Assembly: GCF_963678975.1 (NCBI RefSeq)
Contig: NC_089285.1
Coordinates: 7,984,694 to 8,048,693, forward strand
Length of the DNA: 64,000 nucleotides
From: Dysidea avara
Lineage: Eukaryota > Porifera > Demospongiae > Dictyoceratida > Dysideidae
Direction of reading: 5' to 3'
The first letter of the stretch is position 1. The number at the start of each line of letters is the position of its first letter. Below, piece after piece: positions 1-64,000 of the stretch. The notes below the pieces were generated by a model. It had not been told where the DNA came from, ran no database searches, and saw nothing but the letters and a program-made list of their open reading frames with translations. The translations under genes and the position numbers were made by a program.

Positions 1-720
1 TTTGTGGTATTCTTGGAATCTGATCGTAAAGACTCATACCCTTTAGCAGCATTTTCATGGTGAGTAGCAAGTTCTGTTTGTAATTTGACACGCTCCTGTT
101 CATCTGCATTGTCAATAGCTACTTTGAGCAAGTCACAAGTTTCACAAGTATCACTCCTGGGATATCCAAATCCAATATTGAACTCTTCTGTGAAAATCTT
201 TCGATACAACCATTCCTTAACTTTTGGCTTTTCACCATCTTGGATATCTGGTTCATGCTTTTCAAGGTAAAGTTGATACATACGAGCAATACTTAACCCA
301 TCGGGCAAATACTTACGATTCTTGTTGGATTGCCTGGAATAGTGGCTTTCTCTACTTGGAAAGGATGATATGTGCTGCCTTACTTTGTCTTTCAAGTCTT
401 CAGGAATAGCATGTGGCCTATTCTTGTGCCTATCCCATGAACTTGGCAGAAAGTCTGCTTGCATACACGAATGTAGTTTCCATTGCTAAGACGTACACGA
501 TACACAAACGTGTTGGCCTTTGGTAGCATTGCAAAACGATCCTTTCTCTTTGGCACAGTGCGTTCGATTAGCCCATATAAGTATTTGTTTTGGCTGTCAT
601 GGCTTCCAAGATGATAAAAGTCACGAAAGATACGTTCTCTTTCACTTCTACACAATTTTGAAGGGCAGCAAAAATTGCAGTGACAGCGAAGAAGGTAATC
701 CAATCTTTTCTTGTCTTTTT
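1..720 (-). pseudogene. DUF7869-type transposase-like gene, N-terminal part (runs off the left edge)
   Basis: Read on the minus strand. Residues from about 703 down to 422 give a Cys-rich start (CHCNFCC), an ERERIFRDFY helix, then KQTFCQVHGIG. From 420 to 1 a second frame continues with RPHAIPEDLKDKV, ESHYSR, the YLPDGLSIARMYQLY motif and SDTCETCDLL. From memory this order is the N-terminal half of an invertebrate transposase-like family whose C-terminal half is Pfam DUF7869 (a probable DDE/RNase H fold). The C-terminal half would lie before position 1. One frameshift near 422 joins the two frames, so this is probably a decayed copy. Two related copies occur at 16361-19908 and 24085-25658. 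It abuts a plus-strand tnp2 remnant near 720-740. Strength: family resemblance is clear; the function as a transposase is inferred. Confidence 0.7.
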
Positions 721-739
721 GTTCTCCTTTGTATGTTTG

Positions 740-3183
740 GTACGCTTTACCACTGTATTTGGAGTGATTTATATAGTGATTATAAATCTACCCCGTTCAA
801 TCCGTTTTAAGAGAGAAAATGTAATACTGTGTGGCATAATTCCAGGACCTATAGAGCCATCTCTTACAATCAATAGCTACTTGTCACCAATAGTTTCAGA
901 CCTAGAAAAATTATGGAAGGGAGTTGAACTTCAAAAAGCAGGAGAAAGTAGTAAGACAATGATTGGATGTGTATTACTTGGTGTTGCATGTAGAGGTGTA
1001 CTGATAATCGGATCGGCTATAATATCGGCCACCGAAATGGTAATTTTTACCAATATTGGTATCGATGCAGAACAGCAGGAGGACCGATATCGCTACTGAT
1101 ATTTATACAGTAACAATAGTTTGTACATAAACGGATTGTGCATTGGTTTTCTATATTATTCATGTGGCTCTTTAGTTCCAGTGGCTTATTATTCACTCTG
1201 AAACAAGCGCTACGTTATGAGAGGCCATATAAATACACGCGATTCTATATAGTGTTTGTTGCTGGAAAGCTTAATACAGTCTTTACAAATGAAGCAGTTA
1301 TAGAGTACCTTGTAATAAATAAAAAGGGTCACAGGATAACCAAGGAAACTTGCTGTACCAGCTTTCTCACAAGCCATTAGAATGCGGAGTAATGCAGAAA
1401 TATCCATTTAAGTCTTCATGGGAGTATACATAAAAATGTTTGTGGGTGCCTAATTGTCTAAATTGCACAATAGAAACTGTATACCACCACAGGCAGAGTA
1501 CAGCAATGAATACATGCATATGTTGTTGTAGGGTAGGTAAATGTACACTTTTAACTATAATGCAAATATCGGATCGACTATCGGTTATCGGCTTTTTTTG
1601 GTGCCATCAATATCGAATATCTGTACATGCCAAAAACCTATATCGGTACACCTCTAGTTGCATGTGACTTACCAGCTGTACGAAAAGTTTGTGGATTTTT
1701 GAGCTATACTGCAAATTTGGGATGCTCCAGGTGTTTACAACAATTTTCTCGTGGTTATGGTATAAGAAACTGTTTTCTGATTTTAATCGAGAAAACTGGA
1801 AAATGAGAACAAATGAAAGTCACCGTGACGATGTGAAATTAGTCTTAGCTGAAAAAACCATCACTTCTAGGAGTAAGAAAGCATCTCAAGTAGGTTGTCG
1901 TTACTCGGTTTTACTTGATCTAACATACTTTCGTCCTATCGAAATGCTACTAATAGACCCCATGCATAACTTATACTTGGGGACAGCCAAACACTTTGCA
2001 AGGGATATTTGGATAGATAGAAAAATCCTTTCATCAAGTGACTTGGAACAAATTGAGGTCAATTTAAAGAGTATTACATCACCACAAGGTCTTGGAAGAC
2101 TTCCTTCTTCAATTAACTCTGGGCATTTTCTGACTGCAGATCAGTGGAAGAATTGGACACTGTATTTCTCCATTATGTGCTTAAGTAGCTTACTACCTAC
2201 ACCTCACCTTGAATGTTGGAGAAAGTATCTTAGCCTGTAGACAAATATACAAATTTTCAGTTACACTGGATGACATCAAAATAGCTGATGAATTATTACT
2301 TAGATTTTGCAAACAAGCAGTTGAAATCTATGGTGACGAAGTGATTTCCCGTAACATGCACATGAATTGTCACTTATCATCTTGTATTAAAGAGTTCGGT
2401 CCATTGCACACTTTTTCGTTGTTCCCATTTGAACGTTACAATGGAATTCTTGAAGAGCAACCAACGAACAACCGCAGCATTGAGTTACAACTAATGCGGC
2501 CCTTTCAAAGACAGTGCATCCTTAAATTTAAGACATGAAGTCAAGAGTTGGCCAGAAGCTGAACAATTTGTTGGGGTCTTATCAGATGGTCGTGATGATG
2601 GTGACAGTACTGAATTTGTACATGACATAAAACCAGGACCAAAATCATTACTTGGATCATTTACTACAGATTCAATATCCATCGTAAAGAGGCTTTATGT
2701 AAAACTGTATCCAGATTTTGAAAGCCAAATTTTGGATAATCAAGTTTACATTTCATATAACTTTAGAAAGTATTCTACAATTCAATGGCATGGAAAAACC
2801 TTGTCATCAAACTTGAATAAAAATGCAAAAAAATTGCCTAATCATGGCTTTACCACATTTCAATTTCACTTCAGGTGTTGATACTGGACAACGAACGGGT
2901 GAACGACTGGCTGAAGTAGATTATTTTCTCACACATTCACTAATTTTACCCAATAATTTACAGCGCTTACTTCATTTATTTGCTTGTGTAAAGTGGCCTA
3001 TGATGCATTCTCAACATGAGAAATATGGAAATACAGTCAGAGTCTGGTATAGAAGTCTATATGAGCACCAGCAAATCAACAAGTTTTTATTAGCATCAAA
3101 CATTTCATCAAGAGTCATATTTGCCTTACAAGATGATCATGGCATACCTGTTTGTGCCACTGTACCAGTTATTGATGTATAAC
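740..3183 (+). pseudogene. tnp2-type (CACTA/EnSpm-like) transposase remnant, split by a MITE
   Basis: A decayed plus-strand transposase of the Transposase_tnp2 type seen in CACTA/EnSpm elements of corals and sponges. Pieces in order: LPRSIRFKRENVILCGIIPG (about 790-850), LEKLWKGVEL, LLGVAC (ending 990), then after the MITE DLPAVRKVCGF and GCSRCLQQF, SDFNRENW, GCRYSVLL, IDPMHNLYLGTAKHF, TADQWKNW, HLECWRKY, NMHMNCHLSSC, LFPFERYNGIL (about 2430), and HLFACVKWPMMH near 2980. The IDPMHN motif is a family hallmark. Reading requires frameshifts near 1767, 2228, 2510 and 2870, and the start of the protein is missing, so it is a dead copy. The frame runs straight through if 991-1664 (the MITE and one TSD copy) is skipped. 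Confidence 0.75.
991..1656. mobile_element. hAT-like MITE inside the tnp2 pseudogene
   Basis: A 666-bp non-coding element with inverted ends: tagaggtgta at 991-1000 and tacacctcta at 1647-1656. The inverted match continues imperfectly into AT-rich sequence with cgatat-type motifs. It is flanked by a perfect 8-bp direct repeat, gttgcatg, at 983-990 and 1657-1664. Short TIRs starting TAGAGGTG with an 8-bp TSD fit the hAT superfamily. ORFs inside it are not coding. Skipping the element and one TSD copy joins the two halves of the surrounding transposase in frame, which independently supports the boundaries. Confidence 0.9.
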
Positions 3184-3410
3184 TAACTGATCATGTAATG
3201 TTCTCATTTGTATACCTCATAATTATACTAATTTTAAGTGCCAACAAAATTACACAATATTGTTGTATGTGTTGCTTAGATAGCTGCATGTGATTGCATT
3301 AAAAATTTTAGTGTTTAGGAATTGTCATGTAAATTTTATGTAAACATGAAATTTCATAAAGTATATGATACATGGTATGAAACATGACATATCCAAGTGA
3401 GTAAACATTA
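3181..3410. other. AT-rich spacer
   Basis: Between the tnp2 remnant and the gypsy fragment. No ORF, repeat or inverted end recognised. Confidence 0.5.
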
Positions 3411-3429
3411 ATGAATTTTGGCTTGAGAT

Positions 3430-4151
3430 TTCCAATGATGTTTTGGGTATGGAAACACCTAGGAAACATGATGATCAGTTCAAGTTGTCAACTTAATAAA
3501 GGTATGGAGTTGGGTAATGTTAGTGAAGCAGAAGTAGTTCACTGTGCACAACAAAAGCCTGTGCTAACTCAACAGTTGCTACCCACAGCTAATGGATTAT
3601 CAGCAGATGGTGAAGAAAGCCAACGGCTGTCAGATGAACTAAATGTGCTTAGCGTCTCAGCACCAGTGAGTAGTGAATGGATGGAGTGTAGACAGCAGCA
3701 GCTAGGCAACCTGTTGAGGAGTACAAAGGAACAGTTGTCAGAGGAACACTACTTACCTTTGGAAGAGCTTTTATTAGATTACCATGATGTTTTTAGTTTA
3801 GAAGAAGATGAGAGAGGAGAGACTGATATGGTTGAGTTTGAGATAAATACAGGAGATGAACTACCCACGAAACAAGCTGCAAAGAGAATACCATAATATT
3901 ATGCTGCTCGTCAGGAAGTTGCAGAACAGCTAGTGAAGATGCAGAAGACTGGTGTCATTAGACCATCCAGTAGCCCATGGTCAAGTCCAATTGTACTTGT
4001 CAGGAAAATGGACGGAACTCTCCGCTTTTGTGTTGACTATAGAGTCCTTAACTCTGTGACTAAACCAGATGTGTTTCTGTTACCTACAATTAATGATTTA
4101 TTAGTGCCGTCACCCCACCGAGGCAGCTACATTGCCAGCAAGATCACCTAA
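3430..4151 (+). pseudogene. Ty3/gypsy Pol fragment: spacer before RT and first RT blocks
   Basis: Encodes the linker upstream of a Ty3/gypsy reverse transcriptase (LLLDYHDVFSLEEDERGE, typical of the segment just before RT) and, after a stop near 3895, RT blocks with SSSPWSSPIVLVRKMDG and FCVDYRVLNSVTK, ending at PTINDLL near 4108. The rest of RT, RNase H and most of integrase are missing: the reading jumps at about 4110 to sequence that belongs near the end of Pol. The wording closely parallels the intact gypsy element at 48774-53958 but it is a different family. An internally deleted, dead copy. Confidence 0.8.
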
Positions 4152-4913
4152 TGTCACTGAATTGACTGATTACTGTGAGGAACTAGTGCTTAATTTATCT
4201 TCGGTTAGAGCCTTAGCAGCTAAGTCCATTGCCAGAGCACAAGTTCAAAAAGACCAGTACAATCGACATACTAGTGCCACCAAGCTCATTGGATACTAAT
4301 ACACTTTCCTCAAGATGAGACCGGTAAGCAGCGGAAGCTATCCAGACCATGGCATAGACCCTATCATATAACCTCCTGCAATGACCTGGATGTGACAGCA
4401 GTGAAGATCTTTTTTCCAATGGACCCACCAATACAAGTACACCAGTGTAGAGTCAACAAGTGTCCACCTTCTTTCCCAAATGATTTTTACTGATATGGTG
4501 GGAGATCAAAGCCTGGGTGGCCAAGTAAGAGAATTGCAAAACAATTAGAAGCAGTGGATGCTGTAATGAGATGTTCAAACTGACAGTGAAGAAGAAAATG
4601 CTTGTGAATACCAGACAGAATCTGGAAATGTTACGAGAATATTATCTGAGCATCAAGAAGAATCTGAGACTAGTGATTCTACAGTTAATATCTCGAGTGA
4701 TTCTACATCACCCACTCCCAATGTTACTCTGTCAAGTGATGTCACCATATCTGATCAAGATCAAATACAAAGACAACAATGGTTCAACAGAAAGATAGAC
4801 AGTCTCAACGACAAAAATGTCCATACTTTCTGAGAAGTCATCACCAGGGAAATAATCACATTGACCATTTACAAGAAGACGCTTGGGATGAGCTTATTCA
4901 AGGGAGGAAGTGA
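4110..4913 (+). pseudogene. Ty3/gypsy Pol C-terminal tail after an internal deletion
   Basis: Continues the deleted gypsy copy. Translating across small frame changes gives the post-integrase tail: a stretch with ALAAKSIARAQVQKDQYNRH (about 4210-4270), PQDETGKQRKLSRPWH near 4310-4360, a segment with VHQCRVNKCPPSFPNDFYWY near 4440-4500, then an acidic Ser/Asp/Gln-rich tail ending near 4913. The PQDETGKQRKLSRPWH type motif is common after the integrase core in gypsy elements of aquatic invertebrates (recollection). Multiple frame changes show it is not functional. Confidence 0.65.
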
Positions 4914-5220
4914 TGTGATATAGGCATGATCATCCTGAGACTTATGTGTTAAATAATAAACAATTAGTGCATTAGGTCACATGACAATTAGACTATAAAA
5001 GGCATGAATTGTAATGTATTGTGAGTCTCCTAAATTTGCCAATGAAAGTGGTAGCTGATGATACTTGTTCCTGCTAAAGGGGGTTAGCTTGAGTAGAACT
5101 GTTTCTGGTGCACCTGAATTGGTACAAATGCAAGTATACGGTAAAATCCCTCCATTCCTAGCACCATAATAAAATGCTCATATTACAGAAACCACAGAAG
5201 CATCTTGGTCCAAATGTACG
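4914..5220 (+). promoter_or_regulatory. Probable 3' LTR with TATA box of the deleted gypsy copy
   Basis: Directly after the end of the gypsy coding tail the sequence starts TGTGATATAGG, as expected for an LTR start, and carries a good TATA box (ctataaaagg) around 4994. No matching 5' LTR is visible before 3411, so the LTR limits cannot be proven. No other coding sequence is visible to 5231. Confidence 0.4.
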
Positions 5221-6097
5221 TGCACCACTAGCAGGGGCGGATCCAGAGTTTGGTAGGGAGGCGTGTACCATAACCAGTGTAGTAGGTAGCTACATAAAGC
5301 AGAAGCACAGAACCCTGGAAGCTAAAGGTATCTTTTATGTATCATGACTAAAAATTGTGTAGTTTTAAGGTTACGGGATACCATATAACATCTGCACACA
5401 CGTGTGAGCATTTACAGGTATTTTTCTACTGTACAGCAATGTATCACCTTATCGCTTCAATTATAGTTTTATACTGTATTCACCTTTGTGAGAAGCCGTT
5501 AACCCAAAGCATTCGCCGTAGAGAATCCAGTAGGGCGTGTCACAAATAATGAAAATCTTCTAGCCCAGAAACGGCGTACTCGAATCCCATTTCAATTATT
5601 TAAAGAGCTTTGCTAATTCATGATAATAACTGTGAGGGACTGACGAGAGCTTTTTCAAATCATCTACACTATCGCTCCCACCCAAGCTATAACGGCAGCT
5701 GCCGAAGCCAATCTATTCTTTATAAAATTTACACTCGACCACTCGAAGGTGACATTCAAAAATCGGCTCGTCTGTCCCTAGCCGTGAACTTATTTTAGTG
5801 GTCTCAACTTCTAAAATAAGAATAGCTACATCGACAATCGAAATTTTTGGCTAGAAAACTCACTGTGCAAGCCCAACCATTTTAACGCATGCGTTCCACT
5901 AATCTGGCGCGACAAGTAACCGCATCAGATGTTAATATTATTCATTAGCTATCATTGTGAGCTCTTCTTGTACGTGAACGATTTTCAGCTGTAGATTACT
6001 AGTGCTTTTACAGGTAAGACACAGTATTGCATGCAGCTATGTAATATTACAATCCATACACAATTTATATGATGCAATAATAAATGATGCTAGCTAC

Positions 6098-9000
6098 ATG
6101 GGCTGCAAAAAGAATGCCAGTACTCATGTATCCAGAGGGAAATTTAAGAAGAGAAGGCCTCCAGAAAAGCCATCACAAGTGGTCCCTATCAATCCAATGC
6201 CACCATTAAATGGTAGCAGAATAATCAAACTGGAACACCTTCAGGACCACCTACAAGTCATCACTAGCCATGTTGCTTCTTGCCATTCATCCTCCAGCTG
6301 CAGTTTTTCCAGTGAACCTGTCACAGTTAGAGAAGAACGTCGTGATGGTTTGTCATCGACACTTATTACTCACTGTCATAACTGTAGTGAAGACTTTACC
6401 CTCCAGACGTCATCCAAAGTGAAGGGTCTAACTGACAAACCTCACTGGGAAGCCAACGTAGCAGCTGTGTGGGGTCAGATGTCTACTGGTGGTGGTCATT
6501 CAACACTTGTGGAAACTATGGCGGTGCTTGGTGTACCTGTTATGAACAAGCGTTGTTTCATATCTACAGAAAGAAGAATTGGGGAATGGTGGTGTGCACT
6601 TCTGGAGGAATCAATGAAATTAGCTGGTCAAGAGGAGCGGGAGCTTGCTATAGCTAGGGGCACTACATGTCTGGGGGATCCAGCCATCACTGTCATACTG
6701 GATGGAGGTTGGAGCAAACGCACCCATAAGCACTCTTACAATGCCAAGTCTGGTGTGGCCATCATTATTGGGTATGAAACTGGGAAAATTTTGTTTATGG
6801 GAATCCGAAATAAGTATTGCAGTGTATGTGCCCTAGCCACCAATGGTAAACCACCTGAACATACCTGTTTCAAAAACTGGGACGGCTCCTCATCAGCAAT
6901 GGAGACAGATATCATTGTAGAGGGCTTCAAAATGTGTGTTCAACAACATGGTGTGAAGTACAGTAAATTTATTGGAGACGGTGATAGCTCCGTTCGGCAT
7001 GCTCTAGTCAGCAGTATTCCTTGGGGCTTTGCCATTGAGAAGATTGAGTGTGCCAATCATGCTGTCAAGTGCTTTCGTACACATCTTGAGACAGTAGTAG
7101 TTGACAATCCACGCTACAAAGGAAGGGGAAAGTTAACAGAAGCTATGCGTAAACGACTTACCAAGGCAGCTCGCTGTGCTATAGCGATGAGAAGCAAGGA
7201 ATCAGATAGATCGTCAGCTATTGCCAAGTTGCAAAAGGATTTGATGAATGCCCCATATCACTGTTTTGGTGGCCATTCTAAATGTAGCACAGACTTTTGC
7301 AAAACAGCTCAAAAGAGTAAGTCAACATCAAGTAGCTTCAGCAAGTCAATTGTCTCCAGTGTATCAGTTGTTTCCAGCCTGTCGAGTGTCTCCAGCGTGT
7401 CAGTTGTTTCCAGCCTGTCGTGTGTCTCCAGCGTGTCAGTTGTTTCCAGCCTGTCGAGTGTCTCCAGCGTGTCAGTTGTTTCCAGCCTGTCGAGTGTCTC
7501 CAGCCCATTGAGTTTTGTCTCCAGTCCATCCAGTATCTCCAGCCCATTGAGTCTTGTCTCCAGTCCATCCAGTGTCTCCACTCCATCAAGCCTTTTGAGT
7601 GTCTCCAGCCTATCAAGTTTCTCAGGTTGCTCCAGTCCATCAAGTGGCACCAATTCACCCCAAACACCAAGTGTTCCTAGGCCAACAGCATACAGTGATA
7701 GAACACCCATCAATAACCCCACCACATCTAGTACCTGTTCTGTTCCTCCTCCATCAAACTCCGTCCGTGATATAAGTCCACAAGATCTCTGTGAGCTGAC
7801 TATAGAGCATGAAGAGCACTGGGTAGATGCCACAAATGATGAATGCCTTGAAGAAGTACGCGATATTCCAGCAGCCAAGGAGAGTGTTATTGATCCAGCA
7901 ATGATCTGTGATATCCAACGAGCCCTCAGTAGGTTGGTAGGAAAAGCTCCAGAACTAATCGGTAAGGTAAATAGAATACAAACCATTATTTTACAACAGC
8001 TACGTATATTATAGGTAATTTCACAACTAACCTTGCAGAGAGTTGGATGCACATCCGTTCCAAGTTTGACGGTGGAAAACAGATTAACCGGATCCAAAGT
8101 GGTTCATGGCAGGGTCGTTGTGCTGGTGCCGGTCTCCGATGTAACATGGGACCATCTTGGGGACCAGAGGCATGGCAGGAGGCTGTAGGAGTTCCACCAT
8201 CCAAGGTGTTCCAAACTGCTGCGTCGAAGACGAAACAACAAGTGGAGCAGGATCGAAAACGGAAGGCAACCGATAAATCTAAACAGCAGAGGAAGAAAGC
8301 TAAATACAGTGCTGTTGACAACAGTCTAAGTTCAAGAAGAGCGTATGCCAGGTAATACACACACCACATACATACAAACTACACATGCACACCGTACCAT
8401 ATAAACACATTCTACATACAAGCACACACTAATTACAACTTACTAAAATGTTCTTTTTAGGCATGATGGTGGAGTTGATGTAGATGATGTTCCAAACAAC
8501 CTTCCTTCTTCTCATCTTCAGGACCTTGTGCTAAGGTTTTATAGAACCACCGTTGTTATCAGTAGCACCAAAATGAAGGAGATTGAGCTGCTTACTTCCA
8601 AGCACAGTGATGATGACCATGCTTCAGTGATCTGGAAGTCTGAAAGGAGACTAAGAATCACCTCAACCAATGTGAAGGCCATTTTTCAGCGACGTGCAAC
8701 CACACCAGCTGCACCTCTAGTAAAGCAGATGTTGTACAACAGTTTTAAAGGTAACGCAGCAACTAGATATGGATTGACACAAGAAAAGGCTAGCTCAATT
8801 AAGTACCTTGAATGGCTACGGACTCACTGTGGACCAGTAGGAGCCTCAGTAAACCAGAACTGTGGGCTCGTTGTTTCATCCACTTATTCCTGGTTAGCTG
8901 CCACACCTGATGGACTAGTGATTGATCCATCAGCTTCACCTCTACCACCAGAAGGCCTAGTAGAATTTAAAAATCCATACAGCTACAGGGATAGCCTGTT

Positions 9001-9342
9001 ACAAGATGCGATTGACAACAAGAAATGCTGTTGTTTGACCGATGTTGAAGGGCGTTTTCGTTGAAACACAACCACGAGTACTACCATCAAGTACAGTTTG
9101 CAATGCTTTGTACTGCTCGAACCTGGTGTGATTTCTTTATCTCTGCCAAGGACAGTTTCGGGGAGAGAATCAGGTACGATGAAGAGTTTTGCTTGTCACT
9201 ACTCCCCAAATTGAAACGCTTCTACTTTTGTGCCATTCTGCCAGAGCTGACCGTTCCTCGTCAGCCAATACGCGAACCCAAGGAGTGTATAACTGACGAA
9301 ACATTGTGGATGCAGCAAGTGGAATCCTCGTCTTCCCCTTGA
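6098..9342 (+). CDS. Kolobok/Mutator-like transposase fused to YqaJ-type nuclease (3 coding exons, one frameshift)
   Basis: Model: 6098-7961, 8039-8351, 8461-9342; introns of 77 and 109 bp have GT-AG ends and keep phase. A non-coding first exon may end at the cag/gtaaga donor near 6012. The start ATG at 6098 gives MGCKKNASTH followed by a basic stretch. Exon 1 carries the transposase core: RRIGEWW, VILDGGWSKRTHKHSYNAKS, NKYCSVCALA, FIGDGDSSV, IECANHAVKCF and HSKCSTDFC. A Ser-rich repeat (7357-7620) follows. Exon 2 holds KFDGGKQINR and a nuclear-localisation-like basic run. Exon 3 is a YqaJ-like PD-(D/E)XK nuclease: ATPDG, then VEFKNPY (D...ExK), then HNHEYYHQVQ. A single missing base near 9060 breaks the frame between the ExK and Q motifs; otherwise the ~1020-aa protein is open. 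Insect and cnidarian homologues have the same transposase part (recollection). Confidence 0.8.
7357..7620 (+). repeat. Coding minisatellite, 36-bp unit, Ser/Val-rich
   Basis: About four near-perfect copies of a 36-bp unit (contains cagttgtttccagcctgtcg) followed by degenerate related units. It encodes a VSSVSVVSSLSS-type linker between the transposase and nuclease parts of the Kolobok gene. ORFs in other frames through here are artefacts of the repeat. Confidence 0.9.
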
Positions 9343-10389
9343 ACTTCTCTATGATGTACTGTAAATCTTGAAAAGAAAGTGTAGCGATCGTTTTTCACAC
9401 TTTTGTTCCTTGAAGATAGACTAAATACCGTTATTACTTGTACACTAATAATATCACTGTTGTAACTACTATTATATCCTTCTTTCTAGCTCTGTCTTCC
9501 TCAATAACAATCGAGATAACAATAACCGCGAGGTAGCATATTACTCACTACACGCGCAAAATTACGTAAGAAATTTTTTCAGTCAGGTTATTAATTACAT
9601 CCGGTAGCGATGGGTATCCCGTAACCTTAAGACAAATATCTAATAAATCATGCTTTCTAAGTAATCTGCATTGATCAAGAGTTGTAGGGATCATGCAATG
9701 ACATGCAGTCATGAGTCCAGTTACAAACCCAATGTAAGTTGTCGTATAGAATGACATGTAAAGGACCAAATGCATAAAAATTCCTAGCAGGCTATATAGC
9801 TAAGTGTACATATGTCCATGGGTTAAATGCAAGTTGCGATTAATGTGGAGGTTAGAGTAATTGACTGACTAGGGTATCTTGATCTTTTTTATGATTTTTT
9901 GGAGAGGAGGGGGGAAGCACATGCCCCCTTCTGGATCTGCCACTGACTAGAGTGGGGAATCCTGGATATCAAAGTATCCAGGTATCCTTTCTGAGGAATT
10001 TTGTTGTGCGTACCTATGCAACCACACACACAGACTTAAATAGGGCTAAGTCCAGTGGGATTCAACTTAATAAAAGGTATTTCTGAAGAGATGGTAAAAC
10101 ATTCACATTGCTGCTATGGAGACACGCAGGGATCCTACACCAATGCTATGAAAGGATCATCTGGTCTTATGCCACCAATGAGCAGTATCTTTAGCACGAA
10201 AGCTAAAGCTCCTTATTTCCAGCATGATCGCTCTACTAACCTTTCCATTGTCAGCAAGTCTGCTTCACCAACCTTGCCTGAGATCCAGGAGAAACCATCC
10301 TACTAGTTACCTTTGGTGGTACCTATTTCTGTGGCACTGAACTGATTAAGGGCAGCCATACAAAGTCAATAGGACAGTGCATATGGTGG

Positions 10390-10980
10390 TGTGAAAATCT
10401 GACGATTTCCAGCTGATCTCTCTACTGAAAGATTTGTTTATAGCTGATTTCTCTACTGACAGTCTGTGTGATTTGTTTCTACTGAACTCTCTACAGGCTG
10501 ACTTGAGTAGCTGAACTCTCTGCAGGGTGACTTGTTTCTAGCTTATCTTTCTAAAAGGTGATTTGTTCTAGATGATCTTTCCACAGGGTGACTTGTTTCT
10601 AGCTCTACAAGGTGAATTGCTTTCAGTTGATTTCTCTACAGGATGATTATATTATGTAGCTGATCTCTCTACAGGCCAGAGTGACTCGTTTCTAACTGAT
10701 CTCTCTACAAGGTAATTTGTTTCCAACTGAAATTTCAACAGGGTGACTTGAAATAATTATAGTTGAAGTGACTGGTTTATAGCTGATCCTTCTACAGGAT
10801 GACTTGCTTCAAGTTGATTTCTCTACGGGTGACTTGTTTCTAGCTGAATACTCTACAGGATGATTTGAAATGTGATTCACACTTTGCAGGGTGACCACTG
10901 ACTTGTTTCTAGCTGATATCTCTACAGGGTGACCTTTCTGTAGTTAAGCTTCATATTGAGTGGCTTATAACAGTGTTAAA
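10390..10980. repeat. Minisatellite array, ~30-33-bp units (copy 1 of a repeat family)
   Basis: Degenerate tandem units built around gtgacttgtttctagctgat plus ctctctacagg. The same unit types form the large array at 21290-23290. The array is followed by the same unique tail (11040 onward), so this is one composite repeat family, not an isolated satellite. Confidence 0.85.
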
Positions 10981-11029
10981 TTCTCTACAATATATAGATG
11001 AATAGTTTAATAGAGTAATTTACTTCTTA

Positions 11030-11850
11030 TAGTTGACTGCTTCATCAGGGTGACTGCTCTATTAGAGTATCTCGATCATACCGAGTTGGATTCTGTGTTT
11101 ATAATTCTGTGGTTTTAAGTCTGATTTTCCTACACCATTGAAGAGCCTTTCTAAGATGATTACTCCATCTGTACAGCAATTTTCAGAGCATTACTCCAAG
11201 CGGTTTTTCTGGTAGGTGTGGCAAGTAATAGTTGTTTATTAGCTAACCTCAATTGCATAATTGTTACACACGTTGGTCTTTTTGTTGTATCTTCGTGGTC
11301 TATAGCTTGATTTCTTTCAAACTACAAAAGGTTTGAGGTTCAATAGTTAATTTTTTTCCTCCGGCCCTAATGGCACTCCCTTCCACCCACATGTCTCTAT
11401 GGAGAGCAAGCTAGAAGAAAATAGATGCTCTGATATCCACTCTGGCATTATCATCAAGCACAGCTGAAAGGTGATGCATAACCTCACAAGACAGGAACGT
11501 AAGTGAGGCTCCACCTGGACATCATGGCACACTTCCGTCATCAAACTAGCAGTCAAATCTCGTACTTCATTATGCCAGATAATTGGAAAAGCACCATGTG
11601 GGTAGCTAAGGGCTGAGACAAGATAAAATCCTTACCACACATGCAGTGCGATGGTAACAGTGATGGTGTAAAGGCATAGCGTAAACAGATGGCATCAATG
11701 AATTCACCTTTATGAAGGGCAAAACCATACTGCTCCAACAGAAGTGCAGACAGCCAGGAAGAGGCCCCTCTCTCCATGCAGCACTCAACAGCTCAGCACA
11801 AGGTGGAGGACAATTAGTTAACCTATCCATGCACCGATTTTCAGCTTTGT
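11030..11850. repeat. Unique tail of the minisatellite repeat (copy 1), interrupted by a LINE fragment
   Basis: 11040-11350 matches 23275-23600 closely (shared words: actgctctattagagtatct, ccattgaagagcctttctaa, ggtttgaggttcaatagtta). The match resumes at 11822 (cctatccatgcaccgatttt) where copy 2 has cctattcacccaccaatttt. The 467 bp between are an insertion. Homology to copy 2 fades after about 11850. Confidence 0.85.
11351..11817 (-). mobile_element. R2-type (REL-endonuclease) non-LTR retrotransposon fragment
   Basis: On the minus strand it encodes ASSWLSALLLEQYGFALHKG, then LCLRYAF-like residues, a zinc-finger-like CMCGKDF with a degraded second half, and LMTEVCHDVQVEP. From memory this is the C-terminal region of R2-like LINEs with a restriction-like endonuclease. 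A frameshift near 11560 separates the two halves. On the minus strand the 3' end is a run of seven A (11351-11357 are T). The flanks caatagttaa (11341-11350) and caattagttaa (11811-11821) form an imperfect TSD; the uninterrupted repeat copy at 23590 has the sequence once. This fits target-primed reverse transcription of a short, truncated copy. Confidence 0.7.
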
Positions 11851-11989
11851 AGTGCTATTATGTAATTCAACAATAATTGACAATATCACGAGTACAACAG
11901 AACCTCCAATTTACAAACTGAGCCTAATTAATTAATCATAGAAAAGATCTCACGTGTGCCTATTACATTGTTGCATGAAAAGGATAACC

Positions 11990-12290
11990 TGTGTGCGTCT
12001 GTATGCAGTGTATTGTTATAGTTTTGGTTCACTACATCTCCCCCTCTTCAAAGTATCTGCTTTGGGGTCTGATTGTTGTTCCTGTCTGTATCCTGGTGGC
12101 CATACGAGCAGGTGGAATGGCTGGCTCATCTGCAGGAGCAATGGAATCTGGCATAGGCTTATGTCACTCCTGTTTCTGTGAATCTGACCAGTCAGTGTTT
12201 GGATATGGTATGAATGAGGAGTATGTTCCAAGTCATGCAAAACCATTGCAATTAACACAGAGGCAATATCCAAGGGTTCCCGGTTATCCT
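11990..12290 (-). pseudogene. Possible C-terminal end of a retrotransposon Pol gene
   Basis: The minus strand reads, with one stop, as YSSFIPYPNTDWSD then PADEPAIPPARMATR and TTIRPQSRYFEEGEM, ending with two stops near 12035. Pro/Arg-rich tails of this kind, ending in a TIRP..RY-type motif, close many LTR-retrotransposon polyproteins. What follows on the minus strand begins TGTAGTGAACC and could be an LTR start. No catalytic domain is present, so the call is weak. Confidence 0.3.
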
Positions 12291-12299
12291 ACAGCATAT

Positions 12300-13242
12300 A
12301 TACATAGTATAAAATACTACATTTACACCGCTCTATCAATGAATTTTTGTAAAAAATATGCTCCAGCTTGAAGTACATCAGCAGCCTTGTATCATTTATC
12401 TGTCTTATTAACCATTTGCTGTGTGTATAAAGAATGCATTGAATCTTACTGAAGTGTAATAAAAGCATTATTTACGAGACTTGTGAATTAGTGAAGAAAT
12501 CTGAACTCCATAAATTTTATCAGTATCTGTCTGAGAACATACGTACGTACCTGAAACCATGACGCTATTACCTCCTTTTTCACATTCAGATATTCATCAA
12601 CTTGGAACCAACACGTGAACACTTCCATTCCCAAACAAAAAAGTGACCTAGAAATACCAAAATATTAATTACTTGAGATAGCCTGTTTTTTGCTGTAAAA
12701 GTCATTATCTAGTACCATAAAATATTACTGTGCCTCTAATTTGAGAACAGCTCTGATGACAATAATTCCAGGGCTGTATTATGGCTATACTATTCAAGGG
12801 CGGCTATACAAATTGTGGCTACTTTATGAGCAGTGACTATTAACCAGTAAAGTATTATATTTTCTGCAATTGCAGTACTCATACTCACTTGATAACATGA
12901 AAAGACAAAGCCTCAATGTATACCTGACATAACTTCATCACCACAATAAAAGACATTTCAATAAGTTTGCTCTGGACGAGTAATCATTTGATGACACATC
13001 CACTGCTGGTGATGAATGGATACAGTAAGGGGAATATTTCTAAAACTTCGTGACACAAATCTTTTTATTTGTGCATTTTCAGACTCACCAAACCTACAAA
13101 AATGAATAAATAGATAATATAACTGTTGAACTGACAGTACATACAAGCCACTTGATCTTGTAATGTACATTAAAATCTGCTGTGAGAGATGAACAAGATA
13201 ATCGAGTTTCGGGGTCACAGAAGCATGAATGTAGACCTCACA
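12300..13242. other. Mostly unassigned; two exon-like minus-strand segments
   Basis: Two minus-strand stretches have exon features. One runs from about 12648 to 12553: acceptor tttctag, open frame with MEVFTCWFQVDEYLNV, donor cag/gtacgt. The other runs from about 13094 to 12960: acceptor tttttgtag, open frame with GESENAQIKRFVSRSFRNIP. I cannot join them in phase or recognise a family. They could be remnants of a host gene or a TE. Confidence 0.25.
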
Positions 13243-15640
13243 CAGGGCCGGGGGAACTGCCCCGGCAAGAGCCGGGCAATATTTTTAATTAGTATTTTTA
13301 ATTTGTGGTAATTATTACTTTATTTGAAAGAGCAAACCTACAATCGAATCGAATTACGTTTTTGGCATGCACGCGAAGGCTGCGGCAGCTCTGAACAGGT
13401 GCCCGTGGAAGTTGATTATAATGAAGACTTGTTTCTTCCAGTGTTGGGTGATAAACCCAATCACCCGAAGACTTTTGCTTTTCCGAAGAGGAAGTTTGGG
13501 GACAAAAAGCCGATCTATCGTTCCTTACAATCTTCGTGGTTCGATAAGTGGCCATGGATCACGTACAACGAGACAGAAGATAAAGCGTTTTGCTTTGTTT
13601 GTATCAAGGCAGTGCAACAAGAAAGAGTCAGGAATTGCTCACTGACCAGCAAAACATCGGATGCGTTTCTCACCCGCGGCTATACGTATTGGAAGGATGC
13701 CACTGGAGAGAAACATGGAGGATTTCCTCTTCATGAACGCTCCCATGTAAGTTTTTATTATTATTCATAGCTATATTGTAACAAACTGCTTTGTTTAATA
13801 CCGCACTAGTTTGAGCATCACTACATTCGTTTCTCTATTTTTTAATTTAGATGCACAAGTGGGCAGCTGATTTAGTCATGAACAAATACAAAGATATTGG
13901 TGAGCATTATGCTGCTGCTGGTACCAACCAAAGGGCAATCAACAGAGCTTACTTGCAAAAAGTTCTTCAAAATGTCATCTTTCTTGCCAGACAAGGCCTA
14001 CCATTCAGAGGCAATTGGATTCCATCAGAAGATGGCGGTGGTGGCTGTGAGAAGGAATCCAACTTTTACCAATTAATGCTGCTACGTGCAAATGACGATC
14101 CAGGGATGTTAGAAATAATGAAACGTAAAACAAACAAGTACACAGATCACCACATACAGGATGAGGTGATTAAGCTTTTGGCTCACAGTCACTTGCGTAG
14201 AATTGCTGCAGACATAAAGGCAGCAGGTTATTTTGCAGTGGAGGCAGATGAAGTCACGGATTCTTCAAATAAAGAGCAGGTTGTTGTGTGTATAAGATGG
14301 GTCGATGACAAGTTCGAAGCACATGAGGATTTTGTAGGCCTCCATCATGTTGATGACATAACTACTGCTACCATTGTTCATTTTGTCACTGATACTGTGC
14401 GCCGCATGACTCTTTCAATGTCAATGTGTAGAGCCCAGTGTTATGATGGGGCTTCCAACATGAAGCGAGTGGCATCTGACATTCAAAAACTTGAGCCACG
14501 AGCACTTTATTTGCATTGCTATGGCCATAGTTTAAATCTTGCTGTATCCGACACTTTGAAAAGTATTAAATGCATGTGTGATGCTCTCGATGTAGCGCTT
14601 GAAATATGCAAGCTTTTCAAATATTCACCTAGGAGAGATGCCATTTTTCACAAGTTTAATCAAGAACTCACACCACAAGCCCCGGGCATACGAAACCTTT
14701 GTCCAACCCGTTGGACTGTGCGTGCTTTATCCCTTGAGAGCATACGCATCAACTATTCTGCTTTAGAAGCAACGTGGGATGAAGCATTAGAAGTTTGCTC
14801 ACAATCAGAAATAAAGGCTAGAATAAATGGAGTTCGATCAAAAATGAAAGGTTTTGATTTTTTGTTTGGTCTTTTGTTAGGTGAGCGGATTCTAAAGCAC
14901 ACCGACAATTTAAGCAAAACTTTGCAAGCTACAGCCATGTCAGCAGTAGAGGCTTATAGTGTGGCCAAACTATGCATAGAAGTTTTCAAGAAAATTCGAA
15001 CAGATGACGATTTTGATTTGTTTTGGGAACTTGCTAAAACTACCCAAAACTCATTGGAAGTCAAGATCCAACCTTACCTCGTGCTCGCAAATGTCCTAGA
15101 CGTTATGAAGATGGCACTGCTGAACCTTATCACCCTCCTGATGTTAAACAGCATTATAAGCAAATATACTTTCGAAGTGTTGATTCAATCATTACTACAA
15201 TTGAAAATCGTTTTCAGCAAAAGGATTATAAAACATACTCAACATTAGAGCAGCTTATTATTAAGGCTGCAACTAAGAAAGACCATTTGCAGGAGCTCAA
15301 TGAAGTGGTGTCTTTTTACGCATCAGATTTTAGTAAATCTGAACTTGAAACTCAACTTGAGCTACTTGGACAAATGAAAATTGCAGTTAGTGGCTGTCAC
15401 CTACAATTCTGTGACATTCATAAATGTTTTCAATCTTTGCCTCCAGCACAGCCATCTCTGTTATCACAAGTGTCTTTGCTTGTAAAGCTGATTGCTTTGA
15501 TGCCAGCCACCAACGCTGTTTCAGAGAGAAGCGCATCATTTGGGAGGTTGCAGAAAATATGTGACCGGATTTGCGAAAAGGTACCTTTTTTGCACATTTT
15601 TCAAAACCTGTTTTTTGTTATTAAAGCATTTGTATAATCA
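13243..15640 (+). pseudogene. ZMYM1-like hAT transposase (TTF zinc finger, DUF4371, hAT dimerisation)
   Basis: A probable hAT end (cagggccgggggaactgccc) starts at 13243. Exon 1 runs to 13746 and exon 2 starts at 13851; the 104-bp intron is gtaagt...ttag, phase 0. Exon 1 has the TTF-type zinc finger (YRSLQSSWFDKWPWI, KAFCFVCIKA). Exon 2 has the DUF4371/RNase H-like core: FAVEADEVTDSSNKEQVVV, AQCYDGASNM, YLHCYGHSLNLAV, NLCPTRWTVRA. After a one-base frameshift near 15070 the frame continues with CPRRYEDGT, YSTLEQLIIKA and the dimerisation motif TNAVSERSASFGRLQKI, ending at 15558. There the expected C-terminus is cut off by the start of another repeat (tgtgaccggatttgc), consistent with insertion at a TA. 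About 700 aa; probably dead. Confidence 0.8.
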
Positions 15641-16360
15641 CATACTATTCGCTGTTAAAATTTTAGCGCGATACACCCAACCGTTATTGAGATATAGGAG
15701 TTTTTCGATTCAATACATTACAAATTAACTTTAATACATCTATCAAACCTGTAGTATAAGATTCCGAATATTCTCCGTAACCAATCAAGACGACAAATCT
15801 TCTTCTTAATCGTGACAAATCGCTGTGTTCAGAAACGGAGTGAAATTACAAAATAAAACGGATTAATTATTGCATGGCTGTTTCTTTTTCCTCGTGACGA
15901 TGTGCTACTGCCATATTCTGTGTAATTCAGATTGTTTGGTGAGTTTATTGTTTACGTAACAAAGTTTTGTTGACTGTAAACACGTAATATACATGTCAAA
16001 TGAAGGATTTCTTTTAGCGCGCACTGTTTCAATGCTTTTGTTGTTCAGTTGTTTAAAATAAGCCGACTAAAGCAAGCAGAGTAAACTATTATACTGGATA
16101 ATAGCCATAGCGAGAACCGTAGTATTATACAATAATTAATTTTAGTTGTTAGCTTCTGTCAGGTTAAAAATGGCGGCGTGATTGTAATTAACCTGGCCTA
16201 TGATATAAACACAGTGAAACACTACTGTAACAGCACTAGTAACTAAAAAATGAGTTAACAGATACAATTCAAAGAGATTAAATACATACAACACAGAAGT
16301 ATTCTGAAGTGGAGGTCATGGCCGAGGTTCTGTTGGTTCAGGACATACGATGTCTTGTAC
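15558..16360. other. Terminus of a TA-inserting repeat, then unassigned spacer
   Basis: 15558-15590 begins tatgtgaccggatttgcgaa, nearly identical to the start of the repeat at 21181. It truncates the hAT gene after LQKI. I find no right end. The rest to 16360 is AT-rich, with no gene recognised. Confidence 0.45.
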
Positions 16361-19300
16361 TTATGTTGGACAAAATTCTTTAATTTTATCAAATAAATAC
16401 CATTTCCTTTCTATAGATAGTCCATCAGGGATGATAACTTGTGGAAGATCTGTGTGATGTGGATGCCATGAAGAATTTTTCCATAAGTTAATACACCGCT
16501 CGGTGTCAGAAATACGGTTTTTCACAAATACCTTTCCAGGGCGTGATGAGCTAAACCTAAAGTGGTGCAACTGCGTTATCCCCTTCAACGCAGTTTTGAT
16601 GGTGTGTTGCTCGAAATACTCTGCCCAGTTGTACATTGGCACTATGTTGCTTCCGTCCTGTGCTCCAACTAGTTGAGCGTAGTTTGGTTTTGCTGACTGG
16701 TTTACTACTCTCACAATATCATCAAGACATCCAATAGAAGTCTTCTTATAGTTTTGCTTCAGCAGTCCAAAACACCAATCAGGACTAATCTGCATGGAAA
16801 TGGACTGATTTTTCTCCAAATCCATGATGATAAAGGAAATGATGTAGCATTGAAATTATAGTATTTCCACCTTTGCCAACATTGGATGCCTCGTCGATCA
16901 AGTAGTTTATCTGAAATTATAGCACATTGGAGATGCAACTCATAAACATCACAGTATCAACTTACTTGCCGAGGAACAGCTTCACAACAGACACCAAATA
17001 TGGCACATTTACGAGGTGTCAGAAAATAAATAGGACCAGGCTGGAAAGGGTTGCTTGGGTAATGGACCTACAATAAGTAAGTCATTATAGTCAGTTAGCT
17101 ATGATTTTATGCAAATACCTGTAGTGCCATGTCAAAGCTGTAATGTATGGTTTTGTTGTTGGAGTTGCAAGGTATTTCTGGTCCAGGAAGAGGAACTTCC
17201 ATCGTTTCACCATGTGTGTACAGCTCTTCCAATGCTTTCACACTGTCCTTGCATGCCTTTCTGTAATAGTCCCTCTCCTCCTTAACATGTTTGATGTGTG
17301 TTTCAGCTTCCTTGATGGTCTACAGTAGGAAAAACAATAGAACTTTGATACTTTTCAGAATAGAATACTGACAAACCTTGATTTGTTAAGTGTTTAGCAT
17401 GTGAAGCTTTGTAATGACAATCTGCACATTATAGACATGGCTTTGTTGTAATTTACAGTAGGTTACTAAAGTGATATTCATCACCAAAATGGTTATCTCT
17501 AATTGGGATATTCTAATATTTTCATGTATTGTTTTCTATAATGTCATGATTATGTCTCTAAATTTACCTGTGACTTTTCTTCTTCTGGTTTATTAATGAT
17601 CTCATAATAGCTGTGCTATTTTGTTGACAGACCCAACACAAATCTGTGCGTGGCTTGGCAATGAGAATGTGTGGGAGCAGCTTTCTCCAGTATGCGAGAA
17701 AAATGGTGTTTGCTACGTATCTGATGCCAGCCTGAATGCAAGAGTCTTTGTAACGTCTCCACACATCCTAAATGTGAGTAAATACAATAATGGTTCAGCA
17801 CTAGATGGTTCTGAGTGGTGTCACTGTTTGAAATGTAAAATAATTGTTTTCTCTTTCTTTTTGTTTGGGTGGGGGAGAGTCATCTGTTTACATCTCTCAA
17901 ATGTTTGCATTTACAATACAACTTGTAGTGCGATTTTGTTGCGCCTGACATATGTGACCGTCTCAGCGAAAACTCACATTGTTTGCACAAGCATGCATAT
18001 TTAGAAAAATGAAAATTATTTGTAAAATTATGCATTCTAAAGGAAAAAGTTTGCAAGTTTAAATGGGGCCGGTTCTCTGGGAAGGAAGTCTCAAAACAAT
18101 GACAACTATATACCATCTTACTCGCCTGCTCATGGAGAGTTCGAAAATCATTGTTTTGTTTCTGTAGCGCTAATGGTATATGGTTGATACGTGCATTTGT
18201 TAACAGTGCAGTAGACGTGAAGAATCTTTGCCATTTCTTTTGTAAAACTGGCTTTGTGAGTAACCACGCAATCAAATACCAGTCTAAACCTATGCCTCAG
18301 TTGATTGGCCAATGACTGCTGAATCTTTTAAGCCAAATTTCAACAGTGTAGGGTAAAGCAAACAAGAGTTACAGCCTCGAATGTAAGCGCATGTAATTTA
18401 TGTTTAGTATAGTTGTTGTACAAATCGATTTTCTTACTCTACCTACTGTCTAGCACTATAATTCCAAAACTGCTCACCGGAATTAGCTGAAATTTGGATT
18501 ATCCACTCCTTAGGCACTAGAGATAACGCTGAGACAATAAAAAGAAATTCGGCAAGTGTGCGAAAAAGCGGTTTTTTGCTGAGACGGTCATGTATAGAGT
18601 ATGTTGTTTCTATGTTTGAAAGCTTCTAATTCTATAAGTCCTTTCATACAAGAAAACTAACCTTTTTACTGCTGCTCGATGGTAACAATTTCATATCGTC
18701 TCTTTTATATCCAGGTATGCGTCCAGGCAAGAGGATGGCATGTTGTTCAGCACAGTTCTGCAGAAACTTGACAGCAGCATTGATGACATCAAATGGCATG
18801 GCGTTGTGAGGAAGACACTTAGTGTTTCCATGGACTCGTGGTGTCATTCCACATTCCAAGTAATGTGACCTAATGGACTGAAGTCTCTTCTTTGGTCCAA
18901 TTCCATAAAGAAACCCAAAGGTAACTGAACAAACCGGAACCCTGTTGTGCATGTAGTCAGAATAGTTCCTTTGTCTCCTTTTAGCCTTGTGTCTACCATC
19001 TATGATGTTCTCACTCCTGTTCAATGTTGTCATCAATGACCCTAAGATGACCATGTCAAGTTCATCGTGTGTCATAAGAGAGGCTTGAGCCCTCATTTCA
19101 ATGAAGTGCTCTGTTGTGAACTGAGAGCTACATGGTCTACCATCAGTCTTCTTGCAACCACATGTGTTTACTACGAACTCTTCACAAAGTAGACCTTCCC
19201 TTTCATCTACCAGTGTACTACTACCTGTGGCTGGAGGTGGTAATGATGAACTGCTACTGTCACTGTTTGAATCCATTCTCCTTCTTTTCCTTGCAGATGT

Positions 19301-19908
19301 TGAACCAGGAGTACTACTGCTTCTGTTGGTAAGTGGTGTGCTAGTGAATGGCTGATTATCATTCAGTGATGTATCAGGCAGTGATGTATCAGGCAGTGAT
19401 GTATCAGGCAGTGATGTATCAGGCGTACTGGTGATCGGCTGACTATCATTCAGTGATGTATCAGGCGTACTGGTGATCTGTCGACTATCAGTAGACACTA
19501 CACTGGCTGGGCAATACACTTCTGGAACACAAGAAGATTCTGGAGTCATCGTTTCCTGGTGGTTATTTGCTAGCGGAGACTGAAGCATGCCACTGCCTGG
19601 AGACATAGTAGTATCAACTGCTGAAGTAAAGTTTAGGGAAATCTCTTCTTCGAAAAGACCTACTGTTCAACTAATTTTAATGTTTTTTGTGTATGTTGTA
19701 AATATACCTGCATTGTTGTCAAATTCTTCATAAGTGTCTTCATCACATTCAGTAGTGTTTACATCGTAACCTAGGTGGAATTTTCACCTCGACATGGCAG
19801 AAATATTTTAATGGATTCCTTACCGCATTCCGATTCTACGTCACTTTCATCATCAAGGTATAGGTCAATATAATACATATATATTTTAGGCCACAGCTCT
19901 TCCCACAT
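16361..19908 (-). pseudogene. DUF7869-type transposase-like gene, seven exons, catalytic core deleted
   Basis: Minus-strand exons: 19908-19824, 19770-19708, 19659-18662, 17767-17568, 17319-17119, 17067-16966, 16910-16361. Junctions are GT-AG and phases agree except where noted. Exon 3 holds a Thr/Pro/Asp repeat (15-bp unit, 19360-19420), a basic RKRRR, a Cys cluster (CGCKKTDGRPCSSQF), then ECGMTPRVHGNTKCLPHNA and LPGRIPGYKRDDMKLLPSS. Exon 4 has DVWRRYKDSC and KPRTDLCWVCQQN. Exon 5 ends HYSFDMALQ; exon 6 has PGPIYFLTPRKCAIFGVCCE. Exon 7 starts INYLIDEASNVGKG and has SPDWCFGLLKQNYKKT and the C-terminal LSIERKWYLFDKIKEFCP. Defects: a frameshift late in exon 4 (about 17590), and a deletion near 16786 that removes the residues between HFHAD and SPDW, including the conserved GQNKN-type segment. 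Best exon map of this family in the window. Confidence 0.75.
17955..18590. mobile_element. MITE in an intron of the DUF7869 gene
   Basis: Inverted ends tgaccgtctcagc at 17955-17967 and gctgagacggtca at 18578-18590 match over 13 bp. TA lies two bases outside each (17951-17952 and 18593-18594), suggesting a TA-duplicating, Tc1/mariner-like MITE, though the outer two bases differ between ends. It lies wholly inside the intron between exons 3 and 4 of the minus-strand gene. The interior is non-coding. A similar end (tgtaaccgtctcagc) is at 61086. Confidence 0.7.
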
Positions 19909-19909
19909 A

Positions 19910-20310
19910 CATTCTGTGTATGTACTTTTTTTAGGTTTGTACTTTTAGTGGATTAATGCATTTCAGCAGTGTTAGTTTTGAGGTTCACTCATTTACAGTC
20001 GGCTTCACACACCTTACCAATACAGGGTGAAATCCACAATAATTATATGTCTCTCGAAAATTTGTATGTATACGGTAACTGACCACACAGTTGTACAGGG
20101 GATGGTACCTTAAAAATAACTGTACTGTACAGTAGAGTACTGCTTTCCTTAGAGGAAGATTTCAACACAACAGCCCTGTATTTAAATTTATGTTATAGGC
20201 GTGCAATGGCAACTTACGTAGTTACAGGAAGGTCTAGTTTTTAGCTCTAAAGAGCATTAAATTGTGAATAAAATGTATGCATAGCAAGCCACTAAATGTT
20301 TCAAAGGGAG
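19910..20310. other. Upstream region of the DUF7869 gene; nothing further recognised
   Basis: No ORF, repeat or clear promoter motif stands out on either strand. Confidence 0.4.
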
Positions 20311-20700
20311 AATATTTGGCCAAGAAATGGCTGTGATGGTAGGTTAATGGTAAAAAGTTTAATAGCGACAATTCAGGTGAATTTTTGTGCCGCTTGGTCT
20401 TGGCACAAAATTCACCTGAATTGTCATTATTAAAATTTTTACCATTAACCTACCATCACAGCCATTTCTTGGCCGCCACCTTGGATTTCACATCTTTTTT
20501 CACCATAGCCTTTTTGAGGGCCGCATGCTTATTTTACAGCTTGGCTGTTTTGGATTAGATTTCATTACTTTTTGTATTTGTATACCCCAAATATGACCTT
20601 TTTAACCTATCTTTTTTTCTTTTCCACAGGAAGAAGAAAAGATGAAGTGGATGTACTTTAAATATTTTATCAGTAAATGTACAAATTATATATATATATA
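20310..20700. repeat. Partial palindromic MITE (copy A) and its flank
   Basis: 20318-20390 (ggccaagaaatggctgtgat... acaattcaggtgaatttttg) is answered in inverted orientation by 20400-20475. The 3' continuation, with ggctgttttggattagattt and an AT-rich tail, is repeated after copy B (21010-21180). So a block of about 460 bp has been duplicated in tandem or two copies inserted side by side. A (TA)n run is at 20687-20706. Confidence 0.7.
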
Positions 20701-20704
20701 TATA

Positions 20705-21022
20705 TATCTAATCCAAAACAGCCAAGCTGTAAAAAAAGTGTGCGGCCCTCAGAAAGGCTATGGTGAAAAAAGATGTGAAATCCAAGGTGGCGGCCAAGAA
20801 ATGGCTGTGATGGTAGGTTAATGGTAAAAATTTTAATGACAATTCAGGTAAATTTTGTGAAGCGGCACAAAAATTCACCTGAATTGTCATTATTAAAATT
20901 TTTACCATTAACCTACCATCACAGCCATTTCTTGGCCGCACCTTGGATTTCACATCTTTTTTCACCATAGCCTTTCTGAGGGCCGCACACTTTTTTTACA
21001 GCTTGGCTGTTTTGGATTAGAT
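20705..21022. mobile_element. Foldback MITE (copy B), almost perfect palindrome
   Basis: Left arm 20705-20858 starts atctaatccaaaacagccaa and the right arm ends ttggctgttttggattagat at 21022. The arms are about 150 bp, highly similar, with a loop of only about 10 bp. The whole unit can fold into one long hairpin. Any ORF here is a by-product of the palindrome. Confidence 0.8.
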
Positions 21023-21180
21023 TTCATTTCTTTTTGTATTTGTATACCCCAAAGCCGGCCTATGGCCAGCTTTGGGACTTTTTTAACCTATGTTTTTTTT
21101 CTTTACTACAGGAAGAAGTAAAGATGAAGTAGAAATACTTTAAATATTTTATCAGTAAATGTACAAATTATATATATAAT

Positions 21181-21290
21181 ACATATGTGACCGGATTTGC
21201 AAAAAGGGGCCTTCCACACACATCCAATTTGCCAACTTTGACAATTGATAACTTCAGATTGGAAAGAGCTATTGCCTTGAAATTTGGGCA
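21181..21290. repeat. Left end of the large minisatellite repeat (copy 2)
   Basis: Starts tatgtgaccggatttgcaaa, almost the same as 15556-15580, then unique sequence leads into the array. This marks the family's left terminus, probably next to a TA. Confidence 0.55.
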
Positions 21291-23290
21291 GTGGTGATTT
21301 CTTTGCAGCTGAACTCTCCACATGATGGTTTCTTTGTAGCTGAACTCTCTACAAGGCAATTTCTTCTAGCTGATCTCTCTACAGGGAGATTTGTTTGTAG
21401 CTGAACTATCTACAAGGTAACTTCTTCTAGCTGATCTCTCTACAGGGTGATTTGTTCGTAGCTGAATTCTGTACAGGCGATGTGTTTGCAGCTGAGCTCT
21501 TTACAAAATGGTTTCTTTGTAGCTGAACTCTCTACAAAGTAACTTCTTCTAACTGATCTTTCTACAGCGTGATTTGTTTGTAGCTGAACTATCTACAAGG
21601 TAATTTCTTCTAGCTGATCTCTCTACAGGGTGATTTGTTTGTAGCTGAATTCTGTACAGGTGATTTGTTTGCAGCTGAGCTCTTTACAGAATGGTTTCTT
21701 TGTAGCTGAACTATCTACAAGGTAATTTCTTCTAGCTGATCTCTCTACAGGGTGATTTCTTTGCAGCTGAACTCTCTACATGGTGGTTTCTTTGTAGCTG
21801 AACTCTCTACAAGGTAATTTCTTCTAGCTGATCTCTCAACAGGGTTGTTTGTTCGTAGCTGAATTCTGTACAGGTGATTTGTTTGCAGCTGAGCTCTTTA
21901 CAAAATGGTTTCCTTGTAGCTGAACTCTCTACAAGGTAACTTCTTCTAACTGATCTTTCTACAGGGTGATTTGTTTGTAGCTGAACTCTCTACATGGTGG
22001 TTTCTTTGTAACTGAACTTTCTACAAGGTGACTTCTTCTAGCTGATCTTTCTACAGGGTGATTTGTTTGTAGCTGAACTCTCTACAAGGTAACTTTTCTA
22101 GCTGATCTCTCTACAGGGAGATTTGTTTGTAGCTGAACTCTCTACAGGTGATTTGTTTGAAGCTGAACTCTCTAAATGATGGTTTCTTTGTAGTTGAACT
22201 CTCTACAAGGTAACTTCTTCTAGCTGATCTCTTTACAGGATGATTTGTTTGTAGCTGTGATTTGTTTGCAGCTGAGCTCTTTACAAAATGGTTTCTTTGT
22301 AGCTGAAGTCTCTACAAGGTAACTTCTTCTAGCTGATCTCTCTACAGGGTCACTAGTTTTTAGCTGAATTCTCTACATGGTGGTTTCTTTGTAACTGAAC
22401 TCTCTACAAGGTAACTTCTTCTAGCTGATCTTTCTACAGTGTGATTTGTTTGTAGCTGAGCTCTTTACAGAATGGTTTCTTTGTAGCTAACAAATTAGTA
22501 AACTAAGAACCTTCAAGCAGTGTGAGCTCTCTACAAGGTATCTTCTTCTAGCTGATGTCTCTACAAGGTCACTAGTTTGTAGCTGAGCTCTCTACATGGT
22601 GGTTTCTTTGTAACTGAACTCTCTATACAAGGTGACTTCTTCTAGCTGATCTTTCTACAGGGTGATTTGTTTGAAGCTGAACTCTCTACAAGGAACTTCT
22701 TCTAGCTGATCTCTCTACAGGGAGATTTGTTTGTAGCTGAACTCTCTACAGGTGATTTGTTTGCAGCTGAACTCTCTGCATGATGGTTTCTTTGTAGCTG
22801 AACTCTCTACAAGGTAACTTCTTTTAGCTGATCTCTCTACAGGGAGATTTGTTTGTAGCTGAACTCTCTACATCATGGTTTCTTTGTAGCTGAATTCTCT
22901 ACAAGGTAACTTCTTCTAGCTGATGTCTCTACAGGGAGATTTGTTTGTAGCTGAACTCTCTACATGATGGTTTCTTTGTAGCTGAACTCTCTGCAAGGTA
23001 ACTTCTTCTATTGATCTCTCTACAGGGCTATTTGTTTGTAGCTGAACTCTCTACATGGTGGTTTCTTTGTAGCTGAACTCTACAAGGTGATTTCTTCTAG
23101 CTGAACTATCTCTCTCCATATTTGCATGAACTCCCCACAAGGTAACTTCTTCTAGCTGATCTCCCTACAGGGTGAATTTGTTTGTAGCTGATCTCTCTAC
23201 AGGGTGATTTGTTTGTAGCTGATCTCTATACGGGTTACTTGTTTATATCTGATCTCTTGAATTCTCTTCAGGGTGACTGCTCTATTAGGA
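21290..23290. repeat. Large minisatellite array (copy 2), ~2 kb
   Basis: About 60 tandem units of roughly 30-33 bp. Two main unit types alternate, one with tttgtagctgaactctctac and one with cttctagctgatctctctac, giving higher-order repeats of two or three units. Units are degenerate but never lose the agctga..tct(c/t)tac core. No coding potential survives through the array. Confidence 0.95.
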
Positions 23291-24075
23291 TGACTGCTCT
23301 ATTAGAGTATCTCGATCTCGCTGCATCAAGTTGGATTTCGTGTTATAACTCCGTGGCTTTAAGTCTGATTCTTCTACACCATTGAAGAGCCTTTCTAAGA
23401 TGAGTACTCCATCTGTACAGTGATTTTCAAAGCATTACCCCAAGCGGTTTATCTGGTAGGCGTGGCAAGCAGTCATTTTTTAATAGCTAATCTCGATTGC
23501 ATAATTGTTACACGCTGTTGGTTTTTTTTGTTGTATCTTCCTGGTTTTAACCTCAATCTCTTTCAAACCACAAAAGGTTTGAGGTTCAATAGTTAACCTA
23601 TTCACCCACCAATTTTCAGCTTCTTCCCATACACGGTTTACGCTGTAGGCATGACAACATATTGGTGTTATTTTTTGTGAATAATGAATAATCGCTCATA
23701 ACTCTTTGCCTGTTTATCGTATTCCAGCCAAAGTTGGTACCGAAATGTGCCTTTATACCTCCTTCTGTGTGCCAAATTTCAAGGCAATCGGATATGGCGT
23801 TCGTGTTTTATAGCAGTTTTTGTCAGTGTGCAAAAAAAGGAAGAAAATAAGAAAACTAAGCCAATTTGTGAAGTCGCATATCTCGGGAACACGTGAAGCG
23901 ATTGCGCTCAAATTTGGAATGTAGAGTGCTGAAGTTGGAGGGAGTGTCCACAGCAAAAATCGTCTTGTTTCATCAAGGCAGCACAGAGCTACGGAGGTGC
24001 GAAAAGTGTGTTTTCTTTATTCCTGTCAATATACTCACGAGTGTTGCGCGCCGGCCTCTTGAGCCGCATGACATA
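23270..24075. repeat. Unique tail of the minisatellite repeat (copy 2)
   Basis: Uninterrupted counterpart of 11040-11850. It then extends with conserved-looking sequence: an aactctttgcctgtttatcg stretch, catatctcgggaacacgtga, and a GC-richer end (gttgcgcgccggcctcttga) near 24050. It stops where the DUF7869 coding sequence begins. An ORF at 23893-24231 is partly within it and is not a gene. Confidence 0.75.
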
Positions 24076-24084
24076 CTCCCGTGT

Positions 24085-25658
24085 GTCTTGATCTACTACC
24101 TAAGTGGAAAGCGTATTTGTAAAACCATGTTCTTATTTACACATGCAGTTGGAATAAAAAAGTACAAAGATTTGTTAACAGACTATATCCAATATGGTGT
24201 GTCCTCATGGATTCATGAAAATACTAAATGATTTCCAGCTAATTGTTGTATTTCTCTAGATAAAACTAAGCGTATTGTTCAATTTATTGAGAACATGGCC
24301 AGTATTCATGCACTACACGGCTGCCTGGTCAGTACAGCAATGAAAAGGTTCTGCTGCTTCCAACTCATATGTCCAAAAGGTTTGTGTATCGTGAATACTG
24401 CAGTCTGTGATGAGAATGAGGAAAGAGCAGTCTGTCGTCGAAAATTTGAAGACTTATGATCTGAAATACTTCCTCATGTGGCTACTATGAAACCGGCCAC
24501 TGATTTATGTGAGGTGTGTCAGAACAACATAGTGAAGATGATGCATTCTGTTAACCTTCCTGAAGGAGAAAAGTCGCAGAGCTTAAAAGAAGCAGAGCTC
24601 CATTTAATGCTTGCTAAACAGGAAAGAGAGCTTTACAACTCAGAATGTCTACTAGCTGTCAGTGAAATGAAGGCAACCTAAAGTTGTACATTTTAGCTTT
24701 GATTTTGCCCAGCAAGTCCATTTTCCAAATAGTCCACGGCAGGTAGGACCACTTTATTTCCTAGTTCCTCGTAAATGTCAGCTTTTTGGAATCTGCACTG
24801 AAGGAAAAGGACAGCAAGTTAATTATCTCAGATGAAAATGATAACCCTGGCAAAGGTGCTAATTGTGTAATTTCAATGCTACATGACTATTTAGAGCGGT
24901 ACACAACAGCTAACCAAGAAATTCTTCTTCATGCAAACAATGCAGTGGGACGAAACAAAAATAACGCAATGATTCATTATTGTGCTTGGAGGATACTTAC
25001 AGGTCGAAGTCTTAACATTAAGCTGTCCTTCATGATAGCAGGACATACAAAATTCAGTCCAGATCGGTTTTTTGGCCTTATAAAGAAAACTTACTGTAAT
25101 ACATCTGTTTATACCATGTATGACATGGAAAGGATAGTTATTAATTCTACTACTGGAGGACAAAATATTGCTTTACCTACAGTAGATGTACGCTCTGGGG
25201 AACGTAATGTGAATTGGTATAATTGGTCGGACTATTTGAACAATATTTTCCATGCTATTCCATCCATTCTGAACTACCATCACTTTACATTGGACAAATC
25301 AACACCTGGAATCGTGTCATTGCAAGAGTATATCAAGACTGACAAAATTTCATTTAGCATGTTAAAAAATGAGCCACAACAAGGTGCGACAGGTTTCCCA
25401 TCAGTTGTCACACCCACAGGATTGTCTGTGGAGAGACAGCTCTACCTGTATCAAAAAATTAGACCATACTGTGCATCTGAAGCTGACCTTACCTGTCCTA
25501 TACCTGCAATAGCTCTTGTTTCTAGTAAACCCTGCAGTGGTACTGCTAGCGGTGGATCAAAGAGGTCTACTACACTGTGTAGCCATTGTCGTAAGCCAGG
25601 CCATACAAAGACAGTACGAGGTGTAACAACTTGTCCAGAACTGACAAACAAGCAGTGA
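24085..25658 (+). pseudogene. DUF7869-type transposase-like gene, intronless copy with long intact 3' half
   Basis: Reads across several frame changes: YYLSGKRICKTMFLFTHAVG (24090-24150), then SEILPHVATMKPATDLCEVC and VNLPEGEKSQSLKEAELHL (24460-24600), QQVHFP-like residues, PLYFLVPRKCQLFGICTEG near 24750-24800. It then runs uninterrupted from about 24790 to 25658: DENDNPGKGANCVISMLHDY, LHANNAVGRNKNN, LSFMIAGHTKFSP, DRFFGLIKKTY, NWYNWSDYL, LSVERQLYLYQKIRPYC. A Cys/His cluster, CSHCRKPGHTKT...C, follows near 25576-25636. The introns seen in the 16361-19908 relative are absent here. An in-frame TGA is near 24458. The motif usually written HADN is HANN here, so a proposed catalytic Asp may be lost. 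Putative transposase; the nuclease role is inferred. Confidence 0.7.
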
Positions 25659-25659
25659 T

Positions 25660-26480
25660 AGTTATGACATTGATTCTAAAACATTGCAATAGTGATTTTT
25701 ACAGTGTGTTAAATAAATGGTTGTAACTTCATAATGGAACTTGCTATTCATTTGAAATTTTAAACAATAACAGTTTATGAGTAAAGGTATCACGTAATTA
25801 GCATAACTCAAATTCCATGTTCTGACCCTATAGGTCCCTTTTCCTATGCCCCCTCACATTTAGTGAACACCATGCATATAGCATCAGCCACACTCCGAGG
25901 CAGATCTAGGATTTCTAAAGGGGGGGCTGGCCCAGGGTACTACTAATCTCTTGGGTGGAGGTGTGCTTCGAAGCATGCTGAAACCAAGGGGACCTGGGGG
26001 CATGCCCACCCACCCCCCAGGAAAATTTTGAAAAATAGATGCTAAAATACTGCAATTTGAAGACATTTCCAATTTGCAGGAAATGCATATTTCTGCCTGT
26101 AGATATATTATATACTGCCTTTAGACTACGAGGTATGGCTCTCTGCAGCATTTGTTAATGGAAAGGTTTGAGTAGGTTCAGATAACCAAGCACATGATTC
26201 ACCCTTTCACAACAATAGATGAATGTTACAATATAATGTTGAAAGCAGAAAATTTTGAAATTTGGATGATACAAGGTTGAATCTGACATTTTCAATGGAC
26301 ATTGTGTACACATTTTCAATGGAAATTTACACAAGAAGTAGATGAATTAAGCCTTTTAAACAGACCAAAGCACTTCATTGTATGTATAGGTGCAGACAAA
26401 TATGGATAAATTCCATAGCAGAACCAACTGTTATGTATCTGCTGACTATTATATTAGAGTAGTTAAGTGACTACTCTATA
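25660..26480. other. Repeat-end sequence (hAT-like terminus) and spacer
   Basis: 25893-26040 contains gaggcagatctaggatttct followed by a G-run and then cccccaggaaaattttgaaa. Similar blocks are at 43763 and, inverted, at 58590-58640. These look like hAT-like element ends. Nothing coding is recognised; minus-strand ORFs here run across the G/C tracts. Confidence 0.4.
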
Positions 26481-26675
26481 GGCCAGTTTACACTAGTGCC
26501 TTAATCCAGTTTAAATCGGTTCTAAAACCTTACAAGTTCTAGTGTAAACACAGTCCAAAGTGGTTTGAGGTGGTTTCAAAACTAGTTTAGCTAAACCACC
26601 TTGGCAGGTAGTTTGAAGCCACTTAAAACCAGTTCAAATATAGTGTAAACAGGTGACTGTTAATCCAGTTTAACT

Positions 26676-27644
26676 ATGGCTACTCGAGGTTTATCGTGGA
26701 CCAACAGTGAAGTAAAAGCATTAATTGCAATATGGAGTGATGATAAGATTCAAGACCAACTTGATGGAGCCAGAAGAAACAAAACTGTCTTTGAGAAGGT
26801 AGCTTGTAAAATGGCAGAATTAGGCTATGAAAGAGACTGGGAGCAATGTAGACAAAAGATTAAGAATCTGAAAACTGACTATAAAAAGATAAAAGACAAC
26901 AACAGACAAACAGGAAAGGGTAGGAAAGAGTGAAAGCATTTTGATTTGCTTGACAAAATCATGCGTAAACGTGCTGCTATACAGCCACCAACTATATTTG
27001 AAAGCATGCAAGGGAGTAGTGGTAGCAGCACCGATGATGTCAGTATTGGCCAACAGAATGGTGATATGACACCAGGTGATGAAGTAGAGCGTTCGCTGTT
27101 TGATGACGATTTGACACAAGTTGATTATCCCACGCAACTAGAAGATGGTCTCACACAGGTTGATGATGACCAGACGCAAGTTAGTGATGATGATTTGACA
27201 CAAGCTGATAGCCTTCTGACGCAAGATGCTGCTAACCCCACACAGGTTGATGATTCACCACACGGCAGTAATGATTTACGGAAGCCAGATGAAAGTTTAG
27301 ATACACAATCTGACTCTATGCAACCCAAAAGCAAAATAACTGGTACAACTAAAAAATCTAAATTAAGCAAAAAGGGTGCTGCTATGGAAAAAGTGGTTGG
27401 AGGGATTGTTGACAAGTTTATGGTGCAGCAACAAGAAGCTGAAACTCATTTTTTTAGCTTTGAAGAAAAAATGCCAAAGGAAGAAAGACAGCATGAAGAG
27501 AGAATGATGATGGGCATGGTGCAGTCATCCTCTATGCCAGTTGCACCTTCGCCAAACACGTATTATTACAATTCACCACATGTGCACTATCAACAACAAA
27601 CAGAAGGGATGCCTCCCGATGAGAGACCCGAATTTGATTATTAG
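26676..27644 (+). pseudogene. Harbinger Myb/SANT-like DNA-binding protein, one premature stop
   Basis: ATG at 26676, MATRGLSWTNSEVKALIAIW, then a trihelix/Myb-SANT-like domain of about 85 residues: NKTVFEKVACKMAELGY and DWEQCRQKIKNLKTDYKKIK. An in-frame TGA at 26931-26933 interrupts it; the frame continues unchanged with FDLLDKIMRKR to a stop at 27642-27644, 322 codons in all. The middle is acidic with about seven TQ-V/A-D repeats (DLTQVD, DGLTQVD, DDQTQVS), then a basic TKKSKLSKKG and a Gln/Glu-rich end. In Harbinger elements this partner protein binds the element ends and helps the nuclease enter the nucleus (established for the superfamily). A single nonsense change suggests recent loss or a sequencing error. 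Confidence 0.7.
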
Positions 27645-27728
27645 GAAAGATGATCATGTAAACACTTGTGAACAAAATATGTAGCATGTGTGCTGATTTC
27701 GGGTTTATTCTATTTGTCTATTATATAG

Positions 27729-27850
27729 TGTTTAAAGTGGATGCGATAAGACATAATTTCTTAATGCACTTCTTATAGTTTCAGCAGTAGCATCAGTTGC
27801 ACTGCTTTCAGTTGACGAGGGAATTCCACTATCTGCAGAGGTATGGACAC
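27729..27850 (-). pseudogene. C-terminal scrap of a Harbinger nuclease gene
   Basis: The minus strand reads ADSGIPSSTESSATDATAET then IRSALRNYVLSHPL and a stop. A C-terminal IR.ALR.Y-type motif converging on the Myb gene is what an intact Harbinger would have. The catalytic domain is absent; the frame is lost upstream of about 27850. Confidence 0.35.
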
Positions 27851-28151
27851 TGCTGGTATACCATTCTTCATTAAAATACATGCCTATAAAAATGAATTCT
27901 ATGAAGAAGCATCTGATCAGGATGAAAACCATTGGTCCAAAAAACTTGCTGCCTGTATACCTGATAAAATATACAGTAAACAGTGGGATGATAATGTTTC
28001 AACAATTACCTTTTATAAATACCATGGGGTACCTGATTTAGTAATTAAAGACACATCAAACAGTACATGTACCCCTATAGTAAGTAATACAGGATATCAA
28101 GAATCATCATCTCAGGATGACGACGACTATGTGAGGAAGGAAACTTGTTGA
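27850..28151 (+). other. Unrecognised open reading frame
   Basis: About 100 residues, starting GIPFFIKIHAYKNEFYEEAS and containing DENHWSKKLA, ITFYKYHGVPDLVI and a Ser/Asp-rich end. It begins exactly where the Harbinger tail ends, so it probably belongs to whatever truncated that element. Composition looks protein-coding; no family recognised. Confidence 0.3.
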
Positions 28152-28259
28152 TGCAATGTCTGAATCAAATACTCTTTATTGCATCAAAAACCTTCAGCAA
28201 GTGCTATTGTGTATACAGAGAAAACACTCTTGGTTTTGTAAATGCTAAAAGGTCCAAGA

Positions 28260-28442
28260 AGTTTGCAAAACGAAATTTAACTTAGGCATCCAGCACCCAA
28301 GCACAGTATAAAATTATTTGACCAAAGAAATTGCTGCTGGACGCGTTGCTGGTGCATTCCCAAAGTCCACAGTCCCACAAGTACACGTCAGCCAGTTTGG
28401 GGTCATCCCCAAAAATGACAACCAAACAAGCTTTCGTTAGTC
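28260..28442 (+). pseudogene. DIRS-type reverse transcriptase scrap
   Basis: Reads LGIQHPS..., then LTKEIAAGRVAGAF and QVHVSQFGVIPK, stopping at 28440. The KEIA.GRVAG...S.FGVIPK pattern is characteristic of the region just before the RT core in DIRS-like (tyrosine-recombinase) retroelements. Only about 60 residues remain. Confidence 0.5.
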
Positions 28443-28444
28443 GT

Positions 28445-29400
28445 GAGTACTTGAAGGGCATGGCTTAGGTATATCTAGTTCCTGTTGCTACAAGTTTTAA
28501 TAGGGATTTCTCTTCAATTAGATGATAGAGAAACTAACATTATAACACGATGCTCTTTCTATCCCTTGTGATAGGGAAAGTGATAGTATAGTGTTGATTC
28601 CAAATTAAATCCCTTCATGTGGCTACAAGAGAAGAAAAATTTTACCTGAGTGATAGAGCAAAGTGTAAGGAAAAAGTTTTTTAATCACAGAGAAGTGATA
28701 ACATACAATGGCTATCTAGTTATGTGAGTTTACAGCAAAACTTACTTTTAGCATTGCAAAGCATTGCACATATTTAGCTTCAATTTACAGTAACACACAA
28801 TGCTGTTTGTTACTACTCGCAATCATCTATTAATTGGAAGATTTCTATTGCTGAGTACAAAATGTTTGTGTATATCTTGCTCTAAAAGAGTATTCTGTAG
28901 GTTTGCACTCACAGCTGATAATTGATTCCTTCTACGTCTTTTCTGAATTAGTACCAAGTGACACCAAAGGCATACAAAGCGAATGAAGAAAGTAGTGACT
29001 CTTAAGATTTGTAGTAGGCGACAGAGCTGACTATGTCTGTTACAAAATAGATCTTTTTGACAGATTTGCAGTGGCAACAGTTTTAGAACTGCTTTGAAGC
29101 ATTTCTTAGTAGAGCTTCAAACAGAAACACTATGTATACCTGTACTCTTGAGCCTTGTTGATGCAACTTCAGGTACTGTGTATATATTGTTGTTCACCCA
29201 CCTGCAGCTAACAAGATAGCCAAATTTGTCACAATTTTGCTTTACCAAAATATTGAGCTACTTGATATTCAAGGAACAGCAAATACGTAGTTGTAAAAAA
29301 CCTTACTTAACTGATTTTCATAATGTGAAAAATCTAAACATACAGTAATATAAATTCTCTAATGCACAACTTTAACATGTAATAGCATAGCTAGCCAAAC
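28445..29400. other. Unassigned AT-rich region
   Basis: May include decayed downstream sequence of the minus-strand DDE_Tnp_4 gene. No clear ORF or repeat is recognised. Confidence 0.35.
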
Positions 29401-30487
29401 ATATCGCCTTTGGCTAGAATTCTCTGACCTGGTTTTTAACTCATCCAGTATCCCGCTATGCTGTATGGTAAACTGATCACTGCTGTTGCCAGAAAACCCA
29501 GGTGAAATATGTACGAAAACTCCAGTGAAAGTGTCAATTCAATATAAATATTTAACAGTAGTGTGACTTTTGTAGTCACTGTGTGACACTTTCAAGAGTG
29601 GTATCCACTTATTTAGGATCCAGGATACAGAGCTTTGCTCTACATTAAAACGGCAAGCTAAATCACTTTGTGAAAAGTTGTAGCGAAGTTTCATTAACAC
29701 AAGGAGTAACTTTTGGGATAGTGATAGTTCATCATTCCCTCTAGTATCTAGTGTTAACACAGGATTCAACTAGCAAAAGACACTCAATTACCTTTTGAGG
29801 AAGGCCAGTATACATTTGCACTTGGTAGTCATTGAGTAAACTTAAGTTGAGTCTTTGCACATGACTGTTGAAAGTGTCAATTTTCTGCTTCAGCTCCAGA
29901 ACCCCTGCACATAACTGGCTGTTTTCTTGCTCTAGTTGAACACACCTAGAAACAATACTTGTGTAACTAAGTGACTGTAATTCACAACTAGAGCTTGTGG
30001 GCTTACAACTAGAGCTTGTGGGCTCACAATTAGAGCTTGTGGGCTCGAGGCATGATACAGCATCTGTCCTTGAATCTACAGCATCATTTCTGGATGACTG
30101 TGTAAGATGCAAAATAGAGTTGCTAGCAGTAGGATCTAACTGAGCAGCTATTACTTGAGGGTCAATGCTCGAGTTCTCTATGTCATTACTTACAGGTGCA
30201 TGCACCGTCTCAATATCCACAACATCAAGACTGGACGACTGCAAGATGTATATTAGAGCTGCTAACTGTAGGATCTAACTCAGCAGTTGAGGGTCATGCT
30301 TAGGTTATTCATGTCATCATTTACAGGTGCATGCTCTGGTTCAATATCCAAGTCTGTAGTGTGGTAGAATCTAATTCAACAGTATTTCCATAGTGTGACT
30401 CATCACTATCATCACTTGAAAAATCATCATGAGCTGTTTCAGAATTTATTGCATGTGGATGCTCATCATGCTGTTCAGTGGTATAGT
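29400..30487 (-). pseudogene. DDE_Tnp_4 (THAP/IS4EU-like) transposase, main part
   Basis: On the minus strand from 30487 an open frame begins DYTTEQHDEHPHAI and has an acidic SSDDSDESHYG. Two copies of a ~200-bp segment follow. From 30244 the protein includes a 30-bp coding repeat (EPTSS.C/KPTSSSC), a coiled coil (VQLEQENSQLCAGVLELKQK), YQVQMYTGLP, and after a frame change LSLSQKLLLVLMKLRYNFSQ and FNVEQSSVSWILNKWIPLL (HTH_Tnp_4). Then SDYKSHTTVKYL and, further down, SGNSSDQFTIQHSGILDEL. A region normally holding the first catalytic Asp is missing between WIPLL and SDYK. The N-terminal THAP part lies at 36495-36910, beyond the inserted transposon. Confidence 0.6.
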
Positions 30488-31683
30488 CCACTGTCTTAGG
30501 GTCAAAATATGGACCCGACGTGCACTTCTGGCAGAAATCACCAAATTTAGCACAAATGACTATTTATATGTACTAATCAAATTCTGATATAGGACACACC
30601 CTTTTGTTTAATTAACACCCCTTAATTAGCATATTTGAATACACTAGACTTCAACTTATACTAGACTCCGTTTTCTACCCACAGAGTTATTAGAAACATA
30701 ATTTGCTTTGTTTCCATTAAACATTCACTAGGAAGTTCCTATTTAATACTCACCATAACACATGTGTTATAGTTTGTATCCGTTTTAAACAGTCCAATCA
30801 TGCAGCAGAATTGTTCCTAGCTATTTCTAACAGGTAAGTTACTATGGTATTTTAGTGTTACAGTGTGTATAGCCTTTAGCTATAACTTTTAGGATGGTTT
30901 TTTTAGACTTCACTTAAGTACTGGCTGCACTTTACAGTGTGATACCAGCCTTTCCTTACCTGGACCAACCTTAAACTTGCTGCACTGTATTTTATGTGTA
31001 GATTACATATGTCTTCAGCGGAAGTAAATTGGTCGCTATGTTGTCTCTGCCAAACCAATGCTAGCGGTGAGATGCTCATCATGCTGTTCAGTGGTATAGT
31101 CCACTGTCTTAGGGTCAAAATATGGACCCGACGTGCACTTCTGGCAGAAATCACCAAATTTAGCACAAATGACTATTTATATGTACTAATCAAATTCTGA
31201 TATAGGACACACCCTTTTGTTTAATTAACACCCCTTAATTAGCATATTTGAATACACTAGACTTCAACTTATACTAGACTCCGTTTTCTACCCACAGAGT
31301 TATTAGAAACATAATTTGCTTTGTTTCCATTAAACATTCACTAGGAAGTTCCTATTTAATACTCACCATAACACATGTGTTATAGTTTGTATCCGTTTTA
31401 AACAGTCCAATCATGCAGCAGAATTGTTCCTAGCTATTTCTAACAGGTAAGTTACTATGGTATTTTAGTGTTACAGTGTGTATAGCCTTTAGCTATAACT
31501 TTTAGGATGGTTTTTTTAGACTTCACTTAAGTACTGGCTGCACTTTACAGTGTGATACCAGCCTTTCCTTATCTGGACCAACCTTAAACTTGCTGCACTG
31601 TATTTTATGTGTAGATTACATATGTCTTCAGCGGAAGTAAATTGGTCGCTATGTTGTCTCTGCCAAACCAATGCTAGCGGTGA
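30458..31683. repeat. Tandem duplication of a 613-bp block
   Basis: 30458-31070 and 31071-31683 are direct, adjacent copies. I see one difference (ccttacctgg versus ccttatctgg near 30957/31570). Each begins gatgctcatc; the sequence after copy 2 begins gatgagg, so the junction shares gatg. The block holds about 30 bp of left flank, the left TIR, the presumed promoter and the first ~22 codons of the gene in the 31101-36506 element. Confidence 0.95.
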
Positions 31684-34600
31684 GATGAGGTGCCCAGCTC
31701 AAAGCAAGCAAAAAGATAAAGGTGCAGGATATGAATCAATATCAAATGCACTTTCACAATTCAAGGACAGCCACAGCTTACCAATAGATGTTCCTGCTTT
31801 CATTGCAAACGATGTGAATCTTGAAGAGACTTTAATGGAGAACAGTGCAAAATTTCATAAAGCTTGTTTGAACAAGCTCACTCGGTTAAACAGAAAGGGA
31901 AAATGACCTTATACTACAGTTGAGGAACCAACACATGCAAGTCCAGCGAAGACCAGACGATGCAGTGTAAGTCATGGCGAAGTTAACATTTGTCTATTTT
32001 GTGGCATTAGTGATGGTCATTTGTTAAGCGTCTCTTCTACTGAGTGTGACCTTAGTGTGAGAGCATGGGCTACTGACTTGGAGGACTTTGATATGCTTGG
32101 TAAACTTACAAGGGGTGATCTCTTTGCACAAGATGCAGTGTATCACAAAGAATGCATGACGAAATACTACACTCGTCACAGGTCCTATCTGCGCAATAGG
32201 CGTAATGAGGGCAAGGTCACTCAATCTGAGCTGGAAGGTATTGCCCTTGCTGAAACGGTAGCATATGTGATTGAGGATGATAGTGATGGCCCTTATTATG
32301 TAACAGAGCTGGCTAATTTGTAAACAGCTAGACTAAATGAATTGGGTGGCGTGGTCCCTGACAGGATACATACAAGTCGATTTCAAGAGCGCATTCTGTC
32401 ACAAATACCGTGGATGAGTGGTCAAATGTCTGATAGAAAGCTTTACATTGCATGTGAAAGTGCAATTGGAAAAGCTGCTGCTCGTGAGCTAAATCAGACT
32501 CCAGATCAAGATGCTTGTAACATGGCTCGAACAGCTATTCACCTCAGGGAACAAATCTTTGACCTTCAACAAGGGTTTAGTGGTGAATTTCCAACCAATG
32601 TACAGGAGGAGTCAGTTCCTCCAGTTTTGTTATCCTTTATTGGCATGTTGTTGTGTGGCCCTTCAGTGAAAGATAGCTCGAATAGGGAAGTTGATGACAG
32701 GAAGTCTGTGGCATTAGCAATTGCTCAGTTGTTGATCTACAATGCTGTGAAGAAGAAACCAACCAAATCAGTTACTAACATCCGACACAGAGTTGAAAGG
32801 GAGACACCTCTTCCAGTTTATGTTGCATTAAAAGTATATGCTGCTACAGAACACTCGGAAGAAACCATAAACAAGTTACATGAACTTAGGGTGTGTGTAT
32901 CTTACGCTCGAGTGAGAGATATCTCCAGGATAATGGGAAATTCTGTTGTCAAGATGTTTGAGGCAGAAGGTGCACCTTGTGGGCCAACTCTGAGAAAGGG
33001 GTTGGTGACAATTGGCAGTGCAGATAACATTGATGTTAACCCAACTAACCGTGATGCCAAAGATGCCTTGCATGGTACTGGATGTGCCCTTACCCAACTT
33101 CCAACCGCCACCAGCACAGGTACTGTAAGGAGTGCGGAGCTTTACCGTGATGCTGCTCTAGGTCTGTCTAGCATTGCTCAGTTACCAGGGTTTTACACAA
33201 GCATAAAGGAAGTGCAAGTCTCTACTGAAAGTGTCCCTTTACCAGCTGTTACTGGACCTTGTAGGCCACCAGCACACGTTTCCATGTCATCACCACCTGC
33301 TCTTTCCCAAACTTCTGACTCTACAGAATCAATGCTCCTGACTGCCAATAACCTGCTACCATCAGGAGGTGCAACCCCATCCAGTTCAGTAGAAGAACGC
33401 TGGGTTACACATGCACAGTCAATTTTTGAGAAGGATAATTTCAGCCAAGGTGACACTGTTTCATGGGCAGCTTTTTGCGCTTCCAATCAGTCACTAATGG
33501 ACCGTCTACCTTGTATCACTTCAATGCTCCCAATCTTCCGAAACAAAGCCAGTACTTCCCCAATGATTTACCATGCCATGTCAGTTATCCAACGAGCAAC
33601 TGAGAAATTGAACCCTGGGCAGACACCAGTGATCACGCTAGACCAACCACTCTATGCAATTGCCAAAGGCATTCAGTGGGACCAAAATACAGAGTTCAAC
33701 GAAGATAACTATTTAGTGTTCTTGGGCCCACTCCATTCAGAAATGCTCCTTCTGAAATTGCTTGGTGACTGGCTTCGAGATAGTGGTTGGATAGCAATTC
33801 TCATTGACGCTGAAGTGACTACACCAGGTCGGGCTGAGGCAATGCTCAAGGGTTCACATGTCACAAGGACACGTTACACACATCAGGTCACAGCCTTGTC
33901 ACTTTCAATCCTGAGAAGGGAAGCATACACAAAGTACACATGTGAGTGCCAGGAGAATGCGGATGAACCTCTACCATTCATTGAATGGTGCGCCAAGATG
34001 GGAGGAACATTGCCTCAATTCAAATACTGGCAGACAGTTTATGACATGGAGATGCTACTTCTGCGTTTTGTACGCTCTATTCGTGTTGGTGACTTTGATC
34101 TGTACGTGAGGACGTTGGATGAGGTTGCAGATTGGGCATTCATTCTTGATCACTACAATTATTCTCGCTGGCTTCCAGTTCATGTGCGTGATATGTTGAA
34201 CCTAGAGTACAAACACCCAGATCTTTACAAGCAGTTTGATGATGGTTTCTTCACTGTTGCCAAGACAAACAATCCATTTTCCTTGATTGGATTTGACCAT
34301 AACCATGAGCAGCTGAACAAGGAACTGAAAATGCATCGTGGGAATCTCAATCTTGGTGATGAGTGTGTATTTACAGAGTGGTCTGTGGCAGGACCAGAAG
34401 TTGCACGAGTGATTGCAGAGTTTGAGGCTGGCATGACTTCAAGCAAGCGCTCCATTCCCAAGCATCATGACCAGAGTGCAAGTGTCCAAAACAGATTTGC
34501 CGCAGATACCAAGGCACTTGTTACAGCATTCCAAGAAGTGAGGAATCCTTTTGAGGAAGACAGTGATGAAATCACCATCCTTGATACCAAGGAGGTTATG

Positions 34601-36506
34601 TCAGATGAGGTTGCTCGAAGTGTCATGTGTGCTCATGAAGAGGGGAAAAAGCAACATTCAGCCTTTGTGAAAGAGCGCCTGGAGTCTCAAGCTGTCTCCT
34701 TGCACGAGCCCATCAAGAAGAACAATCTCTCTTCCCAGCAATAGACACAAAACACGAATACGCAAGAAGCATGTGGACAGCACAAAAGATGACATGCACT
34801 TACTTGGGCAGCTCTACATCTCACTGCAAGCCAGAGAAGGCCATGCCGACAGCTTGTTTGAAGTTGAAAACCTCGATGCACCACCATCCTTGTCCAAGAA
34901 TGGCAAGCTGAGGAGTGGACAAAAGTCTGACCTGGTCTCATGTCTGCAAACAGACTCACTGCCTGACTTTGGTGAAGCGGATGTTAAACTCATTGATGGT
35001 GCAAACATGGTTCATGGATTGGGATCAGATAGGAGCATAAAAACATTCCATGACTATGCTGAGAAGAAGGTGATTCCATTCATCAAGCGGCATCTGATCA
35101 CTGCTGGACGTGTTGATGTCATCTGGGACGGGTACCTCTCTGACAGCCTGAAGACAACAACTAGAGAGAGCAGGGGAGCTGGAGTGCGACAGCGCTTACG
35201 GAGTGATGGAAAGTTCCCAAAGAACTGGAGCAGCTACCTTCGCAATTCAGCAAACAAGACTGAACTGTTTCAGCACCTATCAGGAGTGATTGCCCAGTCT
35301 ACCTTTGATGAGGGGAAGGTTGTCTTTACAACATTTGACACAACTGTTCACAGAAATCCTTGTGCTGATGATGACATGATTCGATCTGAGTATCCTCTCT
35401 CTCCATGCAATCATGAGGAGTTTGATACAAGAGTAATGTTGCATGCAGCAAATACAGCATCACAAGGATACAAGCGTATCCTAATCATTGCCAATGACAC
35501 TGATGTTGTTGTCCTAGCTATTTCTTTCTTCAACGAGATTGGTGCAGAGAAATTATGGGTGACATTTGGAAAGGGCAAGAAGATGAGATACATTTCCATT
35601 CACGATATTTGCAGTGCCATGTCTCCTGCAAAAACGCGTGCTCTTCCTGGTTTTCATGCCCTTACAGGGTGTGACAACACATCTTTTTTTCTGGAACAGG
35701 AAAGAAATCGGCATATCTCAAGTGGGCCGCCACAAGACCAGAACTCACAACAGCATTGTGCCACCTGATGGAAAGGCCCCTCACACTCCCATCAGAGGAT
35801 ATCAAAGTCTTCGAGAGCTTTGTTGTCTCTTTGTATTCTGCAACCTCTTCCTTGACTGAAGTCAGCAAAGCACGCCAGCAAATATTTGCCCAGTCATCCC
35901 GTACATTTGAATACCTACCACCAACCAAGGCAGCTCTGATAGATCACATAAAGAGAGTGACTTATCAAGCTGGGTATGTATGGGGACAATCTCTTGTGGC
36001 GGAACAAGTCTTACCTAATCCAGGCTCATGGGGATGGGTTGAGTCGGAGTGTGGGTGGGAACCTTTTTGGACTCCCCTTCCTCAAGCAGCAAAGGCTCTG
36101 CAAGAGCTGGTTAGGTGTGGGTGTACAAAAAGCTGTTTAGGAAAATGCTCCTGCTATAAGAAAGGTCTAGTGTGCACAGCCAGATGTAAATGTGGAGGAA
36201 CATGTTATGGGCAGCCGCGCGAAACTACATCATCTACTAATTAACTTTGTGTCCATTTACAGTTATAGATTATCATATGACCTTCAAAATATTTACCATT
36301 ACTGTATGAAAGCTACAGAACAAGTTCTATTACAATAGTGAAAACAAATTAAGTATCAAAACGGTGGTATTATGCAAAATGCATGTTAATTAAACACAAG
36401 GGGCGTGTCCTATATCAGAATTTGGTTAGTACCTATAAATGGTCATTTGTGCAAAATTTGGTGATTTCTGCCAAAAGTGCACATCAAAAACCCTAAGACA
36501 GCAGAC
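31101..36506 (+). mobile_element. DNA transposon with ~125-bp TIRs, Academ-like (tentative)
   Basis: Left TIR 31101-31230 (and its duplicate at 30488-30617) matches right TIR 36383-36506 in inverted orientation at roughly 90%, apart from a ~10-bp length difference near the tip. Shared words: tggcagaaatcaccaaattt and aattctgatataggacac. The possible 4-bp TSD is tagt (31097-31100 or 30484-30487, and 36507-36510). It encodes one large protein with a PIN/XPG-like domain and a CXC domain. XPG-type nuclease domains are known in Academ transposons, hence the tentative name; I cannot confirm it. Confidence 0.75.
31607..36244 (+). pseudogene. Large TE protein: PIN/XPG-like nuclease plus CXC zinc domain, two stops and two frameshifts
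   Basis: About 1545 residues. ATG at 31607; N-terminal Cys pair and CPAQSKQKDKGAGYESI. The same frame runs to 34744 across TGA (31904) and TAA (32321). Landmarks: ICLFCG, YHKECM, ERETPLPVYVALK, CGPTLRKGLVTIGSADNIDV, DALHGTG, LPGFYTSI, LNPGQTPVITLDQPLYAIAK, WDQNTEFNEDNY, RTRYTHQVTAL, YNYSRWLPVHVRDM, WSVAGPEVARVI. After a frameshift near 34730: PPSLSKNGKLRSGQKSDL, then the nuclease-like part with LIDGANMVHGL, VDVIWDGYL, CNHEEFDTRVMLH, ANDTDVVVLA and GFHALTGCDNT. The acidic residues are placed as in PIN/XPG nucleases. A T7 run near 35690 holds the second frameshift. The end is a CXC domain (CGCTKSCLGKCSCYKKGLVC). From memory the same layout is widespread in cnidarians and fish; no function has been shown to my knowledge. 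Confidence 0.75.
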
Positions 36507-36910
36507 TAGTAGTAAAATGTACATTTAAATCTTCACCAGTACTGGTGCCTTTAGGTCTTTTAGTTACTTTCTTTGCTCCGACAGTTGATTTCTTTCTCTT
36601 ATGTGCTGGAGGTGGAGTTGGTGCTGGAGGTGCAGGTAGAGTTGGAGTAGAAGAACTGGGCCTCTTAAAGTGCACTGGAACAAGGTCTTTATTCCTTTTG
36701 CTTGGTCCCTTATAGTCTATGTAATGCACATTGAAAATAACTGTGTCTAGCTGGCAGCCACTTGGTTCTACCTGGAACCTGCCTAGTGATGTTAATTCTT
36801 TGAATCACAGCTCGTTTGACTGGCATGGGGATCTTATTTATGGTGTGGAGGGTTAACAATTCGGGCTTTGGGCAGCCATGGATCTGCAGCACAGGGCATC
36901 CACAGAGTCA
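36495..36910 (-). pseudogene. THAP-like DNA-binding domain, probable N-terminus of the split DDE_Tnp_4 gene
   Basis: The minus strand reads HGCPKPELLTLHTINKIPM, VKRAVIQRINITRQVPGR and FQCALH (Cys...Cys-x2-His order), then after one frame change DYKGPSKRNKDLVPVHF, matching the end of a THAP domain (box like AVPTIF). A Pro-rich and then a basic segment follow (KRKKSTVGAKKVTKRPKG), ending against the right TIR at 36506. THAP plus coiled coil plus HTH_Tnp_4 is the standard order in one transposase family, so this piece and 29400-30487 fit as two parts of one gene. The conserved Trp of THAP is not seen. Confidence 0.5.
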
Positions 36911-37465
36911 ATTTCCGTAAATATCTTCGGCGTATCTTCCCTTTTGGTTATGACAACCCCATACACCACACAGGTGTCTCGATATTCTTCGTGGTTGGTC
37001 TTCTTTTTGAGTCACAAATATTCCTTTGGATAGCCGTTCACCGTCAAAGTTTTTTTTGTAAAAAAATCCGTTCAGTTTTTTAGATCATGCATATCCTCTA
37101 TTAGAAACCTCCATAGATTTGTTTAATGTACTGTAAATTGGCAGTCTGCCTTTAGGACAGGCAAGGTAAAAGCATGTAGGCTAATTGAAACAATACTGAA
37201 TACTAGATTGAACGTGATAACATGTCCTTTGTGCCGACTCTATTTAGTGCACGTTATGTCAGAAACTGATTGTAGCTATTTAGTATTTAACGTTATTTGT
37301 ATTTCGGTTAGGTTAGGAACGCAAATGTAACTATGTTGTAATTACCAATTCACGCGATAAGAATATAGTGAGTAGCGTGGTAGTTGTATCCCTACGGATC
37401 GCGAGTATAGCCACAGAAGGGGGTCTAGTCGACAGCTAGGACGACTTAATTCGGAATATCTCACA

Positions 37466-37484
37466 TGGTCCTTCGCCCGGATTT
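37466..37484 (+). promoter_or_regulatory. tRNA primer-binding site of the BEL/Pao element
   Basis: tggtccttcgcccggattt is complementary to a tRNA 3' end: its complement ends in CCA and carries a T-arm-like AAATCC. It directly follows the LTR end. Confidence 0.7.
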
Positions 37485-37670
37485 GACTGACGTCTAGCTG
37501 ATACATCGTGGAACATTCACGAGGTGCTTTAATTAGAAGAATATATCACCCTCCAAGCGACAAACCTTGTACCGTGGTTTTATATTGTCCCAATATATAG
37601 AACGGTACCTGATAAGGCGAGTACTCATTAAATTGTGTGCAGTTGAATTTGTTTCTCCTGTTGATATAGA

Positions 37671-39480
37671 ATGTCAGACGAACTCGCGAAGAAGAAGAGG
37701 ATAACAGGAGGTCATAAAGCCTCAGCTACTAAAATAATGCAGCAAATCAGTGAACATGTAAGAAGTGAGACTTCAGATGAAACAAAACTAGCCTGCCTGA
37801 AGCGGGCATTAAATGAGAAATTCACAACCATCAAAGCACTTGATGATGAGATTAGTGGATTAATTGAAGATGAGAGTGTAGTTGAGGATATTGACACAGC
37901 AGATCAATTTAAAGAGACAAGTTTCAACTCATTGTTTTCTATAGACCACCTCATGGAGAAGCTCAAGATAAAAGAACCCTGCACCCAGGGTCCCCACTGC
38001 CCACAGTCAGACACATGTTAAACTTCCTAAGCTGCATCTATGCTCATTTTCAGGAGATGTCACTGAATGGACTGGCTTTTGGAATCTTTTCAGTCAGCTG
38101 TCCATAATAGTGATGAACACCGACATAGAGAAGTTCAATAACTTAAATTCACTGATAGGGCGTACTGCTAAGGAGGCCATCTCAGGGTTTTCACTAACCG
38201 CCAGCAATTACCATGAAGCTATCAGAAACCTTCATCGACGATTTGGAAGCAAACAGCAAATCATTGACAAACACCTTGATGTCCTGTTTTCTGTGGACCC
38301 AGTCCATACCAGCAATGTCCGTGGGCTGCGACATTTGTTTGATACAGTTACTTCACACATAAGAAGCCTACAAGCACTAAAGGTTCAGCCCACAACATAT
38401 GCAAACACATTCTGCCCGAAACTTTTGAGCAAGCTTCCTCATGAACTAAAGCTTATTGTTAGCAGAAGCCTGTCAGATGATCAGTGGGATCTGGACCTGA
38501 TGTTGACTGCAATTGAAAAGGAACTAACTGCGCGGGAGCGAAGTGGCATGACAGAAGTTGGCCGCCAATCACAAGAAGAGAAACTGTCAACTGCCACTGC
38601 ATTTCTTTCAGGGAACTCGTCCAGTTCATCACCACCTTGTTGTTACTGTAGCCAACCTCATAGGTAGTCTCGCACTTTCTTTTTGTGTGGGCGTTTGGAA
38701 AAGTAGGGTCTGGTACACCTGCATTAAGAATTGCGTGTAACGTTCCACTGCAGTCAGGGTGAATGTTGATTGCTGCTGATTGGCGAAGCTCTAAACTTCT
38801 TAGACCTGAAAAAGCATCACGCGTGCCCTTCAGCTGCAACACAAGATAATGGTAATGCAGCCACACTTTTTAACAGGTCTAAGAAGTTTAGGGCTTTGCC
38901 AATCAGCAGCAATCAACATACACCCTGACTGCAGTGGAACGTTACACAGAATTCTTAATGCAGGTGTACCAGACCCTACTTTACCAAACGCTCACACAAA
39001 AAGAAAAGTGGCGGTCTGGCTACGCGAGACTACCTCATAGGCTGGCTTCATGTTAAACTGTTGAGCAGGTTGATGCTAGAAAACACATTTTGAGGAGAAG
39101 TGGTCGTTGCTTTATTTGTCTCAGAAGAGGCCACCTTAGTCGAGAGTGCAAATCAACAGGAAGGTGCAGAATGTGCAAGGGCTGGCACTACACGAGTATC
39201 TGTGACCATCCTATTACCGGTCCACGTGGTGGGAAAATTTCTGCTCAATCATCTCAGACTAGTATACCACCACTCAACACCAGCCATCTAACACAACTGT
39301 ACAGCCCATCACAACACAAAGAAACTTGACTGTGTCGACCCCTGCAGCTGCACAGACTACTTCACTCTCCACAACAGCACTAAATCCAACCGCTCCTACA
39401 TTTACTTCCCCACCAACATCCACTTCTCTGTATGTTGATGCCAGTAAGACAGTGTTGTTGCAGACTGCTTTAAGCCAAGC
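37671..39480 (+). pseudogene. BEL/Pao gag (DUF1759) with zinc knuckles, split by a MITE
   Basis: ATG at 37671 (MSDELAKKKRITGG). After a frame change near 38020 it reads VKLPKLHLCSFSGDVTEWTG and, past another near 38112, IEKFNNLNSLIGRTAKEAIS, HRRFGSKQQIIDKHLDVL, FDTVTSHIRSLQAL and LLSKLPHELKLIV: the DUF1759 gag-like domain. The frame meets the MITE at CCYCSQPHR (38664) and resumes at 39042 with one stop, then VDARKHILRRSGRCFICLRR followed by two CCHC-type knuckles (CFICLRRGHLSREC and CRMCKGWHYTSIC). Structural protein that packages RNA. Confidence 0.75.
38665..39032. mobile_element. Palindromic (foldback) MITE in BEL gag, 9-bp TSD
   Basis: 368 bp. Starts tagtctcgcactttcttttt and ends with the inverted counterpart gcgagacta. 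The arms are about 150 bp (shared words include accagaccctac and its complement, tcagcagcaatcaaca and its complement) around a ~60-bp centre. The 9-bp direct repeat cctcatagg lies at 38656-38664 and 39033-39041. A 9-bp TSD and long TIRs suggest a Mutator-like (MULE) or Merlin-type MITE. Skipping it and one TSD copy brings the gag frame back in register. Confidence 0.9.
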
Positions 39481-39489
39481 TTACAATCC

Positions 39490-40000
39490 CAGATGACATA
39501 TAACCTCAGGCTTATCCTGGACAGTGGGAGTCAGCGCTCATACCTCACAGAACGAGCAAAGAACAGTCTTGGACTTGACAGAGTAAAGAAGCAGAAATTG
39601 TCGATTGCTACCATTGGAGCACACAAAGTTCAACCACATGCTCTGATGTTGTTCGGGTTGGTATCAGTACTAAAGATGGTGAAGGTGAGATATTAGATGT
39701 GCTCGTTGTCCCCCACATTTGTCAGCCATTGTCTGCTCACCACATTTGGCTCCTTTAAACCTAGCAGACACACACCACAATGACACCCTTTTAGAGATTG
39801 ACATGTTAGTTGGATCAGATTTTTACTGGCAACTCACCACTGGAGGTGTCATTCGAGGACAAGCGGGTCCTGTAGCAATTAGTACCAAGTTGGGGTGGGT
39901 GTTATCTGGGCCAATAAACACTGACACTGTAGACTCCAGCACCTCAACTGTAATGACCATGCACAGTCTTCATATTGATGCTGAAGCAGAATGATACCCT
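39490..40000 (+). pseudogene. BEL/Pao aspartic protease region (DUF1758-like)
   Basis: Contains LILDSGSQRSYLTERAK, with the active-site D-S-G, and after a frameshift near 39650 VVPHICQPL, then DMLVGSDFYWQL and ISTKLGWVLSGP, the signature end of Pao proteases. It would cut the polyprotein in an active element. Confidence 0.75.
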
Positions 40001-40089
40001 CAGATCTTTCTGGGAACTGGAGTCCCTTGGAGTAGAACCACTTAATGACTCAAGTAATGGCAACCCCTCCCACAGTGTTGTGATGAAGG

Positions 40090-41100
40090 AAAGGACGATA
40101 TGAAGTGTCTCTACCATGGAGAGAATTCCACTACCCAATACCGAACAACTACCGAAGACTCAAAAGCCTGCTACACAAATTGCAACACAATTCACATACT
40201 CTGGAGCAGTACAGTGCAATTATTCGTGAGCAGCTCAGTATGGGAATTATTGAGCCTGTCATGCAGACAGACACTCCTGCTAAAAGGATACACTACTTGC
40301 CACACCATGCCGTAGCACGACATGACAAGGACACAACTAAAGTAAGAATTGTGTACGACGCTTCCACCCATTCCAAGGGTCCTTCACTGAACAACTGTTT
40401 ACAAACCGGGCCCAAATTCAACCAGAAAGTCCTCGAGATATTGTTTCGTTTTCGACTGTACCCAGTGGCTTGGATTGCGGACATAGAAAAGGCATTTCTC
40501 ATGATATCTGTGTCACCACAGGATTGTGATGTACCTTTTTTATGGGTAGAAGATCCTTTCAGTACCAATTCTGATGTTGTTACTTATCGATTTACACGTG
40601 TTGTATTTGGAGTATCTTCAAGTCCTTACCTGCTCAACTCTACCATCCAGCATCACCTCAAGCAATATTCCTCCTCACACTCTGAACTTGTTGCTAAACT
40701 GTTGGAATCATTTTACGTGGATGATTTGGGTTTGTGGTGGTAGCAATGACCAAGAGGCATATGAGCATTTCTCCTTTGCCAGAGAAATACTGAGCCATGC
40801 ATTGTTTAATCTCAGGAAGTTTACCACTAACTCCCACATGTTGAGGGAAAAAATGGAGAAAGAAGGCAACACATGTTAAGCAAAGGATTCCAGTGATGGT
40901 ACTTATGCAGCTGCCACATTGTCCTCCCATCAGTGTATTCAGCCAGAAGAACACAAGGTATTGGGTGTTCGATGGAATAATCAATCTGACTAGCTGATAT
41001 TTGAACTGTCTGCAGTAGCTGAAATAGCACTCACAATAATTCCAACAAAGAGAACAGTGATTAGTTTCATTAGTCGTTTTATGACCCTATTGGCTTCATG
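40090..41100 (+). pseudogene. BEL/Pao reverse transcriptase
   Basis: A long open stretch 40105-40743: SLPWREFHYPIPNNY, RIHYLPHHAV, VRIVYDAST, ADIEKAFLMISV, YRFTRVVFGVSSSPYLLN and the catalytic FYVDD near 40712. After a frameshift: AREILSHALFNLRKF, TNSHMLREK, KVLGVRWN, RFYDPIGF. Pao-type order and motifs. Frame changes near 40745, 40880 and 41090 make it non-functional. Confidence 0.8.
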
Positions 41101-41900
41101 TCACATGTCACGATCAGGTTCAAGGTACTGATGCAAGAACTTTGCAAGTCTCAAATGAGCTGGGATGAGCCACTTACAGGAGGGACACTACAGAAGTGGA
41201 AAAATCTAACATCAGATTTAATGAAGAGTAAACCCTTGAAAATTGAGCGATACTATTTTACAGACCACAGCCAAGTCACAGCGTACCAACCTTTGGATTT
41301 TGTGATGCATCTATTGTCGCCTATGCTGCAGTCATCTATCTCATTGAAGTTACATCATCAGGAAGACACTCTAGTTTTGTTGTGGCTAAAACACTTGTTT
41401 CTCCCTTGAATACACAGACAATCCCCAGACTCGAGTTACTCTCCGCACTATTGTTAGCCAGACTGATGAAGAATGTCACAGAAACTCTAGCTACAAGACT
41501 AACATTGCAGGCACCAAGATGTTTCACAGATTCACAGATATCACTGTGTTGGATAAACGGCACTGACAAAGACTGGAAGCTATTTGTTCAAAATAGGGTA
41601 TGTGAGATTATCTGTGGAATGCTGGGACCACTGCTCCGGCAGGAGTAATCCTGCTGATGTTCCTTCCCCTGGATTGTCATCAACCGAATTAGCTGCTAGT
41701 GAATTGTTGAGGTGTGGCCCCACCTGGTTACAAGAGGACTACAATACTCCTCTTCTACTTCCAGACATTCCTGAAGCATGTTTTAAGGAGCTGAAGGCTA
41801 GCAGTGTTCTTTGCCTGATGAAATCTGAAGACGACAACATTCACGTAAGTAATGTCATTGATTGTATGAAATACAGTTCAGTTCACTAACTGCTTAGAGT
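41100..41900 (+). pseudogene. BEL/Pao RNase H region
   Basis: Reads, across frames, PLDFVMHLL / FCDASIVAYAAVIYL (D near 41300), VVAKTLVSPLNTQTIPRLEL, CFTDSQISLCWI (second Asp), FVQNRV and NPADVPSPGLSSTELAAS. Typical Pao RNase H followed by the SNPAD..SRG-like box, here SNPADVPSPG. Confidence 0.7.
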
Positions 41901-41929
41901 TCCAGCTTATGTGTTAAAATTCATAGCCA

Positions 41930-42990
41930 TACTGAGTGACCATGATCACTCACATGAACTGAATTAGAACGAGTTAGCCAAAGCTAGGAGGCTGTGGATT
42001 TTGGAGTGTCAGGCGACACTGACGAAGGACAACAATTTCTTAATGTGGAAGTCACAGTTTAATCTTTATCTTGATGATCAACAAGTTTGGAGATGTGGAG
42101 GGAGGCTACAGAATTCAGGTTTGTCATTTGCAGCTAAGTATCCCATCATCCTTGCAAGAAGGCATTGGTTTACTACCTTGATTGTACGAGACGCTCACTG
42201 CAACATGCAGCACAATGGTGTAAAGGAGACATTAACACAAATACGCTCGCTGTATTGGATTGTCGGTGGTAGAAGTTTATTCCGATCAATCATTCGCCAT
42301 TGTGTTATATGTCGCCATTTTGATGGAAACCCATTTCGACCTCTGCCACCACCTCTCTCCCAGCATTCAGAGTGAACGAGGCTCCACCATTCTGATACAC
42401 TGGAGTGTATTATGCTTGTCCATTGTTTGTCCATGCCCAGGGATCGGCTGATGTCAGCAGTTACAAGGTTTGGATATGTCTGTTTACTTGTTGTGTGACC
42501 CGTGCAGTTCATCTTGAGATTGTACTAGACATGTCTGCTCCAACCTTTATTAGGTGTGTGAAACGCTTGCTGCTAGAAGAGGGCTACCTCGTAAGCTCAT
42601 TTCAGATAATGGCAAAGCATTTAAGACAGCTGCTAAGATGTTTACTGACATGTTAAGCCAACCAGAGTGTAAGAGATACCTCACAGACGTAGGTGTGGAA
42701 TGGACATTTAATCGAAGGCTCCCTGGTGGGGTGGCATTTTTGAACGCCTTAAGTGCCTACGTAAGATTATTGGACAAGCAAAGTTCACCTATGATGAGCT
42801 CAATATGGCATTGATTGAAGTTGAAGGAATTATCAACTCTTGTCCCCTGACCTACATCAGTTCTGATGACCTAGACTCCATCACACCTTCTTGTGGGACG
42901 TAGACTATGGAGTTTACCAGATAATTTAAACATTGTTGAAAACAGTGATGAAAACACACTGGCAAGACCACCAACTAAGTTTGTGGAAAG
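41930..42990 (+). pseudogene. BEL/Pao integrase
   Basis: Contains the H2C2 zinc region (DAHCNMQHNGVKETLTQIR, HCVICRHFDG), then the core: VWICLFTCCVTRAVHLEI (a TRAVHLE-type first block), LPRKLISDNGKAF (second Asp), a segment with VGVEWTFN, and YDELNMALIEVEGIINSCPL near 42790-42845. Frameshifts occur at about 42375, 42590 and 42725. It ends near ARPPTK at 42980. Confidence 0.75.
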
Positions 42991-44525
42991 TAGCTACACC
43001 TGGTTTTGACGAAGAAGAAAGTTGGCTCGAGATAAAGGGGTGGCTTGGCGCACAGGTGCGGGTGTGGAAGGACAAACAACCAAACAAACATACTCACACA
43101 CACTTTTCGTAAAACAATTCAGTAAACCAGGTGCATGCCCACAGCCGTGAGAATTGCTGTTAGTATAGTGTGTGTGTGAGAGATTTTGTGTCCTTAGTGC
43201 AATGGTAGCACTGTCATCTGATTGTGCTATATTGGTTATCAGCCCCAATGATCTACCTATTGTTGATAATGTTACAGTGATTAGCAAGGAGCAATGGCCT
43301 GGAAATCAGGATATGCTTTCTCATTGTGCTACCTATTAGCGATCCAATTTGACTGAGGCCCAACTTGTAGCTTTGTTGTAGTAAATTGTGGGTTCATAAT
43401 GTGGACTGCCCATGTTTTTTGCAAAAACTCTAATAGAACACCTAAAAACTACTTTAACCTTAAACTGAAAAGTAGTGGTTCTCTTAGCAAGGAATATAGA
43501 TCCCCTAGTGAGTATCAAGTGAAAAGGAAACCGTATGTGTATATCCTGCTATTGTGTTCATATTATTATTCATATTATTATTCTTTCACAGGTATAACTC
43601 GTTTTAGCAGAATTTGGAATAATGTTATTTACCTTGCATCGGGAAGCATTAAAACCCAGAATAACGGAGTAAGTGAAATTAAATTCTAAACTAGGAAATA
43701 CATCCTGGAACTGTTACTTCATATGATATACACCATGACAGAAAAAAGGCTAACCAGAGCAGTGGTGGATCTAGGATTTTTTAAAGGGGGTTTCTGAAGT
43801 TTGGTATAGCTGAAACATTAGTGGTGTGATGAGAGGGTCAACCTTATCCATAAATTATGACAAACCAGAGGACTACATAGCCAAAAGCATATGTGAGAGG
43901 TTCAAGTAAAATCCAAATTTTATTTCTTTTTAACAAATCTGAAAAAAATGCAGATTAAAATTTAGCATTATGATGTCATCATTATGACTTCACCATACAC
44001 AAAATTTATCAAAATTAGTTATTATGTTGATACGACATTCCTCACGGACTAAGTTATATAATTGTATTTAAAAAAATAAGTTTTTAAAATACGGTAATAA
44101 TACTTTGATTTTGCTTGAACCATAGCTACTGCAGTATGAACACCTTTGGGGGATAATTGACATGGTCAGCCGAAATGAGGTGGTCTTATTAATGGGGTCA
44201 TGAGGTTTATAGTGACTACACATGAAAAATGATTCCTACTTGACACATGCTTTACTGCCACACACATTCAATGACCACAAAATTATAATAACCACAAATA
44301 AATTGATGAGCTTGTGGTTAACAGATGGAATTTCAGTGGTCATCAATTCATCATCATCACTGCAAACATATTAGTGGTTAATGAATACAGCTATGCTTAC
44401 TATGTTTATGAACATCACACATCTGTTGAAGTGGTCTTCATCATGCATCCCACATCCACAGGAACAGAATCATGAATTCTTTACAAAAATAACCTAGTGC
44501 CTATTTAACTCTTTATCTAACTAAA
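42990..44525. other. Repeat-rich non-coding region
   Basis: 43030-43180 resembles dispersed repeat sequence with short CA-rich runs. 43763-43800 has a hAT-like end (gcagtggtggatctaggatt and a G-run). 44280-44420 holds degenerate ACCACAAA/TTCATCA motifs. No coding sequence recognised. Confidence 0.35.
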
Positions 44526-44529
44526 TAAG

Positions 44530-45075
44530 CTAAACCTCTACACAATTTAACTTAAAAAACATAAACTTTACATTTTCCTCTAAAATCCTAGGCTTCGGTG
44601 TAAAAGTCCTGTCTGGTTGTTTTATAAAACTTTTGCTGCTAGAAAATCGTAAGTCTAACTTTACCTTCATGGGGAAGCCAATGCATCGTCCACGCATAGT
44701 CTTATTTGTCCTTCCATACTCACGATAGCAGTGGTTCCACCCACGAGGGAAGTAGACGAAGTCAGTCAACCTAAGGTCAGTCTTGTTACCATAAGATACC
44801 TCTATATGTCATGTGGAAATGCAATTGTGAAATGAGTTTCTACTGTCAAAGCTACACTAAGTGACCTATTTACTGCAGCACGAAAGCGATCCACACGTAT
44901 CTTAATATCCTGCTCCTGTGGCTGACGGTGATGAAAAACTGTCAAAAGAAATCAATATTAAATAGCTACACTGACCTTCTTTGTTCTGAGCCTATATCAT
45001 AAGACCGCACCCATGAGTGGGTATCCTTCCCACTGAACATAGTATTCTGTGCTTGAGCCCTTTAGGAAAACGGTA
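44530..45075 (-). other. Exon-like minus-strand coding pieces, possible host gene
   Basis: Three open pieces in order on the minus strand: NTMFSGKDTHSWVRSYDI (about 45040-44985), FHHRQPQEQDIKIRVDRFRA continuing to FTIAFPHDI (44945-44810), and, one base out of frame, VSYGNKTDLRLTDFVYFPRG with CYREYGRTNKTMRGRCIGF (44804-44670). A 44-bp candidate intron lies between the first two and a donor (aag/gtaaag) follows the last. Composition is protein-like. I do not recognise the family; it could be a host gene fragment or an unfamiliar TE. Confidence 0.35.
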
Positions 45076-45164
45076 TATAGCTAGTGCACTTGTAAAATAG
45101 GATAGCTATATACCCTCTTTTGCTTAGTCAGCAGCTTTTCCATTAGAAATTGACCCTCTGGTAA

Positions 45165-45711
45165 CTCTGAAAGGGACTAACCTGATGTTGTTGTTACCAA
45201 TGGTAATGAGGCTACAGGTCTCACAGCTAAACACAAACAAATGGTAGATACAAACGAGAACTCTGAAAGGAACTAACCTGACGTTGTAGTTACCAATGGT
45301 AACGAGGCTACAGGTCTCACAGCTAAACTCAAACAAATGGTATACACAAATGAGAACTCTGAAAGGAACTCACCTAACGTTGTTGTTACCAATGGTAACG
45401 AGGCTACAGGTCTCATAGCTAAACACAAACAAATGGTATACACAAATGAGAACTCTGAAAGGAACTAACCTGACGTTGTTGTTACCGAGGCTACAGGTCT
45501 CATAGCTAAACACAAACAAATGGTATACACAAATGTGAACTCTGAAAGGAACTAACCTGACGTTGTTGTTACCAATGGTAACGAGGCTACAGGTCTCACA
45601 GCTAAACACAAACAAATGGTATACACAAAATTAATGAGAACTCTGAAAGGGAACTAATCGACGTTGTCATTTCAGGACACATTATTAATAAGTCTAACAG
45701 CTAAACACAAA
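45165..45711 (-). repeat. 96-bp tandem array resembling a repeated mini-exon
   Basis: Five copies plus a degenerate sixth. The landmark gaggctac falls at 45208, 45304, 45400, 45487 and 45583: spacing 96, 96, 87 (a 9-bp loss) and 96. On the minus strand each unit holds an acceptor-like tgtttag, then 45 nt ending cgtcag, then a donor-like gttagt. The 45 nt encode CETCSLVTIGNNNVR. A palindrome ttaccaatggtaa sits in the middle. Confidence 0.85.
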
Positions 45712-45959
45712 CAATTATGTGCATAAATCAGCACACTGAAGTTGACGCGACAAACTGTCTGTAGCTGCAGTTTATGTATAATAGCATTATACACATACAT
45801 GTATACACACACTACAACATGCTAATCTCTCACATAGAATATAAAATATCAGAAGCTTTCGTAGAATTTGGGGATATAAATTATACAACAAATTTATTCA
45901 TGCTACATGGTAGCATTAACTAAAATTTCCCAAACCAATGCATTACAAAGTAGTCATTT

Positions 45960-47070
45960 ACTATACATACCATTACTGATGTCATAATTATCGCCATCAT
46001 CATCAGAATTATTAAAGATAGCCAAGCGAAGGTAGGTTTCTTCTTCATTCTCTTCAGAATAACTTGAGTCAAATTCACTCATCTGTTCCTCATTCATTAA
46101 GGATGGAAGGATGTCTTCTAACCGAGGCAATGATGTGTGCTTCAGAAAACACTGAAATGACTTTACTTGTTTTGAACATTTCTTAAGACACCTTTTAAGA
46201 AGACACAGAGAGCCTCTCGTAAAGTTGTTGACCTCTCATCGATGATGGAATATCAGCACACGGAAAAAGACTTCCCCTGTGCAAGTCATTACTTAAATCG
46301 GTGGCATCGCTCCATGCAAGTTGTTGCAGCTGGGTTAAGCCTTCATTATATTTTGCTAAATTGGACTTTAGCTGTCTATCGACAACACTAATTCGCCTTG
46401 ATAAACGAATGGCTATCTTCTGCCCATCTATGCATATATATGCAAAACAATAATACCAGTGGAAATTAAACTAACTTCTAACCAGCGTATTTTGACTTCA
46501 GTCTGAGGAGAAACCACCGTTCTCTGGCATCCTTGGTGATCTTCAACTCTTGTTTCCCTTTTGAAACAGCAACTGCATGGGTGTCAATGTACTTCTGCGA
46601 GTTCGTAGTCGACCTTGTAGAAATGTTGAAGGTAGCAAATTACAGTGCTAATTTAGTATACAAAAAAGAGATTACTGCCTCTACAAGCAACCAGTTTGCA
46701 CCAAGAAACATGCAACAACTCAGGAATCTGCGCTTTAAGGCAGTCGATTCTAAGCACCTATCTCAAGACACATTGAGCAATATGCATTCATTGGGAAGAT
46801 AAAAGCATATTCAGATTTGGTAGTTGTATGCTATAAAGGAACTAATTTAGGAAACGTGTTACCTTGTCAGCTGTTTCAGTGCACACAAATCGAATTTGGT
46901 TTGGCGTGTTGTTACTATGTGTGGTAATGTCATCAGGTACCTTTGGTTCTAGACTGATAAAATACAAAACATCAGCACTGCTTCTGCTGCACTGCTGGCA
47001 TTCTACCTCAAGATGTGACTTACTGCAAGATGGCCCCTTGTGCTATGATGTCATCACCCTACGATAGACA
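45960..47070 (-). pseudogene. KDZ-type (Kyakuja-Dileera-Zisupton) transposase C-terminal fragment
   Basis: Minus-strand pieces, 5' to 3': CSKSHLEVECQQCSRSSADV with FISLEPKVPDDITTHSNN (47030-46870, a CxC-like Cys cluster followed by donor gtaac); TNSQKYIDTHAVAVSKGKQE and ARERWFLLRLKSKYA (46610-46485); then IDGQKIAIRLSRRISVVDRQ, WSDATDLSND and SLFPCADIPSS (46430-46240). An acidic tail with EDILPSLMNEEQMSEFDSSY and SDDDGDNYDIS (to 45970) ends at a donor (gtatgt). The KIAIRLSRRI..V...L and ATDLS segments recall the end of KDZ transposases. The catalytic domain is not here. Assigned from memory; moderate to low confidence. Confidence 0.4.
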
Positions 47071-47089
47071 TATTACAATTGAGGTCTTG

Positions 47090-48770
47090 GCTAAAGGAGG
47101 TTTTGATGAAATAGATAATGTGTTTCTCTTAAAAGATGAAACACAATAACTGTCATATGATACCACATTTGAGCTAGGTGATTTTCATGTGTCAATTCTA
47201 ATTTTCAACGCACATTATTCAAAGAAGAGTCATATATGAAAGGAAGCTTGCACAAACACACGGATATATTTTAGATGTATTAAGTAGAGAAGAAGAAAAA
47301 TATAAGCAAACTGTCTATTCCACTGGTGACAGATGGAGCATTATTAAATTTGATTGAAAGAAAGCTGAATATAAATTTAAGGAACCACATAATAACCAGC
47401 ATGAAACACATAATTAATAAGAAGAAAGGAGAATACCATGACTTTATAGTTTATCACTTTATAGTTTATCACGAAGATTTAAAGCTTTTGTTCATGTCCA
47501 CATGAAAAATCCTACAGTACTTTATTGAATGAAAGAAGAAAGGTATGGGACAAAGAATTTACAGAGTATTACATACAGAACATTCAAAGAAATAGTTCAA
47601 ATATCGGGCGATGGGGCCTAGAAAAATTGGGAATATCAATCATACACTGGAATCACCAACAATTGTTCTGAGAGCATTAATAGGTATGTAGCTTGTATTG
47701 TAAGTGTTACATAATATATTATTGTTAGTATACTTAGGGTGATGAAAGATTGGGAAAATTGGAAGCCAGTGCTAGTTGACAACTTCGTTTTATCAATATA
47801 TCAGCTCCTAGTGTATCACATTCATTAAATAAGAAGAGGAAAGGATGTAAGTGTTACATAATAATTATATTATTGTTAGTATACTTAGGGTGATGAAAGA
47901 TTGGGAAAATTGGAAGCCAGTGCTAGTTGACAGCTTTGTTTTATCAATATAGCAGCTCCTAGTGAATCACATTCATTAAATAAGAAGAGGAAAGGATCCA
48001 ACCATTTCAAATCCAGACACAAAGTGGCACAAGTTGATTGCAGAGATGATGTTGCTAAATTGTACACTCATCCTAATCAAATTGTATACTGCATTCTTAC
48101 AAATCAGCAATCAGGCAGCGGTGATTTAGGCAATCTAGAAGCAAATGATGAAAAAACTGATAACCTTACACTTGTCCCTGGATTTACACGATTTAAAAAA
48201 ATGAAGATATACTTTTAACACTAAAATGCAAGTATTTATTCACACAAAGGATGGTTAAATTATTTCCAAAAGAAACATGGCACAGGGAAGGATGTTACGA
48301 CATACTTGCAGCTAAAACAAGCCTTAATATGGTATCAAAGGAGCAGCCTACCATCAACTTTACAACACTAAGAAAGAATGCGCAAAAGAAAACAGGAGAA
48401 CAATTTGGAAGAAAAATGCAAGCTGAAGGATGAAACTGAATCTAAGAACAGTTGAAGCTGTCAAAACAAGTTTGTTGATCTTCCAGTCGGTTGATTGTTG
48501 TGCCATTTGAGACTCACCCGTTGAAGTTCTGGCTGCAATGATTTATCCACCCAACCTCTGCTCTGAGATACGATAGGTGATCAATAGACACAGTGCAGCC
48601 CAAGATCTGGTGGTGCCTGCTCCATGGGTACAGACTCAGTTGCCACTGAAAAGGAATGGCAGCTATTGACTAGGTGTAGTGAGCCACTTGACACCCTGAT
48701 GCAGCTAGGACATCAGTGACTGTGTAGTGGTACCTCTAGATAGATCAGGCAGTAGGGGGAAACATAGTTC
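47090..48770 (+). other. Unassigned region with a ~147-bp tandem duplication
   Basis: 47699-47845 and 47846-47997 are direct repeats (gtaagtgttacataat ... aataagaagaggaaaggat) with a few differences. Open pieces around it, LSIPLVTDGALLNLIERKL near 47310-47370 and NHFKSRHKVAQVDCRDDVAK near 48000-48060, look like decayed coding sequence. The first resembles a MULE-type TDG motif only loosely. No gene can be assembled. 48440-48770 shows nothing recognisable. Confidence 0.35.
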
Positions 48771-48773
48771 ATC

Positions 48774-48940
48774 TGTGAAACAGTGATTATAACTACTAGA
48801 CAGTGACTATTAATTAGAACTATATGTGTATTCTAATCAGTTGGTGCACGCATGTGAGTTGTAGTGTGTTGATAAGTAATCCGTGTAATCCTTCTCGAAC
48901 TATTGTGATAAGTACTAATACTGCCGACAGCGGTATTACA
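48774..48940 (+). repeat. 5' LTR of the gypsy element
   Basis: Begins tgtgaaacagtgattataac and ends cggtattaca. 167 bp, two visible differences from the 3' LTR. Starts TG, ends CA. No strong TATA box is seen; an AT-rich stretch lies near 48810. Confidence 0.95.
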
Positions 48941-48942
48941 TT

Positions 48943-48960
48943 TGGAGGTCCTACATCTAC
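48943..48960 (+). promoter_or_regulatory. Probable primer-binding site of the gypsy element
   Basis: tggaggtcctacatctac starts two bases after the LTR; its complement ends in CCA as a tRNA would. The tRNA identity was not determined. Confidence 0.55.
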
Positions 48961-48961
48961 C

Positions 48962-49969
48962 ATGCCGACGAAGGCCGAATTAGAACGTAAGGTAGCTGAT
49001 CTGCGACGACAATTACAAACTGCTACGGAAAAGGAACATGAAGCTCAAGGAACAATTTATGACCTTCAGCAGCAAATCACTGAGCAACAGATTAGATTGG
49101 AGGACGCTCTGAGGGAGCGTGATGCAGCGATGGAGTCTGCTACACAACTGGAAGTCGCCCTCAGTGACTTGTCACGTGAAGTTGATGGTAGAGTGCTGGA
49201 AGGAGTGGAAAATGTGCGTCACGCCATGTCAGTTGCTCATCAGAGAGAAGTAGATACACAGGCAGATCTGATTAGTATGTTAAAAGATAAATTAGCACTA
49301 TATGAAGGCATTCCCTTGGCGGGTGCTGGGCGAAATGATGACCCATACCCGTCACGTGATTTGCCTACTGTGCATGACAACAGCTATTCGGTTGCAACCG
49401 ACGTTAATAGCGAGGCCTCGCACGTTGTATCGACAGAGCTTAGACCAACGCCGGCTCCTCGAATAAAAAATTTACAAAAGCCGACGCCTGCGCCCCGTAG
49501 ACCTAAGGGTCGCGCCACGCCTCAGCTACCTCCGTTGCCTATGTTCGGAGGAGCAGATACGGACGACGGTGATGCTCTGCAGAGGTGGGTTAACAAATTA
49601 CAGCGCCATGCACAGCTTCAACAATGGACAGGTCATGAAGCCTTACTGCAATTTGAGCTTCATTTAGCAGGCAAGGCAGAACTGTTGTATGAAGTTCTGC
49701 CAAATGACACTAAGGTGAGCCTGGACACTGCAGTATCAGCATTGCGTGACCGTCTGCAACCTGTGCAGCATGCTGCTTTGGCTTCAGCACAATTGATGAG
49801 ACGAAAGCAAGGCACACAATTCTTTGAGCAGTTGTTTGAACGAAGCTATGGTAGTCGAGCTGGCATGGATAATGATTCTAAAGCCATACTGAAACGTGAC
49901 TTGTTTACCCAAGGACTGTTACGCAAGTGGCAAGAAAAAAATCTTACCATCAGCAGCAACTTTTCATGA
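48962..49969 (+). CDS. gag: Gypsy gag (capsid part)
   Basis: The ATG at 48962 (MPTKAELERKVADLRRQL) is chosen because the open frame upstream lies in the LTR. The first ~90 residues form a coiled coil (LRRQLQTATEKEHEAQ, LEDALRERDAAME). A Pro-rich linker follows (PTPAPRIKNLQKPTPAPRRP), then the capsid-like region: LPMFGGADTDDGDALQRWVN, WTGHEALLQFELHLAGKAEL, then ELLYEVLPNDTK. The frame ends at 49969, just past a run of seven A (49928-49940) where the pol ORF takes over. Neighbouring motifs (KWQEK then ILPSAATF) show that capsid coding simply switches frame here. Since the zinc knuckle lies after the switch, a one-base insertion in the A-run is likelier than programmed frameshifting at the usual gag/pol border. 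Confidence 0.85.
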   Translation: MPTKAELERKVADLRRQLQTATEKEHEAQGTIYDLQQQITEQQIRLEDALRERDAAMESATQLEVALSDLSREVDGRVLEGVENVRHAMSVAHQREVDTQADLISMLKDKLALYEGIPLAGAGRNDDPYPSRDLPTVHDNSYSVATDVNSEASHVVSTELRPTPAPRIKNLQKPTPAPRRPKGRATPQLPPLPMFGGADTDDGDALQRWVNKLQRHAQLQQWTGHEALLQFELHLAGKAELLYEVLPNDTKVSLDTAVSALRDRLQPVQHAALASAQLMRRKQGTQFFEQLFERSYGSRAGMDNDSKAILKRDLFTQGLLRKWQEKNLTISSNFS

Positions 49970-52900
49970 TGTGCTGTTCCAAGCCCGTGCAGCTGAAGAA
50001 CATGAACACACCCTGTCAGAACTGCATGGCACTCCACCGTTTAAGTCCAACTTGACAAACAATTCATCAGTACCACCAAAAAGAGCATATCGTCCTGCTG
50101 ACCGTGAGCTAGCTCAAACAACCTCCAGGTCATGGTCACGACCACAGGGCACTTGCTTTTCGTGCGGAAAACAGGGACACTACCAGAAGGACTACCTGCT
50201 GACCAAGCCACCACCAGATTCCACAGGACAATCGCCAAAACCACTTAATGCTATATCTGCACCTGCTACTAATACACAGCAAGCACAGCCAACCCGCCGT
50301 GAGCAATTGTGGAAAGAATTGACCAGCCTTGAATTTGATCACATTTCCAATTTGTATGCCAGTCAGGTAGAGTCTTGTTTACTTGGTACCAATGCAGTTA
50401 TACCATTACGCCTCATGGTACCAGCTACAGGAGTGCAGCCAAAATCCAATGATACAAGTTTGGCTCAAAGTACAACAGTCACTGCAACGGTCCACCTAGT
50501 TCATTCGACCCGTCTCCCAGGCAGAGCGGGCACAATTGTTGAAGTGCGTAGCTCACAAAAAATTCCTGCAGATAGACAACTGTTATTTGAGCCAGGTAAT
50601 GACATCCTCCAATCCAAGGGTCTTGCGGTACACAGTGGCTTAGTGGAATGCAATGAGCATGGCTCCATTCATCTATTGATTGAGAACCCTGAAGCAGAGT
50701 GTCAGGAACTTCCATGTGATGCTATAGTAGGCTGCTTATCAGAGTGTCATTTGACTGATTCGATAGACCTTGCAGGCAACAGTCCGGATGCACATACCCC
50801 ATGTTCATCAGTTCAGACCGTCTTAAGCAAGCTAGATGAGAGAGCTGCCCAGAGGAAGCAGCAGTTAGCAGAACTTATCCAAATGTCAGGAGATGGATTA
50901 ATAACAGAAGAAGCTCAATTGATGCGTGATCAAATCCTTTATTACCATGATGTATTCTCACTGGAAGAAGGGGAGTATGGAAAAGTAGATATAGTACAAC
51001 ATCATGTTAACACAGAAGCCCACCCTCCCATCAACCAACCGCTAAGGCGAATTCCATATGCCCACCGTGCTGAGATGCTCAAACTTGTCCAAAGCATGCT
51101 ACAGAACAACATCATACAGCCATCAGTCAGTCCATGGTCGAGTCCAGTGGTCCTTGTCAAGAAAAAGGATGGAAGTTTGTGGTTCTGCATTGATTACCGA
51201 CGATTGAATAGTATCACTCGTGGAGATGTCTTCCCAATGCCACGTATTGACGACATGCTAGAACAGTTACAAGGAAAGAAAATTTTTACCACACTCGATG
51301 CAAAGTCTGGTTACTGGCAAGTGCAGATGGATCCAGCCTCAAGAGACAAAACAGCTTTTCGGACCACCAATGGCTTGTATGAATTCCTAGTGATGCCGTT
51401 TGGGCTCTGCAATGCCCCGGCAACATTTCAACGGCTTATTCAACAAGTGTTGTCAGGCATGGGTGATGATAACCCTTTTTGTTGCACGTATATAGACGAT
51501 ATACTGGTGTTTTCAGATAGTTTGGAACAGCATGTGCAGCATCTGCAGCACGTCTTTTTGCGCCTACGAACTGTAGGCCTTTTACTCCATCCCAGCAAGT
51601 GCCGATTTGCAGAACGATCAGTAACCTACTTAGGTCATATTGTGTCACAGAATGGCATATCGCCAGACCCTGGTAAAGTTGATGCAGTCCAACAATTTCC
51701 CATTCCGACTACAGTTAAGGCTGTGAGGCAATTTTTGGGTCTTGCGAGTTATTACAGACGATTTGTGCCCAACTTTGCCAAGATTGCTGGCCCTTTATAC
51801 ATGTTAACGAAACAAAACATCCCATTTCAATGGACCATCAAGTCTCAGAACAGTTTTGAACATTTGAAATGTTTACTAGCTTCTCCACCTGTGTTAGCAT
51901 ACCCAAACTTCACTTCTACATTTTTCCTACACACAGATGCCAGTGGAGATGGCTTGGGTGCAATATTGGAGCAAGAAACTGATGGACAACTGCACCCATT
52001 GGCATATGCCAGTAGAACCTTATCTAAGCATGAAGCTAACTATAGTGTAACGGAATTGGAAGAGTTAGCTATTGTGTGGGCACTGCGACACTTTAGGGCA
52101 TACCTATTGGGGCACAAATGTGTAATCTATACTGATCACTCTCCACTGAAGGCTTTGTTGGGATCTCCTCATTCAAATGGACGCAGAGCTCGTTGGAGTG
52201 ACACCCTAGCTGAGTTTGACATTGAGGTACGCTACCGACCTGGGCGTACCAATAGTAATGCTGATGCTTTGTCCAGAGCTCCACTGCCCCAGACAGCAGG
52301 AGTCAAAGTAGTTAACACACCTAATAATGCCACTACTACAGCCCAGCCCAACACACCAACTGACCATGATGTTCCTTCCATGGGAGACCTCCAGAGACAA
52401 GATCAAGAACTGGCAGCGCGTATATTATATATGGAAACTGGAACCCTCCCAGATGACAATCGGGTTGCCAAAAAGCTGGTGCTAGATACTTCAAATTTTA
52501 CTGTATTGAATGGAGTGCTGTACTTCGTTGATCCTTCAAGTAAAAATCTCCGTCTAGCTGTTCCACAGTTATTGCGACAAACCCTTCTAGTAGAGTCACA
52601 TGCTGGTGCATTTTCTGGTCATTTTGCAGTACGGGGGCTTTACAAGAAACTCTGTAGACAGTACTGGTGGCAACACATGTATTCAGATGTTTATCATCAC
52701 TGCCGTAGCTGCTTAACATGTGCTTCCTATAATGGTTCTGGCAGACGACATCACCCTCCACTAAACCCTCTGCCTGTTGGTGCCCCTTTTGAGAGACTGG
52801 GAATCGACATAATGGAAATGCCCTTAACCCAAGATGGCAATCGCTATGTAATAGTTATGATGGATTACTTGACCAAATGGGTGGAAGCTTGTGCCATACC

Positions 52901-53780
52901 GGACCAATCCAGTGTAACTTTGGCAAGAGTCTTAGTTGACTATGTTATTTGTCGCCATGGTGTACCTAAAGAACTTTTATCAGACCGGGGAGCTAATTTA
53001 CTATCAGGCTTAATGCTGGAAATTTGCAACCTCACAGGAATGAAGAAAATCAACACTACGGCATACCATCCCCAAACGGATGGCTTGGTTGAGAACTTTA
53101 ACCGTACACTTCAAGCAATGTTAGCTAAGCATAGCAAAGCATTTGGAATGGATTGGGATAAACACCTTCAGCATCTTTTGTTTGCTTACCGTACAAGGCC
53201 ACATGACTCCACAAATGAGTCTCCCTTTTACATGATATATGGCAGAGATGCACGCTTACCTACAGAAGCTGCACTGTCCACTCCTCCCACTTTGCAAATG
53301 CTGGATGCTGGTGATTACAAAACAGAATTAGTCACTGGACTTCATGAATGCTGGCATATTGCCCACTCATCCATTAAGAAAGCTCAAGAACAGCAAAAGA
53401 AGTACTATGACCGCTATGCTAAAACTCCTAAAATACAGACCAATGATAGAGTAATGGTATTTATGCCACAGGAGACCAAACAGAAAGACCACAAGCTGGC
53501 TCTACTTTACCATGGCCCATTCCGAGTACTTGAAGTAAGAGGCAATTGTGTACTAGTCAGACCAGTTGACAAACCTGATGTACAACCTATTCTAGTGAGC
53601 TTGGATCGAGTCACAACATGTCCAGTGGATCTCCCTGATAAATCATGGCTTGGACCATTTGTTACTACTAAACACGTTTTCAAGAAATCTGTGGATTGTC
53701 AGAAATCACCTACAACACAAGAATCTCATCAACACACCCACAATACCCGTTCTAAAGTACGAGGACGTACTATTGACTGA
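49896..53780 (+). CDS. pol: Gypsy gag C-terminus plus Pol (RT, RNase H, integrase); protease deleted
   Basis: Order: capsid end (ILPSAATFHDVLFQARAAEE), zinc knuckle CFSCGKQGHYQKDY in which the fourth ligand Cys is Tyr, and a linker. FDHISNLYASQVES then joins directly to CLLGTNAVIPLRLMVP; relatives carry the D-S/T-G protease between these, and no DSG/DTG occurs anywhere in the ORF. RT follows: SPWSSPVVLVKKKDG, FCIDYRRLNSIT, TLDAKSGYWQV, MPFGLCNAPATFQR, YIDDILVF near 51489, YLGHIVS. RNase H: HTDASGDGLGA, VTELEELAIVWAL, YTDHSPLKAL, SNADALSR. Integrase: an HHCC zinc region (ESHAGAFSGHF, CRSCLTC) and a DDE core (LGIDIMEMP near 52798, LSDRGANLLSG, HPQTDGLVENFNR near 53088). No chromodomain. Stop at 53778-53780. 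RT and integrase look intact, but self-processing is lost, so mobility would need help in trans. Confidence 0.95.
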   Translation: MTCLPKDCYASGKKKILPSAATFHDVLFQARAAEEHEHTLSELHGTPPFKSNLTNNSSVPPKRAYRPADRELAQTTSRSWSRPQGTCFSCGKQGHYQKDYLLTKPPPDSTGQSPKPLNAISAPATNTQQAQPTRREQLWKELTSLEFDHISNLYASQVESCLLGTNAVIPLRLMVPATGVQPKSNDTSLAQSTTVTATVHLVHSTRLPGRAGTIVEVRSSQKIPADRQLLFEPGNDILQSKGLAVHSGLVECNEHGSIHLLIENPEAECQELPCDAIVGCLSECHLTDSIDLAGNSPDAHTPCSSVQTVLSKLDERAAQRKQQLAELIQMSGDGLITEEAQLMRDQILYYHDVFSLEEGEYGKVDIVQHHVNTEAHPPINQPLRRIPYAHRAEMLKLVQSMLQNNIIQPSVSPWSSPVVLVKKKDGSLWFCIDYRRLNSITRGDVFPMPRIDDMLEQLQGKKIFTTLDAKSGYWQVQMDPASRDKTAFRTTNGLYEFLVMPFGLCNAPATFQRLIQQVLSGMGDDNPFCCTYIDDILVFSDSLEQHVQHLQHVFLRLRTVGLLLHPSKCRFAERSVTYLGHIVSQNGISPDPGKVDAVQQFPIPTTVKAVRQFLGLASYYRRFVPNFAKIAGPLYMLTKQNIPFQWTIKSQNSFEHLKCLLASPPVLAYPNFTSTFFLHTDASGDGLGAILEQETDGQLHPLAYASRTLSKHEANYSVTELEELAIVWALRHFRAYLLGHKCVIYTDHSPLKALLGSPHSNGRRARWSDTLAEFDIEVRYRPGRTNSNADALSRAPLPQTAGVKVVNTPNNATTTAQPNTPTDHDVPSMGDLQRQDQELAARILYMETGTLPDDNRVAKKLVLDTSNFTVLNGVLYFVDPSSKNLRLAVPQLLRQTLLVESHAGAFSGHFAVRGLYKKLCRQYWWQHMYSDVYHHCRSCLTCASYNGSGRRHHPPLNPLPVGAPFERLGIDIMEMPLTQDGNRYVIVMMDYLTKWVEACAIPDQSSVTLARVLVDYVICRHGVPKELLSDRGANLLSGLMLEICNLTGMKKINTTAYHPQTDGLVENFNRTLQAMLAKHSKAFGMDWDKHLQHLLFAYRTRPHDSTNESPFYMIYGRDARLPTEAALSTPPTLQMLDAGDYKTELVTGLHECWHIAHSSIKKAQEQQKKYYDRYAKTPKIQTNDRVMVFMPQETKQKDHKLALLYHGPFRVLEVRGNCVLVRPVDKPDVQPILVSLDRVTTCPVDLPDKSWLGPFVTTKHVFKKSVDCQKSPTTQESHQHTHNTRSKVRGRTID

Positions 53781-53791
53781 GGGGTGGGAAA
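53780..53791 (+). promoter_or_regulatory. Polypurine tract
   Basis: aggggtgggaaa lies directly before the 3' LTR, with one T in an otherwise purine run. This is the usual plus-strand priming site. Confidence 0.75.
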
Positions 53792-53958
53792 TGTGAAACA
53801 GTGATTATAACTACTAGACAGTGACTATTAATTAGAACTATATGTGTATTCTAATCAGTTGGTGCATGCATGTGAGTTGTAATGTGTTGATAAGTAATCC
53901 GTGTAATCCTTCTCGAACTATTGTGATAAGTACTAATACTGCCGACAGCGGTATTACA
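53792..53958 (+). repeat. 3' LTR of the gypsy element
   Basis: 167 bp. Differs from the 5' LTR at gcatgcatg versus gcacgcatg and gtaatgtg versus gtagtgtg. Followed by the TSD catc. Confidence 0.95.
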
Positions 53959-53962
53959 CATC

Positions 53963-55720
53963 AGTGGAACACTCTGATTACTGGACCGTAAAACACAACT
54001 GACGGAATGGAATAAATTGGGGCCTGCATACAATACAAGTAGCTCGCATACCATTGCTAGGTATTAAACTAGCTTATGTTAGACTGACTAAAAAGTAGTG
54101 GCTTATACTAGTATCTTCAGCCTTTTAGATCGTAAAGATGGTGAACTAATAATTACACACAGGAATTAAAATTGTGAGGTGAGTATTTAGATCGTAAAGA
54201 CAGTGAACTAACAATTACAAGATTGTGAGGTGAGCTTTAATTGGAATCACATGGCTATGAGCTTATCTATACTGTAAGTATATAATGTTACAAAAGCAAG
54301 TACAGAAGTATGAAGTAGTGCAGCTAGTTTACTCCCCGTAATGGCTGTAGCTGCATACCACTTTGTGAAAGTCTTCTGTATAGTGAAATGCTGTTTCAAC
54401 TGCTAAAGCTGGCTGTTATACATGTTATAGAAGTGTCAGTTCAGACTGTAGTCACATGGGCATTATGCTGAGGTTACCTTTAAGGAAGGTTCCACTGTAT
54501 TAATATGTATAATGGACAGAACTATAATAATCTTAATATACTAACACACTGTATATGTTGATGTTCTTGGAACTTAGTTTAAGTCAGCTCTGATTAAAAA
54601 GATTTTGTGCCTATTGTCAACACAATGCTAGCATCTTACGTTATACCTTGTGCTGGCAAGACAATTACAACTGAACGCACAATTAATAAAAATATTCAAG
54701 GTGTGTATGTGTGCTTGCCTTTCTTAAATTAGCATACCTTTATTGGCTGGTTGGGTTTCTTTTACCTGCTCCTCTCCTCTTAAGCCTCTCTGTAATTGAT
54801 AACAGTGTGCCTGTAGGTAAAGAATGCATATCATTTTTGTTTTGGCCTCTTAGTCTGAAAATGTATCTCGAAAAAGTGGTGAAGTGACTGAATCAGCATC
54901 TCTGATTATGGCAAAAAAATATTTCATATACTGCTCCTACATATTTCACTTACATGTATTTAATAGTTATACCACAGGTGCAAGGGATTTTGCTGATATA
55001 TAACACTTGAAGCATGAGGGAAGTAGGTCCAAATACAAAGCACAATACAGTCGTGGTACAAGTGATATGTACATCACTCTAGGCACAATAGGTAAAGAAC
55101 TACAGAGCATTTACCCTGTTTCTTTTGTAATTCAATATCTGATGACTAGTAGTGTGAGCTGATAGCCATTAGAATGCACAAACTATCCTTACCATGACTT
55201 TGACAAATTACATGTAGAATAGTTATCTTTGATGTGTGCCATAAAATGGCTGTAATGTAATTATGACATAGATCATAATTATTTTGAAAGGATTCATCAA
55301 ACAACCTTGGAATCAATGTCAATTTGAACTTAAGTCCAAAATTGCAGCAAGTCAAATCCCCATATGATCCCCTATGTAGAGCTTGTATGTTTAGTTGGGA
55401 ATTTGATCGTAAATTATGCCCCATGGGAAGGGAATTTGATTTTTTTTAAGGTCAAATACCCTACTAATCCCTTATAATGTCCAGGAGGGGGTGGGTGGGG
55501 ATTAACATTGATAGATGCATAATAGTTAGGCAATATTATTAGGCTATAAGCTATTGTACTATTTTGAACCAGTCAGCTATCAGTACTTACAGAACCATTT
55601 TCACAGTAGGTGTTTATTGATTATAGTGAGGCCTGATGGAGAGAGACCATGTTAGATTACACTGTGACTTTAGTACAAGTATAGAATAAATGTTTAAAAT
55701 TCCAAAAGTTGCATTTCCTG
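53963..55720. other. Non-coding AT-rich region
   Basis: 54115-54240 contains two related segments (agatcgtaaaga(t/c)(g/a)gtgaacta) about 65 bp apart. Nothing else is recognised. Confidence 0.4.
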
Positions 55721-55722
55721 CT

Positions 55723-56343
55723 GGTCCTGTTTATCCCTTAAACGCGCATGAAACTTTGAATGCGCACGTAACTTTTAAGGAATACGTGTTTAGACAAAGC
55801 AAACTTACATGGTGACGCAGGATAGCCTTTCCTAACTCTATTAGCATAAAACGAGATATCAATAGAAAGTTTATTCGTTGGCCTACCTGGGGAAGGCTAA
55901 ATAACCACTGTAACATCAAAGGCTCGCTTACTTGTTATAAAGCGAAGAAGAATAACGTCTCGCTTTATCGCATCAGCACATTCTTTGTCTTGTCTGTCAT
56001 ATTGATTGTGGGTTTAATCACGTGAGCTGTATATGGCCTGATTCACCATTGAATGGCAATTCGACTAATACTTGTTTGCAGCGATTCGGACCAACTGGCA
56101 AGGAGATATGGATCATTTTAAAGAATAATTTTCATGGTGAGTTTTGGTTCCAAAACCCCTAGGTATCATTTTAATTCTTATTACATCACGAGTAGAATGG
56201 CATAAATTACAAAGCCATATGATGAACACTTCGAAAGTTACAGTGCTTTGTTTACAGCCATGCGTAATAGGCTTATGTGTTTTCCAGGGGCATGCGTAAT
56301 CTGCCTATATATAGGCTTATGCGCGTTTAAGGATTATAAGACC
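55723..56343. mobile_element. MITE-like element with imperfect TIRs
   Basis: The left end ggtcctgtttatcccttaaacgcgcat is mirrored by a right end that reads, inverted, ggtcttataatccttaaacgcgcat; length about 621 bp. The TIRs match in blocks with small indels. No clear TSD is seen, so exact limits are uncertain. Confidence 0.5.
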
Positions 56344-56394
56344 AAATTAACAACCTCTGCAATTAACATACCACAAGGGACAGTAGTCGGATCA

Positions 56395-56545
56395 GTGGCA
56401 CCCACCTAATATTAGGAAAGTGCTCGTAGGATTAGGAAAAGTGCTCGTAGGTATATGAAAAACACTCGTAAGGATTAGGAAAAGCACCCCTAGGATTAGG
56501 AAAAGCGCCCCCTAGGATTTAGGGGGTTAGGGTATGGGTTAGATA
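56395..56545. repeat. Short degenerate tandem repeat (~28 bp)
   Basis: Four to five units of the form taggattaggaaaagtgctcg/gcgccccc, ending in a gggggttagggtatgggtta run. Confidence 0.7.
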
Positions 56546-56944
56546 TGTAGTATAGACAAGGTGCTGTATATTCCAACTGATCCCAGTAGTCATGAGAACC
56601 ACCACCTGAACTAGCATGTTCAGGTGTGAAAATGTGATAAACATGTTACCAACAACCTTGTCAAATACTTAGGTGTGACCTGTTCCCTCAACCAGTAGCA
56701 AGGTACACATACATTCATCAACACTAGTCAGACAGTGCCCACCCTTTCACATTACAGAGGAAGGGTCTGGTGACCATAGTATATAGAGGTTTGTGAAATG
56801 AAACCATAAAGCACTAACTGAAAAACGTGATCCATCAAGTTGGGAATGTAGCTATGTCACCATAATTTTGATGTCAAATTCTTGAAACTATATAAAATTT
56901 TAATGTGAGACAAATGCTGGATGGTGCCTCAAAGATATGCATAT

Positions 56945-57190
56945 CCATTATGGTATCTTGAGCACAGTAGGGACACTTCTTATTGTTTTACTGTGATTTA
57001 CTATCATGCACTACTCCAGCTTGTTTCAGTACTTTTTATCGATGTGCTATGGTCCCTACTCTAGTTGAAAATTCCTATTTTTCTGTGTACTTGTGTTAAC
57101 TTTTTTGTATATAATTATTATGAATGGTGAACCTACGCTAGTGAATCAGAAATGGCGCCGTGTGCCCCAGCTATATCAATTATCATCACG
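56945..57190 (+). repeat. Dispersed repeat, copy 1
   Basis: Shares about 230 bp with 59595-59820 (gtactttttatcgatgtgct, cctactctagttgaaaattc, agctatatcaattatcatc). No ORF. Confidence 0.75.
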
Positions 57191-57618
57191 CTATTACATA
57201 CCAGGGGTCTGTAACACACTGACATTTAGCACTTGTGCTGTAATAAATAAAATACCCTGGGATTGAGTTTTTCATAAGCTTCATATATGCTAAGTTGTGT
57301 GATAAAGTGGTTCTTGTGGGCAATTCTTAGAAAACAAGAGAGAAAAGACACTGTAATTTGTGACGTCACAACTGGTCTTGCATGTTATTTACTATCACCA
57401 GTAAACTAAGGACTGTGCAATGTTGGACATCTCGTTTATCATTTGCTTTGTGTTGTTGCTACTGGGTTGGTACGTTGGTGGATACCACCAAGACAGATTC
57501 TGGGCTGGAAGAACATATCACAAAAAGCTAGCAATTATAGCAGTATTTATCTATTTAATTTATTTATTAAGGCTTTACAACACAAGTGTCTGAAGGTCTG
57601 TAAGACACCTGGTAGTTT

Positions 57619-58259
57619 TTGCATATTATGAGGGAAGACACTCAAGACAGTGATGAGGAAGGTATTGTAGATCCTGATGAGGTAAGTAGTGATATTAGGG
57701 AAGCAGTGGAGTACATAATCACTGCATTTCGGGCTCCACTAGAAGCTAGGGGGTTTTCAGCAGAGGCTATTCTTGATGAGCTTGAAGAAGCAATTAGTTA
57801 TGCACGAAAATATCTCCCTATTGCCACAGAGACCTACAAAAAGATTTGGTACACATTGCATACTTGTCCAGATGCTTCAAAGTGGCCAAACGTCCTCATG
57901 TTGTGTCAACTAATCTTTAGCCTACCATTTTCTACCAGCCGAGTTGTGCAGGTTTTCTCTCAGTTAAAAGTGATCAAAACTAATCGTAGGACCAATCTCC
58001 AAAATGATACGTTGCATGCTCTCCTAGAGATATGTGTTGAAGGTCCTCCTTTATCAACTTTTAGTGCTGACTCAGCAGTTGATCTGTGGTGGAGGAGTTG
58101 TTCTACCACACATAGAGTGAATCAGAATCCTAGGAAAGAGTATATAGGCAACGGGAGAAGGTGAATGATGAGGAAGATGGTAGTGGTAGCTCTGATGATG
58201 AAGTTACTTCTTTCCTAGATGATTGGGATGACTGGTTCTCAACAGACTCTGGACTTTAA
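57619..58259 (+). pseudogene. hAT transposase C-terminal (dimerisation) fragment
   Basis: The sensible reading starts at MREDTQDSDEEGIVDPDEVS (ATG at 57628) and includes AISYARKYLPIATETYKKIW, WPNVLMLCQLIFSLPFSTSR (the hAT dimerisation hydrophobic core), VFSQLKVIKTNRRTNLQND and AVDLWWRSC. A frameshift near 58158 leads to an acidic tail (EEDGSGSSDDEV) ending DDWFSTDSGL and a stop at 58257-58259. No DDE residues or zinc finger precede it, so it is a 5'-truncated copy. Confidence 0.7.
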
Positions 58260-59505
58260 CATGTACGTCGTAACGATACCTGTAACCAAGTGATTAGGTT
58301 GCTTTATACTCTGTTGATAGTAGGCATCATGTAACTTATGATCGATCATGAACTGCAGCTACATTATTTATTATTAATAATGTAAATATTCTCATGTAAT
58401 TTTAGTTACAATTTAAGAACAATATTCACCAATTGTAAATATAATTAATATGCATCATTTAATTTTATTGTAAAATACACATACGATTGTACAATGCCAA
58501 TATAGTAATAATTTATATTAAAAAATGATTTTCACTAAATGTAAAATATAAAGTTAAAAGTTGTAAAATTTAATCCTGAAGTACCCATTTTTTTCAAAAT
58601 TTTCTGGGGGGGCATGCCCCCAGACCCCCCTAGCTAAGGCATGCCTATGCACCTTCCCCCTTACATATGTCTGATCAATCTGATGATATGTCAGATCAAT
58701 TGCTAGTATGGCCTGACATAATGTCAGACCACTTCAAAAAAGTTATAATTGTCTCTGTGGTGAAGATGGATGTTATGATTACAAAGATGGATCAGTTAGA
58801 GTATAACTTGCTCCACGACCACAGAAGGTACTGAAATGCATTGCATGATCTAGAGGTTAGGATACCAAGTATTGTACTAGTGCTGAGACATCCTGGCATG
58901 TACTTGGTTATCTCGGGATACTAAGTATTGTAGCAACTGGAGGCTCCCTAGTATGAGACATCAATAGGATCTACCGTACGACAGCAAATTTTAAAGAAAG
59001 GAAAATTTGACGAATCCACACTTCTTCAGCATTGACAAATTAAATGTTGATTAAACGTTTGGACTGGCCTCTAAAATATATTTGATATTAATGATTCACA
59101 TGTGGAAAGTTGTGGCAGTAGACCTGTGCTTATGTAGTGAGGTTCGAATTTATCTATTCAAGGACAACACATGTGTACAAAGCTATTTGGGAGAATCTGA
59201 TAATTGGAGAAGAATTAAAATACTAGCGTGAAATCACATAACCCTCTTGCTGTGGCTGTATTGAAACAAAAGGCACAGCAAAAATAGTGTTCCAATACTA
59301 CATATACGAACTCCCGTCTTTAGTCAGTATTGGAACAACTAATTCAAAATAGTCCCTATAATGAGAGAAAATGTATAATGAGAGAAAATGGACCACAAAT
59401 CTATAAATGACTCCAATGCTATTCAGTAATATATGTATATGAATTATGCTGTGTGGATAAGTACGACACAGTTGTTGGACATGTTACACGAAGAACAAGT
59501 ACACA
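58260..59505. other. hAT-like right subterminal sequence, then unassigned DNA
   Basis: 58585-58640 (caaaattttctgggggggca ... agacccccctagctaaggca) is the inverted counterpart of 25970-26040 and probably the end of the hAT copy whose tail is at 57619. The final CCACTG-type tip is not seen. 58640-59505 shows no gene. Confidence 0.4.
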
Positions 59506-59509
59506 GGAA

Positions 59510-59820
59510 TATTACATCGATAAAAGTACTGAAACAAGCTGGAGTAGTGCAGAATGTTAAATAAACCACAGTAAAACAATAAAAAGTGATATCCCTACTG
59601 TGTGATTTAAATCGTACACTACTCCCAACTTGTTTCAATACTTTTTATCGATGTGCTATTGTCCCTACTCTAGTTGAAAATTCCCTACTCTAGTTGAAAA
59701 TTCCAATTTTTTGGTATATTTGTTTGTCAACTTTGACTGGTGAACCCACGCCATACTGCGTCTGAAATGGCACCGTGCACCCCAGTTATATCAATTATCA
59801 TCTCAAAGTGAAGTATCCAT
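59510..59820. repeat. Dispersed repeat, copies 2 (plus) and 3 (minus), head to head
   Basis: 59595-59820 matches 56945-57190 directly; 59510-59595 matches the same family in inverted orientation (gtactgaaacaagctggagt). A tandem doubling ccctactctagttgaaaatt occurs at 59667-59703. Confidence 0.7.
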
Positions 59821-61790
59821 TACGCTTCGTTGTCGGCTATGTGCAATCCGTGATGCAACAGTATGAATCAAGAACTGTATGAAAAGCACCTCTGCTATCA
59901 ATATAGCCACTATGAAAAATACGGATGATTTCCATTACGAAGGGAAGCCATCATGTGCTACCGCCAAATTGAAACTTTTCACTCACTGTCAGTAAAGATG
60001 AGTGAGACACAAAGGAGGACAGTGGTAAGTCCATGAAGAACGCATTGTACATACTGCGGTATGCCAAAAGGCACCTGTTGGGGCTGAAGCGTGAAATATA
60101 TCAAGATCGTAGCCTTAGCCATTAACGAGTTACGCTTGTCTGAAGGCATCGTTCAGGCAAGCAGTCAGTCTGTCAGTAGAACATTCATTAATAATGTTTT
60201 AATTCCGTAGCAACTTGTTGAAACTATTGTGGGTCGATCTGAAAGCTTGTTTAGGCTTAGTTTAACCAATATTGCCTCATCGTCATCTGGGAAAATTGAG
60301 GCTGGTTTTTGGGTGATGTTATTTTGTGTTTGTGGTCCCTACTATAGATAGTGCTGTACGATATCTGCCTCTTGCAAAGCTTTCATTTGACGTGGTGGTA
60401 TTATTCAGTGCACTGTAATTAAGGTACAACATTGATTTGATCCAAGAAGTGCCTTGTAAGTTGCAGTTCATTATCAGTTCATCCCAGGAATTTAATGTGC
60501 TGAGATTTCAGTTTGTGCCGCATTATCCACAACTTCTACATTTTCTTTAGATAAGTCTACATCCATGGTTGAAGAAGAGGCAAGGTTGAGGAGGAAAGTT
60601 GCATGAGCCATAGTGGATCTGAGTCTCAACCTTTATCTCTACCAGTATCCAGCTCAGCTATTCATGAGGAAAGTCAGACCAGTGCAACTTTGACCCATGC
60701 ATAATATCATTGTAGTAGAAGTTGTTTCTTCTCCACCTAAAAGCAGCAGAAGAAATTTAATGAAGTTATGCGAGAGAAGCTCGAAGTATCAATGGACTTT
60801 GTTCAACATTACTTCAATGAAAGCCGTGCACTGCAGCTGACCAGATTAATAAAAATAAACTTCAAAGATCGAGAGCCACTGGATACTTGTGCTCTTTATC
60901 AAGTCTTTCTTCTTTGCAAAAGCTGAAGAACACAGCAAGCAAAAAATACACCAATGCTTATCACTTGCAAATGAAGGGTACAAGGTACATTCTTGTAACT
61001 ATATAAGTTGTGCTGTACAATTTATTAAATGTGACCATTAGTATTGTACATTACTAACCACAAAGTTTCAAAAGGAAAAACAAAATATGTAACCGTCTCA
61101 GCAAAAACCAGTGGAATGGATAACCGATCTGTGGTGAGTAGTTTAGGTATTAATTAATTAAGTTAATTAATTTAGTAAGTTAATTAATTAATTAATTAAC
61201 CCTTCGAGGACCAAATTAATGTTGAAGTATGGAGCAACGCGTAACTTTGTGTTATAAGGAAGGCAGTGGCCTTCTGTGAAATGAAGATGGATTATTGTTT
61301 GGCATTAACTATGAAGCGAAGAACGAGCGATGTCTTCTCCACTGAATGTGCGCTTTGTTGTTTCTTTATCGCATATTCATGAGGTAGTCACGTGATCTTT
61401 TGTATACAAATTGAATTGCCATCATGTGCTAGTCTAATGGCGTTTAGTTTGATGCGCTATGATGAAGTACTGTCGAGACATGGCCGATCAAAGTAGCAGG
61501 TGTAGAGTAATGGTGGACGATAATGGAAGAGCTACTTTATCTTGGTGGCCTAGCAGCGGAGATTCTTTTCAAACAAAGCGATACTTGGTGTGACTATCTC
61601 GGGAATTTCATAGTGAGTATTTTGGAGCTAGCAAATTCTTTCTACTGTGTACTGATAAGTAGTTATAACGGCTTATACTAGCCCATGTACTTGTGCCCAG
61701 TATATTGGTGGTGTCTTCATGTTGCACACACGAATTATAAAGAAATAAAATACATTATTTCAGTATTTAAAGCTATATTTCAGTATTTCT
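59820..61790. other. Unassigned repeat-like DNA
   Basis: 60180-60350 looks like dispersed repeat sequence. 61086 has a single MITE end (tgtaaccgtctcagc), like the one at 17953. 61145-61200 is a (TTAA)n-type run. Short ORFs around 60560-60960 are not recognisable. Confidence 0.3.
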
Positions 61791-61795
61791 CTGCG

Positions 61796-62290
61796 ATCTC
61801 CTATAGTCTCTAGTAGTCTCCTATAGTCTCTAGTAGTCTCCTATAGTCTCTAGTAGTCTCCCATGGTCTCTAGTAGTCTCCTATAGTCTCTAGTAGTCTC
61901 CCATGGTCTCTAGCAGTCTCCTATAGTCTCTAGTAGTCTCCTATAGTCTCCGGTAGTCTCCTATAGTCTCTAGCAGTCTCCCATGGTCTCTAGCAGTCTC
62001 CTATAGTCTCTAGCAGTCTCCTATAGTCTCTAGTAGTCTCCTATAGTCTCTAGCAGTCTCCCATGGTCTCTAGTAGTCTCCTATAGTATCCCATGGTCTC
62101 TAGCAGTCTCCTATAGTCTCTAGTAGTCTCCTATAGTCTCCCATGGTCTCTAGCAGTCTCCGATAGTCTCTAGCAGTCTCCTATATTCTCTAGTAGTCTC
62201 CTATAGTCTCTAGTAGTCTCCCATGGTCTCTAGCAGTCTCCCATGGTCTCTAGTAGTCTCCTATAGTCTCTATAGTAGTCTCCTATAGTA
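61796..62290. repeat. 20-bp minisatellite
   Basis: About 24 units of ctatagtctctagtagtctc with variants (ccatggtctctagcagtctc). The alternation of ctatag and ccatgg palindromes within units gives an irregular higher-order pattern. Confidence 0.95.
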
Positions 62291-62830
62291 TATCATATAT
62301 TGCTACCCCATACACATAAACATTATTTCATTCATCAAATCCAAGCTAGCTACTCCATTTATGCACTAGCCGTATAACAAGCTATGCTAGATAGCCAATG
62401 CTGGTCAGAATTTTGCAATAATACTAATAATTGCTTATTACTAATATTGTGTATTGTGTATTAACCTGCTTATGTCATTAATCATCCAATATAGACATCC
62501 TTATCATCACTGTCTCATCTGTTGTACTGACAACTCACCACATTGCAGTGAACTGGAATCCCAAGTCTAGCAAAGCCGGCTGTGGCAAAGATTAACTTGT
62601 AATACTCATACACATTGCTTCAGATCTGTGTATATATTATTTCAAGTTTTAATTAACTTGTGCTCTGTATTGTAAACTGTTTATAACTTGTTTATACCTT
62701 CACATAGTAATCTATGCTCTCACGTGTGCCATATCCACCTCACCAGATGCACGTGCACACATAAATAAAATGGCGGTGTGAATAGCGTGGCACTGAACCA
62801 GGGCTGGCACTGAACTCAACTCGTGTATTA
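62290..62830. other. Non-coding spacer
   Basis: No ORF, inverted end or repeat recognised. Confidence 0.4.
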
Positions 62831-62837
62831 GTGGTGG

Positions 62838-63780
62838 TTGTTTACGTGGAAGTGGACGTTTCCATACTTGGGTGAGGAAATTGTGGTTTCGCCCAACCTT
62901 TATTTATTTGTTAGGAAACGTGTAAACAATCGGCGACCATCGGCAGTGCGGACAAACTTAAACCTGAATAGGTTAGTGATTCAACCATCAGTTCGTCAAG
63001 TCCCCAATCCAATTGATGTGAACATCCCAATAGGTGCACACCGTTTCAAATAACGATTGCAGGAAAGGCGGGGTTACAAGCGGGAAGAGACCGACAATCA
63101 TGGTTCCATCAAATAACATTGTGAGTGTTGGGTATAGAGCAATAGTGTTCTATTACTATTTATTTAATAAATTGCTCATATGAATTATATTTAAACACTT
63201 GGATGGCTTACTTGTGTATAAGCACGCAATGGATCGAGGTAAGTTGGAAGGCTACGAATGTGCGTTGGAAGTTATTATCTGTGATTGTGGGTTTGAGTTT
63301 ATTCTGACTGAAATGTAATGTTGGAGAAAAGAGTAAGGATTCTTGTGAGCTGGAGACATGAGTTTTGTGTTAATACATTGTTTTCCACTGTGTGACGTTA
63401 AGGGGGGGGGGGGGGGGGGTCAGGAGTTAGCAAGCGTACCAAAATCAGTCTGGAGATACCCCCCCAGCTGCAACATTGGATTATTAATTTGTTCCCACCG
63501 TGGCAAGCCGCTGATACATATTAATTTTGTTATTTTCTACTTTAGGACACATGTAGACCATCGGCAGTGTGGATAAACTTTAACCTGAATATGCTAGTTT
63601 GCTTAGCCAGTACGTCAAGTCCTTAATCCAATTGTTACAATTGTTGTGAACATCCCAATAGGTGCTCGCCATCCCAAATACAGATTGCAGGAAAGGCGAG
63701 GTGGTTTTCATCCAACCCTAAGGCGGGTTGTAATCGGGAGGAGACCGACAAAAATGGTTCATCAAATAACACTGTGAGTC
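62838..63780 (+). repeat. Duplicated exon-like segment, offset 621 bp
   Basis: 62905-63125 and 63540-63776 share accatcggcagtg, cccaataggtgc, gattgcaggaaaggcg and gagaccgacaa. Both start after a ttag acceptor-like site and end at a gtgagt donor-like site. Copy 1 reads RRPSAVRTNLNLNRLVIQPS and PIDVNIPIGAH, then hits a stop; copy 2 reads NIPIGARHPKYRLQERRGGF with earlier stops. Each copy covers defects in the other, so they look like decayed duplicates of one basic-protein exon. Family unknown. A run of 18 G is at about 63402-63419 between them. Confidence 0.5.
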
Positions 63781-63849
63781 TTGGTTGTATATAGAACAAC
63801 AATTACTATTTAGTTTATAAATGGTGTACAATTGTACTGTGTGTGTGTG

Positions 63850-64000
63850 TGTGGGTTTAGTTAGTCCAAAGGGTTGTTTGGATCCAGATTCTTCTTCCAT
63901 TTCTTTGTTGGAATGGTTGAGCTGCTCCTTGTTGTATGCCTTTTTCCATTCTCGCTGTCCTGCCCATTATGACCCTCTTCGTCATCGCTGCTACCAGTGA
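63850..64000 (-). other. Possible minus-strand exon at the window edge
   Basis: The minus strand from 64000 reads TGSSDDEEGHNGQDSENGKR then HTTRSSSTIPTKKWKKN to about 63857. An acidic then basic, Ser-rich stretch like the start of a nuclear or TE protein. Too short to identify. Confidence 0.25.

Follow-up and report, generated by a model that had tools for sequence, protein, structure and literature searches.

The window, a 64,000-nucleotide stretch of the Dysidea avara genome (contig C14, positions 7984694-8048693), carries a transposon insertion at 30484-36508, in which a single transposon gene lies between terminal inverted repeats of about 130 bp. Its features, given as positions in the window, are as follows.

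30455-31687, plus strand: left end, tandemly duplicated (621-column self-match, 99.7%)
30481-30483: left target-site duplication, GTA
30484-36508, plus strand: whole insertion, duplicated left end included, flanked by the 3-bp duplication GTA
31097-31230, plus strand: inner left terminal inverted repeat
31622-36244, plus strand: transposase-nuclease coding region, broken in the window copy (start codon from our own reading of the sequence)
31622-32323, plus strand: N-terminal region with the conserved Cys/His pairs CCLCQ, FHKAC, CLFC and YHKEC, seen in the sequence
32324-34741, plus strand: candidate RNase H-like DDE core (from conservation and a borderline DUF6589 similarity)
33023-33025, 33641-33643 and 34307-34309: candidate triad codons D (in DNID), D (in LDQPL) and E (in HNHEQ)
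34731-35768, plus strand: PIN/FEN-like nuclease, putative (from an 11-row alignment, acid spacing and a sub-threshold 5_3_exonuc_N match of the relative L089)
34995-34997, 35127-35129, 35415-35426, 35496-35504 and 35673-35675: nuclease acid codons D, D, E-E-x-D, D-x-D and D
36113-36205, plus strand: CXC-like cysteine-rich tail (Pfam TCR, PF03638, below cut-off)
36380-36508, minus strand: right terminal inverted repeat
36509-36511: right target-site duplication, GTA
30321-30483 and 36512-36804, minus strand: pieces of a 151-codon frame in the flanks

Structure of the insertion and its coding region

The ends of the element were placed by comparison with other copies and lie at TAGT on the left, which occurs twice (31097 and 30484), and at ACTA at 36508 on the right. 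The left terminus reads TAGTCCACTGTCTTAGGG... at both positions, and the right terminus ...CCCTAAGACAGCAGACTA. The original prediction that inverted repeats bracket the gene was borne out, 31130-31217 and 36398-36485 being 91% complementary over 88 nt, while its bounds of 31101 and 36506 had to be moved to 31097 and 36508. It had also overlooked that the left end occurs once more, 613 bp further upstream, with a repeat (30517-30604) that likewise pairs with 36398-36485. The left 613 bp are tandemly duplicated (units 30455-31074 and 31067-31687) and the insertion therefore spans 30484-36508. A second GTA precedes the inner left end, at 31094-31096. The duplication probably arose after insertion, because the duplicated unit takes in some flanking DNA.

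When the flanks were joined with one GTA kept, a 151-codon minus-strand frame (97 + 53 codons) spanned the join, against 16 and 9 codons in the two remaining minus frames. Since one plus frame of 84 codons is also continuous there, insertion into a coding sequence is only possible. The two pieces of the 151-codon frame matched no Pfam family.

Two in-frame stops (31904-31906 and 32321-32323) and two frame breaks (near 34725 and near 35690) interrupt the coding region, leaving the open frames 31556-31906, 31907-32323, 32324-34744, 34671-35768 and 35675-36244. What had been described as one large gene is thus one coding region that is no longer intact, and this copy can apparently no longer encode the full-length protein.

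Other domains were matched elsewhere in the window. A DUF1759 domain lies at 37972-38664 (E 1.1e-25), which we take to be probably part of a BEL/Pao-type retroelement. Reverse transcriptase, RNase H and integrase domains share one 1,295-codon frame at 49893-53777, and a Mutator-like transposase (PF20700, E 3.2e-82) lies at 5978-8011. The DUF4371 and DUF7869 domains at 13851-15245 and 24765-25655 are perhaps further transposon remnants.

Copies of the element in the host genome

We searched the host genome (550.8 Mb, 108 contigs) for further copies. Two repeat searches recovered two-ended copies of the window family on contig C6, on contig C15 (two copies) and in the window itself, as well as a right end at another place on C14. 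The three additional two-ended copies, which the original prediction had proposed to look for, have the same ends as the window copy elsewhere in the genome, and the window inverted repeats are therefore above chance. Identity among the four two-ended copies is 99.22-99.43%. The element in the window comes from a cut-and-paste transposon that was mobile recently, and this copy of it is damaged.

The nuclease part matched 113 stretches of the genome, window included, and one locus can account for several of these stretches; of 491 candidates, 112 were scored. Fifteen copies were fetched, namely the window, L040-L043 from its own family, and ten relatives (L044-L046 and L084-L090), eight of which were chosen for high score or long open frames and two (L089, L090) as distant. 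Both ends could be placed in 12 of the 15. These 12 elements, 5.0-6.1 kb long with the duplicated end excluded, each contain the gene, are bounded by inverted repeats with TAGT/ACTA ends and lie between exact duplications of 3 bp; their inverted-repeat arms are 67-94% identical, the weakest being those of L087 and L088. In the window family the boundary was chosen so that all four copies fit, giving the duplications GTA (window), TTT (L040), TGA (L041) and GTA (L042). The remaining family member, L043, is a right-end fragment with a match of 324 bp only. Among the relatives the duplications are GCA in L044, CAG in L045 and TGT in L046, and the joined flanks of L045 align across the junction, without a gap at that point, to a neighbouring repeat unit that is not interrupted. 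An end scan that itself demanded TAGT, ACTA and equal 3-mers succeeded in 5/5 of L084-L088 (CTG, ATA, AAA, TTG and TTA, respectively), compared with 2/60 overlapping window stretches and 7/200 shuffles as controls. The same scan placed neither ends nor duplications in the distant relatives (0/2). The nuclease of L089 and L090 is about 30% identical, with similar motifs.

Alternatively, the inverted repeats could be those of another, unrelated transposon into which a cellular nuclease gene had been captured, a reading to which the broken window copy and its duplicated left end lend some colour. In the eight relatives with placed ends, only 38-43% identical in the nuclease, the gene is enclosed by different inverted repeats particular to each relative, which still have TAGT at the terminus and 3-bp duplications beside them; capture is largely refuted by this arrangement and we consider it extremely improbable. 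The original prediction had itself named the gene occurring without these repeats as the observation that would speak against a transposon. No copy with both ends resolved shows this, because gene and repeats travel together in all 12. The transposon reading is supported by these 12 copies, in which the repeat ends and duplication length that it left to be derived are TAGT/ACTA and 3 bp.

None of the four two-ended window-family copies has one continuous open frame, the longest being 806-887 codons in three of them and 628 codons in L041. The frame break near 34725 is common to the window and L041 and absent from L040 and L042, which may reflect common descent or the movement of damaged copies in trans. 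Undivided frames were found in two relatives: that of L045 runs for 1,524 codons from stop to stop and is flanked by inverted repeats of 151 bp at 86%, and that of L046 runs for 1,479 codons, flanked by repeats of 99 bp at 94%. The frame of L044 (1,454 codons) is without the CXC tail.

The candidate DDE core and candidate nuclease block

The equivalents of the N-terminal Cys/His pairs are invariant in 3/3 full-length relatives, and this region perhaps binds zinc. In the middle of the protein the blocks DN-I/L-D-x-NP, FDQPL, GGLHIEM and DQAHEQNN are conserved, the window copy deviating in parts of the last three. Conservation and profile runs took 29 of 30 loci from the nuclease search (L017 was left out), and residues of the core are numbered here on the L045 protein. 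D669 is retained in 16/17 and E889 in 21/23 covering loci; D494 and D497 are covered by one locus only, besides 4/4 rows of a smaller alignment. We propose D494 or D497, D669 and E889 as a candidate catalytic triad, because all three positions recur in the distant L089 whereas E702 does not; L090 covers the last position only and retains it. The triad is a proposal, since other acids are equally conserved (D850 in 21/21 loci, E702 in 16/17).

A Pfam scan of seven proteins placed DUF6589 (PF20231) first for one of them, L087, with an E-value of 0.006, which is below the cut-off. Other Pfam scans of 5, 3 and 11 proteins did not match this family. One host copy of DUF6589 aligned around the last acid of the triad in a register that stayed constant, with a score of 29.7 against a 6-row alignment of the core. 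Shuffles gave a mean of 17.1 and a maximum of 27.3 (n = 150) and the reversed sequence 14.9, with controls at ≤22.6 for 12 FEN1 proteins and ≤21.9 for nine window frames; the score drops to 23-24 with a larger alignment. E-values of the size obtained for DUF6589 and for the exonuclease family described below arise by chance here, since the evidently unrelated CUB_CDCP1_2 reached 0.0095 for L044 and DUF269 reached 0.036. A relationship between the core and DUF6589 is accordingly suggestive and not proof. DUF6589 is itself repeated in the host (111 matched stretches) and is possibly an undescribed transposase family; the literature searched did not mention it by name.

No DDE or RNase H family was matched above cut-off in Pfam or PDB profile searches, and an AlphaFold model of 806 aa built without an alignment had a mean pLDDT of 34.9. 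The DDE fold suspected in the N-terminal 1000 residues is thus represented by conserved D-D-E candidates and by no family match above cut-off. These results leave some room for a different reading, in which the nuclease is the sole catalytic part, the first 1,000 residues serve for DNA binding alone, and the element is not of the DDE type. The borderline DUF6589 similarity and the conservation of acids outside the triad, such as D850, are in keeping with it. It is opposed by the retention of D669 and E889 across most covering loci, by the recurrence in L089 of the three triad positions and not of E702, and by the classing of Academ, to which we assign the element below, among superfamilies that encode a DDD/E transposase in passages of PMC9587614. 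On balance we find a nuclease-only enzyme rather unlikely.

The nuclease motifs named in the original prediction (LIDGANM, WDGYL, NHEEFDTR, NDTDVVVLA and TGCD) are all present in the window translations. In an alignment of 11 rows, nine of which reach the CXC tail, D58, D82, D121, D125, E216, E217, D219, D243 and D245 are invariant (11/11), and columns 303 and 446 are acidic wherever present. Seven acids fit the spacing of archaeal FEN1 (D27, D80, E151, E153, D172, D174 and D235) at a tolerance of 22 residues, a value that was not set beforehand and at which 5/20,000 random placements also fit; no fit was obtained at a tolerance of 10 or 15. For the nuclease frame of L089 the best Pfam match was 5_3_exonuc_N (E 0.025) over the EEAD...DTD block, followed by DUF269.

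Profile comparisons did not rise above chance. The best FEN1 profile alignment falls in the expected motif register with a score at chance level, which was reached by 56/150 column shuffles and 45/100 block shuffles, and reversed FEN1 outscored the real profile (26.6 vs 17.4). A model of the XPG_I region, for which one of 12 archaeal rows (L067) was dropped for want of an anchor motif, scored no higher than 3.7 bits, where the top shuffle scored 3.9. Neither XPG_I nor 5_3_exonuc_N retrieved the nuclease loci when searched against the genome. For the transposon proteins no Pfam or PDB match exceeded the cut-off, the PDB profile searches returning weak matches only (HflX at E 0.082 and 0.19, and two at 1.7), and the AlphaFold model of the nuclease, again without an alignment, had a mean pLDDT of 31.9. 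No further relatives were confirmed in viral_contigs or genome_contigs. The nuclease is not addressed in the passages of PMC10799480, PMC4455052, PMC11071193 and PMC12730594, nor in those of PMC5718144. We regard a FEN/PIN type of nuclease as likely but unproved, and the putative DDE core likewise as supported but not proved. The CXC domain of the original prediction is visible as a cysteine-rich tail, which in the window copy scores 12.3 bits for PF03638, short of the cut-off of 23.5.

Proposed mechanism and relation to Academ transposons

A protein of about 1,500 residues would bind the inverted repeats through its N-terminal Cys/His region, its CXC tail or both. It would cut at the TAGT ends and join them to the target with a 3-bp stagger, giving the 3-bp duplications. 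In the division of labour that we infer, cleavage and transfer of one strand would fall to an RNase H-like D-D-E core within the first 1,000 residues, and the other strand would be left to the FEN/PIN-like nuclease at the C terminus, for cutting or trimming. A more specific version can be offered tentatively, as a possibility well short of even odds: a two-nuclease transposase in which a DUF6589-related DDE core transfers one strand, a FEN/PIN 5'-nuclease fused to it trims flaps or cuts the strand that is not transferred, and the 3-bp duplication reflects the nuclease partner. The duplication length is tied to the partner in this scheme because the difference between Academ lineages, 3-4 bp with a nuclease and 9-10 bp with a helicase, hints at it.

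Our main reading, to which we give a probability of about 0.82, is that the element is a cut-and-paste transposon of the Academ superfamily, from the nuclease-bearing AcademX lineage, with one protein of about 1,500 residues acting in two parts. We take the AcademX nuclease to be of the XPG type. Most likely the element represents a new family of a known superfamily and not a new system. The original prediction of a poorly described system was therefore right only in part, Academ being a recognised superfamily. No description of this particular transposon family was found in the literature searched, among the matches listed. The copies form a multi-copy set for Academ, with ends, 3-bp duplications, two unbroken frames and copies about 99% identical, and we know of no biochemical study of the superfamily. 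The set also allows testable predictions of the DNA-cutting acids and of the half of the protein in which they lie. If confirmed, a link to DUF6589 would be useful, this family having no described function in Pfam.

The placement in AcademX is made from published descriptions. An Academ-like affinity, as had been suggested, agrees with the description of AcademX in the relevant part of PMC10045372, where this lineage has target duplications of 3 or 4 bp and AcademH of 9 or 10 bp, lengths that are related there to the encoded nuclease and helicase, respectively. In our element the duplication is exactly 3 bp in the 12 of 15 copies that were resolved. Where AcademX encodes a nuclease, the element has a nuclease-like domain whose motifs and spacing fit and whose profile tests are at chance, and where Academ belongs to the DDD/E class it has conserved D-D-E candidates with a borderline DUF6589 similarity. 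The element length is close to that of Academ elements in bivalves, for which an excerpt of PMC10294476 gives a mean of 5,565 bp over 100 curated elements. Unlike AcademH, the element has 3-bp duplications, and no helicase family was matched in the transposon proteins by Pfam. A separate, unnamed superfamily might have come to an AcademX-like layout and duplication length by convergence, the likeness to Academ having been judged from published descriptions. Element length, duplication length and the nuclease-like domain all agree with Academ, and we hold convergence to be quite improbable.

Beyond Academ, the putative nuclease resembles FEN1/XPG and 5'-3' exonucleases in the order and rough spacing of its conserved acids. 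Past the last of these, G-C-D-T ... G-x-G-K-K aligns with the stretch of FEN1 past its last catalytic Asp. It differs from FEN1/XPG in its N- and C-terminal context and in a profile similarity that is not above chance. DUF6589 is alike in that the C-terminal part of the candidate core aligns with it around the last acid, below the Pfam cut-off.
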